Source of the DNA: Gammaproteobacteria bacterium
GTDB lineage: Bacteria > Pseudomonadota > Gammaproteobacteria > GCA-001735895
Length of the DNA stretch: 40,860 nt
NCBI GenBank assembly: GCA_030066335.1
Contig: JASJBV010000071.1
Location: 1 to 40,860 of the forward strand
Reading direction: 5' to 3'
Below, piece by piece: positions 1 through 40,860 of the stretch (the stretch's first letter is position 1; every line of letters starts with the position of its first letter). The position numbers were made by a program, and so were the translations under genes. The notes beneath the pieces are model-generated. The model made no database searches, was not told the origin of the DNA, and saw only the letters and a program-made list of their open reading frames with translations.

Positions 1-294
1 GTATTCGACAACCTGCGCGATGTGGATGATCGAGGTATCCAGACCATGTTGCGAGAAATCTCCACCGACCTGCTGACCATGGCACTGAAGGGCGTGGATG
101 ACGAACTGCAGCAGAAGTTTCTCAAGAATATGTCATCCCGGGCCGCGGAGATGCTGATGGAAGATATGGAGGCCAAGGGGCCGGTCAAACTCAGTGAGGT
201 CGAAGCGGCACAGAAAGAAATTCTGGCGGTGGCGCGTAATCTCGAGGAATCCGGTGAAATCGTCCTCGGCGGCAGTGGCGAAGAGATGATTTAG
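1..294 (+). CDS. fliG: Flagellar motor switch protein FliG, C-terminal part
   Basis: The reading frame is open from base 1 and ends at TAG 292-294, giving the last 97 residues of FliG; the start lies outside the window. FliG is the switch-complex subunit that meets the stator and generates torque. The fragment holds the C-terminal armadillo/torque-helix region: NMSSRAAEML, then MEDMEAKGPVK, then the family-typical EVEAAQKEIL. By comparison with E. coli FliG, the charged torque positions keep their sign (Arg kept, one Asp replaced by Glu, one Asp kept, terminal Arg replaced by Lys). It is followed after 22 bases by fliH, the usual order. Identification is secure. Confidence 0.97.
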   Translation, partial: VFDNLRDVDDRGIQTMLREISTDLLTMALKGVDDELQQKFLKNMSSRAAEMLMEDMEAKGPVKLSEVEAAQKEILAVARNLEESGEIVLGGSGEEMI

Positions 295-316
295 GCGGAT
301 TTGCGCAGGATTGAGC

Positions 317-1000
317 ATGGGGTCGCAGTCACAGAAAATACCAAAGCAGGATGCTGGATCAGCCCAGAAGTGGAATCCACCCTCGATGGATGGAGCCAGC
401 GATCAGGTGTTCAAACATCAGTTGGCAAGCGCAAACCAGGAGGCAGAGCAGAGAGCCGGTATGCCCACCGCCGAGGAAATGGAGCGCTGGCAGCAGGAAG
501 CACGCAAGGAAGGCTATGCAGACGGCCTGAAACAGGCGCAAGCGGAAACCGATGGGATCAAGCAACGCCTGCTGCAGCTGATCAATTTTCTCGAGGCGCC
601 GCTGCAGGCAATGAACGAGGAAGTCGAGCAGCAGCTGCACCAGCTGGCAGTTACCCTGGCCCAGCAACTGGTACGCCGTGAGATCCGCAGTGATCCCGGC
701 GAGATCATCGGCCTGATCCGCGAATCTCTCCAATTATTACCGGCCAATTCGCGCAAGATCCGGGTCCATCTGCATCCGGATGATGCCGAGCTGTTACGCA
801 ACACCCTGCAAATGGATCAACACGAAGAGGAACAGAGCTGGCAGCTGTTGGAAGACCCGACGATTACCCGGGGCGGTTGCCAGATCAAGGCAGACAAGTC
901 GGTGATCAATCTAACCCTGGAAAAACGTCTCCAGGCACTGGCGGCGTCGGTGCTGGGTGACGAACGCCTGGAGGAACAGGATGAGCCAGGCACGGATTGA
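317..1000 (+). CDS. fliH: Flagellar export ATPase regulator FliH
   Basis: About 227 residues. FliH dimers bind and restrain the export ATPase FliI and link it to FliN and the export gate. The N-terminal half is hydrophilic and rich in Gln/Glu, the middle is helical ([20 protein letters not shown]), and the C-terminal half carries the family pattern [13 protein letters not shown] and the [11 protein letters not shown] segment. I chose ATG 317 because GCAGGA lies 7 bases upstream; an in-frame TTG at 311 is the alternative. The end overlaps fliI by 20 bases, suggesting coupled translation. The context (fliG before, fliI and fliJ after) fits FliH. Confidence 0.93.
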
Positions 1001-2414
1001 ACAGGCCGTCAGCGCCTGGGGGCAGAGTCTGGGTAAGACCCTGACCCATTGCGATGGCAGCTGTGCCAAACCCAAGGTCGAGGGCATGCTGACGCGGATG
1101 GTGGGCCTGACCCTGGAAACCGAGGGCTGCCAGGCACCGATCGGCGCGCGTTGTGATGTGGTGACACCCGGTGGCCAGACCGTGGAAACCGAAGTCGTCG
1201 GTTTTGCCGGGGAAAAACTCTACCTGATGCCCACCAGCGATATTCGCGGCCTGGTGCCGAATTCACGGGTGATTCCCACCAATCATTCATCGGCGGTCAA
1301 GGTCGGCCCCGAGTTGCTCGGCCGGGTCATCGATGGTCGCGGACGACCACTGGATGGCAAGGGCCCGATTCAAACCAGCCACGTGGTGCCGCTGGAAGGT
1401 CGTGAAATCAATCCGCTCAGCCGAACCCCGATTCGGGAAGCGCTGGATGTGGGGGTCAGGGCGATCAATGCGCTGACCTCGATCGGCCGTGGCCAGCGCA
1501 TGGGCCTGTTTGCCGGTAGTGGCGTCGGTAAATCGGTATTACTCGGCATGATGACCAAATACACCGAGGCCGATATCGTGGTGGTCGGGCTGATCGGTGA
1601 GCGCGGCCGTGAGGTGCGCGAATTCGTGCAGGAAATTCTCGGCGCCCAGGGCCTGAAAAAGTCGGTGGTGGTCGCGGCGCCGGCCGATGCCTCGCCGCTG
1701 ATGCGCATCCATGGCGCGATGCAGGCGACCAGTATCGCCGAATACTACCGGGACCAGGGCAAGAATGTATTGTTGTTGATGGATTCGCTGACCCGGTTTG
1801 CCCAGGCCCAACGTGAAATCAGCCTGGCGATCGGTGAACCACCGGCCACCAAGGGCTATCCGCCATCGGTATTTGCGCGCCTGCCGCAGCTGGTGGAACG
1901 CGCCGGTAACGGTGAGCAGCAGGGTGGTTCGATTACCGCTTTCTATACGGTGCTGGTGGAAGGTGATGATCATAACGATCCGATCGCCGACTCGGCGCGG
2001 GCGATCCTCGATGGTCATATCGTGTTATCGCGCCAGTTGGCCGAATCCGGGCAGTATCCGGCGATCGATATCGAGGCCTCGATCAGTCGCCTGGCACCGC
2101 AGATCATGAGTGCGGAGAATATGCAGCGAGTGCAGTTTTTCCGTCGTTATTACAGCCTGTATCAGCAGAACCGGGACCTGATCAATGTCGGCGCCTACCA
2201 GCCGGGTTCCGATCCCGAGGTCGACCTGTCTATCAGGTTGCAGCCATTGCTGATGGAGTTCCTGTCGCAGGACATGAACCAGGCGGTCAGTCTGGAACAG
2301 AGCTACGGCCTGCTGCAGCATTTGATGGACAGCCAGATCCAGGCCCAGGACGGACCGGTGGCGAATGCGATTGCCGAGCAGGATCAGATGCCGGTTGATG
2401 GTAGTCGAGGTTAA
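981..2414 (+). CDS. fliI: Flagellum-specific export ATPase FliI
   Basis: 477 residues from ATG 981, which has GGAGG 6 bases upstream; an upstream in-frame start at 957 lacks this. FliI is the soluble hexameric ATPase of the flagellar type III export system, related to the F1 beta subunit. The Walker A motif GSGVGKS is at residues 179-185. Downstream are the Walker B-like [13 protein letters not shown] and the typical [15 protein letters not shown] and [15 protein letters not shown] segments. Length and motifs are normal for the family. It lies within fliGHIJ, overlapping fliH and with fliJ 5 bases downstream. Confidence 0.98.
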
Positions 2415-2419
2415 CCCTG

Positions 2420-2860
2420 ATGACGCGTTCCAAGAAGCTGGCACCGGTGGTGGAACATGTCAGGCAGGAGGAAGAAACTGCGCTGCAGGCGGTAGCGTTC
2501 AGTCAACAGCAATTACAGACCCAAATCGATCGCCTGCAGCAACTGCAGGCGTATAAACTGGAATATGAGAATAACCAGCTGTCGGACCAGGCCACGCCGC
2601 AGAGCGTGGTCGAATTCCAGGAATTCAAGCGCTTCCTGGCCCAACTCGATGAGACCATCGAGCAGCAAAAGCAGGTGGTGAGCCTGGCCGAGCGTGAACT
2701 CGAACTGAAACGCAATAACTGGAAACAGACCCGTTCGCGCTCGGATGCGATGCACAAGATGGTCGATCGCCTGCAGCAATCCGAACAGCAGCAACTGGAC
2801 AAGAACGAGCAGAAATCGCTGGATGAGTTTGCCCTGCGAAATTCCCTGAAGAACAGTTAA
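2420..2860 (+). CDS. fliJ: Flagellar export chaperone FliJ
   Basis: 146 residues, almost entirely predicted coiled coil, rich in Gln, Glu and Lys, with no membrane segment or signal peptide. FliJ family members bind FliI (like the gamma subunit of F1) and FlhA and help deliver chaperone-substrate complexes. Identification rests on size, the antiparallel coiled-coil pattern (for example RKLAPVVEHVRQ-like start, SVVEFQEFKRFLAQLDETI) and position directly after fliI. The stop at 2860 ends the fliGHIJ run; a new sigma-54 promoter follows. Confidence 0.92.
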   Translation: MTRSKKLAPVVEHVRQEEETALQAVAFSQQQLQTQIDRLQQLQAYKLEYENNQLSDQATPQSVVEFQEFKRFLAQLDETIEQQKQVVSLAERELELKRNNWKQTRSRSDAMHKMVDRLQQSEQQQLDKNEQKSLDEFALRNSLKNS

Positions 2861-2893
2861 CCGCCGTTTTTCTACCGGTGGTGTGATCGATCT

Positions 2894-2909
2894 TGGCACG
2901 GTTGCTGCT
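2894..2909 (+). promoter_or_regulatory. Sigma-54 promoter upstream of fliK
   Basis: TGGCACG-GTTG-CTGCT: the GG (2895-2896) and GC (2907-2908) are separated by exactly 10 bases, as sigma-54 RNA polymerase requires. The -24 half is perfect and the -12 half has one deviation (CTGCT for TTGCT). Transcription would begin near 2920, leaving a leader of about 40-55 bases before fliK. Confidence 0.8.
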
Positions 2910-2974
2910 AAGTCATATTCAAACCATGCTTAAATCAGCATGCAATACGATGTAAACCAGCGATGGGATTGAAT

Positions 2975-4243
2975 ATGACTATTACCAACAACAATCTGCA
3001 ATCACTTTTAAGCCCGAGCCCGGAGCTGTCTGCCGATGCGGCCGGCGGGATCCAGGCCATGAATCTAGCGATGGAGGCTGAGACTCAGTCAGCTTCACCG
3101 GAGGCCGGTGAATTCTGGTCGATGCTGAATCAGCAATTGACCGATATCACGGCGCAGAATGATACCCAAGTCATTGAAAATAAAGAACTATTGGCTATTT
3201 TCAATGAGTTCGAGGCGGAACTGGAAATGACCGGTAATAGCGAGGACCTGTCGGCCAAGTGGCTGCAGATTGTCAATGCCCAGGTCATGGATGAGAGCAG
3301 CGACGTCACACCGAGTCAGGCAGCAGAGCTGGTCGATCCAGCCGGGATAGAGACTGTCGGTCTGGTCCCGGAGTTGGTGGATCAAGGCAGCGAGGCCATG
3401 GCGATGCCGCTATTGGCGGTAACCAACCCGGCTGCAACCGAGACCGCGAACCAGGTCGCTGGTGGAAACAGTTTGCCGCGGATGCGGCAGATCGCGGCCG
3501 GCTTGCCGCCAATCACCGCCGATAATCCCGCGCTGACTCTCCAGGAAGCTGACAGTGAGATGTTGAACCGGATGCTGATCGCCGATGACCCGGCGCTTGA
3601 GACCAGGCTGTCGATGGAAGCTCAACCCAAGGCAGCCGAGGTTGAAATCGATAAGCTCATGTTCAAACAGGGTGCCGTCGAACAACCGCTGCTGACCCAG
3701 CATAGGGAACCGGCGATCAATCTGCTGACCCAGTTGCAGCCAACCGCGACCAGCCCGGCGCAAAACCTGTCCCAGCTACCGACCCCCCTGCAGACCCTGC
3801 AGCTATCTCCGCAGTCCGCTGCGACCGAGTGGGGCAACGCACTGGGTGAGCGGGTCTCGTTCCTGATCAACCATAAACTGGAGCGGGCCGAGATTCGTAT
3901 CGATCCACCGCACCTGGGTAAACTGGATATCCAGATCCAGCTCAAGGATGACTCGGCAGTGGTCACGATTAACACCCAACAGGCCAATACCCGTGACCTG
4001 ATCGACTCTGCCAGCTTTAGACTGCGTGAGTTTTTGCAGGAGGCTGGATATAACTCGGTTGATGTCAACGTATCCCATCAGCAGCAATCGATGGCAGAGC
4101 AGGGTTTCGACGGTCGTCAGCAGAATTCGATGACCGGCGACGGCGAGGCCGATGACCCGGCGGCTGGCGGTCCCGTAAGCGACGGTCAAAGCGTTGAAAT
4201 GGTCATGTCTGTGGACCAGGGGCGCATCGACTATTTTGCCTGA
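2975..4243 (+). CDS. fliK: Flagellar hook-length control protein FliK
   Basis: About 422 residues. FliK is the exported ruler that measures the hook and switches FlhB to late substrates. The N-terminal two thirds are acidic, Ala/Gln/Pro-rich and not recognisable by motif. The C-terminal part (about residues 280-385) is the hook-length control domain: LGKLDIQIQLKDDSAVV, then QQANTRDLIDSASFRLREFL and an AGYNSVDVNVS strand. ATG 2975 has GGGA 7 bases upstream; ATG 2963, four codons earlier in frame, is possible. It has its own sigma-54 promoter. A second FliK-like gene lies at 21229-22722. Confidence 0.92.
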   Translation: MTITNNNLQSLLSPSPELSADAAGGIQAMNLAMEAETQSASPEAGEFWSMLNQQLTDITAQNDTQVIENKELLAIFNEFEAELEMTGNSEDLSAKWLQIVNAQVMDESSDVTPSQAAELVDPAGIETVGLVPELVDQGSEAMAMPLLAVTNPAATETANQVAGGNSLPRMRQIAAGLPPITADNPALTLQEADSEMLNRMLIADDPALETRLSMEAQPKAAEVEIDKLMFKQGAVEQPLLTQHREPAINLLTQLQPTATSPAQNLSQLPTPLQTLQLSPQSAATEWGNALGERVSFLINHKLERAEIRIDPPHLGKLDIQIQLKDDSAVVTINTQQANTRDLIDSASFRLREFLQEAGYNSVDVNVSHQQQSMAEQGFDGRQQNSMTGDGEADDPAAGGPVSDGQSVEMVMSVDQGRIDYFA

Positions 4244-4358
4244 TCGCTGAGCCGGATAAGTCTTTGCGCAGCGAAAGCCCGGCCCGGGCCAGCGTCATTG
4301 CAGCAAGGCTTGATCGGGCGAAGTGTCAAATACTTGCTTTCGGACGCTGACGGCGCCT

Positions 4359-4373
4359 GTCAATTAACTGTCA
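4359..4373 (+). promoter_or_regulatory. Candidate FleQ-like enhancer site upstream of fliL promoter
   Basis: GTCAATTAACTGTCA matches much of the FleQ-type box (GTCAAT-N3-TTGAC form) and lies about 65 bases upstream of the -24 element of the fliL sigma-54 promoter. A second imperfect copy, GTCAAATACTTG, is at about 4325-4336. No FleQ gene lies in the window, so this is inference from position and partial consensus only. Confidence 0.3.
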
Positions 4374-4423
4374 TTATTATTATTGTTCTTCGTAAGTCAT
4401 TGAAATAATTAAATAAAATTATA

Positions 4424-4439
4424 TGGCACTATCTTTGCT
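4424..4439 (+). promoter_or_regulatory. Sigma-54 promoter upstream of fliL
   Basis: TGGCACT-ATCT-TTGCT is a near-consensus sigma-54 promoter: GG at 4425-4426, GC at 4437-4438, 10 bases between. Transcription would start near 4450, just before fliL at 4469. The preceding 225-base gap (4244-4468) is AT-rich towards the promoter and also holds a short GC palindrome at 4281-4290. The 20 bases around this promoter closely resemble those of the promoter at 23014. Confidence 0.88.
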
Positions 4440-4468
4440 TCTGTTACCCGTATTTAGTGGAGAAGCAA

Positions 4469-4966
4469 ATGGCCGAAGAACAAGAACCAACCGAAGAAGC
4501 CGCCGGCGGTGGCGGCGGTAAAAAACTCATCCTCATCATCATTGGTGCCCTGTTGCTGGTAGGTATCTCTGTCGGTGCCACAATTTTCATTCTCGGCGGT
4601 AACCAGGCCGAGGAAGAGGTGGTGGAAGTCGAAGCCGAACCGGAAAAGGGTGATCCTGAATATATCGAACTCAAATCCTTCACGGTCAATCTGGACCCAC
4701 AGGACCCGGTTGGCTTCCTGCAGGTGACCATCCACGTGTTGGCCTACAACTCGGATGTCGCTGATGACCTGGAGCAACACAATCCATTGATCCGAAACAA
4801 TCTGACCCTGTTGTTCGGCCAGCAAAAATCCGCTGATCTGCGCAGTGCCGAGGGTAAAACATCCCTGCAGCAAAAGGTGCACGAGTCAATTCAGCAAGTC
4901 ATCGAAAAGTATGGCAGTGGCAGCGAAGTGGATAGCATCTATTTCAGTGATTTTGTCATGCAGTAG
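4469..4966 (+). CDS. fliL: Flagellar basal-body protein FliL
   Basis: 165 residues. FliL is a single-pass inner-membrane protein that surrounds and supports the stator units. It has an acidic, Gly-rich cytoplasmic N-terminus (EEAAGGGGGKK), one transmembrane helix at about residues 21-42 (LILIIIGALLLVGISVGATIF), then the periplasmic FliL domain with YIELKSFTVNLD and RNNLTLLFGQQKSADL. ATG 4469 is preferred because GGAG lies 6 bases upstream; GTG 4457 is in frame but lies almost at the predicted transcription start. It is the first gene of the fliL-to-fliA run. Confidence 0.95.
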   Translation: MAEEQEPTEEAAGGGGGKKLILIIIGALLLVGISVGATIFILGGNQAEEEVVEVEAEPEKGDPEYIELKSFTVNLDPQDPVGFLQVTIHVLAYNSDVADDLEQHNPLIRNNLTLLFGQQKSADLRSAEGKTSLQQKVHESIQQVIEKYGSGSEVDSIYFSDFVMQ

Positions 4967-5002
4967 TGGCTGCCAAATTAAGATAACTAACCGGATAATA
5001 AC

Positions 5003-6034
5003 GTGAGTGCCGATATATTAAGCCAGGATGAAGTCGATGCCCTGTTGCATGGGGTCGACGATGGAGTGGTAGAAACCGAGAGCGACGACAACCTGCAGGA
5101 CGGGGAAGCTCGAGCGTTCGACTTCAATAACCAGGAACGCATCGTTCGTGGTCGCCTGCCGACCATGGAAATGATCAATGAGCGCTTCGCCCGTTATTTT
5201 CGCGTCAGTTTTTTCAACATGTTGCGGAAAACCCCCGAGATCTCGGTCAATGGAATCCAGATGATCAAGTTCTCAGAGTATATCCATACCTTGTATGTAC
5301 CGACCAGCCTGAGTCTGATCAGGATGAGTCCATTGCGCGGGACCGGCATGATCATGCTGGATCCGAAGCTGGTATTCATCATCGTCGATAACTTCTTCGG
5401 TGGTGACGGCAGTATCCATGCCAAGATCGAGGGCCGCGAGTTTACCCAGACTGAACTGCGGGTCATCGAGAAGGTGGTGCATATGTGTTTTGCCGATCTG
5501 ACCCAGGCCTGGGATCCGATCATGAAAGTCGATTTCGAATATCACAATCACGAGGTCAATCCGCACCTGGCGAATATCGTCAGTCCTACCGAGGTGATCG
5601 TGGTCTCCAGTTTTCATATCGAACTGGAAGGCGGCGGCGGTGACATTCACGTGGTGTTCCCCTATTCAATGATCGAACCGATCCGCACGGTACTGGATGC
5701 CGGGGTGCAAAGTGATACCGATGAAATCGATGAGCGCTGGGCGGTGTTGTTAAAAGAGGAATTGATGCATGCCAAGGTCGAACTGAATGGCACCTTCTTC
5801 GAGAAAGAAATGAAACTGGCCGACCTCATCAACCTGCAGGCCGGAGATATCATTCCGATCGATATGCCGGAGCAGGTGACCTTATCCACCGATGACATGC
5901 CATTGATGCGTGGTCAGTACGGTGAGCACATGGGTAACGTGGCGGTGAAGATAGATCAGATCGTCGAGCTGGTCGACGCTGATGATGAAGCGCTGAAAAA
6001 TTTACAACTGACGATGAATAAAAAGGCTGGCTGA
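5003..6034 (+). CDS. fliM: Flagellar motor switch protein FliM
   Basis: 343 residues from GTG 5003. FliM forms the C-ring wall and receives CheY-P. The N-terminal CheY-binding peptide is present: ILSQDEVDALLHGVDDG at residues 5-21. The middle CheC-like domain follows (FFGGDGS, then TELRVIEKVVHMCF), and the C-terminal SpoA domain ends the protein (VELNGTFFEKEMKLADL, GDIIPIDMPEQV). Length is normal. The start codon is GTG with only a weak ribosome site, but the N-terminal peptide fixes it. The same short-motif pattern recurs in CheZ and, three times, in CheA. Confidence 0.98.
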   Translation: MSADILSQDEVDALLHGVDDGVVETESDDNLQDGEARAFDFNNQERIVRGRLPTMEMINERFARYFRVSFFNMLRKTPEISVNGIQMIKFSEYIHTLYVPTSLSLIRMSPLRGTGMIMLDPKLVFIIVDNFFGGDGSIHAKIEGREFTQTELRVIEKVVHMCFADLTQAWDPIMKVDFEYHNHEVNPHLANIVSPTEVIVVSSFHIELEGGGGDIHVVFPYSMIEPIRTVLDAGVQSDTDEIDERWAVLLKEELMHAKVELNGTFFEKEMKLADLINLQAGDIIPIDMPEQVTLSTDDMPLMRGQYGEHMGNVAVKIDQIVELVDADDEALKNLQLTMNKKAG

Positions 6035-6082
6035 CAGCCTGGTTAGCAGATTAAGCATTGTTGCAGGACGGGAGATAAAAAA

Positions 6083-6484
6083 ATGAGTGAAGTTACAGAA
6101 CAAGCCGAAGATCAGAACGCAATGGCTGATGACTGGGCAGCCGCAATGGAAGAGCAGGCGGTCGCAGAACAGGATGTTGCCAAGGTACAGGCCCAGGCGT
6201 TGAATGAATCACCGATAGAAGGTGAGGTGAAACTCGATGTGGTGCTCGATATCCCGGTCACCATTGCGATGGAAATTGGCCGCACCAGGATCAGCATCCG
6301 TAACCTGCTGCAGCTGAACCAGGGCTCGATCGTCGAACTCGACCGCCTGGCCGGAGAACCGATGGATGTACTGGTCAATGGCACCCTGGTCGCCCATGGT
6401 GAAGTGGTTGTCGTCAACGAGAAATTCGGCATACGTTTAACCGACGTAATCAGTCCCGCAGATCGTATTAAGAATCTTAAATAG
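6083..6484 (+). CDS. fliN: Flagellar motor switch protein FliN
   Basis: 133 residues. FliN forms the base of the C-ring and docks FliH. The N-terminal 50 residues are acidic and Ala-rich with the frequent DDWAAAMEEQ segment. The C-terminal SpoA domain covers about residues 55-132: DIPVTIAMEIGRTRI, then RNLLQLNQGSIVELDRLAGE, then a strand ending FGIRLTDVISPADRI. A ribosome site GGGAGATAAAAAA precedes the ATG. It is followed after 15 bases by fliO. Confidence 0.97.
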   Translation: MSEVTEQAEDQNAMADDWAAAMEEQAVAEQDVAKVQAQALNESPIEGEVKLDVVLDIPVTIAMEIGRTRISIRNLLQLNQGSIVELDRLAGEPMDVLVNGTLVAHGEVVVVNEKFGIRLTDVISPADRIKNLK

Positions 6485-6499
6485 CCAGGTTACAGCAAC

Positions 6500-6922
6500 A
6501 TGAAATTATGGCTATTCACTCTGACCCTATTTAGCGGTTCATTGCTGGCGAACGAGGCAGAGAATAATATCCCCGGCGTCGATCCGCTGTCATCCGGCTA
6601 TCTAGTGAAACTCACCCTGGGGCTGGTCGGTATCGTGCTGTTGATCTTCGCCCTGGGCTGGGTGATGAAAAAAATGCAGTTGACCCAGTTTTCCCAGAAC
6701 GGCCTGATCCAGATCGTTTCCGCGATCTCGGTCGGACATCGCGACCGAATTGCGTTGATTCAGGTCGGTGATGAACAAGTCCTGGTCGGCCTGACCCCCG
6801 GACGTATCCACACCCTGCATACCCTCAAGTCACCGGTGGCTATTACCGCCCCGGCGGTGGCTGGCACGGCGACTTTTAGTGACAAATTCAAGCAGGTATT
6901 ACAGCAGGAGAAGAGAAAATGA
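6500..6922 (+). CDS. fliO: Flagellar export protein FliO
   Basis: 140 residues. FliO assists assembly of the FliP ring in the inner membrane. It starts with a signal-like segment ([20 protein letters not shown]), followed by one membrane helix at about residues 35-55 ([21 protein letters not shown]), then a cytoplasmic domain with [27 protein letters not shown], the family's conserved pattern. The stop codon overlaps the fliP start (ATGA), a sign of coupled translation. Position between fliN and fliP supports the call. Confidence 0.93.
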
Positions 6923-7665
6923 AACTACAAGGTCTGCTATTGCTGTTGATTCCGTTTATTAGCCTGTCGGCGGAGGCACAATCCCTGGGGATACCGGCCC
7001 TGAACATCAGTGGCGGTGCGGACGACGGCCAGACCTACAGTGTCACCCTGGAAGTACTGGCGCTGATGACGGTGCTGACCCTGCTGCCGGCAATCCTGCT
7101 GATGATGACCTCGTTTACCCGAATCATCATCGTGCTGGCGATCCTGCGCCAGGCCATAGGTACCGTTTCGACCCCGTCCAACCAGGTCATTTTGGGCCTG
7201 GCGCTGTTTCTGACCCTGTTCATCATGACCCCGGTTCTGCAACAGGTTAACGAGCAGGCCCTGCAACCCTACATGCAGGAGCAGGTTTCCGCGTTCGAGG
7301 CATTGGAGAGAGCGACCCAACCGTTCAAGACTTTCATGCTGGCGCAGACCCGGGAAACCGATATCCAGATGTTCGCCGATATCGCCGGGGTCGAGTCGAT
7401 TGAGTCGCCGCAGGCCACTCCACTCAGGTTATTACTGCCGGCGTTTGTGACCAGTGAGTTGAAAACCGCGTTCCAGATCGGCTTTCTCATTTTCATCCCG
7501 TTCGTGATCATCGACCTGGTAGTGGCCAGCGTGCTGATGTCGATGGGTATGATGATGCTGTCTCCGCTGATTATCTCTTTACCGTTCAAGTTGATGTTGT
7601 TCGTGCTGGTTGACGGCTGGTCGCTGATCATGGGCACCCTGGCATCAAGTTTCCTGGTGAGCTAA
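6919..7665 (+). CDS. fliP: Flagellar export gate protein FliP
   Basis: 248 residues. FliP pentamers form most of the export gate channel with FliQ and FliR. It has a cleavable signal peptide (about residues 1-20, ending SLSAEA), then the first membrane hairpin with the diagnostic [19 protein letters not shown] and [15 protein letters not shown] periplasmic loop follows, then [31 protein letters not shown] and the Met-rich [22 protein letters not shown]. All conserved blocks are intact. It overlaps fliO by 4 bases. Confidence 0.98.
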
Positions 7666-7667
7666 CC

Positions 7668-7937
7668 ATGACGCCGGATAACATTATCGATATCTCGCAA
7701 CAGGCGTTGTATGTCATCACCATGCTGGCGGCACCGATGCTGATATCGGCCCTGGCCATCGGCCTGTTGATCGGGATGTTCCAGGCTGCGACCCAGATCA
7801 ACGAGATGACCCTGAGCTTCATCCCCAAACTGCTGATCCTGGTGGTGTCGATCATGATCGCCGGCCCGTGGATGCTCGAGTTGATCCTCAATTACACCCG
7901 GCGCCTGTTTATCAGTATCCCAACTCTCATCGGCTAG
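7668..7937 (+). CDS. fliQ: Flagellar export gate protein FliQ
   Basis: 89 residues with two transmembrane helices (about 15-40 and 50-75), the standard size for FliQ. Conserved elements are LYVITMLAAPMLISALAIGLLIG, FQAATQINEMTLSFIPK, and the second helix ending in GPWML. It joins FliP and FliR in the gate. It starts 2 bases after the fliP stop and is followed after 8 bases by fliR. Confidence 0.97.
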   Translation: MTPDNIIDISQQALYVITMLAAPMLISALAIGLLIGMFQAATQINEMTLSFIPKLLILVVSIMIAGPWMLELILNYTRRLFISIPTLIG

Positions 7938-7945
7938 GTTTTGTA

Positions 7946-8722
7946 ATGCTCGAGTTCAGCGCCGCCCAAGCCACCGCCTTTGTCGGTTCCCTGTTATGGC
8001 CGTTTATGCGCATCGGGGCGATGTTGATGGCGATTCCGATCATCGGTACCCGCCTGGTATCGGTCCGGGTCAGGGTGGCGACCGCAATCTTGATCACCTT
8101 CCTGGTCATGCCCCTGCTACCGCCGATGCCGGAGGTGGACCCGCTGACCCTGGCGGGCCTGACGGTGACTGTGCAACAGGTCCTGATTGGCCTGGCGATG
8201 GGGTTTACCCTGCAGATGGTGATGGCGGCCCTGACCATCGCCGGTGAGGCCATCGCCATGAGCATGGGCCTTGGCTTCGCCTCGATGGTCGATCCACAGA
8301 ATGGGGTCAATGTGCCGGTATTGTCACAGTTCTTTCTGATCATGGGTACCCTGCTGTTCCTGGCCCTGGGCGGCCACCTGATGATCATCCAGTTGGTGGT
8401 CAGCAGTTTCCAGACCCTGCCGGTGGGCGAGAGCGGGTTACAACGTGAAAGCTTCATGACCCTGCTCAGTTTCGCCAGCCAGATGTTTATCGGTGCGGTC
8501 TGGGTCGCGTTACCGGCGCTGATCTCGATCCTGGTCATCACCCTGGCGATGGGGGTGATGACCCGTGCGGCGCCGCAATTGAATATATTCTCCGTGGGTT
8601 TCCCGGTCACCATGTTGATGGGCTTCATCATCCTGATGTTGATCATGCCCACCGTGTTACCGCGGTTTAATCAACTTCTGCTGCAGGGAATGCAGGTTAG
8701 CCAGACTATCGGGGGCCTGTGA
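7946..8722 (+). CDS. fliR: Flagellar export gate protein FliR
   Basis: 258 residues, six or so membrane helices, the single-copy subunit closing the FliP/FliQ gate. Conserved segments include LLWPFMRIGAMLMAIPIIGTR, VQQVLIGLAMGFTLQMVMAAL, GFASMVDPQNGVNVPVLSQF and the terminal FSVGFPVTMLMGFIILML. I chose ATG 7946, which starts at the family's usual N-terminus (MLEFS); an upstream ATG at 7868 would run through fliQ. The stop TGA overlaps the flhB ATG by one base. Confidence 0.96.
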   Translation: MLEFSAAQATAFVGSLLWPFMRIGAMLMAIPIIGTRLVSVRVRVATAILITFLVMPLLPPMPEVDPLTLAGLTVTVQQVLIGLAMGFTLQMVMAALTIAGEAIAMSMGLGFASMVDPQNGVNVPVLSQFFLIMGTLLFLALGGHLMIIQLVVSSFQTLPVGESGLQRESFMTLLSFASQMFIGAVWVALPALISILVITLAMGVMTRAAPQLNIFSVGFPVTMLMGFIILMLIMPTVLPRFNQLLLQGMQVSQTIGGL

Positions 8723-9849
8723 TGGCCGAACACGACACCAGTCAGGAGAAAACGGAACAACCCACCCCGAAAAAATTACGCGAAGCCAAACAGCAGGGGC
8801 AGATCCCGCGCTCTCGCGAACTCAACAGCATGAGTATCATGGTCATCGGCGCCTCCGGCCTGTTGCTGTTCGGCGCCTTCATGCTGAAAAGCCTGAGCCA
8901 GATGATGTCCACCGGCTTTTCCCTGACCCGGGCCGAGATTCTGGACAAGCAGACCCTGTTCCTGCGTTTTGAGCAGGCGTTCTGGGATGCCCTGGCCGGG
9001 ATTACCCCGTTTCTGGCCCTGATGACGATCGTCGCGATCCTGACCCCGTTGCTGCTCGGGGGCTGGGCCTTTAGCGTCGAGCAGATCGCCTTCAAGCCGG
9101 ATCGCCTGAACCCGATCTCCGGCCTGAAACGGATTTTTTCCGCCAAAGGCCTGATGGAACTGGTCAAGGCGATGGCGAAGTTTATCCTGGTGTCGGTGAT
9201 TGCGGTGGCGTTCCTGTGGTCACAGGCGGACACTTTCCTCAACCTGGGCAACGAGCCATTTATCCAGGGCCTGACCCATGCGGCCTGGCTGTTTGGATTC
9301 AGTTTCCTGGTGATGTCTCTGGCGCTGGTGCTGATTGCCGCGATCGATGTGCCGTTCCAGATCTGGGATCACAGCCAGAAATTGAAGATGACCCTGCAGG
9401 AAGTTAGGGACGAAATGAAAGAGACCGAGGGCCGTCCCGAGGTCAAATCCAAGGTGCGGGCATTGCAGCAGGAAATGGCCCAACGCCGCATGATGGAGGA
9501 TGTGCCCTCCGCCGATGTCATCATCACCAACCCGACCCACTACGCGGTGGCGTTGAAATATGACCCGGACAGCATGGCGGTGCCGGTGATCGTCGCCATG
9601 GGCAAGGATCTGATCGCGTTCAAGATTCGCGAAATCGGTATCGAGTCCGGGGTCGAGATTTTCGAGGCACCGCCACTGGCGCGTGCCCTGTTTGCCCATG
9701 GCAAGCTGGGACAGGAAATTCCGGGCCAGCTGTATTACGCCGTGGCCCAGGTGCTGGCCTTTGTCTTCCAGCTACAGCAGGCGCGCCAACACGGTTTTGA
9801 TTTACCGGATCGCCCCGATCCCTACATCCCCACCGATGAGCAGGTATAA
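8722..9849 (+). CDS. flhB: Flagellar export switch protein FlhB
   Basis: 375 residues. FlhB has four membrane helices and a cytoplasmic domain that self-cleaves to switch export from rod/hook to filament substrates. The N-terminus carries the typical EKTEQPTPKKLREAKQQGQI. The autocleavage motif NPTH is at residues 270-273, followed by YAVALKYDP and the C-terminal fragment IPGQLYYAVAQVLAFVFQL. GGGGG lies 6 bases before ATG 8722 (GTG 8719 is an alternative). A free-standing paralogue of the part after the cleavage site is encoded at 20939-21232. Confidence 0.98.
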   Translation: MAEHDTSQEKTEQPTPKKLREAKQQGQIPRSRELNSMSIMVIGASGLLLFGAFMLKSLSQMMSTGFSLTRAEILDKQTLFLRFEQAFWDALAGITPFLALMTIVAILTPLLLGGWAFSVEQIAFKPDRLNPISGLKRIFSAKGLMELVKAMAKFILVSVIAVAFLWSQADTFLNLGNEPFIQGLTHAAWLFGFSFLVMSLALVLIAAIDVPFQIWDHSQKLKMTLQEVRDEMKETEGRPEVKSKVRALQQEMAQRRMMEDVPSADVIITNPTHYAVALKYDPDSMAVPVIVAMGKDLIAFKIREIGIESGVEIFEAPPLARALFAHGKLGQEIPGQLYYAVAQVLAFVFQLQQARQHGFDLPDRPDPYIPTDEQV

Positions 9850-9851
9850 GC

Positions 9852-11972
9852 ATGAATAACACCAACATAATGCAACAGGTCAAAGGTTTCAGTACCCAGG
9901 GGCTGGGCGCGCCATTGATCGTCATCATGATGCTGGCGATGGTGGTCATCCCGTTGCCACCGATGGCGCTGGATATGTTGTTCACCTTCAATATCGCCTT
10001 CGCCCTGATCGTGGTGCTGGTGACCGTTTATTCGCTGCGGCCGCTGGATTTCACCGTGTTTCCGACTATCCTGCTGGTGGCCACCCTGTTGCGCCTGGCC
10101 CTGAACATTGCTTCGACCCGGGTGGTGTTGCTCGAGGGGCACACCGGTACCGCGGCAGCGGGCAAGGTCATCGAGGCCTTCGGTGAATTTGTCATCGGTG
10201 GCAACTACGCGGTAGGTCTGGTGGTATTCGCGATCCTGGTCATCATCAACTTCGTCGTCGTCACCAAGGGTGCCGGTCGCGTATCGGAAGTCAGTGCACG
10301 CTTCACCCTGGATGCGATGCCCGGCAAACAGATGGCGATCGATGCCGACCTCAATGCCGGTTTGTGTACCCAGGAAGAGGCCCGTCAGCGCCGCACCGAG
10401 GTTGCCCAGGAAGCCGATTTCTACGGGTCGATGGATGGTGCCAGTAAGTTCGTCCGCGGTGACGCGGTCGCCGGTATCCTGATCCTGTTCATCAATATCA
10501 TCGGTGGCCTGGCCATCGGTATTCTGCAGCACGACATGGCGGCAGCCGATGCGATGCATAATTACACCCTGCTGACGATCGGTGATGGCCTGGTCGCCCA
10601 GATCCCATCGCTGGTGCTGTCCACCGCGACCGCGATTATCGTCACCCGGGTATCCGCCTCGCAGGAAATGCGTAACCAGGTGTTCACCCAGATGTTCCAG
10701 GACCCGCGGGCGCTGGTGGTCACCGCAGTGATCCTGGCGGTGTTGGGCATGATCCCCGGCATGCCCAATTTTGCCTTCCTGACCCTGGCCGCGATCTCGG
10801 CCGCTACCGCTTTTGCCCTGAGCAAGCGCCAGCAGCAGGTGGTTGCAGCAGAAGTCGAGACGGCCCCGGAAGTCGAGGTGCAACCGGAACAACGAGAACT
10901 GAGCTGGGATGATGTGAAGACCGTCGACATGATCGGTCTCGAGGTCGGTTACGGCCTGATCCCGCTGGTCGATGCCCGCCAGGGTGGCGAATTGATGAAC
11001 CGGATCAAGGGAGTACGCAAGAAACTATCGCATGAACTGGGCTTCCTGGTGCAGTCGGTGCATATTCGCGACAACCTCGATCTGCCGCCCAACAGCTACC
11101 GGCTGAGCCTGCTCGGGGTGCCGATGGGTGAAGCCGAGGTGGTGCCGGGCAAGGACCTGGCGATCAATCCGGGTAGCGTCTACGGCGAGATTGACGGGGT
11201 CGAAACCAAGGATCCGGCCTTCGGCCTCGATGCCAAGTGGATCGATCCGGCGCAGCGAGATCATGCGCAGACCCTGGGTTATACCGTGGTCGATTGCTCG
11301 ACCGTGATCGCCACACACTTGAGCCAGATGCTGCAGGAAAATGCGCATGAATTGATCGGGCACGAGGAAGTGCAGGAACTGATGGAGGTACTCAAACGCA
11401 GTTCCCCCAAGCTGGTGGAAAACCTGACCCCGAAGCCGCTGCCCCTCAGTGTTATCGCCAAGGTCATGCAGAACCTGCTGCAGGAACAGGTGTCGATCCG
11501 TGATCTGCGCACGATCGCCGAAACATTGGCAGATCAGGGCCAGCACAGTCAAGATGCCGGCGTATTGACGGCACTGGCACGGGTTGCCCTGGGTCGGCAG
11601 ATCATCCAGGGCATCTATGGAATGGCTTCAGAGCTTGCTGTCATGACCCTTCACCCATCATTGGAACAGATTTTGCAACAATCCGCTCAGGGAAAAGATG
11701 GGCAGATGATGGCGTTTGAGCCGGGACTTGCCCAGATGATGCATAACTCGATCAAGGAGAGTACGCAAAACCAGTTGGCCAAGGGTGAACCGGCGGTGCT
11801 CCTGGTAGCGCAAAACCTGCGGCCATTCCTGGCCCGCATGTTGCGCCACAGCATCCAGGGATTGAACGTGTTGAGTTATGACGAAATCCCGGAAGACAAG
11901 CAGATTAAGGTGATTGCGAGTGTTGGCAATCCGGGGCAAAACGAGCCGATGGTTCCCAGCCCTCAAAATTAA
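9852..11972 (+). CDS. flhA: Flagellar export gate protein FlhA
   Basis: 706 residues, the normal length. FlhA forms the nonameric ring of the export gate and uses the proton motive force. The N-terminal half has about eight membrane helices, with ATLLRLALNIASTRVVL and the FHIPEP-region loop VTKGAGRVSEVSARFTLDAM-PGKQMAIDADLNAGL. The large cytoplasmic domain (from about residue 350) includes VKTVDMIGLEVGYGLIPLVD, the chaperone-docking region, and EQVSIRDLRTIAETLAD. It sits 2 bases after flhB and 20 before flhF. Confidence 0.99.
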   Translation: MNNTNIMQQVKGFSTQGLGAPLIVIMMLAMVVIPLPPMALDMLFTFNIAFALIVVLVTVYSLRPLDFTVFPTILLVATLLRLALNIASTRVVLLEGHTGTAAAGKVIEAFGEFVIGGNYAVGLVVFAILVIINFVVVTKGAGRVSEVSARFTLDAMPGKQMAIDADLNAGLCTQEEARQRRTEVAQEADFYGSMDGASKFVRGDAVAGILILFINIIGGLAIGILQHDMAAADAMHNYTLLTIGDGLVAQIPSLVLSTATAIIVTRVSASQEMRNQVFTQMFQDPRALVVTAVILAVLGMIPGMPNFAFLTLAAISAATAFALSKRQQQVVAAEVETAPEVEVQPEQRELSWDDVKTVDMIGLEVGYGLIPLVDARQGGELMNRIKGVRKKLSHELGFLVQSVHIRDNLDLPPNSYRLSLLGVPMGEAEVVPGKDLAINPGSVYGEIDGVETKDPAFGLDAKWIDPAQRDHAQTLGYTVVDCSTVIATHLSQMLQENAHELIGHEEVQELMEVLKRSSPKLVENLTPKPLPLSVIAKVMQNLLQEQVSIRDLRTIAETLADQGQHSQDAGVLTALARVALGRQIIQGIYGMASELAVMTLHPSLEQILQQSAQGKDGQMMAFEPGLAQMMHNSIKESTQNQLAKGEPAVLLVAQNLRPFLARMLRHSIQGLNVLSYDEIPEDKQIKVIASVGNPGQNEPMVPSPQN

Positions 11973-11992
11973 GCCCTTGAACAGGTGAAGTC

Positions 11993-13480
11993 ATGAAAAT
12001 AAAGCGAACATATGCGGCGACGATGCGCGAGGCACTGGCCCAGGTAAAAAGAGAGCAGGGTGCCGATGCCATCATTCTGGGCAACAAGAAAGTCCCGGGA
12101 GGAGTGGAGATTTTATCCGCGATCGATTTCGATCATCACGCGATGGATGACTTTGCGCCTGAATCACAGTTTTCTCCACCAGCGCCGCTGTCTGCGGCCG
12201 TCGAACCGGCGCCGCAAACCGCCAACAGGGCAGACAGCCTGCCGATTCCGGAATTTGCCCTGGACCCCAATCACCAGCAGCGCAAGGAACCGGTGCTGGG
12301 TTTTTCCGCCGCGACCAAAGCCGCCAGCAAACCGGCCGAGGCGCAACAGCCTAAGGTCAAAGCCAAAGTTGCCAGGCCGGCCAAAGCCAGCAAAAAGCCG
12401 GTTAAAAAATCGCCTGCCGCATCAGCCGTGGCCAGCAAGGGCACTTTGCCGGTTGAAGAAGAAGCGCTGTCACGCCAGCAGGCGGATAAGTTACTCAGCA
12501 GTCTGCGCAGTAACCAGTTTACCGATTATCCATCGACGGCCGGGGCCAAGCCGGTGATCGACGAGGTCAAGGGCGAGCTGAAGAATTTACGCGATCTGAT
12601 GGAAACCTCGCTCAACGTGCTGGAATGGGACCGCTACAACCAGCGTCACCCGGTACGCTCGGTGTTACTGAACCTGTTGACCGAGCTGGGTCTCGGTGCC
12701 GATGTCTGCGAATTGATCATGAGCCACCTGGGTCAGCTTGACTCTGACCCGCATAAAGTCTGGCAACAGACCCTGGGCCTGTTGGCGCGGGCGCTGCCGA
12801 TTCGCAATGCCGGTGTGTTGAGCCGGGGTGGGCGTATCGCCCTGGTCGGCTCCACCGGAGTCGGCAAGACCACGACGATCGCCAAGCTGGCTGCCCGCTT
12901 CGCCCACAACCACGGCAAGCGCTCGGTAGCACTGATCACCACCGATAATTTTCGCATCGGTGCGCATGAACAGTTACAGCAGTTCGCACGGATGCTGGAA
13001 ATTCCATTGCTGACCGCGAAAAACGGTGATGAATTAGGCGATCGCCTGCACATGCTGGAGGATAAGAAACTGGTCCTGATCGATACCGCGGGTATGAGTC
13101 AGACCGATGTCCGGCTGTCAGAGCAGTTTCATAACCTGCAGCATGGTTCGCCGGAAATCCAGCCCTACCTGGTGTTGTCGGCGAATACCCAGCTGGCAGC
13201 CCTCAACGAGACGATCAAGAATTTTGGCAAGGTCAAGCTGGCCGGTGCCATCGTTACCAAGCTCGATGAATCGGCCAGCCTGGGTGGCATTATGACCGCG
13301 GCGATTCGTTACAAGCTGCCTTTGACCTATTGCGGCACCGGGCAAAGAGTGCCGGAAGACCTGAAGTCGATTAAGAGTCATCAGCTGGTCAGCCGGGCGG
13401 TGGCATTGATGCAGAAATATGCCGAGCAAGTCGACAAGGAAACCATGGCATTTCGCTACAACCATATCATCAGTCGCTAA
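11993..13480 (+). CDS. flhF: Polar flagellar SRP-type GTPase FlhF
   Basis: 495 residues. FlhF is an SRP-family GTPase that places the flagellum at the pole. It has the short N-terminal B domain (MKIKRTYAATMREALAQVKREQG at residues 1-23), a long Ala/Pro/Lys-rich linker (about 50-150), then the N and G domains. The P-loop is GSTGVGKTTT with VALITTDNFRIGAHEQL after it; DTAGMSQ and TKLDESASLGG are the G3 and G4-G5 elements. Its presence with FlhG shows a fixed polar flagellum number. It is followed after 33 bases by flhG. Confidence 0.98.
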   Translation: MKIKRTYAATMREALAQVKREQGADAIILGNKKVPGGVEILSAIDFDHHAMDDFAPESQFSPPAPLSAAVEPAPQTANRADSLPIPEFALDPNHQQRKEPVLGFSAATKAASKPAEAQQPKVKAKVARPAKASKKPVKKSPAASAVASKGTLPVEEEALSRQQADKLLSSLRSNQFTDYPSTAGAKPVIDEVKGELKNLRDLMETSLNVLEWDRYNQRHPVRSVLLNLLTELGLGADVCELIMSHLGQLDSDPHKVWQQTLGLLARALPIRNAGVLSRGGRIALVGSTGVGKTTTIAKLAARFAHNHGKRSVALITTDNFRIGAHEQLQQFARMLEIPLLTAKNGDELGDRLHMLEDKKLVLIDTAGMSQTDVRLSEQFHNLQHGSPEIQPYLVLSANTQLAALNETIKNFGKVKLAGAIVTKLDESASLGGIMTAAIRYKLPLTYCGTGQRVPEDLKSIKSHQLVSRAVALMQKYAEQVDKETMAFRYNHIISR

Positions 13481-13513
13481 CCCGGCAACAACAACAGAAC
13501 AAGAGAATTATTT

Positions 13514-14380
13514 ATGGACCAGGCGCAAGGCATAAGACAAATGAAAGACCACAAACCCGTGCAGGTGATCGCGGTCACCAGTGGCAAGGGCGGGGTCGGC
13601 AAAAGCAATATCACGATTAATCTGGCGGTGTCGCTGGCCCAGCAGGGGCAGCAGGTACTGGTCATGGATGCCGATCTTGGCCTGGCCAATCTGGATGTGC
13701 TGCTGGGCCTGGCGCCGCGGTATAACATGTCGCATGTATTAAGTGGTGAATGCAGTCTGGAAGACATCATGGTCGACGGCCCGGCCGGAATCAAGATCAT
13801 ACCCGCTTCTTCCGGCGTGCGCAGCATGGCCGACCTGTCGGCGGCGGAAAACGCCGGCATCATCCAGGCCTTCTCCGAATTAACCATCCCGGTGGACACC
13901 CTGTTGATCGACACCGCGGCCGGGGTCAACGAGTCCGTGGTCAGCTTCGTGCGCGCGGCGCGCGAGGTGATTGTCGTGGTCTGTGATGAACCGGCATCGA
14001 TCACCGATGCCTACGCGATGATCAAGGTCATGAACCGCGATTTCGATGTTCAGCGCTTCCACGTATTAGCCAACCAGGCGCACAGTATTCAGCAGGGACG
14101 AGAATTATATTCAAAATTAGCCAGAGTGGCCGATAAGTACCTGGACGTGACGTTGGATTTTATTGGATCCATCCCCTTTGACGACTATTTGAAGAAAGCG
14201 GTACAGAAACAGAAGTGTGTAATCGAGACCTACCCGCGCAGCCCGGCATCGATGGCGCTACGCAAGATAGCGCAGAAGACCCAGAACTGGCCTACTCCGA
14301 GCTCGATCGAGGGTCACCTGGAGTTCTTTATCGAGAGGTTGATCACTTACAGTGGTCAGAGCGAGGAGCTGAGGCTATGA
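13514..14380 (+). CDS. flhG: Flagellar number regulator FlhG (FleN), MinD-like ATPase
   Basis: 288 residues. FlhG restrains FlhF and, in FleQ-containing bacteria, the master regulator FleQ, so limiting flagellar number. It begins with the DQAQGIRQM segment that corresponds to the FlhF-activating DQAxxLR helix. The deviant Walker A motif is SGKGGVGKSN at about residues 22-31, followed by VMDADLGLANLDVLLGL and IDTAAGV. It ends with a membrane-associated C-terminal helix (LEFFIERLITYSG). Its stop overlaps the fliA start by 4 bases. Confidence 0.97.
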   Translation: MDQAQGIRQMKDHKPVQVIAVTSGKGGVGKSNITINLAVSLAQQGQQVLVMDADLGLANLDVLLGLAPRYNMSHVLSGECSLEDIMVDGPAGIKIIPASSGVRSMADLSAAENAGIIQAFSELTIPVDTLLIDTAAGVNESVVSFVRAAREVIVVVCDEPASITDAYAMIKVMNRDFDVQRFHVLANQAHSIQQGRELYSKLARVADKYLDVTLDFIGSIPFDDYLKKAVQKQKCVIETYPRSPASMALRKIAQKTQNWPTPSSIEGHLEFFIERLITYSGQSEELRL

Positions 14381-15105
14381 ATGGACATGCCATGTATGCC
14401 GAGGTTCAGAACTACGGCGAGGACAATATCGTCACCCGTCACGCTGCGCTGGTCAAACGTATCGCTTTCCACCTGATCAACCGGATGCCGGAAACGGTGC
14501 AGGTCGATGACCTGATCCAGGCCGGGATGCTGGGTCTGCTGGAAGCTTCCAGCCATTTCGACGCCAGCCAGGGCGCCAGTTTTGAAACCTATGCCGGGAT
14601 CCGTATCCGTGGCGCGATGATCGACGAGATCCGTAAGCTGGACTGGACCCCGCGCTCGGTGCATCGCAAGTATCGTGCGGTCACCGAGGCCATCCGCAAG
14701 CTGGAACACCAGAAAGGCAGCGATCCGACCGATAGCGAAATCGCCGAGGAAATGGGCATCAGCTTGTCGGAATACCACCAGATCCTGGTGGATTCGAGTT
14801 CGGCGCGCATCTTCAGCATGGATGCGATAGAGGATGATCATGGTGACTACCAGATGCCGCAGTCCAATGAACAGACCCCGCTGGATTCACTCAGTGAAAA
14901 TGAATACCAGCGCAACCTGGTGGAAAGTATTAAAGGTCTGCCGGAGCGCGAGCGCCTGGTGATGTCGCTGTATTACGATGATGAGCTGAATTTCAGGGAG
15001 ATCGGTCGGGTGCTCGAAGTCAGTGAGTCACGCGTGTGCCAGATCCACGGCCAGGCCATGCTGCGGCTGCAATCCAAGATGTCGGATTGGCACCGGGAAG
15101 AATAA
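14377..15105 (+). CDS. fliA: Flagellar sigma factor 28, FliA
   Basis: 242 residues. FliA directs transcription of late flagellar and chemotaxis genes. Regions 2-4 are clear: DLIQAGMLGLLEASSHFD (region 2.2), FETYAGIRIRGAMIDEIR-KLDWTPRSVHRK (2.3-3.0), and the region 4 helix-turn-helix EIGRVLEVSESRVCQIHGQA. ATG 14377 is chosen over an upstream in-frame start inside flhG because it gives the normal FliA length and has GAGGAG upstream. Promoters of the type it recognises lie nearby at 15186, 20202, 22883 (minus strand), 24122 and 28690. Confidence 0.98.
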   Translation: MNGHAMYAEVQNYGEDNIVTRHAALVKRIAFHLINRMPETVQVDDLIQAGMLGLLEASSHFDASQGASFETYAGIRIRGAMIDEIRKLDWTPRSVHRKYRAVTEAIRKLEHQKGSDPTDSEIAEEMGISLSEYHQILVDSSSARIFSMDAIEDDHGDYQMPQSNEQTPLDSLSENEYQRNLVESIKGLPERERLVMSLYYDDELNFREIGRVLEVSESRVCQIHGQAMLRLQSKMSDWHREE

Positions 15106-15115
15106 TCCCGCCAAG

Positions 15116-15147
15116 CCGATTGCGGGCCTGTCAGCCGGGACAATCGG
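15116..15147 (+). terminator. Hairpin after fliA, possible transcript end
   Basis: CCGATTG (15116-15122) pairs perfectly with CAATCGG (15141-15147), with an inner CGG/CCG pair. There is no T-run behind it, so it is not a standard intrinsic terminator. It lies between the fliA stop and the cheY promoter and could be a weak or Rho-assisted end, or an RNA-stabilising stem. Confidence 0.3.
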
Positions 15148-15185
15148 TCACTGGTCAGCAGCGGCAAGCATGAACACTTAAGCTT

Positions 15186-15211
15186 TAAAGTTTTGAATAT
15201 TCTGCCGATAA
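15186..15211 (+). promoter_or_regulatory. FliA (sigma-28) promoter of cheYZA
   Basis: TAAAGTTT (15186-15193) and a perfect GCCGATAA (15204-15211), with 14 bases between TAAA and the -10 element. Apart from spacing one base short of ideal, this is the consensus flagellar sigma-28 promoter. It lies about 50 bases before cheY and would drive cheY-cheZ-cheA-parC-parP. Confidence 0.85.
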
Positions 15212-15260
15212 CCCGGGGTACACAGTTAGGCGTATACCTTGATGCAATTGTGGAGGTTGC

Positions 15261-15647
15261 ATGAACAAAGAAATGAATATCCTGATCGTTGATGATTTTT
15301 CGACCATGCGGCGAATCGTCAAAAACCTGTTGCACGATCTTGGATTTAGTAATACCTCGGAAGCGGATGACGGCCAGACCGCGTTACCGATGTTGAAAAC
15401 CGGTAAGTTTGATTTCCTGGTCACCGACTGGAACATGCCGGGCATGGATGGATTGACCCTGCTGAAAAAGGTCCGTGAAGACGATGCCCTGAAAGACATG
15501 CCGGTATTGATGGTCACGGCCGAGGCCAAGCGTGAACAGATCGTGGTGGCCGCGCAGGCCGGGGTTAACGGCTATATCGTCAAACCTTTTACCGCTGCTA
15601 CCCTGAAGGAAAAGATCGATAAGATATTCGAGAGGGTAGGTGGATGA
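15261..15647 (+). CDS. cheY: Chemotaxis response regulator CheY
   Basis: 128 residues, a single receiver domain. Phosphorylated CheY binds FliM to change motor rotation. It has the acidic pair in [13 protein letters not shown], the phosphoacceptor Asp56 in [11 protein letters not shown], the Thr/Ala switch region MVTAEA and the Lys in GYIVKPF. This is the form typical of CheY in CheZ-containing clusters. Its stop overlaps the cheZ start by 4 bases. Confidence 0.97.
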
Positions 15648-16390
15648 GCGACGCGGAAACCGCCAGCTACCTGACCGAAGAATATATCAACCGCCTCAAG
15701 GAACTGACCGAGGCCCTGGGTGCCGGCGAAAACCAGGTTGCTGATCAGCTGATCGGTGAACTGACCACTCTACGCGAATCCTCGCTGTTCCAGGAACTGG
15801 GCAAACTGACCCGCGAAATCCACGAATCCATCAACGCTTTCCAGGCCGATGCCAGAATCGTCGAACTGGCCCAGGAAGATATTCCCGATGCCAAGGAAAG
15901 ACTCAATTACATCATTACCAAGACCGACGAGGCCGCCCATCGGACGATGGAAGGCACCGAGGCGGTGCTGGAAATGGTTGAAGTATTCAATCACAAGGCG
16001 GATGACATCCAGCAACAATGGCAGAAGTTCAGAACCTCGGCGATGTCGAAACAGGATTTTCTGGCCATGAGCGATGATATCGACCGCTTCTTATCTTCGG
16101 TTTCAGAGGATAGCGATAAAGTTAAAGCCAAAATGACCGATATCATGATGGCACAGGATTACCAGGATCTCACCGGTCAGATGATCAAGCAGGTGATCAC
16201 GATGGTGCAGGAAGTCGAGGAAAAGCTGGTCAGGTTGGTGGCCATCTCGGGTGCCAGTCTCGGTGAGAGTCAGAAAAAAGCGGATGACGGCGCCACGGCG
16301 CATGGTCCGCAATTACCCAATGCGGACAAGCAGGAGGTCGCCACCAGTCAGAATGAGGTGGACGATTTACTGGCCAGCCTGGGGTTTTAG
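15644..16390 (+). CDS. cheZ: CheY-P phosphatase CheZ
   Basis: 248 residues, largely a long helical hairpin. CheZ dephosphorylates CheY-P. The catalytic segment is [12 protein letters not shown] with Asp175 and Gln179, matching the Asp/Gln pair of E. coli CheZ. The C-terminal CheY-tethering peptide is [13 protein letters not shown] (bases 16349-16387), after a flexible linker. The gene overlaps cheY by 4 bases. The C-terminal peptide resembles the FliM N-terminus and the CheA repeats in the same operon. Confidence 0.97.
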
Positions 16391-16411
16391 CTAAGAAAAC
16401 GGGTTACGACC

Positions 16412-18622
16412 ATGGCGATAGATCTGGAAGATGACATTTTACAGGACTTTCTGGTTGAGGCCGGGGAGATCCTCGAATCGCTGAGTGAGCAATTGGTCGA
16501 CCTGGAGCAATCTCCGGACGATTCCGACCTGTTGAATTCCATATTTCGCGGCTTTCATACGATCAAGGGTGGCGGCAGCTTCCTGTCGTTGACCAATCTG
16601 GTCGATGTCTGTCACAAGGCCGAGGATGTGTTCAACCTGCTGCGCAACAACGAATTATCACTGAATGCAGACATGATGGATGCATTCCTGCGGGTGCTGG
16701 ATGAAGTCAACGATATGTTCGAACAGATCAAATCCGGTGAGGATCCCTCGGCCGCGGAGCCTGGATTGATCGCTGAATTAGTTGCAATGCAAGATCCGGA
16801 TGCCGCCGCGGCGTCCGAGCCAGCGGAATCAGCACAAGCGGAACCGGCCAGTGAGGCGGAAGTCGCTGCGAAGGCCAGCGACGAGGCGGAAGATGCCGAG
16901 ATAGAACAAGTGGTGGATGACGCCGCGGCTGCCGCTGCCGCCGAGGATTTCGTATCCGGTAAGGATGAGATTACCGACGAAGAATTCGAATCCCTGCTCG
17001 ACGCCCTGCATGGAACCGGCGGTAAGCCGCAGGCAGTAACAGGATCATCAACAGAAGACAAAGCACCCGCGCCAGCAGACGCCGCCGGGTCGGAAGAAAT
17101 CACCGATGATGAATTCGAGGCCCTGCTGGATGAATTACACGGTGAGGGTGCAGGACCGACATCAGCTAACGATGCCGCTGCCGAAACTGGCGCCAGTGAA
17201 ACACAACAGGGCGATGGCGAGCATATCAGCGATGACGAGTTCGATGCATTGCTCGATCAATTACACGGCAAGGGCAAGGGGCCTACCGCGGCCGCGGGCG
17301 ACAAGCCCGAGCAGCCATCATCCCCGGCGGCGAGTGATAAAGCCCCACCCGCAAAGGCCAAGCCGGCAGCGAAAAAAGCGGCAGCTAAAAAACCGACAGC
17401 CAAGACCGCGACTAAACCGGCTGCAGCTGCGAAAAAAGAAGCCTCCGTATCCAAGGGCGATACCACGGTCCGCGTGGATACCTCGCGCCTGGACGATATC
17501 ATGAACCTGGTTGGTGAATTGGTATTAACGCGCAATCGTCTGAATACCCTGCGCCAGTCCTTCGATGATGATCGGGTGCACAAGGCCATCTCCAGCCTGG
17601 ATGTGGTTACCGCTGACCTGCAGACCGCGGTCATGAAAACCCGCATGCAACCGGTAAAGAAAGTATTCGGCCGTTTCCCCCGGGTGGTACGTGATCTCGC
17701 GCGTAGCCTGCAAAAAGAGGTATCACTGGAACTGGAGGGTGAAGAAACCGATCTGGATAAAAACCTGGTCGAGGCGCTGGCGGATCCGCTGGTACACCTG
17801 GTGCGGAATTCAGTCGATCACGGCATCGAGATGCCGGATCAGCGTGAACAGGCTGGCAAGCCCCGGCAGGGCCGGGTCCTGTTGTCGGCGCAACAGGAAG
17901 GCGATCATATCCTGTTGTCGATCAAGGATGACGGGGCCGGTATGGATCCGGAAGTGCTGCGGCAGAAAGTAGTCGACAAGGGTCTGATGGATGCGGAAAG
18001 CGCCTCCAGGCTGGATGATAGCGGCTGTTTTGCCCTGATCTTCATGCCCGGCCTGTCCACCAAGGATGAGATTTCCGATGTTTCCGGCCGCGGGGTCGGC
18101 ATGGACGTGGTGAAAACCAAGATTTCCCAGCTCAACGGCACCATCGACATTAACTCCGCATTGGGCGAGGGTACCGAGCTGCGCATCAAGGTACCGCTGA
18201 CCCTGGCGATCCTGCCAACCCTGATGGTGCAACTGGGCAGCCGTAAATTCGCCCTGCCGTTATCCATCGTCAACGAGATTTTCGAGTTGAGTTCGAAGAA
18301 TTTCAGCGTGGTCGATGGCAAGGAAGTGGTACTCAACCGCGGTAAGGCGCCGCCGGTTTTCTACCTGCGTAAATGGCTGTTGAACGACAGCGACCAGTTC
18401 AAGGATTTCGCGGGTGACCCGCATGTGATCATGGTCCAGGTTGGTAATGAATCGGTAGGCCTGGTCGTCGATCAGGTGATCGGCCAGGAAGAGGTGGTGA
18501 TCAAGCCGCTGGACAAAATGTTACAGGGCCTGCCAGGGATGGCGGGCTCGACCATCACCGGGGATGGCAATATCGCGATCATTCTGGATGTGCCGGGACT
18601 GCTGAAAAGCTACGTGCAGTGA
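16412..18622 (+). CDS. cheA: Chemotaxis histidine kinase CheA (flagellar cluster)
   Basis: 736 residues. The P1 domain (about 5-110) has the phosphorylated His49 in FHTIKGGGSFL. Residues 110-345 form a low-complexity linker with no recognisable P2 domain. Instead it carries three copies of a short motif: EITDEEFESLLDALHG at 186, EITDDEFEALLDELHG at 229 and HISDDEFDALLDQLHG at 271, each ending in a Gly/Pro stretch. An Ala/Lys/Pro-rich segment follows. P3 begins near 350 (VRVDTSRLDDIMNLVGELV). P4 has LVEALADPLVHLVRNSVDHG, DDGAGMD and SGRGVGMDVVK, and P5 is CheW-like. No cheB follows it, unlike in related clusters. Confidence 0.97.
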   Translation: MAIDLEDDILQDFLVEAGEILESLSEQLVDLEQSPDDSDLLNSIFRGFHTIKGGGSFLSLTNLVDVCHKAEDVFNLLRNNELSLNADMMDAFLRVLDEVNDMFEQIKSGEDPSAAEPGLIAELVAMQDPDAAAASEPAESAQAEPASEAEVAAKASDEAEDAEIEQVVDDAAAAAAAEDFVSGKDEITDEEFESLLDALHGTGGKPQAVTGSSTEDKAPAPADAAGSEEITDDEFEALLDELHGEGAGPTSANDAAAETGASETQQGDGEHISDDEFDALLDQLHGKGKGPTAAAGDKPEQPSSPAASDKAPPAKAKPAAKKAAAKKPTAKTATKPAAAAKKEASVSKGDTTVRVDTSRLDDIMNLVGELVLTRNRLNTLRQSFDDDRVHKAISSLDVVTADLQTAVMKTRMQPVKKVFGRFPRVVRDLARSLQKEVSLELEGEETDLDKNLVEALADPLVHLVRNSVDHGIEMPDQREQAGKPRQGRVLLSAQQEGDHILLSIKDDGAGMDPEVLRQKVVDKGLMDAESASRLDDSGCFALIFMPGLSTKDEISDVSGRGVGMDVVKTKISQLNGTIDINSALGEGTELRIKVPLTLAILPTLMVQLGSRKFALPLSIVNEIFELSSKNFSVVDGKEVVLNRGKAPPVFYLRKWLLNDSDQFKDFAGDPHVIMVQVGNESVGLVVDQVIGQEEVVIKPLDKMLQGLPGMAGSTITGDGNIAIILDVPGLLKSYVQ
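16967..17284 (+). repeat. Three coding repeats in CheA linker (FliM/CheZ-like motif)
   Basis: Three 21-residue units start at bases 16967, 17096 and 17222 (residues 186, 229, 271), spaced 43 and 42 residues. The shared pattern is I-[ST]-D-[DE]-E-F-[DE]-x-L-L-D-x-L-H-G-x-G-x-x-P. They are diverged at the base level but strongly conserved as protein, so the motif is probably under selection. Confidence 0.9.
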
Positions 18623-18691
18623 GCGGCCGGGATGGGTGCGCCGGGAATTCGACCTTAACTCAGATAATGTACGGTAAGACTTTTTATCCAT

Positions 18692-19504
18692 ATGAAAACC
18701 TGGGCGTGTATCAATCAGAAAGGAGGGGTCGGTAAAACCACTTCCGTAGTCAGCCTGGCCGGTCATCTAAGCAAGACCGGGCAAAGGCTGTTGCTGATTG
18801 ACCTGGATCCGCACGGCTCACTGAGCAGTTACATGGGCTACAACCCGGATGAGATGGAAACCGGGATCTACTCATTATTTTCTGAACCCACCTCGAACCC
18901 GGCCGATGTCGCGCGCCTGTTATTGCCGACACCGATCGAAAACACTTACCTGTTTGCGGCTTCCACCGCGCTGGCAACCCTGGATCGTCAAATCGGTTCA
19001 GAGCAGGGCGCCGGCAAGGGACTGGTGGTGGCCAAGGCGATCGAGGCCGTAGCGGACAAGTTTGCCTACGGCCTGATTGACTGTCCGCCGATGCTCGGCA
19101 TCCTGATGATCAACGCGCTGGCCGCCTGTGATCAACTATTGATTCCGGCGCAAACCGACTACCTGACGCTGACCGGCCTGGAGCGGATGATGCATACCCT
19201 GGAGATGGTGGAAAAATCCCTGCACAAGAAAACCCCTTATATGATCGTGCCCACCATGTATGACGTGCGTACCCGTGCCTGCCAGGAAGCCTTGCATAAA
19301 ATGAAGGAAACCTATCGCTACAATGTCTGGGGCTCGGTCATACCGATCGATACCAGGTTTCGGGATGCCAGCAAGCGTGGGGTACCTTTACCAACTGTGG
19401 CCCCTTATGCCAGGGGTTCGCTGGCGTATAAAAAATTGTTGAATTTCCTGTTGGGAATTCAGGATGGAAAGCATGGCGCAGAAGAAAGACAACAAACTGC
19501 TTAA
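18692..19504 (+). CDS. parC: ParA-like array-positioning ATPase ParC
   Basis: 270 residues. It is a ParA/MinD-family ATPase with the Walker A motif NQKGGVGKTTS near the N-terminus, DLDPHGSLSSYMGY (Walker A' region) and IDCPPMLGILMINALAACD. In polar gammaproteobacteria, ParC places the chemosensory array at the cell pole; the position between cheA and parP/cheW matches that gene order, and this is why I call ParC rather than a chromosome ParA. It overlaps the next gene by about 40 bases. (Not related to topoisomerase IV ParC.). Confidence 0.9.
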   Translation: MKTWACINQKGGVGKTTSVVSLAGHLSKTGQRLLLIDLDPHGSLSSYMGYNPDEMETGIYSLFSEPTSNPADVARLLLPTPIENTYLFAASTALATLDRQIGSEQGAGKGLVVAKAIEAVADKFAYGLIDCPPMLGILMINALAACDQLLIPAQTDYLTLTGLERMMHTLEMVEKSLHKKTPYMIVPTMYDVRTRACQEALHKMKETYRYNVWGSVIPIDTRFRDASKRGVPLPTVAPYARGSLAYKKLLNFLLGIQDGKHGAEERQQTA

Positions 19505-20171
19505 TCCATCCAGTGCAGTAGAGGATTATTTCGACAGCCTGTTGCAGGATGTTGCGCTTGAGCAGGACAAGACTGGCAGCAATGGATTGAAGGGCGGAAT
19601 TCTGTTGATGCCGGAGTTGCGATCAGACCTGGCCAAAATTGATCAGGAGACGGCGGTCCCATCAGCTGAATCGGAACCCGCAGCAGTGACTGATGATGAT
19701 TCAGCGCAGGATTCTGCTGCGGATGATGCACAACCAGGTTATGAATTGCCGATTCAATGCCTGATGTTCCAGGTTGGCGATCAACAGCTATCCATGCCAT
19801 TGATCGATATGGGGTCGGTAGTCCCCTGGGTGGATAAGCTCACCTCATTACCGCATTCGCCTGATTGGTTCCTGGGCTTGCTGCAATACCGCGACAAGAA
19901 TGTCAAAGTGGCTGATACTGCAGGGATGCTACAGATCGAACGGGCTGCGGAGGCCGGGCATCCCGGGCATATGCTGGTATTCGCCGACGAAACCTGGGCG
20001 ATCACCTGCGATCAGCTGGGCGATGTTGTCGAGCTGCACCAGGAAGATGTGAAATGGGCCAGCCCGGATGCGAATAACCCGACCCTGGGGACCATCAAGC
20101 AATCACTGGCAATCCTGCTGGATCCCGGGAAAATCATCAACATATTGAAACAGCAGGAAAACCTGCACTGA
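19473..20171 (+). CDS. parP: CheW-like array-tethering protein ParP
   Basis: About 232 residues. The C-terminal half (about 90-230) is a CheW-like fold: IQCLMFQVGDQQLSMPLIDMG, DWFLGLLQYRDKNVKVADTA, and LVFADETWAITCDQLGDVVEL. The N-terminal half is acidic and flexible, with SAVEDYFDSLLQD near the start. ParP proteins hold CheA in polar arrays and connect it to ParC. Two starts are close (ATG 19464 and ATG 19473); both overlap the end of parC. The placement after parC and before cheW supports the name. Confidence 0.85.
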   Translation: MAQKKDNKLLNPSSAVEDYFDSLLQDVALEQDKTGSNGLKGGILLMPELRSDLAKIDQETAVPSAESEPAAVTDDDSAQDSAADDAQPGYELPIQCLMFQVGDQQLSMPLIDMGSVVPWVDKLTSLPHSPDWFLGLLQYRDKNVKVADTAGMLQIERAAEAGHPGHMLVFADETWAITCDQLGDVVELHQEDVKWASPDANNPTLGTIKQSLAILLDPGKIINILKQQENLH

Positions 20172-20201
20172 CTAGAATAACTGCAGGACGGTACAAATCG
20201 T

Positions 20202-20228
20202 TAAATAAATGGTTTGTGATGCCGATAA
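20202..20228 (+). promoter_or_regulatory. FliA (sigma-28) promoter of cheW
   Basis: TAAA at 20202-20205, exactly 15 bases, then a perfect GCCGATAA at 20221-20228, about 33 bases before the cheW ATG. This gives cheW (and the small ORF after it) expression independent of the cheY promoter. Confidence 0.85.
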
Positions 20229-20261
20229 ACGCCTTATACAGCTTTAATTGCGGAGAAAAAC

Positions 20262-20732
20262 ATGACGGATATACAGGCAGATAGCGGGATCTTACAGTGT
20301 GTGACCTTCACCCTGGAAGATGAGACCTATGGCATCAATGTCATGCAGGTACAGGAAGTGTTGCGCGAGGTTGAAGTCGCTCCGGTACCCGGGGCGCCCA
20401 ACTATGTGCTGGGTATTATCAACCTGCGGGGTAATGTGGTCAGCGTTATCGATGCGCGTACCCGCTTTGGCCTGCCGGCCAAGGACAGTGATGAAATGAC
20501 CCGGATTATCGTTATCGAAGCCCAGCAGCAGATCATCGGCATCCTGGTCGATAGCGTGGCCGAGGTGGTCGATGTCAAGCGTGATGAAATCGATACCGCC
20601 CCCAATGTCGGTACCGCCGAAACCGCCAAGTATATCGATGGTGTGGTCAGCCGGGATGACACGCTGCTGATATTGGTTGATCTCAACAAGTTGTTGAGTG
20701 AAGCGGAATGGGGAGAAATCTCCAATTTATAA
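20262..20732 (+). CDS. cheW: Chemotaxis coupling protein CheW (flagellar cluster)
   Basis: 156 residues, a single CheW domain. CheW links receptors to CheA. Typical blocks are CVTFTLEDETYGINVMQVQEVL, VPGAPNYVLGIINLRGNVVSVID and FGLPAKD, followed by VDSVAEVVDVKRDEI. A ribosome site GGAGAAAAAC precedes the ATG. It stands last in the flagellar chemotaxis cluster, behind its own FliA-type promoter. Confidence 0.97.
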   Translation: MTDIQADSGILQCVTFTLEDETYGINVMQVQEVLREVEVAPVPGAPNYVLGIINLRGNVVSVIDARTRFGLPAKDSDEMTRIIVIEAQQQIIGILVDSVAEVVDVKRDEIDTAPNVGTAETAKYIDGVVSRDDTLLILVDLNKLLSEAEWGEISNL

Positions 20733-20753
20733 TGGATGGAGACCGGAGCGAGC

Positions 20754-20915
20754 ATGATGGCAGATCAGACAATCAATCCGGTATCCCCCACCAATCGTAC
20801 CCGCGATGTGCTGAAAAAGAAAAAGGACGAGCAATCGCAGAAACATCCACGGCCCAGGGACAAGGTCGATGATAAAAAACAGGAAAAAAAAGGTATCATA
20901 GACACTTATGCCTGA
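20754..20915 (+). CDS. Small basic hypothetical protein after cheW
   Basis: 53 residues from ATG 20754 (GGAGCGAGC upstream) to TGA 20913-20915. The product is very hydrophilic: a short N-terminus (MMADQTINPVSPTNRTRDVL), a Lys/Asp/Gln/Arg-rich middle, and a C-terminal GIIDTYA that looks like a short linear motif. It has no membrane segment and no Cys or Trp. It starts 21 bases after cheW and would share its FliA-type promoter; the convergent flhB-like gene ends 23 bases further on. I do not recognise the family. It may be a real flagellum-associated small protein or chance coding. Confidence 0.5.
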   Translation: MMADQTINPVSPTNRTRDVLKKKKDEQSQKHPRPRDKVDDKKQEKKGIIDTYA

Positions 20916-20938
20916 CCCGTTCCCAACAACCCCTTCGA

Positions 20939-21232
20939 TTAAAGTTTATCCATGAAATCCTTATGTTTACCGGATAGCCGGTAGGCAAAACTCAATACTT
21001 CAGCAATCACCACGTACAGCGACTGCGGGATATGGTCACCTAGGTCCAATTGTTCCAACAAGGCTGATAGTTCACGGTCTTCATAGATCGGAATATTCTC
21101 CTGCTCGGCGATAGCAAGAATCTCCTCGGCCACCTCGCGATGCCCCTTGGCGGTCACCACCGGGGCCTGCTTGCCATCGTACTCCAGGGCGATGGCAAAT
21201 CTTGGGTCCTTGTCCTTGTTGCGATTACTCAT
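20939..21232 (-). CDS. FlhB C-terminal-domain-like protein (export switch paralogue)
   Basis: 97 residues. It aligns with the part of FlhB after the autocleavage site: PRFAIALEYDGKQAPVVTAKG corresponds to THYAVALKYDP and on, and IPQSLYVVIAEVLSFAYRL to IPGQLYYAVAQVLAFVFQL. It has no membrane helices and no NPTH, so it resembles the cleaved FlhB fragment as a stand-alone gene. Such proteins (FlhX/YlqH type) occur in many flagellates and in some cases can substitute for the FlhB fragment. It overlaps the upstream FliK-like gene by 4 bases. Confidence 0.9.
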   Translation of the reverse strand: MSNRNKDKDPRFAIALEYDGKQAPVVTAKGHREVAEEILAIAEQENIPIYEDRELSALLEQLDLGDHIPQSLYVVIAEVLSFAYRLSGKHKDFMDKL

Positions 21233-22722
21233 ACCTCGATATCCAGCAGGTTGTCGCTGATCGGCACCGGGGCATCCTGGCTGGCCGGCGGTTGACCGAT
21301 ATAGCAGTTGAATAAACCCAGCTCGAAACCACTGCTTTGCAATTGGGTTTTAAACTGGTCTAACTGTTGATCGATTAGGTTTTTGGTGCTGGTCTTGATC
21401 GCCCAGAACTGGGCGGAGATTTTCTGTCCCTGCAGCAGGATATGGGTGGTGATCAAGCCGAGTAAGCCAAATTCGAAACTGAGGTTGATCTCCCAGTGCG
21501 CCTGGTTGGGATCCTCATGGCGCTGTTTTTGTTGCACCCTCAAGTTAACGGTGGTTGTTTTATCCTGTACCTGCAGCGGTAGCGACAGGTTGAATTGCAG
21601 CGGCTGGTTCTGTTCCAGCTGTAAACGTAACGAGGTCTTTTGCAGTAACAACTGGGACTGGGTCTGATCCAGTTGTTGCAACAATTCGTTTCTCAGCTGA
21701 TTGACGCTATCCTGCACTAAATGCTCCATCGGCATTTTATGTTTCACCGCGGCACCGGCTTCGATCAGTGACCTGACCAACTGGGGCAAGCTGTCCGGTG
21801 AGCGGATCAATAACTGGCGCAACGCGCCGAGCAGTTCCGGATAGGATTGTTGGCTGCTCAAGCCCTGTTGTTGGATAGCCGGCTTGAGCAGAGTCAACAC
21901 CACCAGGATTTGTTGCATGGTGACTGGCTTAAAGCTATCCAGCTTCGCCAGCGGCCGGGCCATCTGGCCCAGCAATTGTTGTAATGGTTGTGACTTCGCC
22001 TCTTTTGCCGGTAATGCTAATGCAGCCGGTTGGTTCGGTTGCTGGTTGACCAGGACTTTCTGTGGTGGCAGGTTGTCGCTGAGCGCCGCCCTGATCTGCT
22101 TACCCGGGTAGACGGTTTGCGGGTCCATCTGCAGGATCCCGCTGCTCAGTTTGGGCAGGCTGTTGATCCCGGCGGATTGATTTGAACCCAGGTTGGGCGG
22201 CAATAATCTCGACATGGCATGCTTGAGGATCTGGAGCACCGGTAGCCTCACCAGGTCCACGCTGTTGTTCGCATTCGGTCGCAGCAACAGGCTGTCACCT
22301 GGTTGCAATTGGCTTTGCCTTGGCAGTGGGTAGGTTTTATCCGCAACCTGCAACAGGGTTTGACTCGGACTCTGGGAGATCACTTTTGCCGGCAGTGGTT
22401 GGGTCGGCGTGGGGGTAAACAGCTCGCCGAATGCACGCTTATCCAGGGTCAGCAATTTTGCATGATGTTGCTCGATTTTAATCGTCGGCTGTTTATCGCC
22501 GGGTAATAAACGGGCCAGGATCTCATCGCCCTGGCGTAATTGCTGGGGCAGCTTGCCGCTAATCCGGCCAAAAGCCGTATCCAGCGTCACCTGCTTGCCC
22601 TCGCTGGCAATCACCAGGGCCCGGAACAGTCCCGCCCGCTCCAGCCGTTGCAGCAACTGACTGATCCTGGTCTGGTTGGTATCGAGCTTGATACTGGCTA
22701 ATGTCTGATTGACTATGTCCAT
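21229..22722 (-). CDS. Second FliK-like hook-length control protein
   Basis: 497 residues, Gln/Leu/Pro-rich. The C-terminal about 150 residues look like a diverged FliK hook-length domain: QPLQFNLSLPLQVQDKTTTV and WEINLSFEFGLLGLITTHI, then ISAQFWAIKTSTKNLIDQQL. There is no signal peptide or membrane helix. The first 330 residues are a long hydrophilic, helix-prone region. It overlaps the FlhB-C-like gene by 4 bases, so the two form an operon, transcribed opposite to cheW and behind a minus-strand FliA-type promoter. FliK-like identity is inferred from domain pattern and partner gene; no close similarity to the fliK at 2975 is visible. Confidence 0.8.
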   Translation of the reverse strand: MDIVNQTLASIKLDTNQTRISQLLQRLERAGLFRALVIASEGKQVTLDTAFGRISGKLPQQLRQGDEILARLLPGDKQPTIKIEQHHAKLLTLDKRAFGELFTPTPTQPLPAKVISQSPSQTLLQVADKTYPLPRQSQLQPGDSLLLRPNANNSVDLVRLPVLQILKHAMSRLLPPNLGSNQSAGINSLPKLSSGILQMDPQTVYPGKQIRAALSDNLPPQKVLVNQQPNQPAALALPAKEAKSQPLQQLLGQMARPLAKLDSFKPVTMQQILVVLTLLKPAIQQQGLSSQQSYPELLGALRQLLIRSPDSLPQLVRSLIEAGAAVKHKMPMEHLVQDSVNQLRNELLQQLDQTQSQLLLQKTSLRLQLEQNQPLQFNLSLPLQVQDKTTTVNLRVQQKQRHEDPNQAHWEINLSFEFGLLGLITTHILLQGQKISAQFWAIKTSTKNLIDQQLDQFKTQLQSSGFELGLFNCYIGQPPASQDAPVPISDNLLDIEV

Positions 22723-22856
22723 ACGGGCAATTTAAATCCACCTGGGGAAAACGACTGCCGCCTGTTCTTCCTATCTCGATGTCGACCAAGCGGATAACAG
22801 ACCCGCTGATCGACATGGCCGGGGTTAAAGCGACAATTTTCCATAACTATATCTCT

Positions 22857-22883
22857 ATATCGGCCGCTAGCGCCGATGGTTTA
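22857..22883 (-). promoter_or_regulatory. FliA (sigma-28) promoter of the fliK-like/flhB-C operon
   Basis: Read on the minus strand: TAAA (22883-22880), 15 bases, then GCCGATAT (22864-22857), seven of eight matches to the -10 element with ideal spacing. Transcription would start near 22850, leaving about 130 bases of leader before the FliK-like gene. Confidence 0.7.
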
Positions 22884-22909
22884 TGCTTTTCATCCAGCAG
22901 TTTGACTGG

Positions 22910-22928
22910 CGGTAACCGCTGGTTACCG
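22910..22928. promoter_or_regulatory. Perfect inverted repeat, candidate regulator site
   Basis: CGGTAACC-GCT-GGTTACCG: 8-base arms and a 3-base centre. It lies about 100 bases upstream of the sigma-54 -24 element, a usual distance for an enhancer-binding protein, and immediately upstream of the minus-strand FliA promoter. The bound protein is unknown. Confidence 0.4.
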
Positions 22929-22935
22929 ATAAATA

Positions 22936-22953
22936 ACGACAAAAAATTGTCGT
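22936..22953. promoter_or_regulatory. Perfect inverted repeat with A-rich centre
   Basis: ACGACAA-AAAA-TTGTCGT: 7-base arms. It lies about 60 bases before the -24 element of the sigma-54 promoter, so it may be an enhancer site (FleQ-like sites also contain a GAC/GTC dyad around an A/T centre). Confidence 0.4.
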
Positions 22954-23013
22954 AATTCACCCATGGCATGATGAAGATAATATAAGTTATTGATTTTAAA
23001 TGATTTGTAAATA

Positions 23014-23029
23014 TGGCACGATCTTCGCA
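23014..23029 (+). promoter_or_regulatory. Sigma-54 promoter of the diguanylate cyclase gene
   Basis: TGGCACG-ATCT-TCGCA, with GG at 23015-23016 and GC at 23027-23028, 10 bases apart. The surrounding 20 bases (from ATATGGCAC) differ from the fliL promoter at only three positions, suggesting that both answer to the same flagellar enhancer-binding protein. Confidence 0.82.
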
Positions 23030-23067
23030 TAGATGTACGCAAGCTCTAATAAATGGGATACAGATCA

Positions 23068-23988
23068 ATGCCACAGACAACAACAGTGATAGGTGAAACC
23101 GCAAACCACGGGCAGATCATTGCGCTTGATTCCAGAAGACCGGAACAGGTTGTCAGCAATAAACAATATCTGAAGATACTCCAGGTTACCGACTTACTGT
23201 CACGCCATCTGCATTTGAATGAAATCATGACCGTGTTTTCCCGCGAGGTGATGGCACTGGTACCATTTGACGGCATGCGCTACAGCTGCCAGCAGTTGAA
23301 GAGCCCGATTACCCATGGTGAGACCGAGGGACATAATCTGCATTACCACCTGACCCTGCAGCAGATGGAAGTCGGCGACCTGACGTTTTATCGTGCGCAA
23401 CCCTTTGGCACCAACGAGGTTTGCCAGATTGAAGACCTGCTGTGCGCGCTGGTGTACCCACTACGCAATGCCTTGATGTATCACCGCGCGATCACCTCGG
23501 CCTATCGAGACCCTTTGACCAATATCAACAACCGGGCGGCGATGGATAAATTCCTGCCTCGTGAGATCGGTCTGGCCAAGCGTCATCAACATGACCTGAG
23601 CATGATGATCATGGACCTGGATGGATTCAAGGCGATTAACGATCAATACGGACATGATGCCGGCGACCGATTGCTGCAAACGGTTTGTGTCAAGATCATC
23701 AGCGTGCTGCGGGATACCGATATGCTGTTTCGTTACGGCGGTGATGAATTCGTGGTGGCCTTACCTTACACCGATATCCAGGGTGCGTTGGATGCCGGCG
23801 ACCGGATTCTGCACAGTATCCAGAACCTGAGCGCGAATGAATGCCCGGGTGGGGCCTCGATCGGGATCAGTATCGGTTTATCCATGTTGCTGCCGGAGGA
23901 TGATTTTCAATCCCTGTTCAAGCGCGTGGACCAGGCCTTATATCAGGCCAAGATCGATGGTAAAAATCGCCTGGTAGTGGCTGAATAA
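23068..23988 (+). CDS. Diguanylate cyclase with N-terminal GAF-like domain
   Basis: 306 residues from ATG 23068 (GGGA upstream; ATG 23053 would leave almost no leader). The N-terminal about 145 residues resemble a GAF-type sensor (VTDLLSRHLHLNEIMTVFSREVM and a later EIDL-type segment, read as QIEDLLCALVYPLRNAL). The C-terminal GGDEF domain starts near 150 (DPLTNINNRAAMD). The active-site GGDEF is intact at residues 224-228, and an inhibitory-site RxxD (Arg215-Asp218) lies exactly five residues before it. It should make c-di-GMP with product inhibition. The sigma-54 promoter ties it to flagellar gene control. Confidence 0.92.
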   Translation: MPQTTTVIGETANHGQIIALDSRRPEQVVSNKQYLKILQVTDLLSRHLHLNEIMTVFSREVMALVPFDGMRYSCQQLKSPITHGETEGHNLHYHLTLQQMEVGDLTFYRAQPFGTNEVCQIEDLLCALVYPLRNALMYHRAITSAYRDPLTNINNRAAMDKFLPREIGLAKRHQHDLSMMIMDLDGFKAINDQYGHDAGDRLLQTVCVKIISVLRDTDMLFRYGGDEFVVALPYTDIQGALDAGDRILHSIQNLSANECPGGASIGISIGLSMLLPEDDFQSLFKRVDQALYQAKIDGKNRLVVAE

Positions 23989-24121
23989 GGGCTTGCCCCA
24001 GGTTCTGCCAGCTCCTGGTATAACCGGCAAAAAACTGACACTGCCTGCCTAAGCATAGTGCTCCCCAGGTCCAGCTGAACCGAATCCAGAAGGTAGCGCG
24101 GAACGTCATCCAGGTTGCGCT

Positions 24122-24147
24122 TAAATTTCTCGGAATGCGGCCGATAT
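24122..24147 (+). promoter_or_regulatory. FliA-type promoter upstream of the second cheY
   Basis: TAAA (24122-24125), 14 bases, then GCCGATAT (24140-24147). Same spacing as the cheY promoter at 15186 and seven of eight -10 matches. It lies about 85 bases before the gene at 24233. The rest of the 244-base gap 23989-24232 shows nothing I can name. Confidence 0.6.
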
Positions 24148-24232
24148 AACGACTGCGTAAAACAAATTAACTGCTATATTCCAGAGTGGATCAGCCATGC
24201 TGGTATCACAAAATGCAAAATCAGGAGAGCTT

Positions 24233-24595
24233 ATGGCTTCTATCTTAGCTGTTGATGACTCAGCTTCCATGCGCCAAATGGTTAGCTTCACGCTGAAAAG
24301 TGCCGGTCACCAGGTGACCGAGGCTGAAGACGGCGAAGTGGCTTTGAATCTGGCAAAATCCGGTAGTTACGACCTGGTGTTAACCGATGTCAATATGCCA
24401 AAAATGGACGGTATCACCCTGATCAGTGAATTGAGAAAGTTACCCAACTTCAGATTTACCCCGTTGTTGATGCTGACCACGGAATCTGCCAGCGACAAGA
24501 AAATGGCTGGCAAGAATGCCGGCGCAACCGGCTGGATCGTCAAACCCTTCAACCCTGACCAATTGCTGGCAGTCATCAAGAAAGCGCTCGGCTAG
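24233..24595 (+). CDS. Second CheY-type response regulator
   Basis: 120 residues, a single receiver. It has ILAVDDSASMRQM, phosphoacceptor Asp52 in VLTDVNMPKMDG, the TTES switch segment and GWIVKPFNPDQLLAVI. AGGAGAG sits just before ATG 24233; an in-frame ATG at 24197 would add an atypical extension. The form (VDDSASMRQMV start, GWIVKPF end) is that of CheY proteins from CheA-CheW-CheR-CheD-CheB clusters. The likely partner is the CheA at 28811. It is followed after 30 bases by a ParA gene. Confidence 0.93.
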   Translation: MASILAVDDSASMRQMVSFTLKSAGHQVTEAEDGEVALNLAKSGSYDLVLTDVNMPKMDGITLISELRKLPNFRFTPLLMLTTESASDKKMAGKNAGATGWIVKPFNPDQLLAVIKKALG

Positions 24596-24625
24596 AGCCG
24601 GGTCGACCTGGTTCGGAGCAGCCTG

Positions 24626-25390
24626 ATGAGCCTGAGAATTCTGGCCATACTCAATCATAAGGGTGGGGTCGGCAAAACCACAACCTGCTTCAACCTGGCC
24701 TGTATTTACGCTGCCCAGGAGCTGCGCATCCTGGTCATCGATCTGGACGCGCAATCGCATCTTTCGGTCAGCCTCGGGCTCAAGCAAGCGGATCTCTCCG
24801 GGATCGACGATGTGTTTCTCGAGCAGGCGGATATCGTTGATTACATTCAACCGGTTCGCCCCAATCTAGACCTGCTGCCGGCCGGATACCGTCTGGGTGA
24901 GGTTGAACGTCTGGCCGCTCAGGGACGTCGCCAGGCGCTGGTGCTGGATACTGCGTTACAGAACATCAAGCATAACTACGACCTGATCCTGATTGACTGT
25001 CCGCCCACCTCCGGATTACTGAATTTTAATGCATTGTTTGCGGCGACCGAGGTGGTCATCCCGGTGTCCAGTGATTTCCTCGCCCTGCATGGTCTGTCGC
25101 AACTGCTGCGTACCCTGCACAGTGCTCAGCGTTTCATGCACAAGCCGCTGAAGTCGTGGATCGTACTGACCCGTTTTACCACGCGCAGAAGATTGTCGAA
25201 CCAGGTCCGGGATAAGCTGATCAAGTATTTCCCGCAGCAATTATTGGCCACGGTGATTCGTGAGAACGCGCCGCTCGCCGAATGTCCCAGTTTTGCCAAG
25301 GCTATTTTTGAATACAGTCGCCGCAGCAACGGGGCTAAGGATTATGCCGATCTGGCCGATGATATTCTTTATCAAAGAGTCGTTGGTTAG
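24626..25390 (+). CDS. ParA-family ATPase in chemotaxis island
   Basis: 254 residues. The Walker A motif is NHKGGVGKTTTCFNLA (residues about 9-24), the A' region VIDLDAQSHLSVSLG, and Walker B ILIDCPPTSGLLNFNAL. It is distinct from ParC at 18692 and FlhG at 13514. There is no ParB gene and no visible parS nearby, so chromosome or plasmid partition is unlikely. It ends 3 bases before a membrane chemoreceptor, so positioning that receptor or its array is the likely role, as for ParA proteins in other chemotaxis clusters. Confidence 0.85.
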   Translation: MSLRILAILNHKGGVGKTTTCFNLACIYAAQELRILVIDLDAQSHLSVSLGLKQADLSGIDDVFLEQADIVDYIQPVRPNLDLLPAGYRLGEVERLAAQGRRQALVLDTALQNIKHNYDLILIDCPPTSGLLNFNALFAATEVVIPVSSDFLALHGLSQLLRTLHSAQRFMHKPLKSWIVLTRFTTRRRLSNQVRDKLIKYFPQQLLATVIRENAPLAECPSFAKAIFEYSRRSNGAKDYADLADDILYQRVVG

Positions 25391-25393
25391 GCC

Positions 25394-26623
25394 ATGGCGG
25401 ACAAAGTTATAAACTCTCAATTCTTGCTGCGCATACTGATTGCCACATCCCTGCTGTTGACACTGCTGTCAGCACTGCAGCTTAGCTTGGGTAGCAACTG
25501 GATCAGCATCGCCGTCCTCGCGCTGGCGCTGGCTGTCACTGGATTGTCTGGCGGCCAGTTACTCTACTCAGCCAGGGCAGGTAAATCCGAGCGCGCAGCC
25601 CAACCGGATGTCACCCAGGATCTGATGAACCTGGTCGAAGATCTGAGCAACCTGGTCGACGACCAGTCTCGCGAGGTCGCCCAGTCTCTGGGGCAGATCA
25701 AAAACGTTGTGGTCGACGCCACCGCCAACCTCGGCAGCAGTTTTCATGACCTCAATGACAAGAGCCAGCAGCAGGGCAGCCTGGTGATGGATTTACTGCG
25801 CGCCCATGCCGACCCCGAGCAGGACCAGGCCCACGATTTCAATATACATTTGCTGGTGGCCGAAACCCATACCCTGCTGCAGGAATTCGTCGACCTGATG
25901 ATGACGACCAGTCAGAGCAGCATGCAGATGGTGCATGCTATCGATGATATTTCACAACAGATGGACCAGGCTTTCGCCTTGCTCAAGGATGTCAGCGATA
26001 TTGCCGACCAGACCAACCTGCTCGCGTTGAACGCGGCGATCGAAGCGGCCCGTGCCGGAGAGGCCGGACGTGGATTTGCTGTGGTCGCCGATGAAGTACG
26101 TAAGCTGTCACAGCACTCCAATCGATTCAGCGAAGAGATCGGTGCGGTGGTACAAAAGGCCAAGCAGGATATCGCGGCGGCCAAGGAAGTGGTGTCGAAG
26201 ATGGCATCGAAGGATATGAATACGACGATCTCCGCCAAAACCCGGGTCGACAATATGCTGGAGAGCGTTGAAAGCTATAACCAGGATTTCGATAACGAGC
26301 TGGCCAAGGTTTCTGCAATCAATAACCAGATTGCCGAGGCAGTCAACCTGGCGGTGCGTTCCCTGCAGTTTGAGGATGTCGTCAACCAGGTGATTGCCTA
26401 CAGTGATGACCATGTCAGCCGTCTGAATGGACTGGTGCATCGCCTGCACGACAAGATCATTCATCTGCGTGCTGAAGATCAATCCGCCGATGCGGTGCAG
26501 GTGCATAATCTAATCGAGCAATTTCAGCTCGAGATCAGCAACCTGAAAAAGGAATGGCAGGGGCCGTTGAACAAGGCGGTCAACCAGAGTTCTATGGCGC
26601 AGGGTGAAATCGAGATGTTTTGA
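25394..26623 (+). CDS. Short membrane chemoreceptor with CheZ-like motif
   Basis: 409 residues. Two hydrophobic helices (about 11-30 and 36-55) are joined by a very short loop, so there is no periplasmic sensor domain. A coiled coil follows, with the receptor signalling tip [19 protein letters not shown] and [18 protein letters not shown]. The part after the tip includes [18 protein letters not shown], where Asp328 and Gln332 have the D-x3-Q spacing of the CheZ catalytic pair. It is probably co-transcribed with the ParA gene 3 bases upstream. It could be a true receptor, or a CheY-P phosphatase or scaffold built on a receptor. Confidence 0.85.
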
Positions 26624-26653
26624 TTATAACGCTGTGACCGAATGCAAAAACTT

Positions 26654-26681
26654 TGAAGTTGAACAATAATTTAGCGGATAC
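26654..26681 (+). promoter_or_regulatory. Weak FliA-type promoter candidate before the STAS gene
   Basis: TGAAGTT (from 26654) and GCGGATAC (26674-26681), 16 bases from TGAA to the -10 element. Each half has deviations, so this is a tentative call. The 158-base gap 26624-26781 is AT-rich and has no gene. Confidence 0.3.
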
Positions 26682-26781
26682 ATTTGATACACTTTATGCA
26701 ATAAGCTGCTATTATCCATGAGTAGTATGTAAAGGGCTTACATTAACCATATAATCTCTAACACAATAACGGGAAAAATCG

Positions 26782-27087
26782 ATGACAATTACGAGTACTG
26801 TTTCTGATAATGGTAAGAACGTGACCATTGCCGTTTCAGGTAAATTTGATTTCCAACTATACGATGAGTTTCGCTCATCCTATGTTGATACTCAGGGATC
26901 AGGCGTCAGTTACGAGGTGGATCTGTCCGGTACCGAATACCTCGACAGTTCTGCCCTGGGCATGTTGTTGTTATTGCGTGAGCATGCCGGCGGTGAAGGT
27001 TCAAAAATTGTCATTATCAATGCCTCTCCCGATGTCAAGAAGATCCTTGATGTTGCCAATTTTGGGAAACTGTTCGAAATCTCCTAA
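26782..27087 (+). CDS. STAS-domain protein (anti-sigma-factor-antagonist type)
   Basis: 101 residues, a single STAS domain. NVTIAVSGKFDFQLYDEF is the first strand and helix, and YLDSSALGMLLLLREHAG holds the Ser that is phosphorylated in SpoIIAA-like proteins; SKIVIINASPDVKKILDVANF completes the fold. No partner kinase of the RsbW/SpoIIAB type is in the window, so its target is unknown. A PilZ gene begins 20 bases after it, so the two may act together. Confidence 0.92.
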   Translation: MTITSTVSDNGKNVTIAVSGKFDFQLYDEFRSSYVDTQGSGVSYEVDLSGTEYLDSSALGMLLLLREHAGGEGSKIVIINASPDVKKILDVANFGKLFEIS

Positions 27088-27107
27088 ACCTCTCATCTGA
27101 CCTGCTG

Positions 27108-27398
27108 GTGGATTTTACCGAAAAGCGAGATTTTCAGCGGATGGTGGTCGATGCCACCGTCGAATATCAACAGCTGGGTGAACAGACTATCCATCAGGGC
27201 GTCGCGAAAAATCTCAGTGGCAAGGGCATGATGTTTATCGCCGGCGATGCCCTGCAGCCAGGCAGTCAACTCCAGGTCAAACTCACTCCAAGCAATAACA
27301 TCACGCCGCCGATGCAGGCCCAGCTAAGAGTCACCCGCTGCCAGGCGCAGGACGATGGTGATTACCAGGTAGCCTGCGAAATTATCAATATCGACTAA
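27108..27398 (+). CDS. PilZ-domain protein (putative c-di-GMP receptor)
   Basis: 96 residues from GTG 27108. It has both signatures of a c-di-GMP-binding PilZ domain: RxxxR near the N-terminus (RDFQR, residues 7-11) and NLSGKG (the D/NxSxxG motif) about 30 residues later. GTG is chosen because the next ATG lies after RxxxR. The ribosome site is poor, so translation is probably coupled to the STAS gene. It is likely a target of the diguanylate cyclase at 23068. Its stop overlaps the stop of the converging ispG by 4 bases. Confidence 0.85.
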
Positions 27399-28648
27399 GA
27401 CCCGGATTGTGCGGGGTTGTCACCAGCGCCGTAGCTGCGGTCGACATACTTTTCCACCAACTGCATGAATTCCTCGGCGATATGATCCCCCTTGAGGGTG
27501 ACGGTTTTGACGCCGTCCTCATAAACCGGTGCCACCGGCAACTCGCCGCTGCCCGGCAGACTGATGCCGATATTGGCATGCTTGCTCTCACCCGGGCCAT
27601 TGACGACACAACCCATGACCGCCACGTTCATTTTCTCCACGCCCGGATAGCGTGAGCGCCACATCGGCATCGCGGCATCCAGTTTTTGTTGAATCTGCTG
27701 CGCCAGGATCTGGAAGTAATCACTGCTGGTGCGGCCACAGCCCGGGCAGGCGACCACGGTCGGCGTGAACGAACGTTTATCCAGGGCCTGCAGTATCTGT
27801 TGCGCTACCTTGACCTCGCGGCTGCGCGGGGAACCGGGTTCCGGGGTCAGCGAGATGCGAATGGTATCACCGATGCCCTCATCGAGCAGGATCGCCAGCG
27901 CCGCGGTGGAGGCGATGATCCCCTTATCGCCCATACCGGCCTCGGTCAGGCCCAGGTGCAGCGCATAATCAGAGCGCCTGGCCAGTTCCCGGTAAACGTC
28001 CACCAGGTCATTGACCCGGCTCATCTTGCAACTGATGATGATTTTGTCCGGACCAAGACCGATGTCCTGGGCCATCTCGGCACTGCTCAAAGCCGATTCG
28101 ATCACCGCCATCCGGGTAATTTCCCCGAGTTCCTGCGGCTGTTTGGACTGGGCATTCTGATCCAGCAGCTGGGCCAGGATCTGTTGATCGAGACTACCCC
28201 AGTTGACCCCGATGCGTACCGGTTTGTCATACTGGCAGGCCAGTTCGATCATGGTCTGAAACTGGATATCCCGGTTCTTGCCGCGGCCGACATTGCCGGG
28301 ATTGATCCGGTACTTGGCCAGGGCCTGCGCACAGGCCGGGTGTTTACTCAGCAGCTTGTGGCCGTTGAAATGAAAGTCACCAATAATCGGCACCTGGTAG
28401 CCGGCCGCATCCAGTTGTTCGATGATCTGCGGAACCGCCTGCGCCGCTGCCTCATTGTTAACCGTGACCCTGACCAATTCGGAGCCGGCATCGGCCAATT
28501 GCTTGATCTGGGCGGTGCTGGCAGCGATATCCGCGGTATCGGTACTGGTCATCGACTGGACCACCACCGGGGCACTGCCGCCGACCTGGATGCCACCGAC
28601 CAAAACACCATGGCGTTGCCGTAAGTCGTTATTTTGCACGTCAACCAT
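27395..28648 (-). CDS. ispG: 4-hydroxy-3-methylbut-2-enyl diphosphate synthase IspG
   Basis: 417 residues. IspG (GcpE) converts methylerythritol cyclodiphosphate to hydroxymethylbutenyl diphosphate, the next-to-last step of the MEP isoprenoid pathway, using a 4Fe-4S cluster. The cluster ligands are Cys301 and Cys304 in ACPGCGRTS and Cys347 in [11 protein letters not shown]; Glu354 is the usual fourth ligand. The N-terminus has [15 protein letters not shown] at 28648 is preferred over an upstream TTG at 28672. It is a housekeeping gene on the opposite strand, splitting the chemotaxis island. The stop codons of ispG and the PilZ gene overlap. Confidence 0.97.
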
Positions 28649-28689
28649 CTTAGAGCAGTAAAAACGTAGCAATTATATCCGAATTTTAC

Positions 28690-28716
28690 TAAAGAAAATT
28701 CACCACAAGACGATAT
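28690..28716 (+). promoter_or_regulatory. FliA-type promoter candidate of the second chemotaxis operon
   Basis: TAAAG (28690-28694), then GACGATAT (28709-28716) with 15 bases between TAAA and the -10 element; six of eight -10 matches. It lies in the 162-base gap between the divergent ispG and cheA, about 95 bases before the cheA start. Confidence 0.45.
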
Positions 28717-28810
28717 CTACGATATTCATAAAAAACGCATGCTGCCTGATCAGACAAGCGGGTCGTCAGGTACTACCGGCAGGGCAGCATCGAACAGTGG
28801 AGTATGCGCA

Positions 28811-30877
28811 ATGGCGATAGATATGGCCCAGTTTCACCAGGTGTTTTTCGAAGAAAGCTTCGAGGGGCTGGGCGTGATGGAAACTGGCTTGATGGAACTT
28901 GAGCCAGGTACCGCGGATGTCGAGGTCATCAACAGTATTTTCCGCGCCGCCCATTCGATCAAGGGCGGATCGGGCACCTTTGGCTTCAAGGATATCGCCG
29001 ATTTCACCCATGTCATGGAAACCCTGCTGGATGACATGCGCGAGGGTAAGCGTGAGATCACCGACAGCAACACCGATATCCTGTTGCGTGCGACCGATTG
29101 CCTGAAAGAAATGCTGGAAGCGGCACAGGCCGGTGACCAGGCCGATCCACAGCGAGTAATCCAACATCGACAGGAATTACAACAGGAACTGGATGGCCCG
29201 GCGACCATTTCAAGCGCGGCCACTGCCAGCCCGGCAGCCGCGGTCGAACCAGTGCAAGCCAGCGGCTGGCATATCCAGTTCAAACCCGCCCCGAATATGC
29301 TGCAAACCGGGAATGATCCAATGGCGATCATGCGGGAGCTGGCAGAACTGGGCGAACTGGAGCTGGTGCCCAACCTGCAGCGGATCCCGCGCTTCGAGGA
29401 GCTGGATGCCGAGGACTGCTATCTTGCCTGGGACCTGACCCTGCATGGCGAGGCCAGCGAGGCACAGGTCAGGGAAGTGTTCGCCTGGGTGGAAGATCTG
29501 TGTGAGCTCAAACTCGAGCCGCTGGTGGTTGCCATCACCGAGGTCGAATCCGATGTTGCAGTCGAGCAACCGCCGCTAACCACCGAGACCAAAGCCGAAC
29601 CGGTTAAACCAAGTTCTGACGCCAAGCAGGCATCGCGCAAACCGGTCACTGCCGGCTCCCAGCCGGCAGCCAGCTCGATCCGGGTCGATACCGGCAAGAT
29701 TGACGCCCTGATCAATATGGTCGGCGAGTTGGTGATCACCCAGTCGATGTTGGGTGTGATGGGTGAAACCATCGAGGAACAACAGGCGGTGACCCTGCAG
29801 GATATCGAAAAAATGCGTAACGGCCTGATGCAACTGGAACGCAACACGCGCGAGCTGCAGGAGAGCGTGATGCAGGTGCGGATGATGCCGATCAGTTTTT
29901 CCTTCTCGCGGTTTCCGCGCCTGGTCAGGGACCTGTCGGGCAAGATGGGCAAGAAAATCGAACTCAAACTGATCGGTGAGACCACCGAGGTGGATAAAAC
30001 CGTCATCGAAAAGATCGCCGATCCGTTGGTGCACCTGGTACGCAACAGCATCGACCATGGCGTTGAACTGCCGGAAGAGCGACGCGCCGCCGGCAAACCG
30101 GAACAGGGCACGATAGAACTCAATGCTTACCACCTGGGCGGCAATATCATCATCGAGATCAAGGATGACGGTAAGGGCATGGACCGCGATAAATTGCTGG
30201 CCAAGGCCATCGATAAGGGCCTGGTCTCCGCCGAGGACGTATTGAGTGACAAGCAGGTCTTCGAATTGATATTCATGCCCGGGTTTTCCACCGCGGAACA
30301 GGTCAGTGATGTTTCCGGGCGCGGTGTGGGGATGGATGTGGTCCGGCGTAATATTCAGGAACTGGGCGGTGGGGTCGAGATCGATTCGGCGTTGGGGGTC
30401 GGCACCACGATGAAGATCCGCCTGCCATTGACCCTGGCCATCCTCGACGGCCAGACGGTCCGGGTCGCTCAGGAAAATTACATCATCCCGATCATCTCGA
30501 TCGTCGAATCGATCCAGATCAGCCCTGAAATGCTGAACCGGGTAGGTGGACAGGGTGAAACATTTAAATTACGTGACGAGTATCTACCCATCATCAAGCT
30601 ACACGAGGTGTTTGCCGTCGAAGATTCAGCTCCGGTCAGATTAAGCGAGGGCCTGCTGGTGGTGGTTGAAGCCGATGGTGAACAGGTCGGCCTATTGGTC
30701 GATGACCTGTTGGGGCAACAGCAGGTAGTGATCAAATCGCTCGAGAGTAACTATAAAAAAATCGAGGGTTTTTCCGGTGCCACGATCCTTGGTGATGGCT
30801 CGGTTGCGCTGATCCTGGATATGCCGGGTATCCTGCGTCTGAACAAGAAACTGGCCAAACAGGCGCAAGCAGCATGA
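28811..30877 (+). CDS. cheA: Chemotaxis histidine kinase CheA (second cluster)
   Basis: 688 residues from ATG 28811 (GGAG upstream). P1 carries His48 in AAHSIKGGSGTFGF. Residues about 155-245 form a compact region (WHIQFKPAPNMLQTGNDP, then YLAWDLTLHGEASEAQVREVFAWVEDLCEL) in the place and size of a P2 domain. P3 begins at SSIRVDTGKIDALINMVGELV. P4 holds VIEKIADPLVHLVRNSIDHG, DDGKGMD and SGRGVGMDVV; P5 is CheW-like. Unlike the CheA at 16412 it has no FliM-like repeats. The stop overlaps the next cheW by 4 bases. Confidence 0.97.
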   Translation: MAIDMAQFHQVFFEESFEGLGVMETGLMELEPGTADVEVINSIFRAAHSIKGGSGTFGFKDIADFTHVMETLLDDMREGKREITDSNTDILLRATDCLKEMLEAAQAGDQADPQRVIQHRQELQQELDGPATISSAATASPAAAVEPVQASGWHIQFKPAPNMLQTGNDPMAIMRELAELGELELVPNLQRIPRFEELDAEDCYLAWDLTLHGEASEAQVREVFAWVEDLCELKLEPLVVAITEVESDVAVEQPPLTTETKAEPVKPSSDAKQASRKPVTAGSQPAASSIRVDTGKIDALINMVGELVITQSMLGVMGETIEEQQAVTLQDIEKMRNGLMQLERNTRELQESVMQVRMMPISFSFSRFPRLVRDLSGKMGKKIELKLIGETTEVDKTVIEKIADPLVHLVRNSIDHGVELPEERRAAGKPEQGTIELNAYHLGGNIIIEIKDDGKGMDRDKLLAKAIDKGLVSAEDVLSDKQVFELIFMPGFSTAEQVSDVSGRGVGMDVVRRNIQELGGGVEIDSALGVGTTMKIRLPLTLAILDGQTVRVAQENYIIPIISIVESIQISPEMLNRVGGQGETFKLRDEYLPIIKLHEVFAVEDSAPVRLSEGLLVVVEADGEQVGLLVDDLLGQQQVVIKSLESNYKKIEGFSGATILGDGSVALILDMPGILRLNKKLAKQAQAA

Positions 30878-31395
30878 ATGATCCGCAGCAGACCAACGAG
30901 GTTACCGATTTGTCATCCGTCGACCAATACCTGACATTCAGTATTGGGGATGAGGATTACGGGGTGGAAATTTTAAGCGTACAGGAAATCCGTGGCTGGG
31001 AGCCAGTGGCCAGGGTGCCGAATACACCTGATTACCTGATGGGTGTGCTCAATCTGCGCGGTAACGCGGTACCCGTTATCGACATGCGCCTGCGTATGCA
31101 TGCGCGCAAGCCGGACTATGACCATACCACCGTGGTCATCATATTACGTACTGAGCTGCGGAGTCATGAGCGGGTGGCGGGGATCGTCGTCGATGACGTG
31201 TCCGATGTCATGAATGCCGGCATCGATGACATCAGGAAAACACCGGATTTTGGGGACAGAGTCAATACCGAATTCATCAAGGGTCTGGTCGATGTGGGCG
31301 GTAACATGGTGATGCTGTTTGATGTCGATAATTTCATGCGCCATCCGGATATCTATGATGCAGACGATAGTATTGAGGCGCAAGCCGGGGGCTAG
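30874..31395 (+). CDS. cheW: Chemotaxis coupling protein CheW (second cluster, copy 1)
   Basis: 173 residues, CheW domain: [70 protein letters not shown]. The first 20 residues are a hydrophilic extension. It overlaps cheA by 4 bases and is followed after 11 bases by a chemoreceptor. The [12 protein letters not shown] segment and the EIRGW motif are shared with the second CheW at 36540. Confidence 0.96.
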
Positions 31396-31406
31396 GGGAA
31401 TTCAGG

Positions 31407-34193
31407 ATGCATTTGATCAAAAATATTAACCTGAAAAATAAGCTGATCCTGATCCTGGTGGTGCCCATGATTGGTATGGTGGTCTTTTCTTACATGCTTT
31501 ATCAGCCGGCCAATGAAGCGGCCGAAAATGCCGCCAGGATGGCCCAACTGACCAGGCTTGCGGTAGTGGCAAATCGCAGCGTCGATCACCTGCAGGATGA
31601 ACTTGATACGACTGCGCAATTTATCAAGGCGCGCGGCAAACTGTATGGACAGGCACTGAAAAATCTGCACAGAAAGTCCGACCAGGTGATCGAAGAATTT
31701 ACCTCGACCCTGGACACGATGGATGTGCAGGCGTTTGATGAGGTATTCGCTGAGCATGTAAATGATCTGCTTGCCGAGATGGCAGAGCTGGCTGCCACGC
31801 GCGAATCCATCATGCAAAGAGAGCTTAATGGGCGCAAGGCCGAGACATTTTACAGCAAGCTGGTTGATGACATGCTCGGTTTGATTGAGATGATGCCGCG
31901 GCTAAGCTTCGATAAAGAACTGGCCAATGCATCCAATGCTTATGTCAATTTCATGCGCTTGAAAAATTATGCCGCAAAAGAGAGATATATCCTATTCAAT
32001 GTATTCGAGCGAGATCAGTTTGTGGGTAAGGAATTCGAGCAATTCAACCGGGCGGTGAACAATCAGCAGGTTTACCTGCGAGCCTTTCTGTCTTTGGCCA
32101 GTCCGCAACAACAGGCAATGTACGAGGAAAAGCTCCAAGGACAGAGTATTACTACCGCAATGGATATGCGACAAAAGGCTTTCCTCTCGGCTGACTATGG
32201 AGCCTTTAGTATCAACCCGCAGGAATGGATGATTACGCAGGGACATAAGATCAAGCTACTCAACGATATAGCCGAAACCTTGACCGCCGACATCAGTAAT
32301 AAGGTTGTCAGCAAGGAATCAGATGCCGCCAGGATCAAGCTGTCACTGTCCATGTTCTCATTGTTTGCGCTGATTCTGACTATCATATTCTGGTGGATTA
32401 TTGCGCGTGGTATCGGTGACTCGGTGAGTCATATTCTGCATGTCATGCACAAGATCTCGCAGGGCGACCTGGGCAGTGATACCAGTAATGCAAGCCGCGA
32501 TGAGTTCGGTCAACTGATCACATCCCTGGGCAAAATGCAGGCAGATCTTAAATGCAGGATAGACCGCGAGGCCGTGGTAGCGGCACAAAATTTACGGGTA
32601 AAACAGGCGCTGGATCATGTGACCGCCAACGTCATGCTGGCTGATGAGGATAACCAGATCATCTACCTGAATGATGCCGCATTAAACACCTTCAGCAACA
32701 TCGAGACGGACCTGGCCGATGAGATCCATGGCTTCCGCGCCAGTGACATCATCGGTAGCAGTATCGATAAGTTTCATAAGCATCCACAGCATCAACAACA
32801 ACTGGTCGCCGGGCTCAGTCAATCTCACCAGGCGAGTATTGCGGTAGGTGGCCGCAGCATGAACTTTGTCGCCAATCCGGTGATCGATGCCAGTGGCAAG
32901 CGTCTTGGTACCGTTGTGGAATGGTTGGATCGAACCGATGAAGTCCGGACTGAAATCGAGATTCAAACCATCGTCGATGCGGTACAACAGGGTGATCTGA
33001 ACCAGCGGATCAAGACGGATGATAAAACCGGGTTTAACCTGAACCTGAGTAACGGTATCAATGAAATGGTACGGGAAATTTCCAGTACCCTGGAAGATAT
33101 CAATGGTGTGATGTCGGCCCTGGCCAGTGGTGATTTAACCAAGTCTATCAGTAATGACTACCGGGGTACCTTCGCCGACGTCGCCAGCAATGTCAATCAC
33201 ACGATTGAACAAATCGGCCAGATAGTGGGTGAAATTAGATCATCGGCCAATACTGTGAATTCCAATTCACGGGAAATACTTGAAGGCAATAACTACCTGT
33301 CCTCGCGGACCGAACAGCAAGCGGCTGCGCTGGAGGAAACTGCATCCAGTCTGGAAGAATTGACCAGCACGGTAAAACAGAATTCGGACAGCGCCCAGCG
33401 GGCCAACAGCCTGGCAACCACGGCCAGGGACATCGCGGATAAAGGAGGTCAAGTCGTCGAAGAAGCGATTCAGGCGATGCAGGAGATCAATACTTCAAGT
33501 AAAAAAATATCCGAGATTATCAGTGTTATCGACGAGATCGCTTTCCAGACCAACCTGCTGGCATTGAATGCCAGTGTCGAAGCGGCCCGGGCCGGTGAGC
33601 AGGGCCGCGGCTTTGCGGTGGTGGCTACCGAAGTCCGCAACCTGGCCCAGCGCAGTGCCACCGCAGCCAAGGAGATCAAGGAGCTGATCCAGGACAGCGT
33701 GGCCAAGGTGAATTCCGGTTCGGAGCTGGTTAACCGCTCCGGTGAGACCCTGACCGAGATCGTCCATGGTATCAACAAGGTCGGAGATATCGTAAGTGAT
33801 ATCGCAGCCGCCAGTCAGGAACAGACCCTGGGCATCGAGCAGGTGAATGCCGCCGTTTCCAGCATTGATGAAACCACCCAGCAGAATGCTTCACTGGCGG
33901 AACAAACGATGTCTTCCAGTGTTGCCATGAGTGAACGGGCCGGCGATATGAAGCAGCGTCTGGATTTCTTCTCCCTCGGTAGTCAATGGCAAGTCGATCA
34001 ACTGGCCGTTGCCGATGAACAACAGGCCACGGAGACCGATTCAACAGGCCTCAATCCATCAATCGATAAGCCGATACCAGCTGACCACGATAGTGAGCTG
34101 ACCCAGCTGGAACCTTTGTCCCCGACCGAAGCGGAACAACCCGTTACGCCAATCGAGATGAGTTTCGATGACGAAGACTGGGAAGAATTCTGA
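31407..34193 (+). CDS. Large chemoreceptor with NIT-like sensor, HAMP, PAS and CheR tether
   Basis: 928 residues. TM1 is at about 12-32, and a 275-residue periplasmic domain resembles the NIT (nitrate/nitrite sensing) helical fold ([33 protein letters not shown]). TM2 is at about 312-335, then HAMP, then a PAS domain ([20 protein letters not shown]). The methyl-accepting domain has [20 protein letters not shown] and [15 protein letters not shown]. It ends in a 50-residue acidic tail and the final DWEEF, a CheR-docking pentapeptide of the NWETF type. The specific ligand is not known; NIT assignment is tentative. Confidence 0.93.
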
Positions 34194-34271
34194 TGACAGG
34201 CGTCCATGCCAAAGCCTGGATTGGAAGTGATGATATCTGCTCAAGGTCAGTAAACAGCAACAAGGTCGTGG

Positions 34272-34292
34272 CGCCGGCAACTTTTGCCGGCG
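34272..34292 (+). repeat. Perfect hairpin between the two receptor genes
   Basis: CGCCGGCAA-CTT-TTGCCGGCG: 9-base stem and 3-base loop, 22 bases before the next start codon and just ahead of its ribosome site. There is no T-run. It may stabilise the upstream message or tune the level of the downstream receptor. Confidence 0.55.
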
Positions 34293-34313
34293 GGAACACT
34301 TCTGGAGTTCACA

Positions 34314-36512
34314 ATGAAAAATAATCAGCCGGTAACCCAACAAGAAGTCATGATGCGCGAGGGCTCCGTCCTCGTATCAAAGACCGATCTGAAAGGCAGG
34401 ATCACTTATGTCAACCAGGACTTCATCGAGATCAGTGGTTATGCCGAATCTGAACTGATCGGTAACAGTCACAATATGGTCAGGCATCCTGACATGCCGC
34501 CGGCGGCATTCAAGTCGTTATGGGATGATTTGCAAGCCGGCAAACCATGGACTGCGCCGATTAAGAATCGTTGCAAGAATGGTGACCATTACTGGGTGAT
34601 TGCCAATGTCAGCCCGATTTATCAGAATGGCAAGGTTGTTGAATACATGTCGGTCAGGTCTGTGCCCGGTCGCGAGCAAATAACCGAGGCCGAAAAGCTG
34701 TATTCAGAGCTTAATGCCGGCAAGACCAGCCTGGAAAAGAATGCCGTTCAGCAATTCATTCATCGCTTGAAATCGGTTAAAACCTCGACCTGGCTATATG
34801 TCAGTGTGGTGACGGTTGCGTTATTCATGGCAGTACTCGCCCTGATGCTGATGAATGGGGTGTCAACTTCTGTGATCAGCGGCACGTTGCTCATCGGTGC
34901 TTTCATCACCCTGGTTATCGGGGTGCTGAACACGCGCAACAACAGTAAACCACTGGAATATCTGCAGCAGCAATTGTTTGCGATAACCAATGGTGAGTAT
35001 TTCAACTGGACTGATATCTCGTTGGAGAATGAGATCGGCGACCTAATGCGGCGGGTTTTCTCGACCCAGGTGCGGCTGGGTTTCGATGTCATGGATGCAC
35101 GGGAAAAGGCGCTCGATGGAGAGCGGATAAAATCTGCCCTGGACAATGTCACCGCCAATGTCATGGTGGCGGATTCGGACTACAACGTGATCTACACCAA
35201 TCGAACCATTCAGAAGATGTTTGAGGTCGCAGAGGCAGATTTTCGCCAGGACCTGCCTGATTTTTATGCGGCCGATATCATGGGTAAAAACATCGATATG
35301 TTCCATAACAACCCGGGTCATCAACGCTCTGTGCTGGATAACTTGAGCTCAACCTTTAGCGCTGATTTGAAAATTGGTAGCAGGCATATGCGGGTAACCG
35401 CCAACCCCGTAATCGCGGAAGGCCGTCGCATCGGAACGGTAGCAGAGTGGCAGGATCGTACGGCCGAGGTGGCAATCGAACAGGAGATGACCCAACTGGT
35501 GCAGGATGCCCAGGCCGGTAATCTTGCAACACGCTTGCCTACCGATAACAAGGAAGGTTTCTTCAGGCAGTTGGCGGAAAATCTCAACGGCATGCTCGAC
35601 GTGCTCGATGCCACCTTTGCCGATATCAATCATGTTATGGGGACATTACGCAAGGGTGAATTAAATAACACCATCGACCGCGCCTACAACGGCATCTTTG
35701 GCGAGGTTAAGGACAATGTGAATGGCACCATTCACCAGTTGAAAACCATTGTGACTGAAATCCGCGAATCCTCCGGCCAGATCGACAGTACCTCGCAGGA
35801 GATTGCAATCGGTAACCACAACCTGTCGGCACGTACCGAGCAACAGGCGGCCGCACTGGAACAGGTGGCCTCGAGCATGGAGCAGATTACCTCGACCGTG
35901 CGCCAGAACGCGGACAATGCATCACACGCCAATACCCTGGCTAGCGATGCCGGGAACACCGCGGACCAGGGTGGGATTGTGGTTCAGCAGGCAGTCAATG
36001 CGATGTCCGAGATCAATCAATCCAGTAATAAGATTGCCGAGATTATCGGCGTTATTGACGAGATTGCGTTCCAGACCAATCTGCTGGCGTTGAATGCCAG
36101 TGTCGAGGCGGCCCGGGCCGGTGAGCAGGGGCGTGGATTTGCGGTGGTCGCCACCGAGGTCAGAAACCTGGCCCAACGCTCTGCAACCGCGGCCAAGGAG
36201 ATCAAGGACCTGATCAATGACTCGGTGCAGAAGGTTCATACCGGTTCCGAACTGGTCAACGAATCCGGCCAGAAACTGCAGGATATCGTGACCGGGGTGA
36301 AGAAGGTCAAGGACATTGTGGCCGAGATTGCCGCGGCCAGCTCCGAGCAGGCGAGTGGGGTGGATCAGGTCAGTCTTGCGATCACCAGTATGGATGACCT
36401 GACCCAGCAAAATGCCGCGCTGGCGGAGCAGGCCTCCGCGGCCAGTACCAACATGTCGGAACAGGCCCAGGTCATGAACAAACAAATGCATTTCTTCACC
36501 ACCAAAAAGTGA
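34314..36512 (+). CDS. Aer-type PAS chemoreceptor
   Basis: 732 residues from ATG 34314 (TGGAG upstream). The N-terminal PAS domain (about 10-125) closely matches the E. coli redox receptor Aer: [31 protein letters not shown], and [13 protein letters not shown], the region that binds FAD. A membrane hairpin is at about 158-205 with no periplasmic domain. A second PAS (about 265-395, [19 protein letters not shown]) and the methyl-accepting domain follow ([20 protein letters not shown]). It lacks a CheR pentapeptide at the C-terminus (ends MHFFTTKK), so it may need the neighbour receptor's tether for methylation. Energy or redox taxis is inferred. Confidence 0.95.
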
Positions 36513-36539
36513 TTGGCGGATCAACAGCAAGGTTCAAGC

Positions 36540-37031
36540 ATGACGACAGATCAGACACAGCAAGCAGGCGCAGACAACAACCAGGAATATCTGACTTTCA
36601 GCCTGGGTAACGAGCAATACGGAGTCGATATTCTCAAGGTGCAGGAGATCCGGGGCTGGGAACCCCTGCGCGAAATGCCGGATGCTCCTGCCTATTACAA
36701 GGGGGTGCTGGATTTTCGCGGCCATATCTTACCTGTTGTCGACCTCAGGATTCGGTTCGGGGAAGAGCAGGTCAACTACAAGAGCACTACCGTGATCATT
36801 GTGCTTAACAATGATGATGCAGACAACATGATGGGCGTGGTAGTGGATGCGGTGTCCGATGTATTGACGGTCAGGCAAAGCGAGATCAAAGCGGCACCGG
36901 ATATGGGCAGCAGGATTAAAACCGATTATGTGTTGGGGATGGTCAGCCGAGCTGACGACATGATCATGCTGGTGGATGCTGAGCGCCTGATCGACGTGGA
37001 AGAATTGGAGGTTGCAGACACCGTTTGCTGA
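36540..37031 (+). CDS. cheW: Chemotaxis coupling protein CheW (second cluster, copy 2)
   Basis: 163 residues from ATG 36540 (AAGG upstream; a TTG at 36513 is in frame). Core blocks: LTFSLGNEQYGVDILKVQEIRGW, PLREMPDAPAYYKGVLDFRGHILPVVDLRIRF, MGVVVDAVSDVLTVRQSEI. It is similar to the CheW at 30874 in EIRGW and its C-terminus, so the two probably arose by duplication. It follows the Aer-type receptor by 27 bases and is followed closely by the STAS gene. Confidence 0.95.
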   Translation: MTTDQTQQAGADNNQEYLTFSLGNEQYGVDILKVQEIRGWEPLREMPDAPAYYKGVLDFRGHILPVVDLRIRFGEEQVNYKSTTVIIVLNNDDADNMMGVVVDAVSDVLTVRQSEIKAAPDMGSRIKTDYVLGMVSRADDMIMLVDAERLIDVEELEVADTVC

Positions 37032-37038
37032 AACGAAT

Positions 37039-37758
37039 ATGGCCAAGAAATCTACCCCTAAACAAGTTATTGACTATGATCCGCTGGCCTGGCTGGACGA
37101 AGCCGCCGCGACCGAGGCAGAGGAAACACCGGCATCCGCAAGCAAAGCGAGCCGCAACAAGCCGACTACTGACAAGCAGGGGAGAAGAACGGAAGCAAAA
37201 ACCTCAGCGGCGCCAGCTCAGGAACCGGTTAGCGAGGAATCTGCCGGTTATGGTTTCTTCGCTGAAGAACCTGAGCTTAGCTCGGCGCAGGCATCCGCCC
37301 AGACAAATGCCGGAAGTGTTGAGCAGGAGCAGACAGAAACCGCCGCCTATGGCTTTTTTGCTGATGACGCGTCCGCTCTCACCGGCGATAACGCTACAGT
37401 CGAGGCCACGGGTGAGAAGATCGATCTGGGGGCGGAGCTGACCATCCGCTCGATTGCCGAGCGTAAGACGATGATCGACCGGGCCCTGGCAACCGGTGAG
37501 GATATCCGTATCGATATCAGTCAACTACAAAAAATCGACAGTGCCGGGGTGCAGATGATCTATAGTCTGATCCACAGCCTGCAGCAAACAACCCAGGCGG
37601 TTTGCTGGGTCGGCAGTAATCCAATGATCGACGATGCAGCCGGTCTGCTAGGGCTGGCGCCCCTGCTCGATGCTCAGCAAACAGCTGATGCCTACGGGTT
37701 TTTCGCTGATGAAACAGAACCGGATGTAGAAGCGGACGGCGCGTTTGGCTTTTTCTGA
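37039..37758 (+). CDS. STAS-domain protein with YGFF repeats
   Basis: 239 residues. Residues about 120-215 form a STAS domain (KIDLGAELTIRSIAERKTMID, IRIDISQLQKIDSAGVQMI); the Ser of KIDSAG sits at the phosphorylation site. The N-terminus (to about 118) is a flexible Ala/Glu/Ser-rich region. A short motif is repeated: GYGFFAEE (70), AYGFFADD (103), AYGFFADE (218) and a terminal AFGFF (235-239). No ribosome site is visible at ATG 37039, so translation is probably coupled to cheW (8 bases before). The role is unknown; it is likely an adaptor in the CheA/CheW array. Confidence 0.85.
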   Translation: MAKKSTPKQVIDYDPLAWLDEAAATEAEETPASASKASRNKPTTDKQGRRTEAKTSAAPAQEPVSEESAGYGFFAEEPELSSAQASAQTNAGSVEQEQTETAAYGFFADDASALTGDNATVEATGEKIDLGAELTIRSIAERKTMIDRALATGEDIRIDISQLQKIDSAGVQMIYSLIHSLQQTTQAVCWVGSNPMIDDAAGLLGLAPLLDAQQTADAYGFFADETEPDVEADGAFGFF

Positions 37759-37783
37759 TAGCGCCGGGAGCCATGGAGTGACA

Positions 37784-37921
37784 ATGACTTATTCTTCGCC
37801 CAGAGCATGCCCAGCTGCTCGCCTGGATCCTGATCGGTACCGGGTAAGGACGGCCCAAACTGGGCTGTGTAGGTGGATGCCCTATACCCGCAATTACCGG
37901 AAAGATATCGAGATCTGCTAA
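37784..37921 (+). CDS. 45-residue ORF abutting cheR, possible leader peptide
   Basis: ATG 37784 has GGAG 5 bases upstream and the ORF ends TAA 37919-37921, touching the cheR ATG with no gap. The product (MTYSSPRACPAARLDPDRYR at the N-terminus, ending YRKDIEIC) is basic, with three Cys, and has no known domain. cheR has only a poor ribosome site of its own, so translation of this ORF could feed cheR by reinitiation. It may equally be chance; the amino-acid composition is unlike its neighbours. Confidence 0.35.
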   Translation: MTYSSPRACPAARLDPDRYRVRTAQTGLCRWMPYTRNYRKDIEIC

Positions 37922-38752
37922 ATGGAACAGGAAAGAGAATTCAAATTTACCCGCGAGGATTTCGATTATCTGCGCAAAATCGTGACAGAGTCGACCGGCA
38001 TCATAGCGAATGAAGATAAGTACACCATGTATTATTCGCGCCTGGCACGCCGGGTCAGGAAACTGGGCCTGAGCGATTTCACCGAGTATCGCCAGTATTT
38101 GCGCAATAATTCAGATACCGAGCTGATGGAACTGGTCAACTCGGTAACCACCAACCTGACCTCGTTTTTCCGGGAAAACCATCACTTCGAGTTTCTCAAG
38201 AATACCTTTGTACCTAGTCTCAAGCAACGCGGCGAGCGTAAAATCCGTATCTGGTCAGCAGGCTGCTCAACTGGAGAAGAACCCTACTCGATTGCGATGT
38301 CACTGGCCCAGGCGATCCCCGATCATGCCAGCTGGGATATCAAGATCCTCGCCACCGATCTCGACTCCAATGTCATCAGCAAGGCCGCGTCAGGCATCTA
38401 TGGGCAGGAACGCGTGGAGGGTATCGATCCGCTCCTGCTGAGAAGTTATTTCAAGAGAGGCAAGGCTACTAATGAAGGCTTCGTCAAGGTCAACCCGGAA
38501 TTGATGCGGATGATCGAATTCAAACAGTTGAACCTGTTACACAGCTGGCCGATTGGTTACAAAATGGACTGCATATTTTGTCGCAACGTGGTGATCTATT
38601 TTGACAAGGAGACCAAGAACCAGCTGGTCGAACGTTATGCCGAACAGATGATCGATAATGGTTACCTGTTCATGGGTCATTCTGAATCCCTGTTTAAATC
38701 GACCGATCGTTTTAAGCTGCTGGGCCAAACCATTTATCAGAAAACGAGGTAA
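37922..38752 (+). CDS. cheR: Chemoreceptor methyltransferase CheR
   Basis: 276 residues. CheR methylates receptor glutamates using S-adenosylmethionine. The N-terminal helical domain (FKFTREDFDYLRKIVTESTG, then YYSRLARRVRKLG) is followed by the catalytic domain with IRIWSAGCSTGEEPYSIAM (SAM site), ATDLDSNVI and FCRNVVIYFD, plus GHSESLF. It is the only CheR in the window. The beta-subdomain for the pentapeptide tether is present in part, consistent with the DWEEF end on the neighbouring receptor. It is followed after 2 bases by cheD. Confidence 0.98.
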   Translation: MEQEREFKFTREDFDYLRKIVTESTGIIANEDKYTMYYSRLARRVRKLGLSDFTEYRQYLRNNSDTELMELVNSVTTNLTSFFRENHHFEFLKNTFVPSLKQRGERKIRIWSAGCSTGEEPYSIAMSLAQAIPDHASWDIKILATDLDSNVISKAASGIYGQERVEGIDPLLLRSYFKRGKATNEGFVKVNPELMRMIEFKQLNLLHSWPIGYKMDCIFCRNVVIYFDKETKNQLVERYAEQMIDNGYLFMGHSESLFKSTDRFKLLGQTIYQKTR

Positions 38753-38754
38753 AG

Positions 38755-39387
38755 GTGGACAAGCAGGACATCCCCAAGCCTTTACCCGGATTTGGCGCGA
38801 TCAACCGCTACTGGGATCGTCGGCACAATGCGATCACGGCCAAGATCTTGCCGGGAGAATACTATGTGTCTACCCAGCGCGAGATCATCGCGACCGTATT
38901 GGGCTCCTGCGTATCCGCCTGCGTGCGTGATGCCCGGCATGGTATCGGTGCGATGAATCATTTTCTGTTACCGTTGCATAAAGGCGAGCATTGGTCGGAA
39001 AAAATCGCCGAAGACAGTCAGGCGACCCGCTATGGGAATTATGCGATGGAGCACATGATCAACGATGTACTGAAGTACGGCGGGCGCAAGCAGGACCTCG
39101 AGTTCAAGGTATTCGGTGGCTCCCGGGTGATTGGTGAGATGGGTACCATCGGCAACAACAACATCCGTTTTGTCCTCAATTACCTGGAGATCGAGGGCTA
39201 TCGGTTACTGGCGCAGGATGTCGGTGGCAGGAATCCACGCAAGGTGCTGTTCGACCCGCAATCGGGCAAGGTCAGGGTCAAGAAAATTCAGAGCCTGCAC
39301 AACGAGACGATCATCAAACGTGAAGAAGAATTCATGCAATCCCTGGAGAAACCCGAGGCGATCACCGGTGAAATCGAGCTATTTTAA
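38755..39387 (+). CDS. cheD: Chemoreceptor glutamine deamidase CheD
   Basis: 210 residues from GTG 38755. CheD deamidates receptor glutamines. The catalytic Cys52 is in LGSCVSACVRD and His69 in IGAMNHFLLP; the KVFGGSRVIGEMGTIG and NIRFVLNYLEIEGYRLLAQDVGG segments are intact. GTG is used with AGG upstream. It lies in the classic cheR-cheD-cheB order; no CheC is seen, so its role is likely receptor maturation. Confidence 0.97.
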   Translation: MDKQDIPKPLPGFGAINRYWDRRHNAITAKILPGEYYVSTQREIIATVLGSCVSACVRDARHGIGAMNHFLLPLHKGEHWSEKIAEDSQATRYGNYAMEHMINDVLKYGGRKQDLEFKVFGGSRVIGEMGTIGNNNIRFVLNYLEIEGYRLLAQDVGGRNPRKVLFDPQSGKVRVKKIQSLHNETIIKREEEFMQSLEKPEAITGEIELF

Positions 39388-39438
39388 TATCGGACATTGG
39401 CGGACAGTTCGATGGCTGGCCCGAATGGGGGTCCGGGC

Positions 39439-40488
39439 ATGATCAAGGTCCTTATCATCGATGATTCGGCACTGATCCGCCAGTTGCTGTCGGAGATCCT
39501 GTCCAGTGATCCGCAGATAAAGGTGGTGGGGGTTGCCCAGGACCCCTACATCGCTCGGGATAAAATCAAGAAACTCAACCCCGATGTGCTGACCCTGGAT
39601 GTGGAAATGCCGAAAATGGACGGCTTGACCTTCCTGCGCAACCTGATGCGCCTGCGGCCGATGCCGGTGGTCATGGTCTCCAGTCTGACCGATGCCGGGG
39701 CCGATGTCACCCTACAGGCACTGGAGCTGGGCGCGGTCGATTATGTCTCCAAGCCCAAGATCAACATCCAGGAAGAACTCAAGACCTATGCCAAGGAAAT
39801 TATCAGCAAGGTCAAAACCGCGGCCAGGGCACGGGTGCAGGGTTCCAACCTGCCGACCCCGCAGGCCAGGGACCTCAGTGACATAGCCGCGCGCAAGCAA
39901 TTCAAGACCAGCGATATGATCATTGCGATGGGTGCCTCAACCGGCGGTACCGAGGCACTCAAGGACGTGATTTGTCAATTACCGCCAACGACACCGGGCC
40001 TGGTGATCACCCAGCATATCCCGGCGGCCTTCAGCAAGCCGTTTTCCCAGCGCCTCAATGCCAGCTCGGCGATGATCATCACCCAGGCCGAACACGGTCA
40101 GCAGATTCTGCCCGGCCATGGCTATCTGGCGCCCGGTGATAAACACCTGGAGGTGGTGCGTGACGGTGCCCGTTACATCTGCAAGCTGCTGGACAGTGAA
40201 CCGGTCAATCGCCACAAACCCTCGGTTGAGGTCATGTTTCATTCAGTCGCCAAGAATGTCGGCGCCAATGCGATCGGCGTGTTGCTGACCGGGATGGGAA
40301 ACGATGGCAGTGAGGCCATGGGTGAAATGCAGCAACTGGGGGCGGCCACCATCGCCCAGGATGAGGCCAGCAGCGTGGTGTGGGGGATGCCCGGCGAGGC
40401 GGCCAAGCGCGGTTATGCCGATGAAGTGCTACCGTTGCACCAGATCGCGGAAAGAATCCTGTTCTATGTTTCCAGGCACGGACAGTGA
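39439..40488 (+). CDS. cheB: Chemoreceptor methylesterase CheB
   Basis: 349 residues. The receiver domain (1-125) has IDDSALIRQLL and Asp54 in LTLDVEMPKMDG. The methylesterase domain has Ser167 in MGASTGGTEAL, His193 in TQHIPAAFS and Asp289 in TGMGNDGSEAM, the three catalytic residues, spaced as in E. coli. ATG 39439 is preferred because MIKVLIIDDS is the usual start and GGGGG lies 8 bases upstream; ATG 39412 and TTG 39397 are in frame. It is the only CheB in the window and ends the operon. Confidence 0.98.
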   Translation: MIKVLIIDDSALIRQLLSEILSSDPQIKVVGVAQDPYIARDKIKKLNPDVLTLDVEMPKMDGLTFLRNLMRLRPMPVVMVSSLTDAGADVTLQALELGAVDYVSKPKINIQEELKTYAKEIISKVKTAARARVQGSNLPTPQARDLSDIAARKQFKTSDMIIAMGASTGGTEALKDVICQLPPTTPGLVITQHIPAAFSKPFSQRLNASSAMIITQAEHGQQILPGHGYLAPGDKHLEVVRDGARYICKLLDSEPVNRHKPSVEVMFHSVAKNVGANAIGVLLTGMGNDGSEAMGEMQQLGAATIAQDEASSVVWGMPGEAAKRGYADEVLPLHQIAERILFYVSRHGQ

Positions 40489-40572
40489 ACAAGCCTGAGC
40501 CCTGGCCGAGGCTGGCAGTGCTTTGCAAGCGCTCATCATCGATATGACTTAGCCGAAATCCCTTCGATCAAA

Positions 40573-40578
40573 TATAAT
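40573..40578 (+). promoter_or_regulatory. Possible -10 element before the patatin-like gene
   Basis: A TATAAT hexamer lies 34 bases before the proposed start, but no good -35 is visible at normal spacing. The gap between cheB and this gene (40489-40611) shows nothing else. Confidence 0.3.
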
Positions 40579-40611
40579 TCTGTTTGTGTCCACTCTCCGG
40601 GGAAATTCGTT

Positions 40612-40860
40612 TTGATACACCTGCGTTTGTATAGTCTGCTTTTGCTGCTGACCTGGGTATCGGTATCAGCAGCGACTCCAGTCAACCCGCAACAGGGCAG
40701 GGCAAATGATTACTATCTGGCGATCAAGGGCGGGGTAAGCCTGGGTAGTTATGAATCGGGGATCAATTACATTCTGCTCAAATATATTCAAGAGCAGGAG
40801 GCCAATGGCAGCAAGCTGGTGTCATTTTCCGGAGCCTCAGCCGGCAGCATCAATTCCCTG
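40612..40860 (+). CDS. Patatin-like phospholipase, N-terminal part
   Basis: 83 codons from TTG 40612 to the window end; the gene runs on. GGGGAAA lies about 6 bases upstream. It begins with a signal peptide (about residues 3-22, RLYSLLLLLTWVSVSAA) followed by the mature sequence, so the product is exported. YLAIKGGVSLGSYESG is the oxyanion-hole loop of patatin-like lipases, and SGASAGSIN holds the nucleophile Ser in the GxSxG motif. It is not part of the flagellar system. Confidence 0.85.
   Translation, partial: MIHLRLYSLLLLLTWVSVSAATPVNPQQGRANDYYLAIKGGVSLGSYESGINYILLKYIQEQEANGSKLVSFSGASAGSINSL

What the first reader, a model, noticed from the sequence alone, without database searches (positions are those of the whole stretch)
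16967..17284. CheA linker with three FliM/CheZ-like motifs in place of a P2 domain
Three units of the pattern I-[ST]-D-[DE]-E-F-[DE]-x-L-L occur where CheA normally has P2, the CheY-docking domain. The FliM N-terminus in this window reads LSQDEVDALL and the CheZ C-terminus NEVDDLL, both known CheY-binding peptides. The CheA units share the acidic residue, Glu, hydrophobic, acidic, x, Leu-Leu spacing. A tandem array of linear CheY-docking motifs would be a P2 substitute with three binding sites. The alternative is that the units bind ParP or another array protein.
Basis: partly seen in the sequence, partly recalled or inferred. Interest (0 to 1): 0.7.

Follow-up and report, generated by a model that had tools for sequence, protein, structure and literature searches.

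The report
Docking-helix array in CheA linker
The main chemotaxis kinase here lacks the usual folded docking domain for its messenger CheY and instead has three short, strongly conserved helices on a floppy linker; nearly every related kinase checked in this bacterial class has them, even where the polar-anchor protein ParP is missing, so they are real and old, but that they bind CheY is a plausible guess, not shown.

Summary
The CheA at 16412-18622 has no P2 domain. Its P1-P3 linker carries three copies of I-[TS]-D-[DE]-E-F-[DE]-x-L-L-D-x-L-H-G, which AlphaFold2 models as three isolated helices (189-200, 232-243, 274-284) in a disordered chain. It is not peculiar to this window: 84 of 89 same-class CheA linkers (209 copies) and all 80 CheAs fetched from named contigs (Pseudomonas, Marinobacter, Shewanella and others) carry 1-7 copies. 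P2-bearing CheAs of the same class carry none (0 of 30), including the second CheA in this window.

The units match the CheY-contacting positions of FliM, but a CheZ-tail profile that ranks FliM first does not lift the CheA units above background. The FliM/CheZ Val/Ile position is Phe in 209 of 209 copies, and part of the likeness is a generic helix cap. The stated rival, a ParP-binding LID, cannot be the whole answer: at least eight genomes keep the repeats without ParC or ParP, one in the window's own genus. Best reading: a multivalent docking array replacing P2, most likely for CheY, and perhaps also read by ParP where ParP exists. Binding is untested.

The parts
16412..18622 (+). cheA of the F6-like system: P1 (aa ~1-130), disordered linker with three repeats (aa ~131-345), P3-P5
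   Evidence: ORF and Pfam domains; AlphaFold2 model of aa 1-420
16970..17014 (+). repeat 1, ITDEEFESLLDALHG (aa 187-201), model helix 189-200
17099..17143 (+). repeat 2, ITDDEFEALLDELHG (aa 230-244), model helix 232-243
17225..17269 (+). repeat 3, ISDDEFDALLDQLHG (aa 272-286), model helix 274-284
15261..15647 (+). cheY, proposed ligand; carries K91, R92, Q94, I95, A99, V103, Y106, K109, K117, K119 (E. coli numbering), the CheY-F6 state of the FliM/P2 face
15644..16390 (+). cheZ, C-terminal CheY-binding tail [12 protein letters not shown] (comparison motif)
5003..6034 (+). fliM, N-terminal LSQDEVDALLHG (comparison motif)
18692..19504 (+). parC-like ParA-family ATPase
   Evidence: 416 bits to the ParC profile
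19464..20171 (+). parP-like protein with CheW-like AIF domain; lacks the nearly invariant Arg/Trp of the RPWLAGT motif (here NNPTLGT)
28739..30877 (+). second (F7-like) cheA with a globular P2 and no repeats; internal control

Best explanation
The F6-class CheA has no folded P2. Its long disordered P1-P3 linker carries a tandem array of short helix-forming motifs that act as a multivalent docking array. I think the main ligand is CheY: each helix would lie on CheY's alpha4-beta5-alpha5 face, as the FliM N-terminus does, raising local CheY concentration next to phospho-P1 and speeding phosphotransfer; several copies would raise capture without a tight single site. Where ParP exists, one or more copies may also be the site (LID) that ParP's AIF domain grips. 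Shown here: the array, its helicity in a model, its conservation, absence of P2, exclusion with P2, and independence from ParC/ParP. Inferred: the ligand and the gain in phosphotransfer.
For: Position of P2 with P2 absent. Repeats in 84 of 89 same-class CheA linkers and 80 of 80 CheAs from named contigs; none in 30 P2-type CheAs of the class. E+4 in 207 and F+5 in 209 of 209 copies, acidic +6 in 207, L+9 in 207. The FliM residues that contact CheY (L6, I11, D12 with K119, L14, L15; table in PMC3774744) align with I0, F5, D/E6, L8, L9 of the repeat. CheY of 81 loci keeps I95, Y106, K109 and K119 invariant and R92/Q94/V103/K117 mostly fixed, the CheY-F6 residues that changed when CheY was taken over by P2-bearing CheA-F7 (PMC7184735). 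At least eight genomes keep repeats without ParP and ParC.
Against: A CheZ-tail profile ranks FliM as the best non-CheZ gene, but the median CheA is beaten by 150 of 1103 unrelated genes. Phe is invariant where FliM and CheZ have Val/Ile. I-[ST]-x-x-E-F is a generic helix capping box with hydrophobic staple, and weak SHOCT matches show how easily the likeness arises. The LHGxG tail has no FliM/CheZ counterpart. The AlphaFold2 chain joining CheY, CheZ and the CheA linker gave no rise in repeat confidence, though the CheZ tail, a known binder, did not dock confidently either. No binding data exist here.
Confidence: 0.48

Rival explanations
1. The repeats are the CheA-LID: docking sites for the AIF domain of ParP, which tethers the array to the polar anchor ParC and stabilises CheA in the array.
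For: [quoted passage not shown] PMC7534058). Most loci with repeats also encode ParC and ParP next to cheA, and the window does.
Against: Eight genomes of at least 91% completeness (G154, G192, G010, G001, G026, G172, G170, G022) keep the repeats while ParP hits are absent or at CheW level (43 bits or less, against 65 or more for clear ParPs) and ParC hits are at ParA level (about 175-193 bits, against more than 400). G154 is in the window's own genus, and there cheA runs straight into cheW. They lie in several places on the CheA tree. The window's own ParP has lost the conserved Trp region. I could not read the paper that defined LID, so its boundaries are unknown to me.
Confidence: 0.3
2. 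The repeats bind another array or kinase component (a CheW-type domain in CheW, CheV or P5, the P4 ATPase domain, or CheB) and regulate the kinase rather than dock CheY.
For: Strong conservation independent of ParP, an invariant Phe unlike known CheY peptides, and a conserved LHGxG tail.
Against: No positive evidence. The window keeps the repeats with no cheB between cheA and parC (gap 70 nt), which speaks weakly against a CheB-only role.
Confidence: 0.17
3. The repeats are only a structural spacer or low-complexity linker without a ligand.
For: The rest of the linker is Ala/Pro/Glu-rich and predicted disordered.
Against: Near-invariant residues over 209 copies in many families, and mostly synonymous differences between copies.
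Confidence: 0.05

Closest known systems
CheA P2 (CheY/CheB-docking domain), Pfam P2 and CheY-binding
   Same: Same place between P1 and P3 on flexible linkers; proposed same job.
   Different: P2 is one folded alpha/beta domain; here there are several isolated helices and no strands in the model.
FliM N-terminal and CheZ C-terminal CheY-binding peptides
   Same: Short amphipathic helix with E-hydrophobic-[DE]-x-L-L; the FliM contact positions have similar residues.
   Different: Internal and in tandem; invariant Phe instead of Val/Ile; extra LHGxG tail; not distinguished from background by a CheZ profile.
CheA-LID, the ParP-binding region of Vibrio CheA
   Same: Same general region of CheAs that mostly sit beside parC and parP.
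   Different: LID is said to occur only with ParC/ParP; the repeats also occur without them. Identity of LID and repeats could not be checked.
P2-less CheAs with an unstructured P1-P3 region (PMC10542144)
   Same: This CheA is such a case; that survey found more than half of CheAs without P2.
   Different: The parts of the survey I read do not mention a conserved repeated motif in that region.

Membership tests
CheA P2 / CheY-binding domain | globular alpha/beta domain between P1 and P3 | tested here: not met
   no Pfam hit, AlphaFold2 linker disordered except three helices and no strands, no match to a separate P2 structure, P2-profile score 6.3 bits or less in F6 CheAs
CheA P2 / CheY-binding domain | binds CheY and speeds phosphotransfer | not testable with these tools
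   needs a binding or kinetic assay
FliM/CheZ-type CheY-binding peptide | residues equivalent to FliM L6, I11, D12, L14, L15 | tested here: met
   aligned as I0, F5, D/E6, L8, L9 with conservative changes
FliM/CheZ-type CheY-binding peptide | Val/Ile at the central hydrophobic position | tested here: not met
   Phe in 209 of 209 copies; Val in 72 of 72 CheZ tails and in the window's FliM
FliM/CheZ-type CheY-binding peptide | found by a profile of known members above background | tested here: not met
   CheZ-tail profile ranks FliM top, while the median CheA is beaten by 150 of 1103 genes
FliM/CheZ-type CheY-binding peptide | predicted docking on CheY | tested here: inconclusive
   read-through chain CheY-CheZ-CheA: neither repeats nor the CheZ tail gained confidence
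CheA-LID | lies in CheA before P3 | tested here: met
   aa 187-286, before P3
CheA-LID | present only with ParC/ParP | tested here: not met
   repeats in eight genomes without ParP and ParC
CheA-LID | binds ParP AIF domain | not testable with these tools
   needs two-hybrid or pull-down
SHOCT (PF09851) | score above the curated cut-off | tested here: not met
   18.7 bits against 27 for the window CheA; weak matches in 78 of 90 members of a scan of 89 linkers and one P2-type control CheA

The most novel reading that the evidence does not exclude
Across the F6 chemotaxis systems of Gammaproteobacteria (Pseudomonas, Shewanella, Marinobacter and others) the folded P2 domain of CheA is replaced by a disordered, multivalent array of FliM-like CheY-docking helices, some of which ParP also reads, so that array positioning and phosphotransfer could compete for the same sites.
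Probability: 0.3. Interest if true: 0.75.

Novelty: new variant of a known kind. Interest (0 to 1): 0.5.

Why it matters
More than half of CheAs are said to lack P2 (PMC10542144), and how they hold CheY is an open question. A defined, mutable motif array in well-studied genera makes this directly testable: point mutations in cheA of a laboratory Pseudomonas or Shewanella would separate CheY docking from ParP binding. It also qualifies the statement that the ParP-binding region occurs only with ParC/ParP, if that region is this array.

Tried and rejected
Chance repeat: rejected. Recent DNA duplication: rejected, codons differ synonymously. Oddity of this genome: rejected, class-wide. Pfam as proof of a missing P2: not relied on, since Pfam also misses the P2 of the window's second CheA; replaced by the model, fold search and a class-specific P2 profile. 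Solved-structure sequence searches with the repeat and with the FliM N-terminus gave nothing useful. Profile-profile match of the F7 P2 to E. coli P2 was weak; co-linearity over the full protein was used instead. A read-through chain CheY-CheZ-CheA linker was predicted to look for docking; the CheZ-tail control failed, so the result is uninformative. HMMER models of the 15-residue motif could not be searched, so position-specific matrices were used. The papers that define LID (PMC3896188, PMC6040185) are not held. Paper searches found no description of these repeats.

Full report
What is there. The window holds a flagellar/chemotaxis region with two chemosensory gene sets. In the first, cheY (15261), cheZ (15644), cheA (16412), a parC-like gene (18692), a parP-like gene (19464) and cheW (20262) follow one another. 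CheA has P1 and P3-P5 but no P2 hit. Its linker carries three units at aa 187, 230 and 272, also found as a DNA repeat family with spacings of 129 and 126 nt. Shuffling the linker 200,000 times never gave the pattern once; the copies differ mostly by synonymous codons.

Structure. AlphaFold2 on residues 1-420 with 34 relatives gives P1 at pLDDT above 90 over most of its length, the P3 helices, and between them a chain mostly below 50 except for the helices 189-200, 232-243 and 274-284, which are the three repeats (block means about 79-85). Another helix at 160-177, outside the repeats, has lower confidence. There are no strands, so no P2 fold. Foldseek's significant matches are CheA P1 structures, apart from one P1-CheY/P2 entry (2lp4) aligned at 20 A rmsd, which does not fit as a P2 match. 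Each helix begins just after I-[TS], which fits a capping box (T/S and E) with a hydrophobic staple (I and F); this is my reading from general knowledge of helix ends.

Distribution. In a sample of 229 genomes of the class, 96 had a strong match. I fetched neighbourhoods for nearly all. Of 89 linkers long enough to judge, 84 carry 209 copies, mostly two or three, up to seven. The five without include four CheAs that fall outside the F6 group on the tree (L099-L102) and L097, which has degenerate copies by eye. L093, whose CheA frame is split, also has two copies upstream. All 80 CheAs fetched from genome contigs have two to five copies, among them Pseudomonas, Stutzerimonas, Marinobacter, Shewanella, Pseudoalteromonas, Alteromonas, Marinomonas and Methylomonas. 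By contrast 30 relatives of the window's second CheA (that CheA included) have no copy, and 28 of them have a P2 signature. The second CheA aligns co-linearly with E. coli CheA across the P2 region, although the profile-profile match of P2 alone is weak. Repeats and P2 therefore look mutually exclusive by CheA class, with the caution that class and domain content are inherited together.

The CheY reading. FliM (LSQDEVDALL) and CheZ (NEVDDLL) were confirmed in the window. In the table of PMC3774744 the FliM residues contacting CheY include L6, Q8, I11, D12 (to K119), L14, L15 and H16/D16; the repeat has I, D/E, F, E/D, L, L and D there. In 81 loci CheY keeps I95, Y106, K109 and K119 invariant, and mostly R92, Q94, V103 and K117. 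PMC7184735 reports that R92K, Q94N and V103A face P2 and that K117E reverses a charge when CheY-F6 was recruited by the P2-bearing F7 system; that fits a different docking partner in F6 CheA but does not name it. Against: a matrix from 61 CheZ tails ranks the window's FliM as the best of all non-CheZ genes, so the method finds a known relation, yet the median CheA is beaten by 150 of 1103 other genes. The central Val of CheZ (72 of 72) is Phe in all 209 repeats. So the likeness is suggestive and not significant in itself.

The ParP reading. Papers state that ParP binds a CheA region, LID, present only in CheAs with ParC/ParP, described as lying between P2 and P3. A ParP profile (A1) splits cleanly: clear ParPs at 65 bits or more, CheW-type cross hits at 43 or less. 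A ParC profile (A6) gives above 400 bits for neighbours of cheA and about 175-193 for ordinary ParA. G154, G192, G010, G001, G026, G172, G170 and G022 have repeats but neither ParP nor ParC by these measures; completeness is 91-100%. G056 and G193 have a divergent ParC and no ParP; G012 has a divergent pair and is not counted. In G154, of the window's own genus, cheA is followed directly by cheW. On a CheA core tree these genomes lie in several places, with some next to ParP-bearing relatives; the tree is a quick one, several deep forks are weak, and the basal cases could be original absence. The window's ParP lacks the nearly invariant Arg and Trp of RPWLAGT; in V. cholerae ParP, W305A abolishes CheA binding, but I could not establish that these are the same residue. 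Hence the repeats are not only ParP sites; they may still include the LID.

Docking prediction. The tool takes single chains, so I used a natural locus (L210, Pseudomonas mosselii) in which cheY, cheZ and cheA share a frame, reading stops as Ser, with 59 further rows. The repeat blocks had pLDDT 68-80, no higher than in the window CheA without CheY (79-85), and the CheZ tail only about 62-69. As the positive control did not dock confidently, the result tells nothing either way. It also used another species than the baseline.

Verdict. The array is real, ancient and class-wide. It sits where P2 is missing and is independent of ParP. CheY docking is the most likely single role (0.48), ParP binding the main rival (0.30), and the two need not exclude each other. 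Novelty: a new variant of a known kind (CheA docking region), with the reservation that the defining LID paper could not be read.

Noticed in passing
window 37012-37758 (+); L102 4881-7280 (+): A STAS-domain-like protein in the second che cluster has YGFFA[ED] repeats (YGFFAEE, YGFFADD, YGFFADE, FGFF at the end); the linker of an F7-like CheA in another genome (L102) has FGFFDDAPGSE-type repeats. A second linear-motif array may be shared by the two proteins.
   Followed up: no
window 19464-20171 (+): The parP-like protein lacks the nearly invariant Arg and Trp of the family motif RPWLAGT (here NNPTLGT), and a genome of the same genus (G154) has no parP or parC: ParP may be degenerating in this lineage.
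   Followed up: partly
window 18622-18692: cheA is followed by parC after 70 nt, whereas most related loci have 1-3 kb between them; the only cheB seen in the window is in the second cluster (39397-40488).
   Followed up: no
L045 5382-5927 (+): In this ParP-less genome the unit is extended to LPEGVDPDG[ED]ITDDEFEALLNQRD, three near-identical copies, and the LHG tail is lost.
   Followed up: no
L083 10168-11805 (-): CheA with seven copies of the repeat in a linker of about 546 aa.
   Followed up: no
loci L038-L131: The first copy often lacks the HG tail (31 of 74) while later copies mostly have it (109 of 125), which hints at two subtypes with perhaps different partners.
   Followed up: partly
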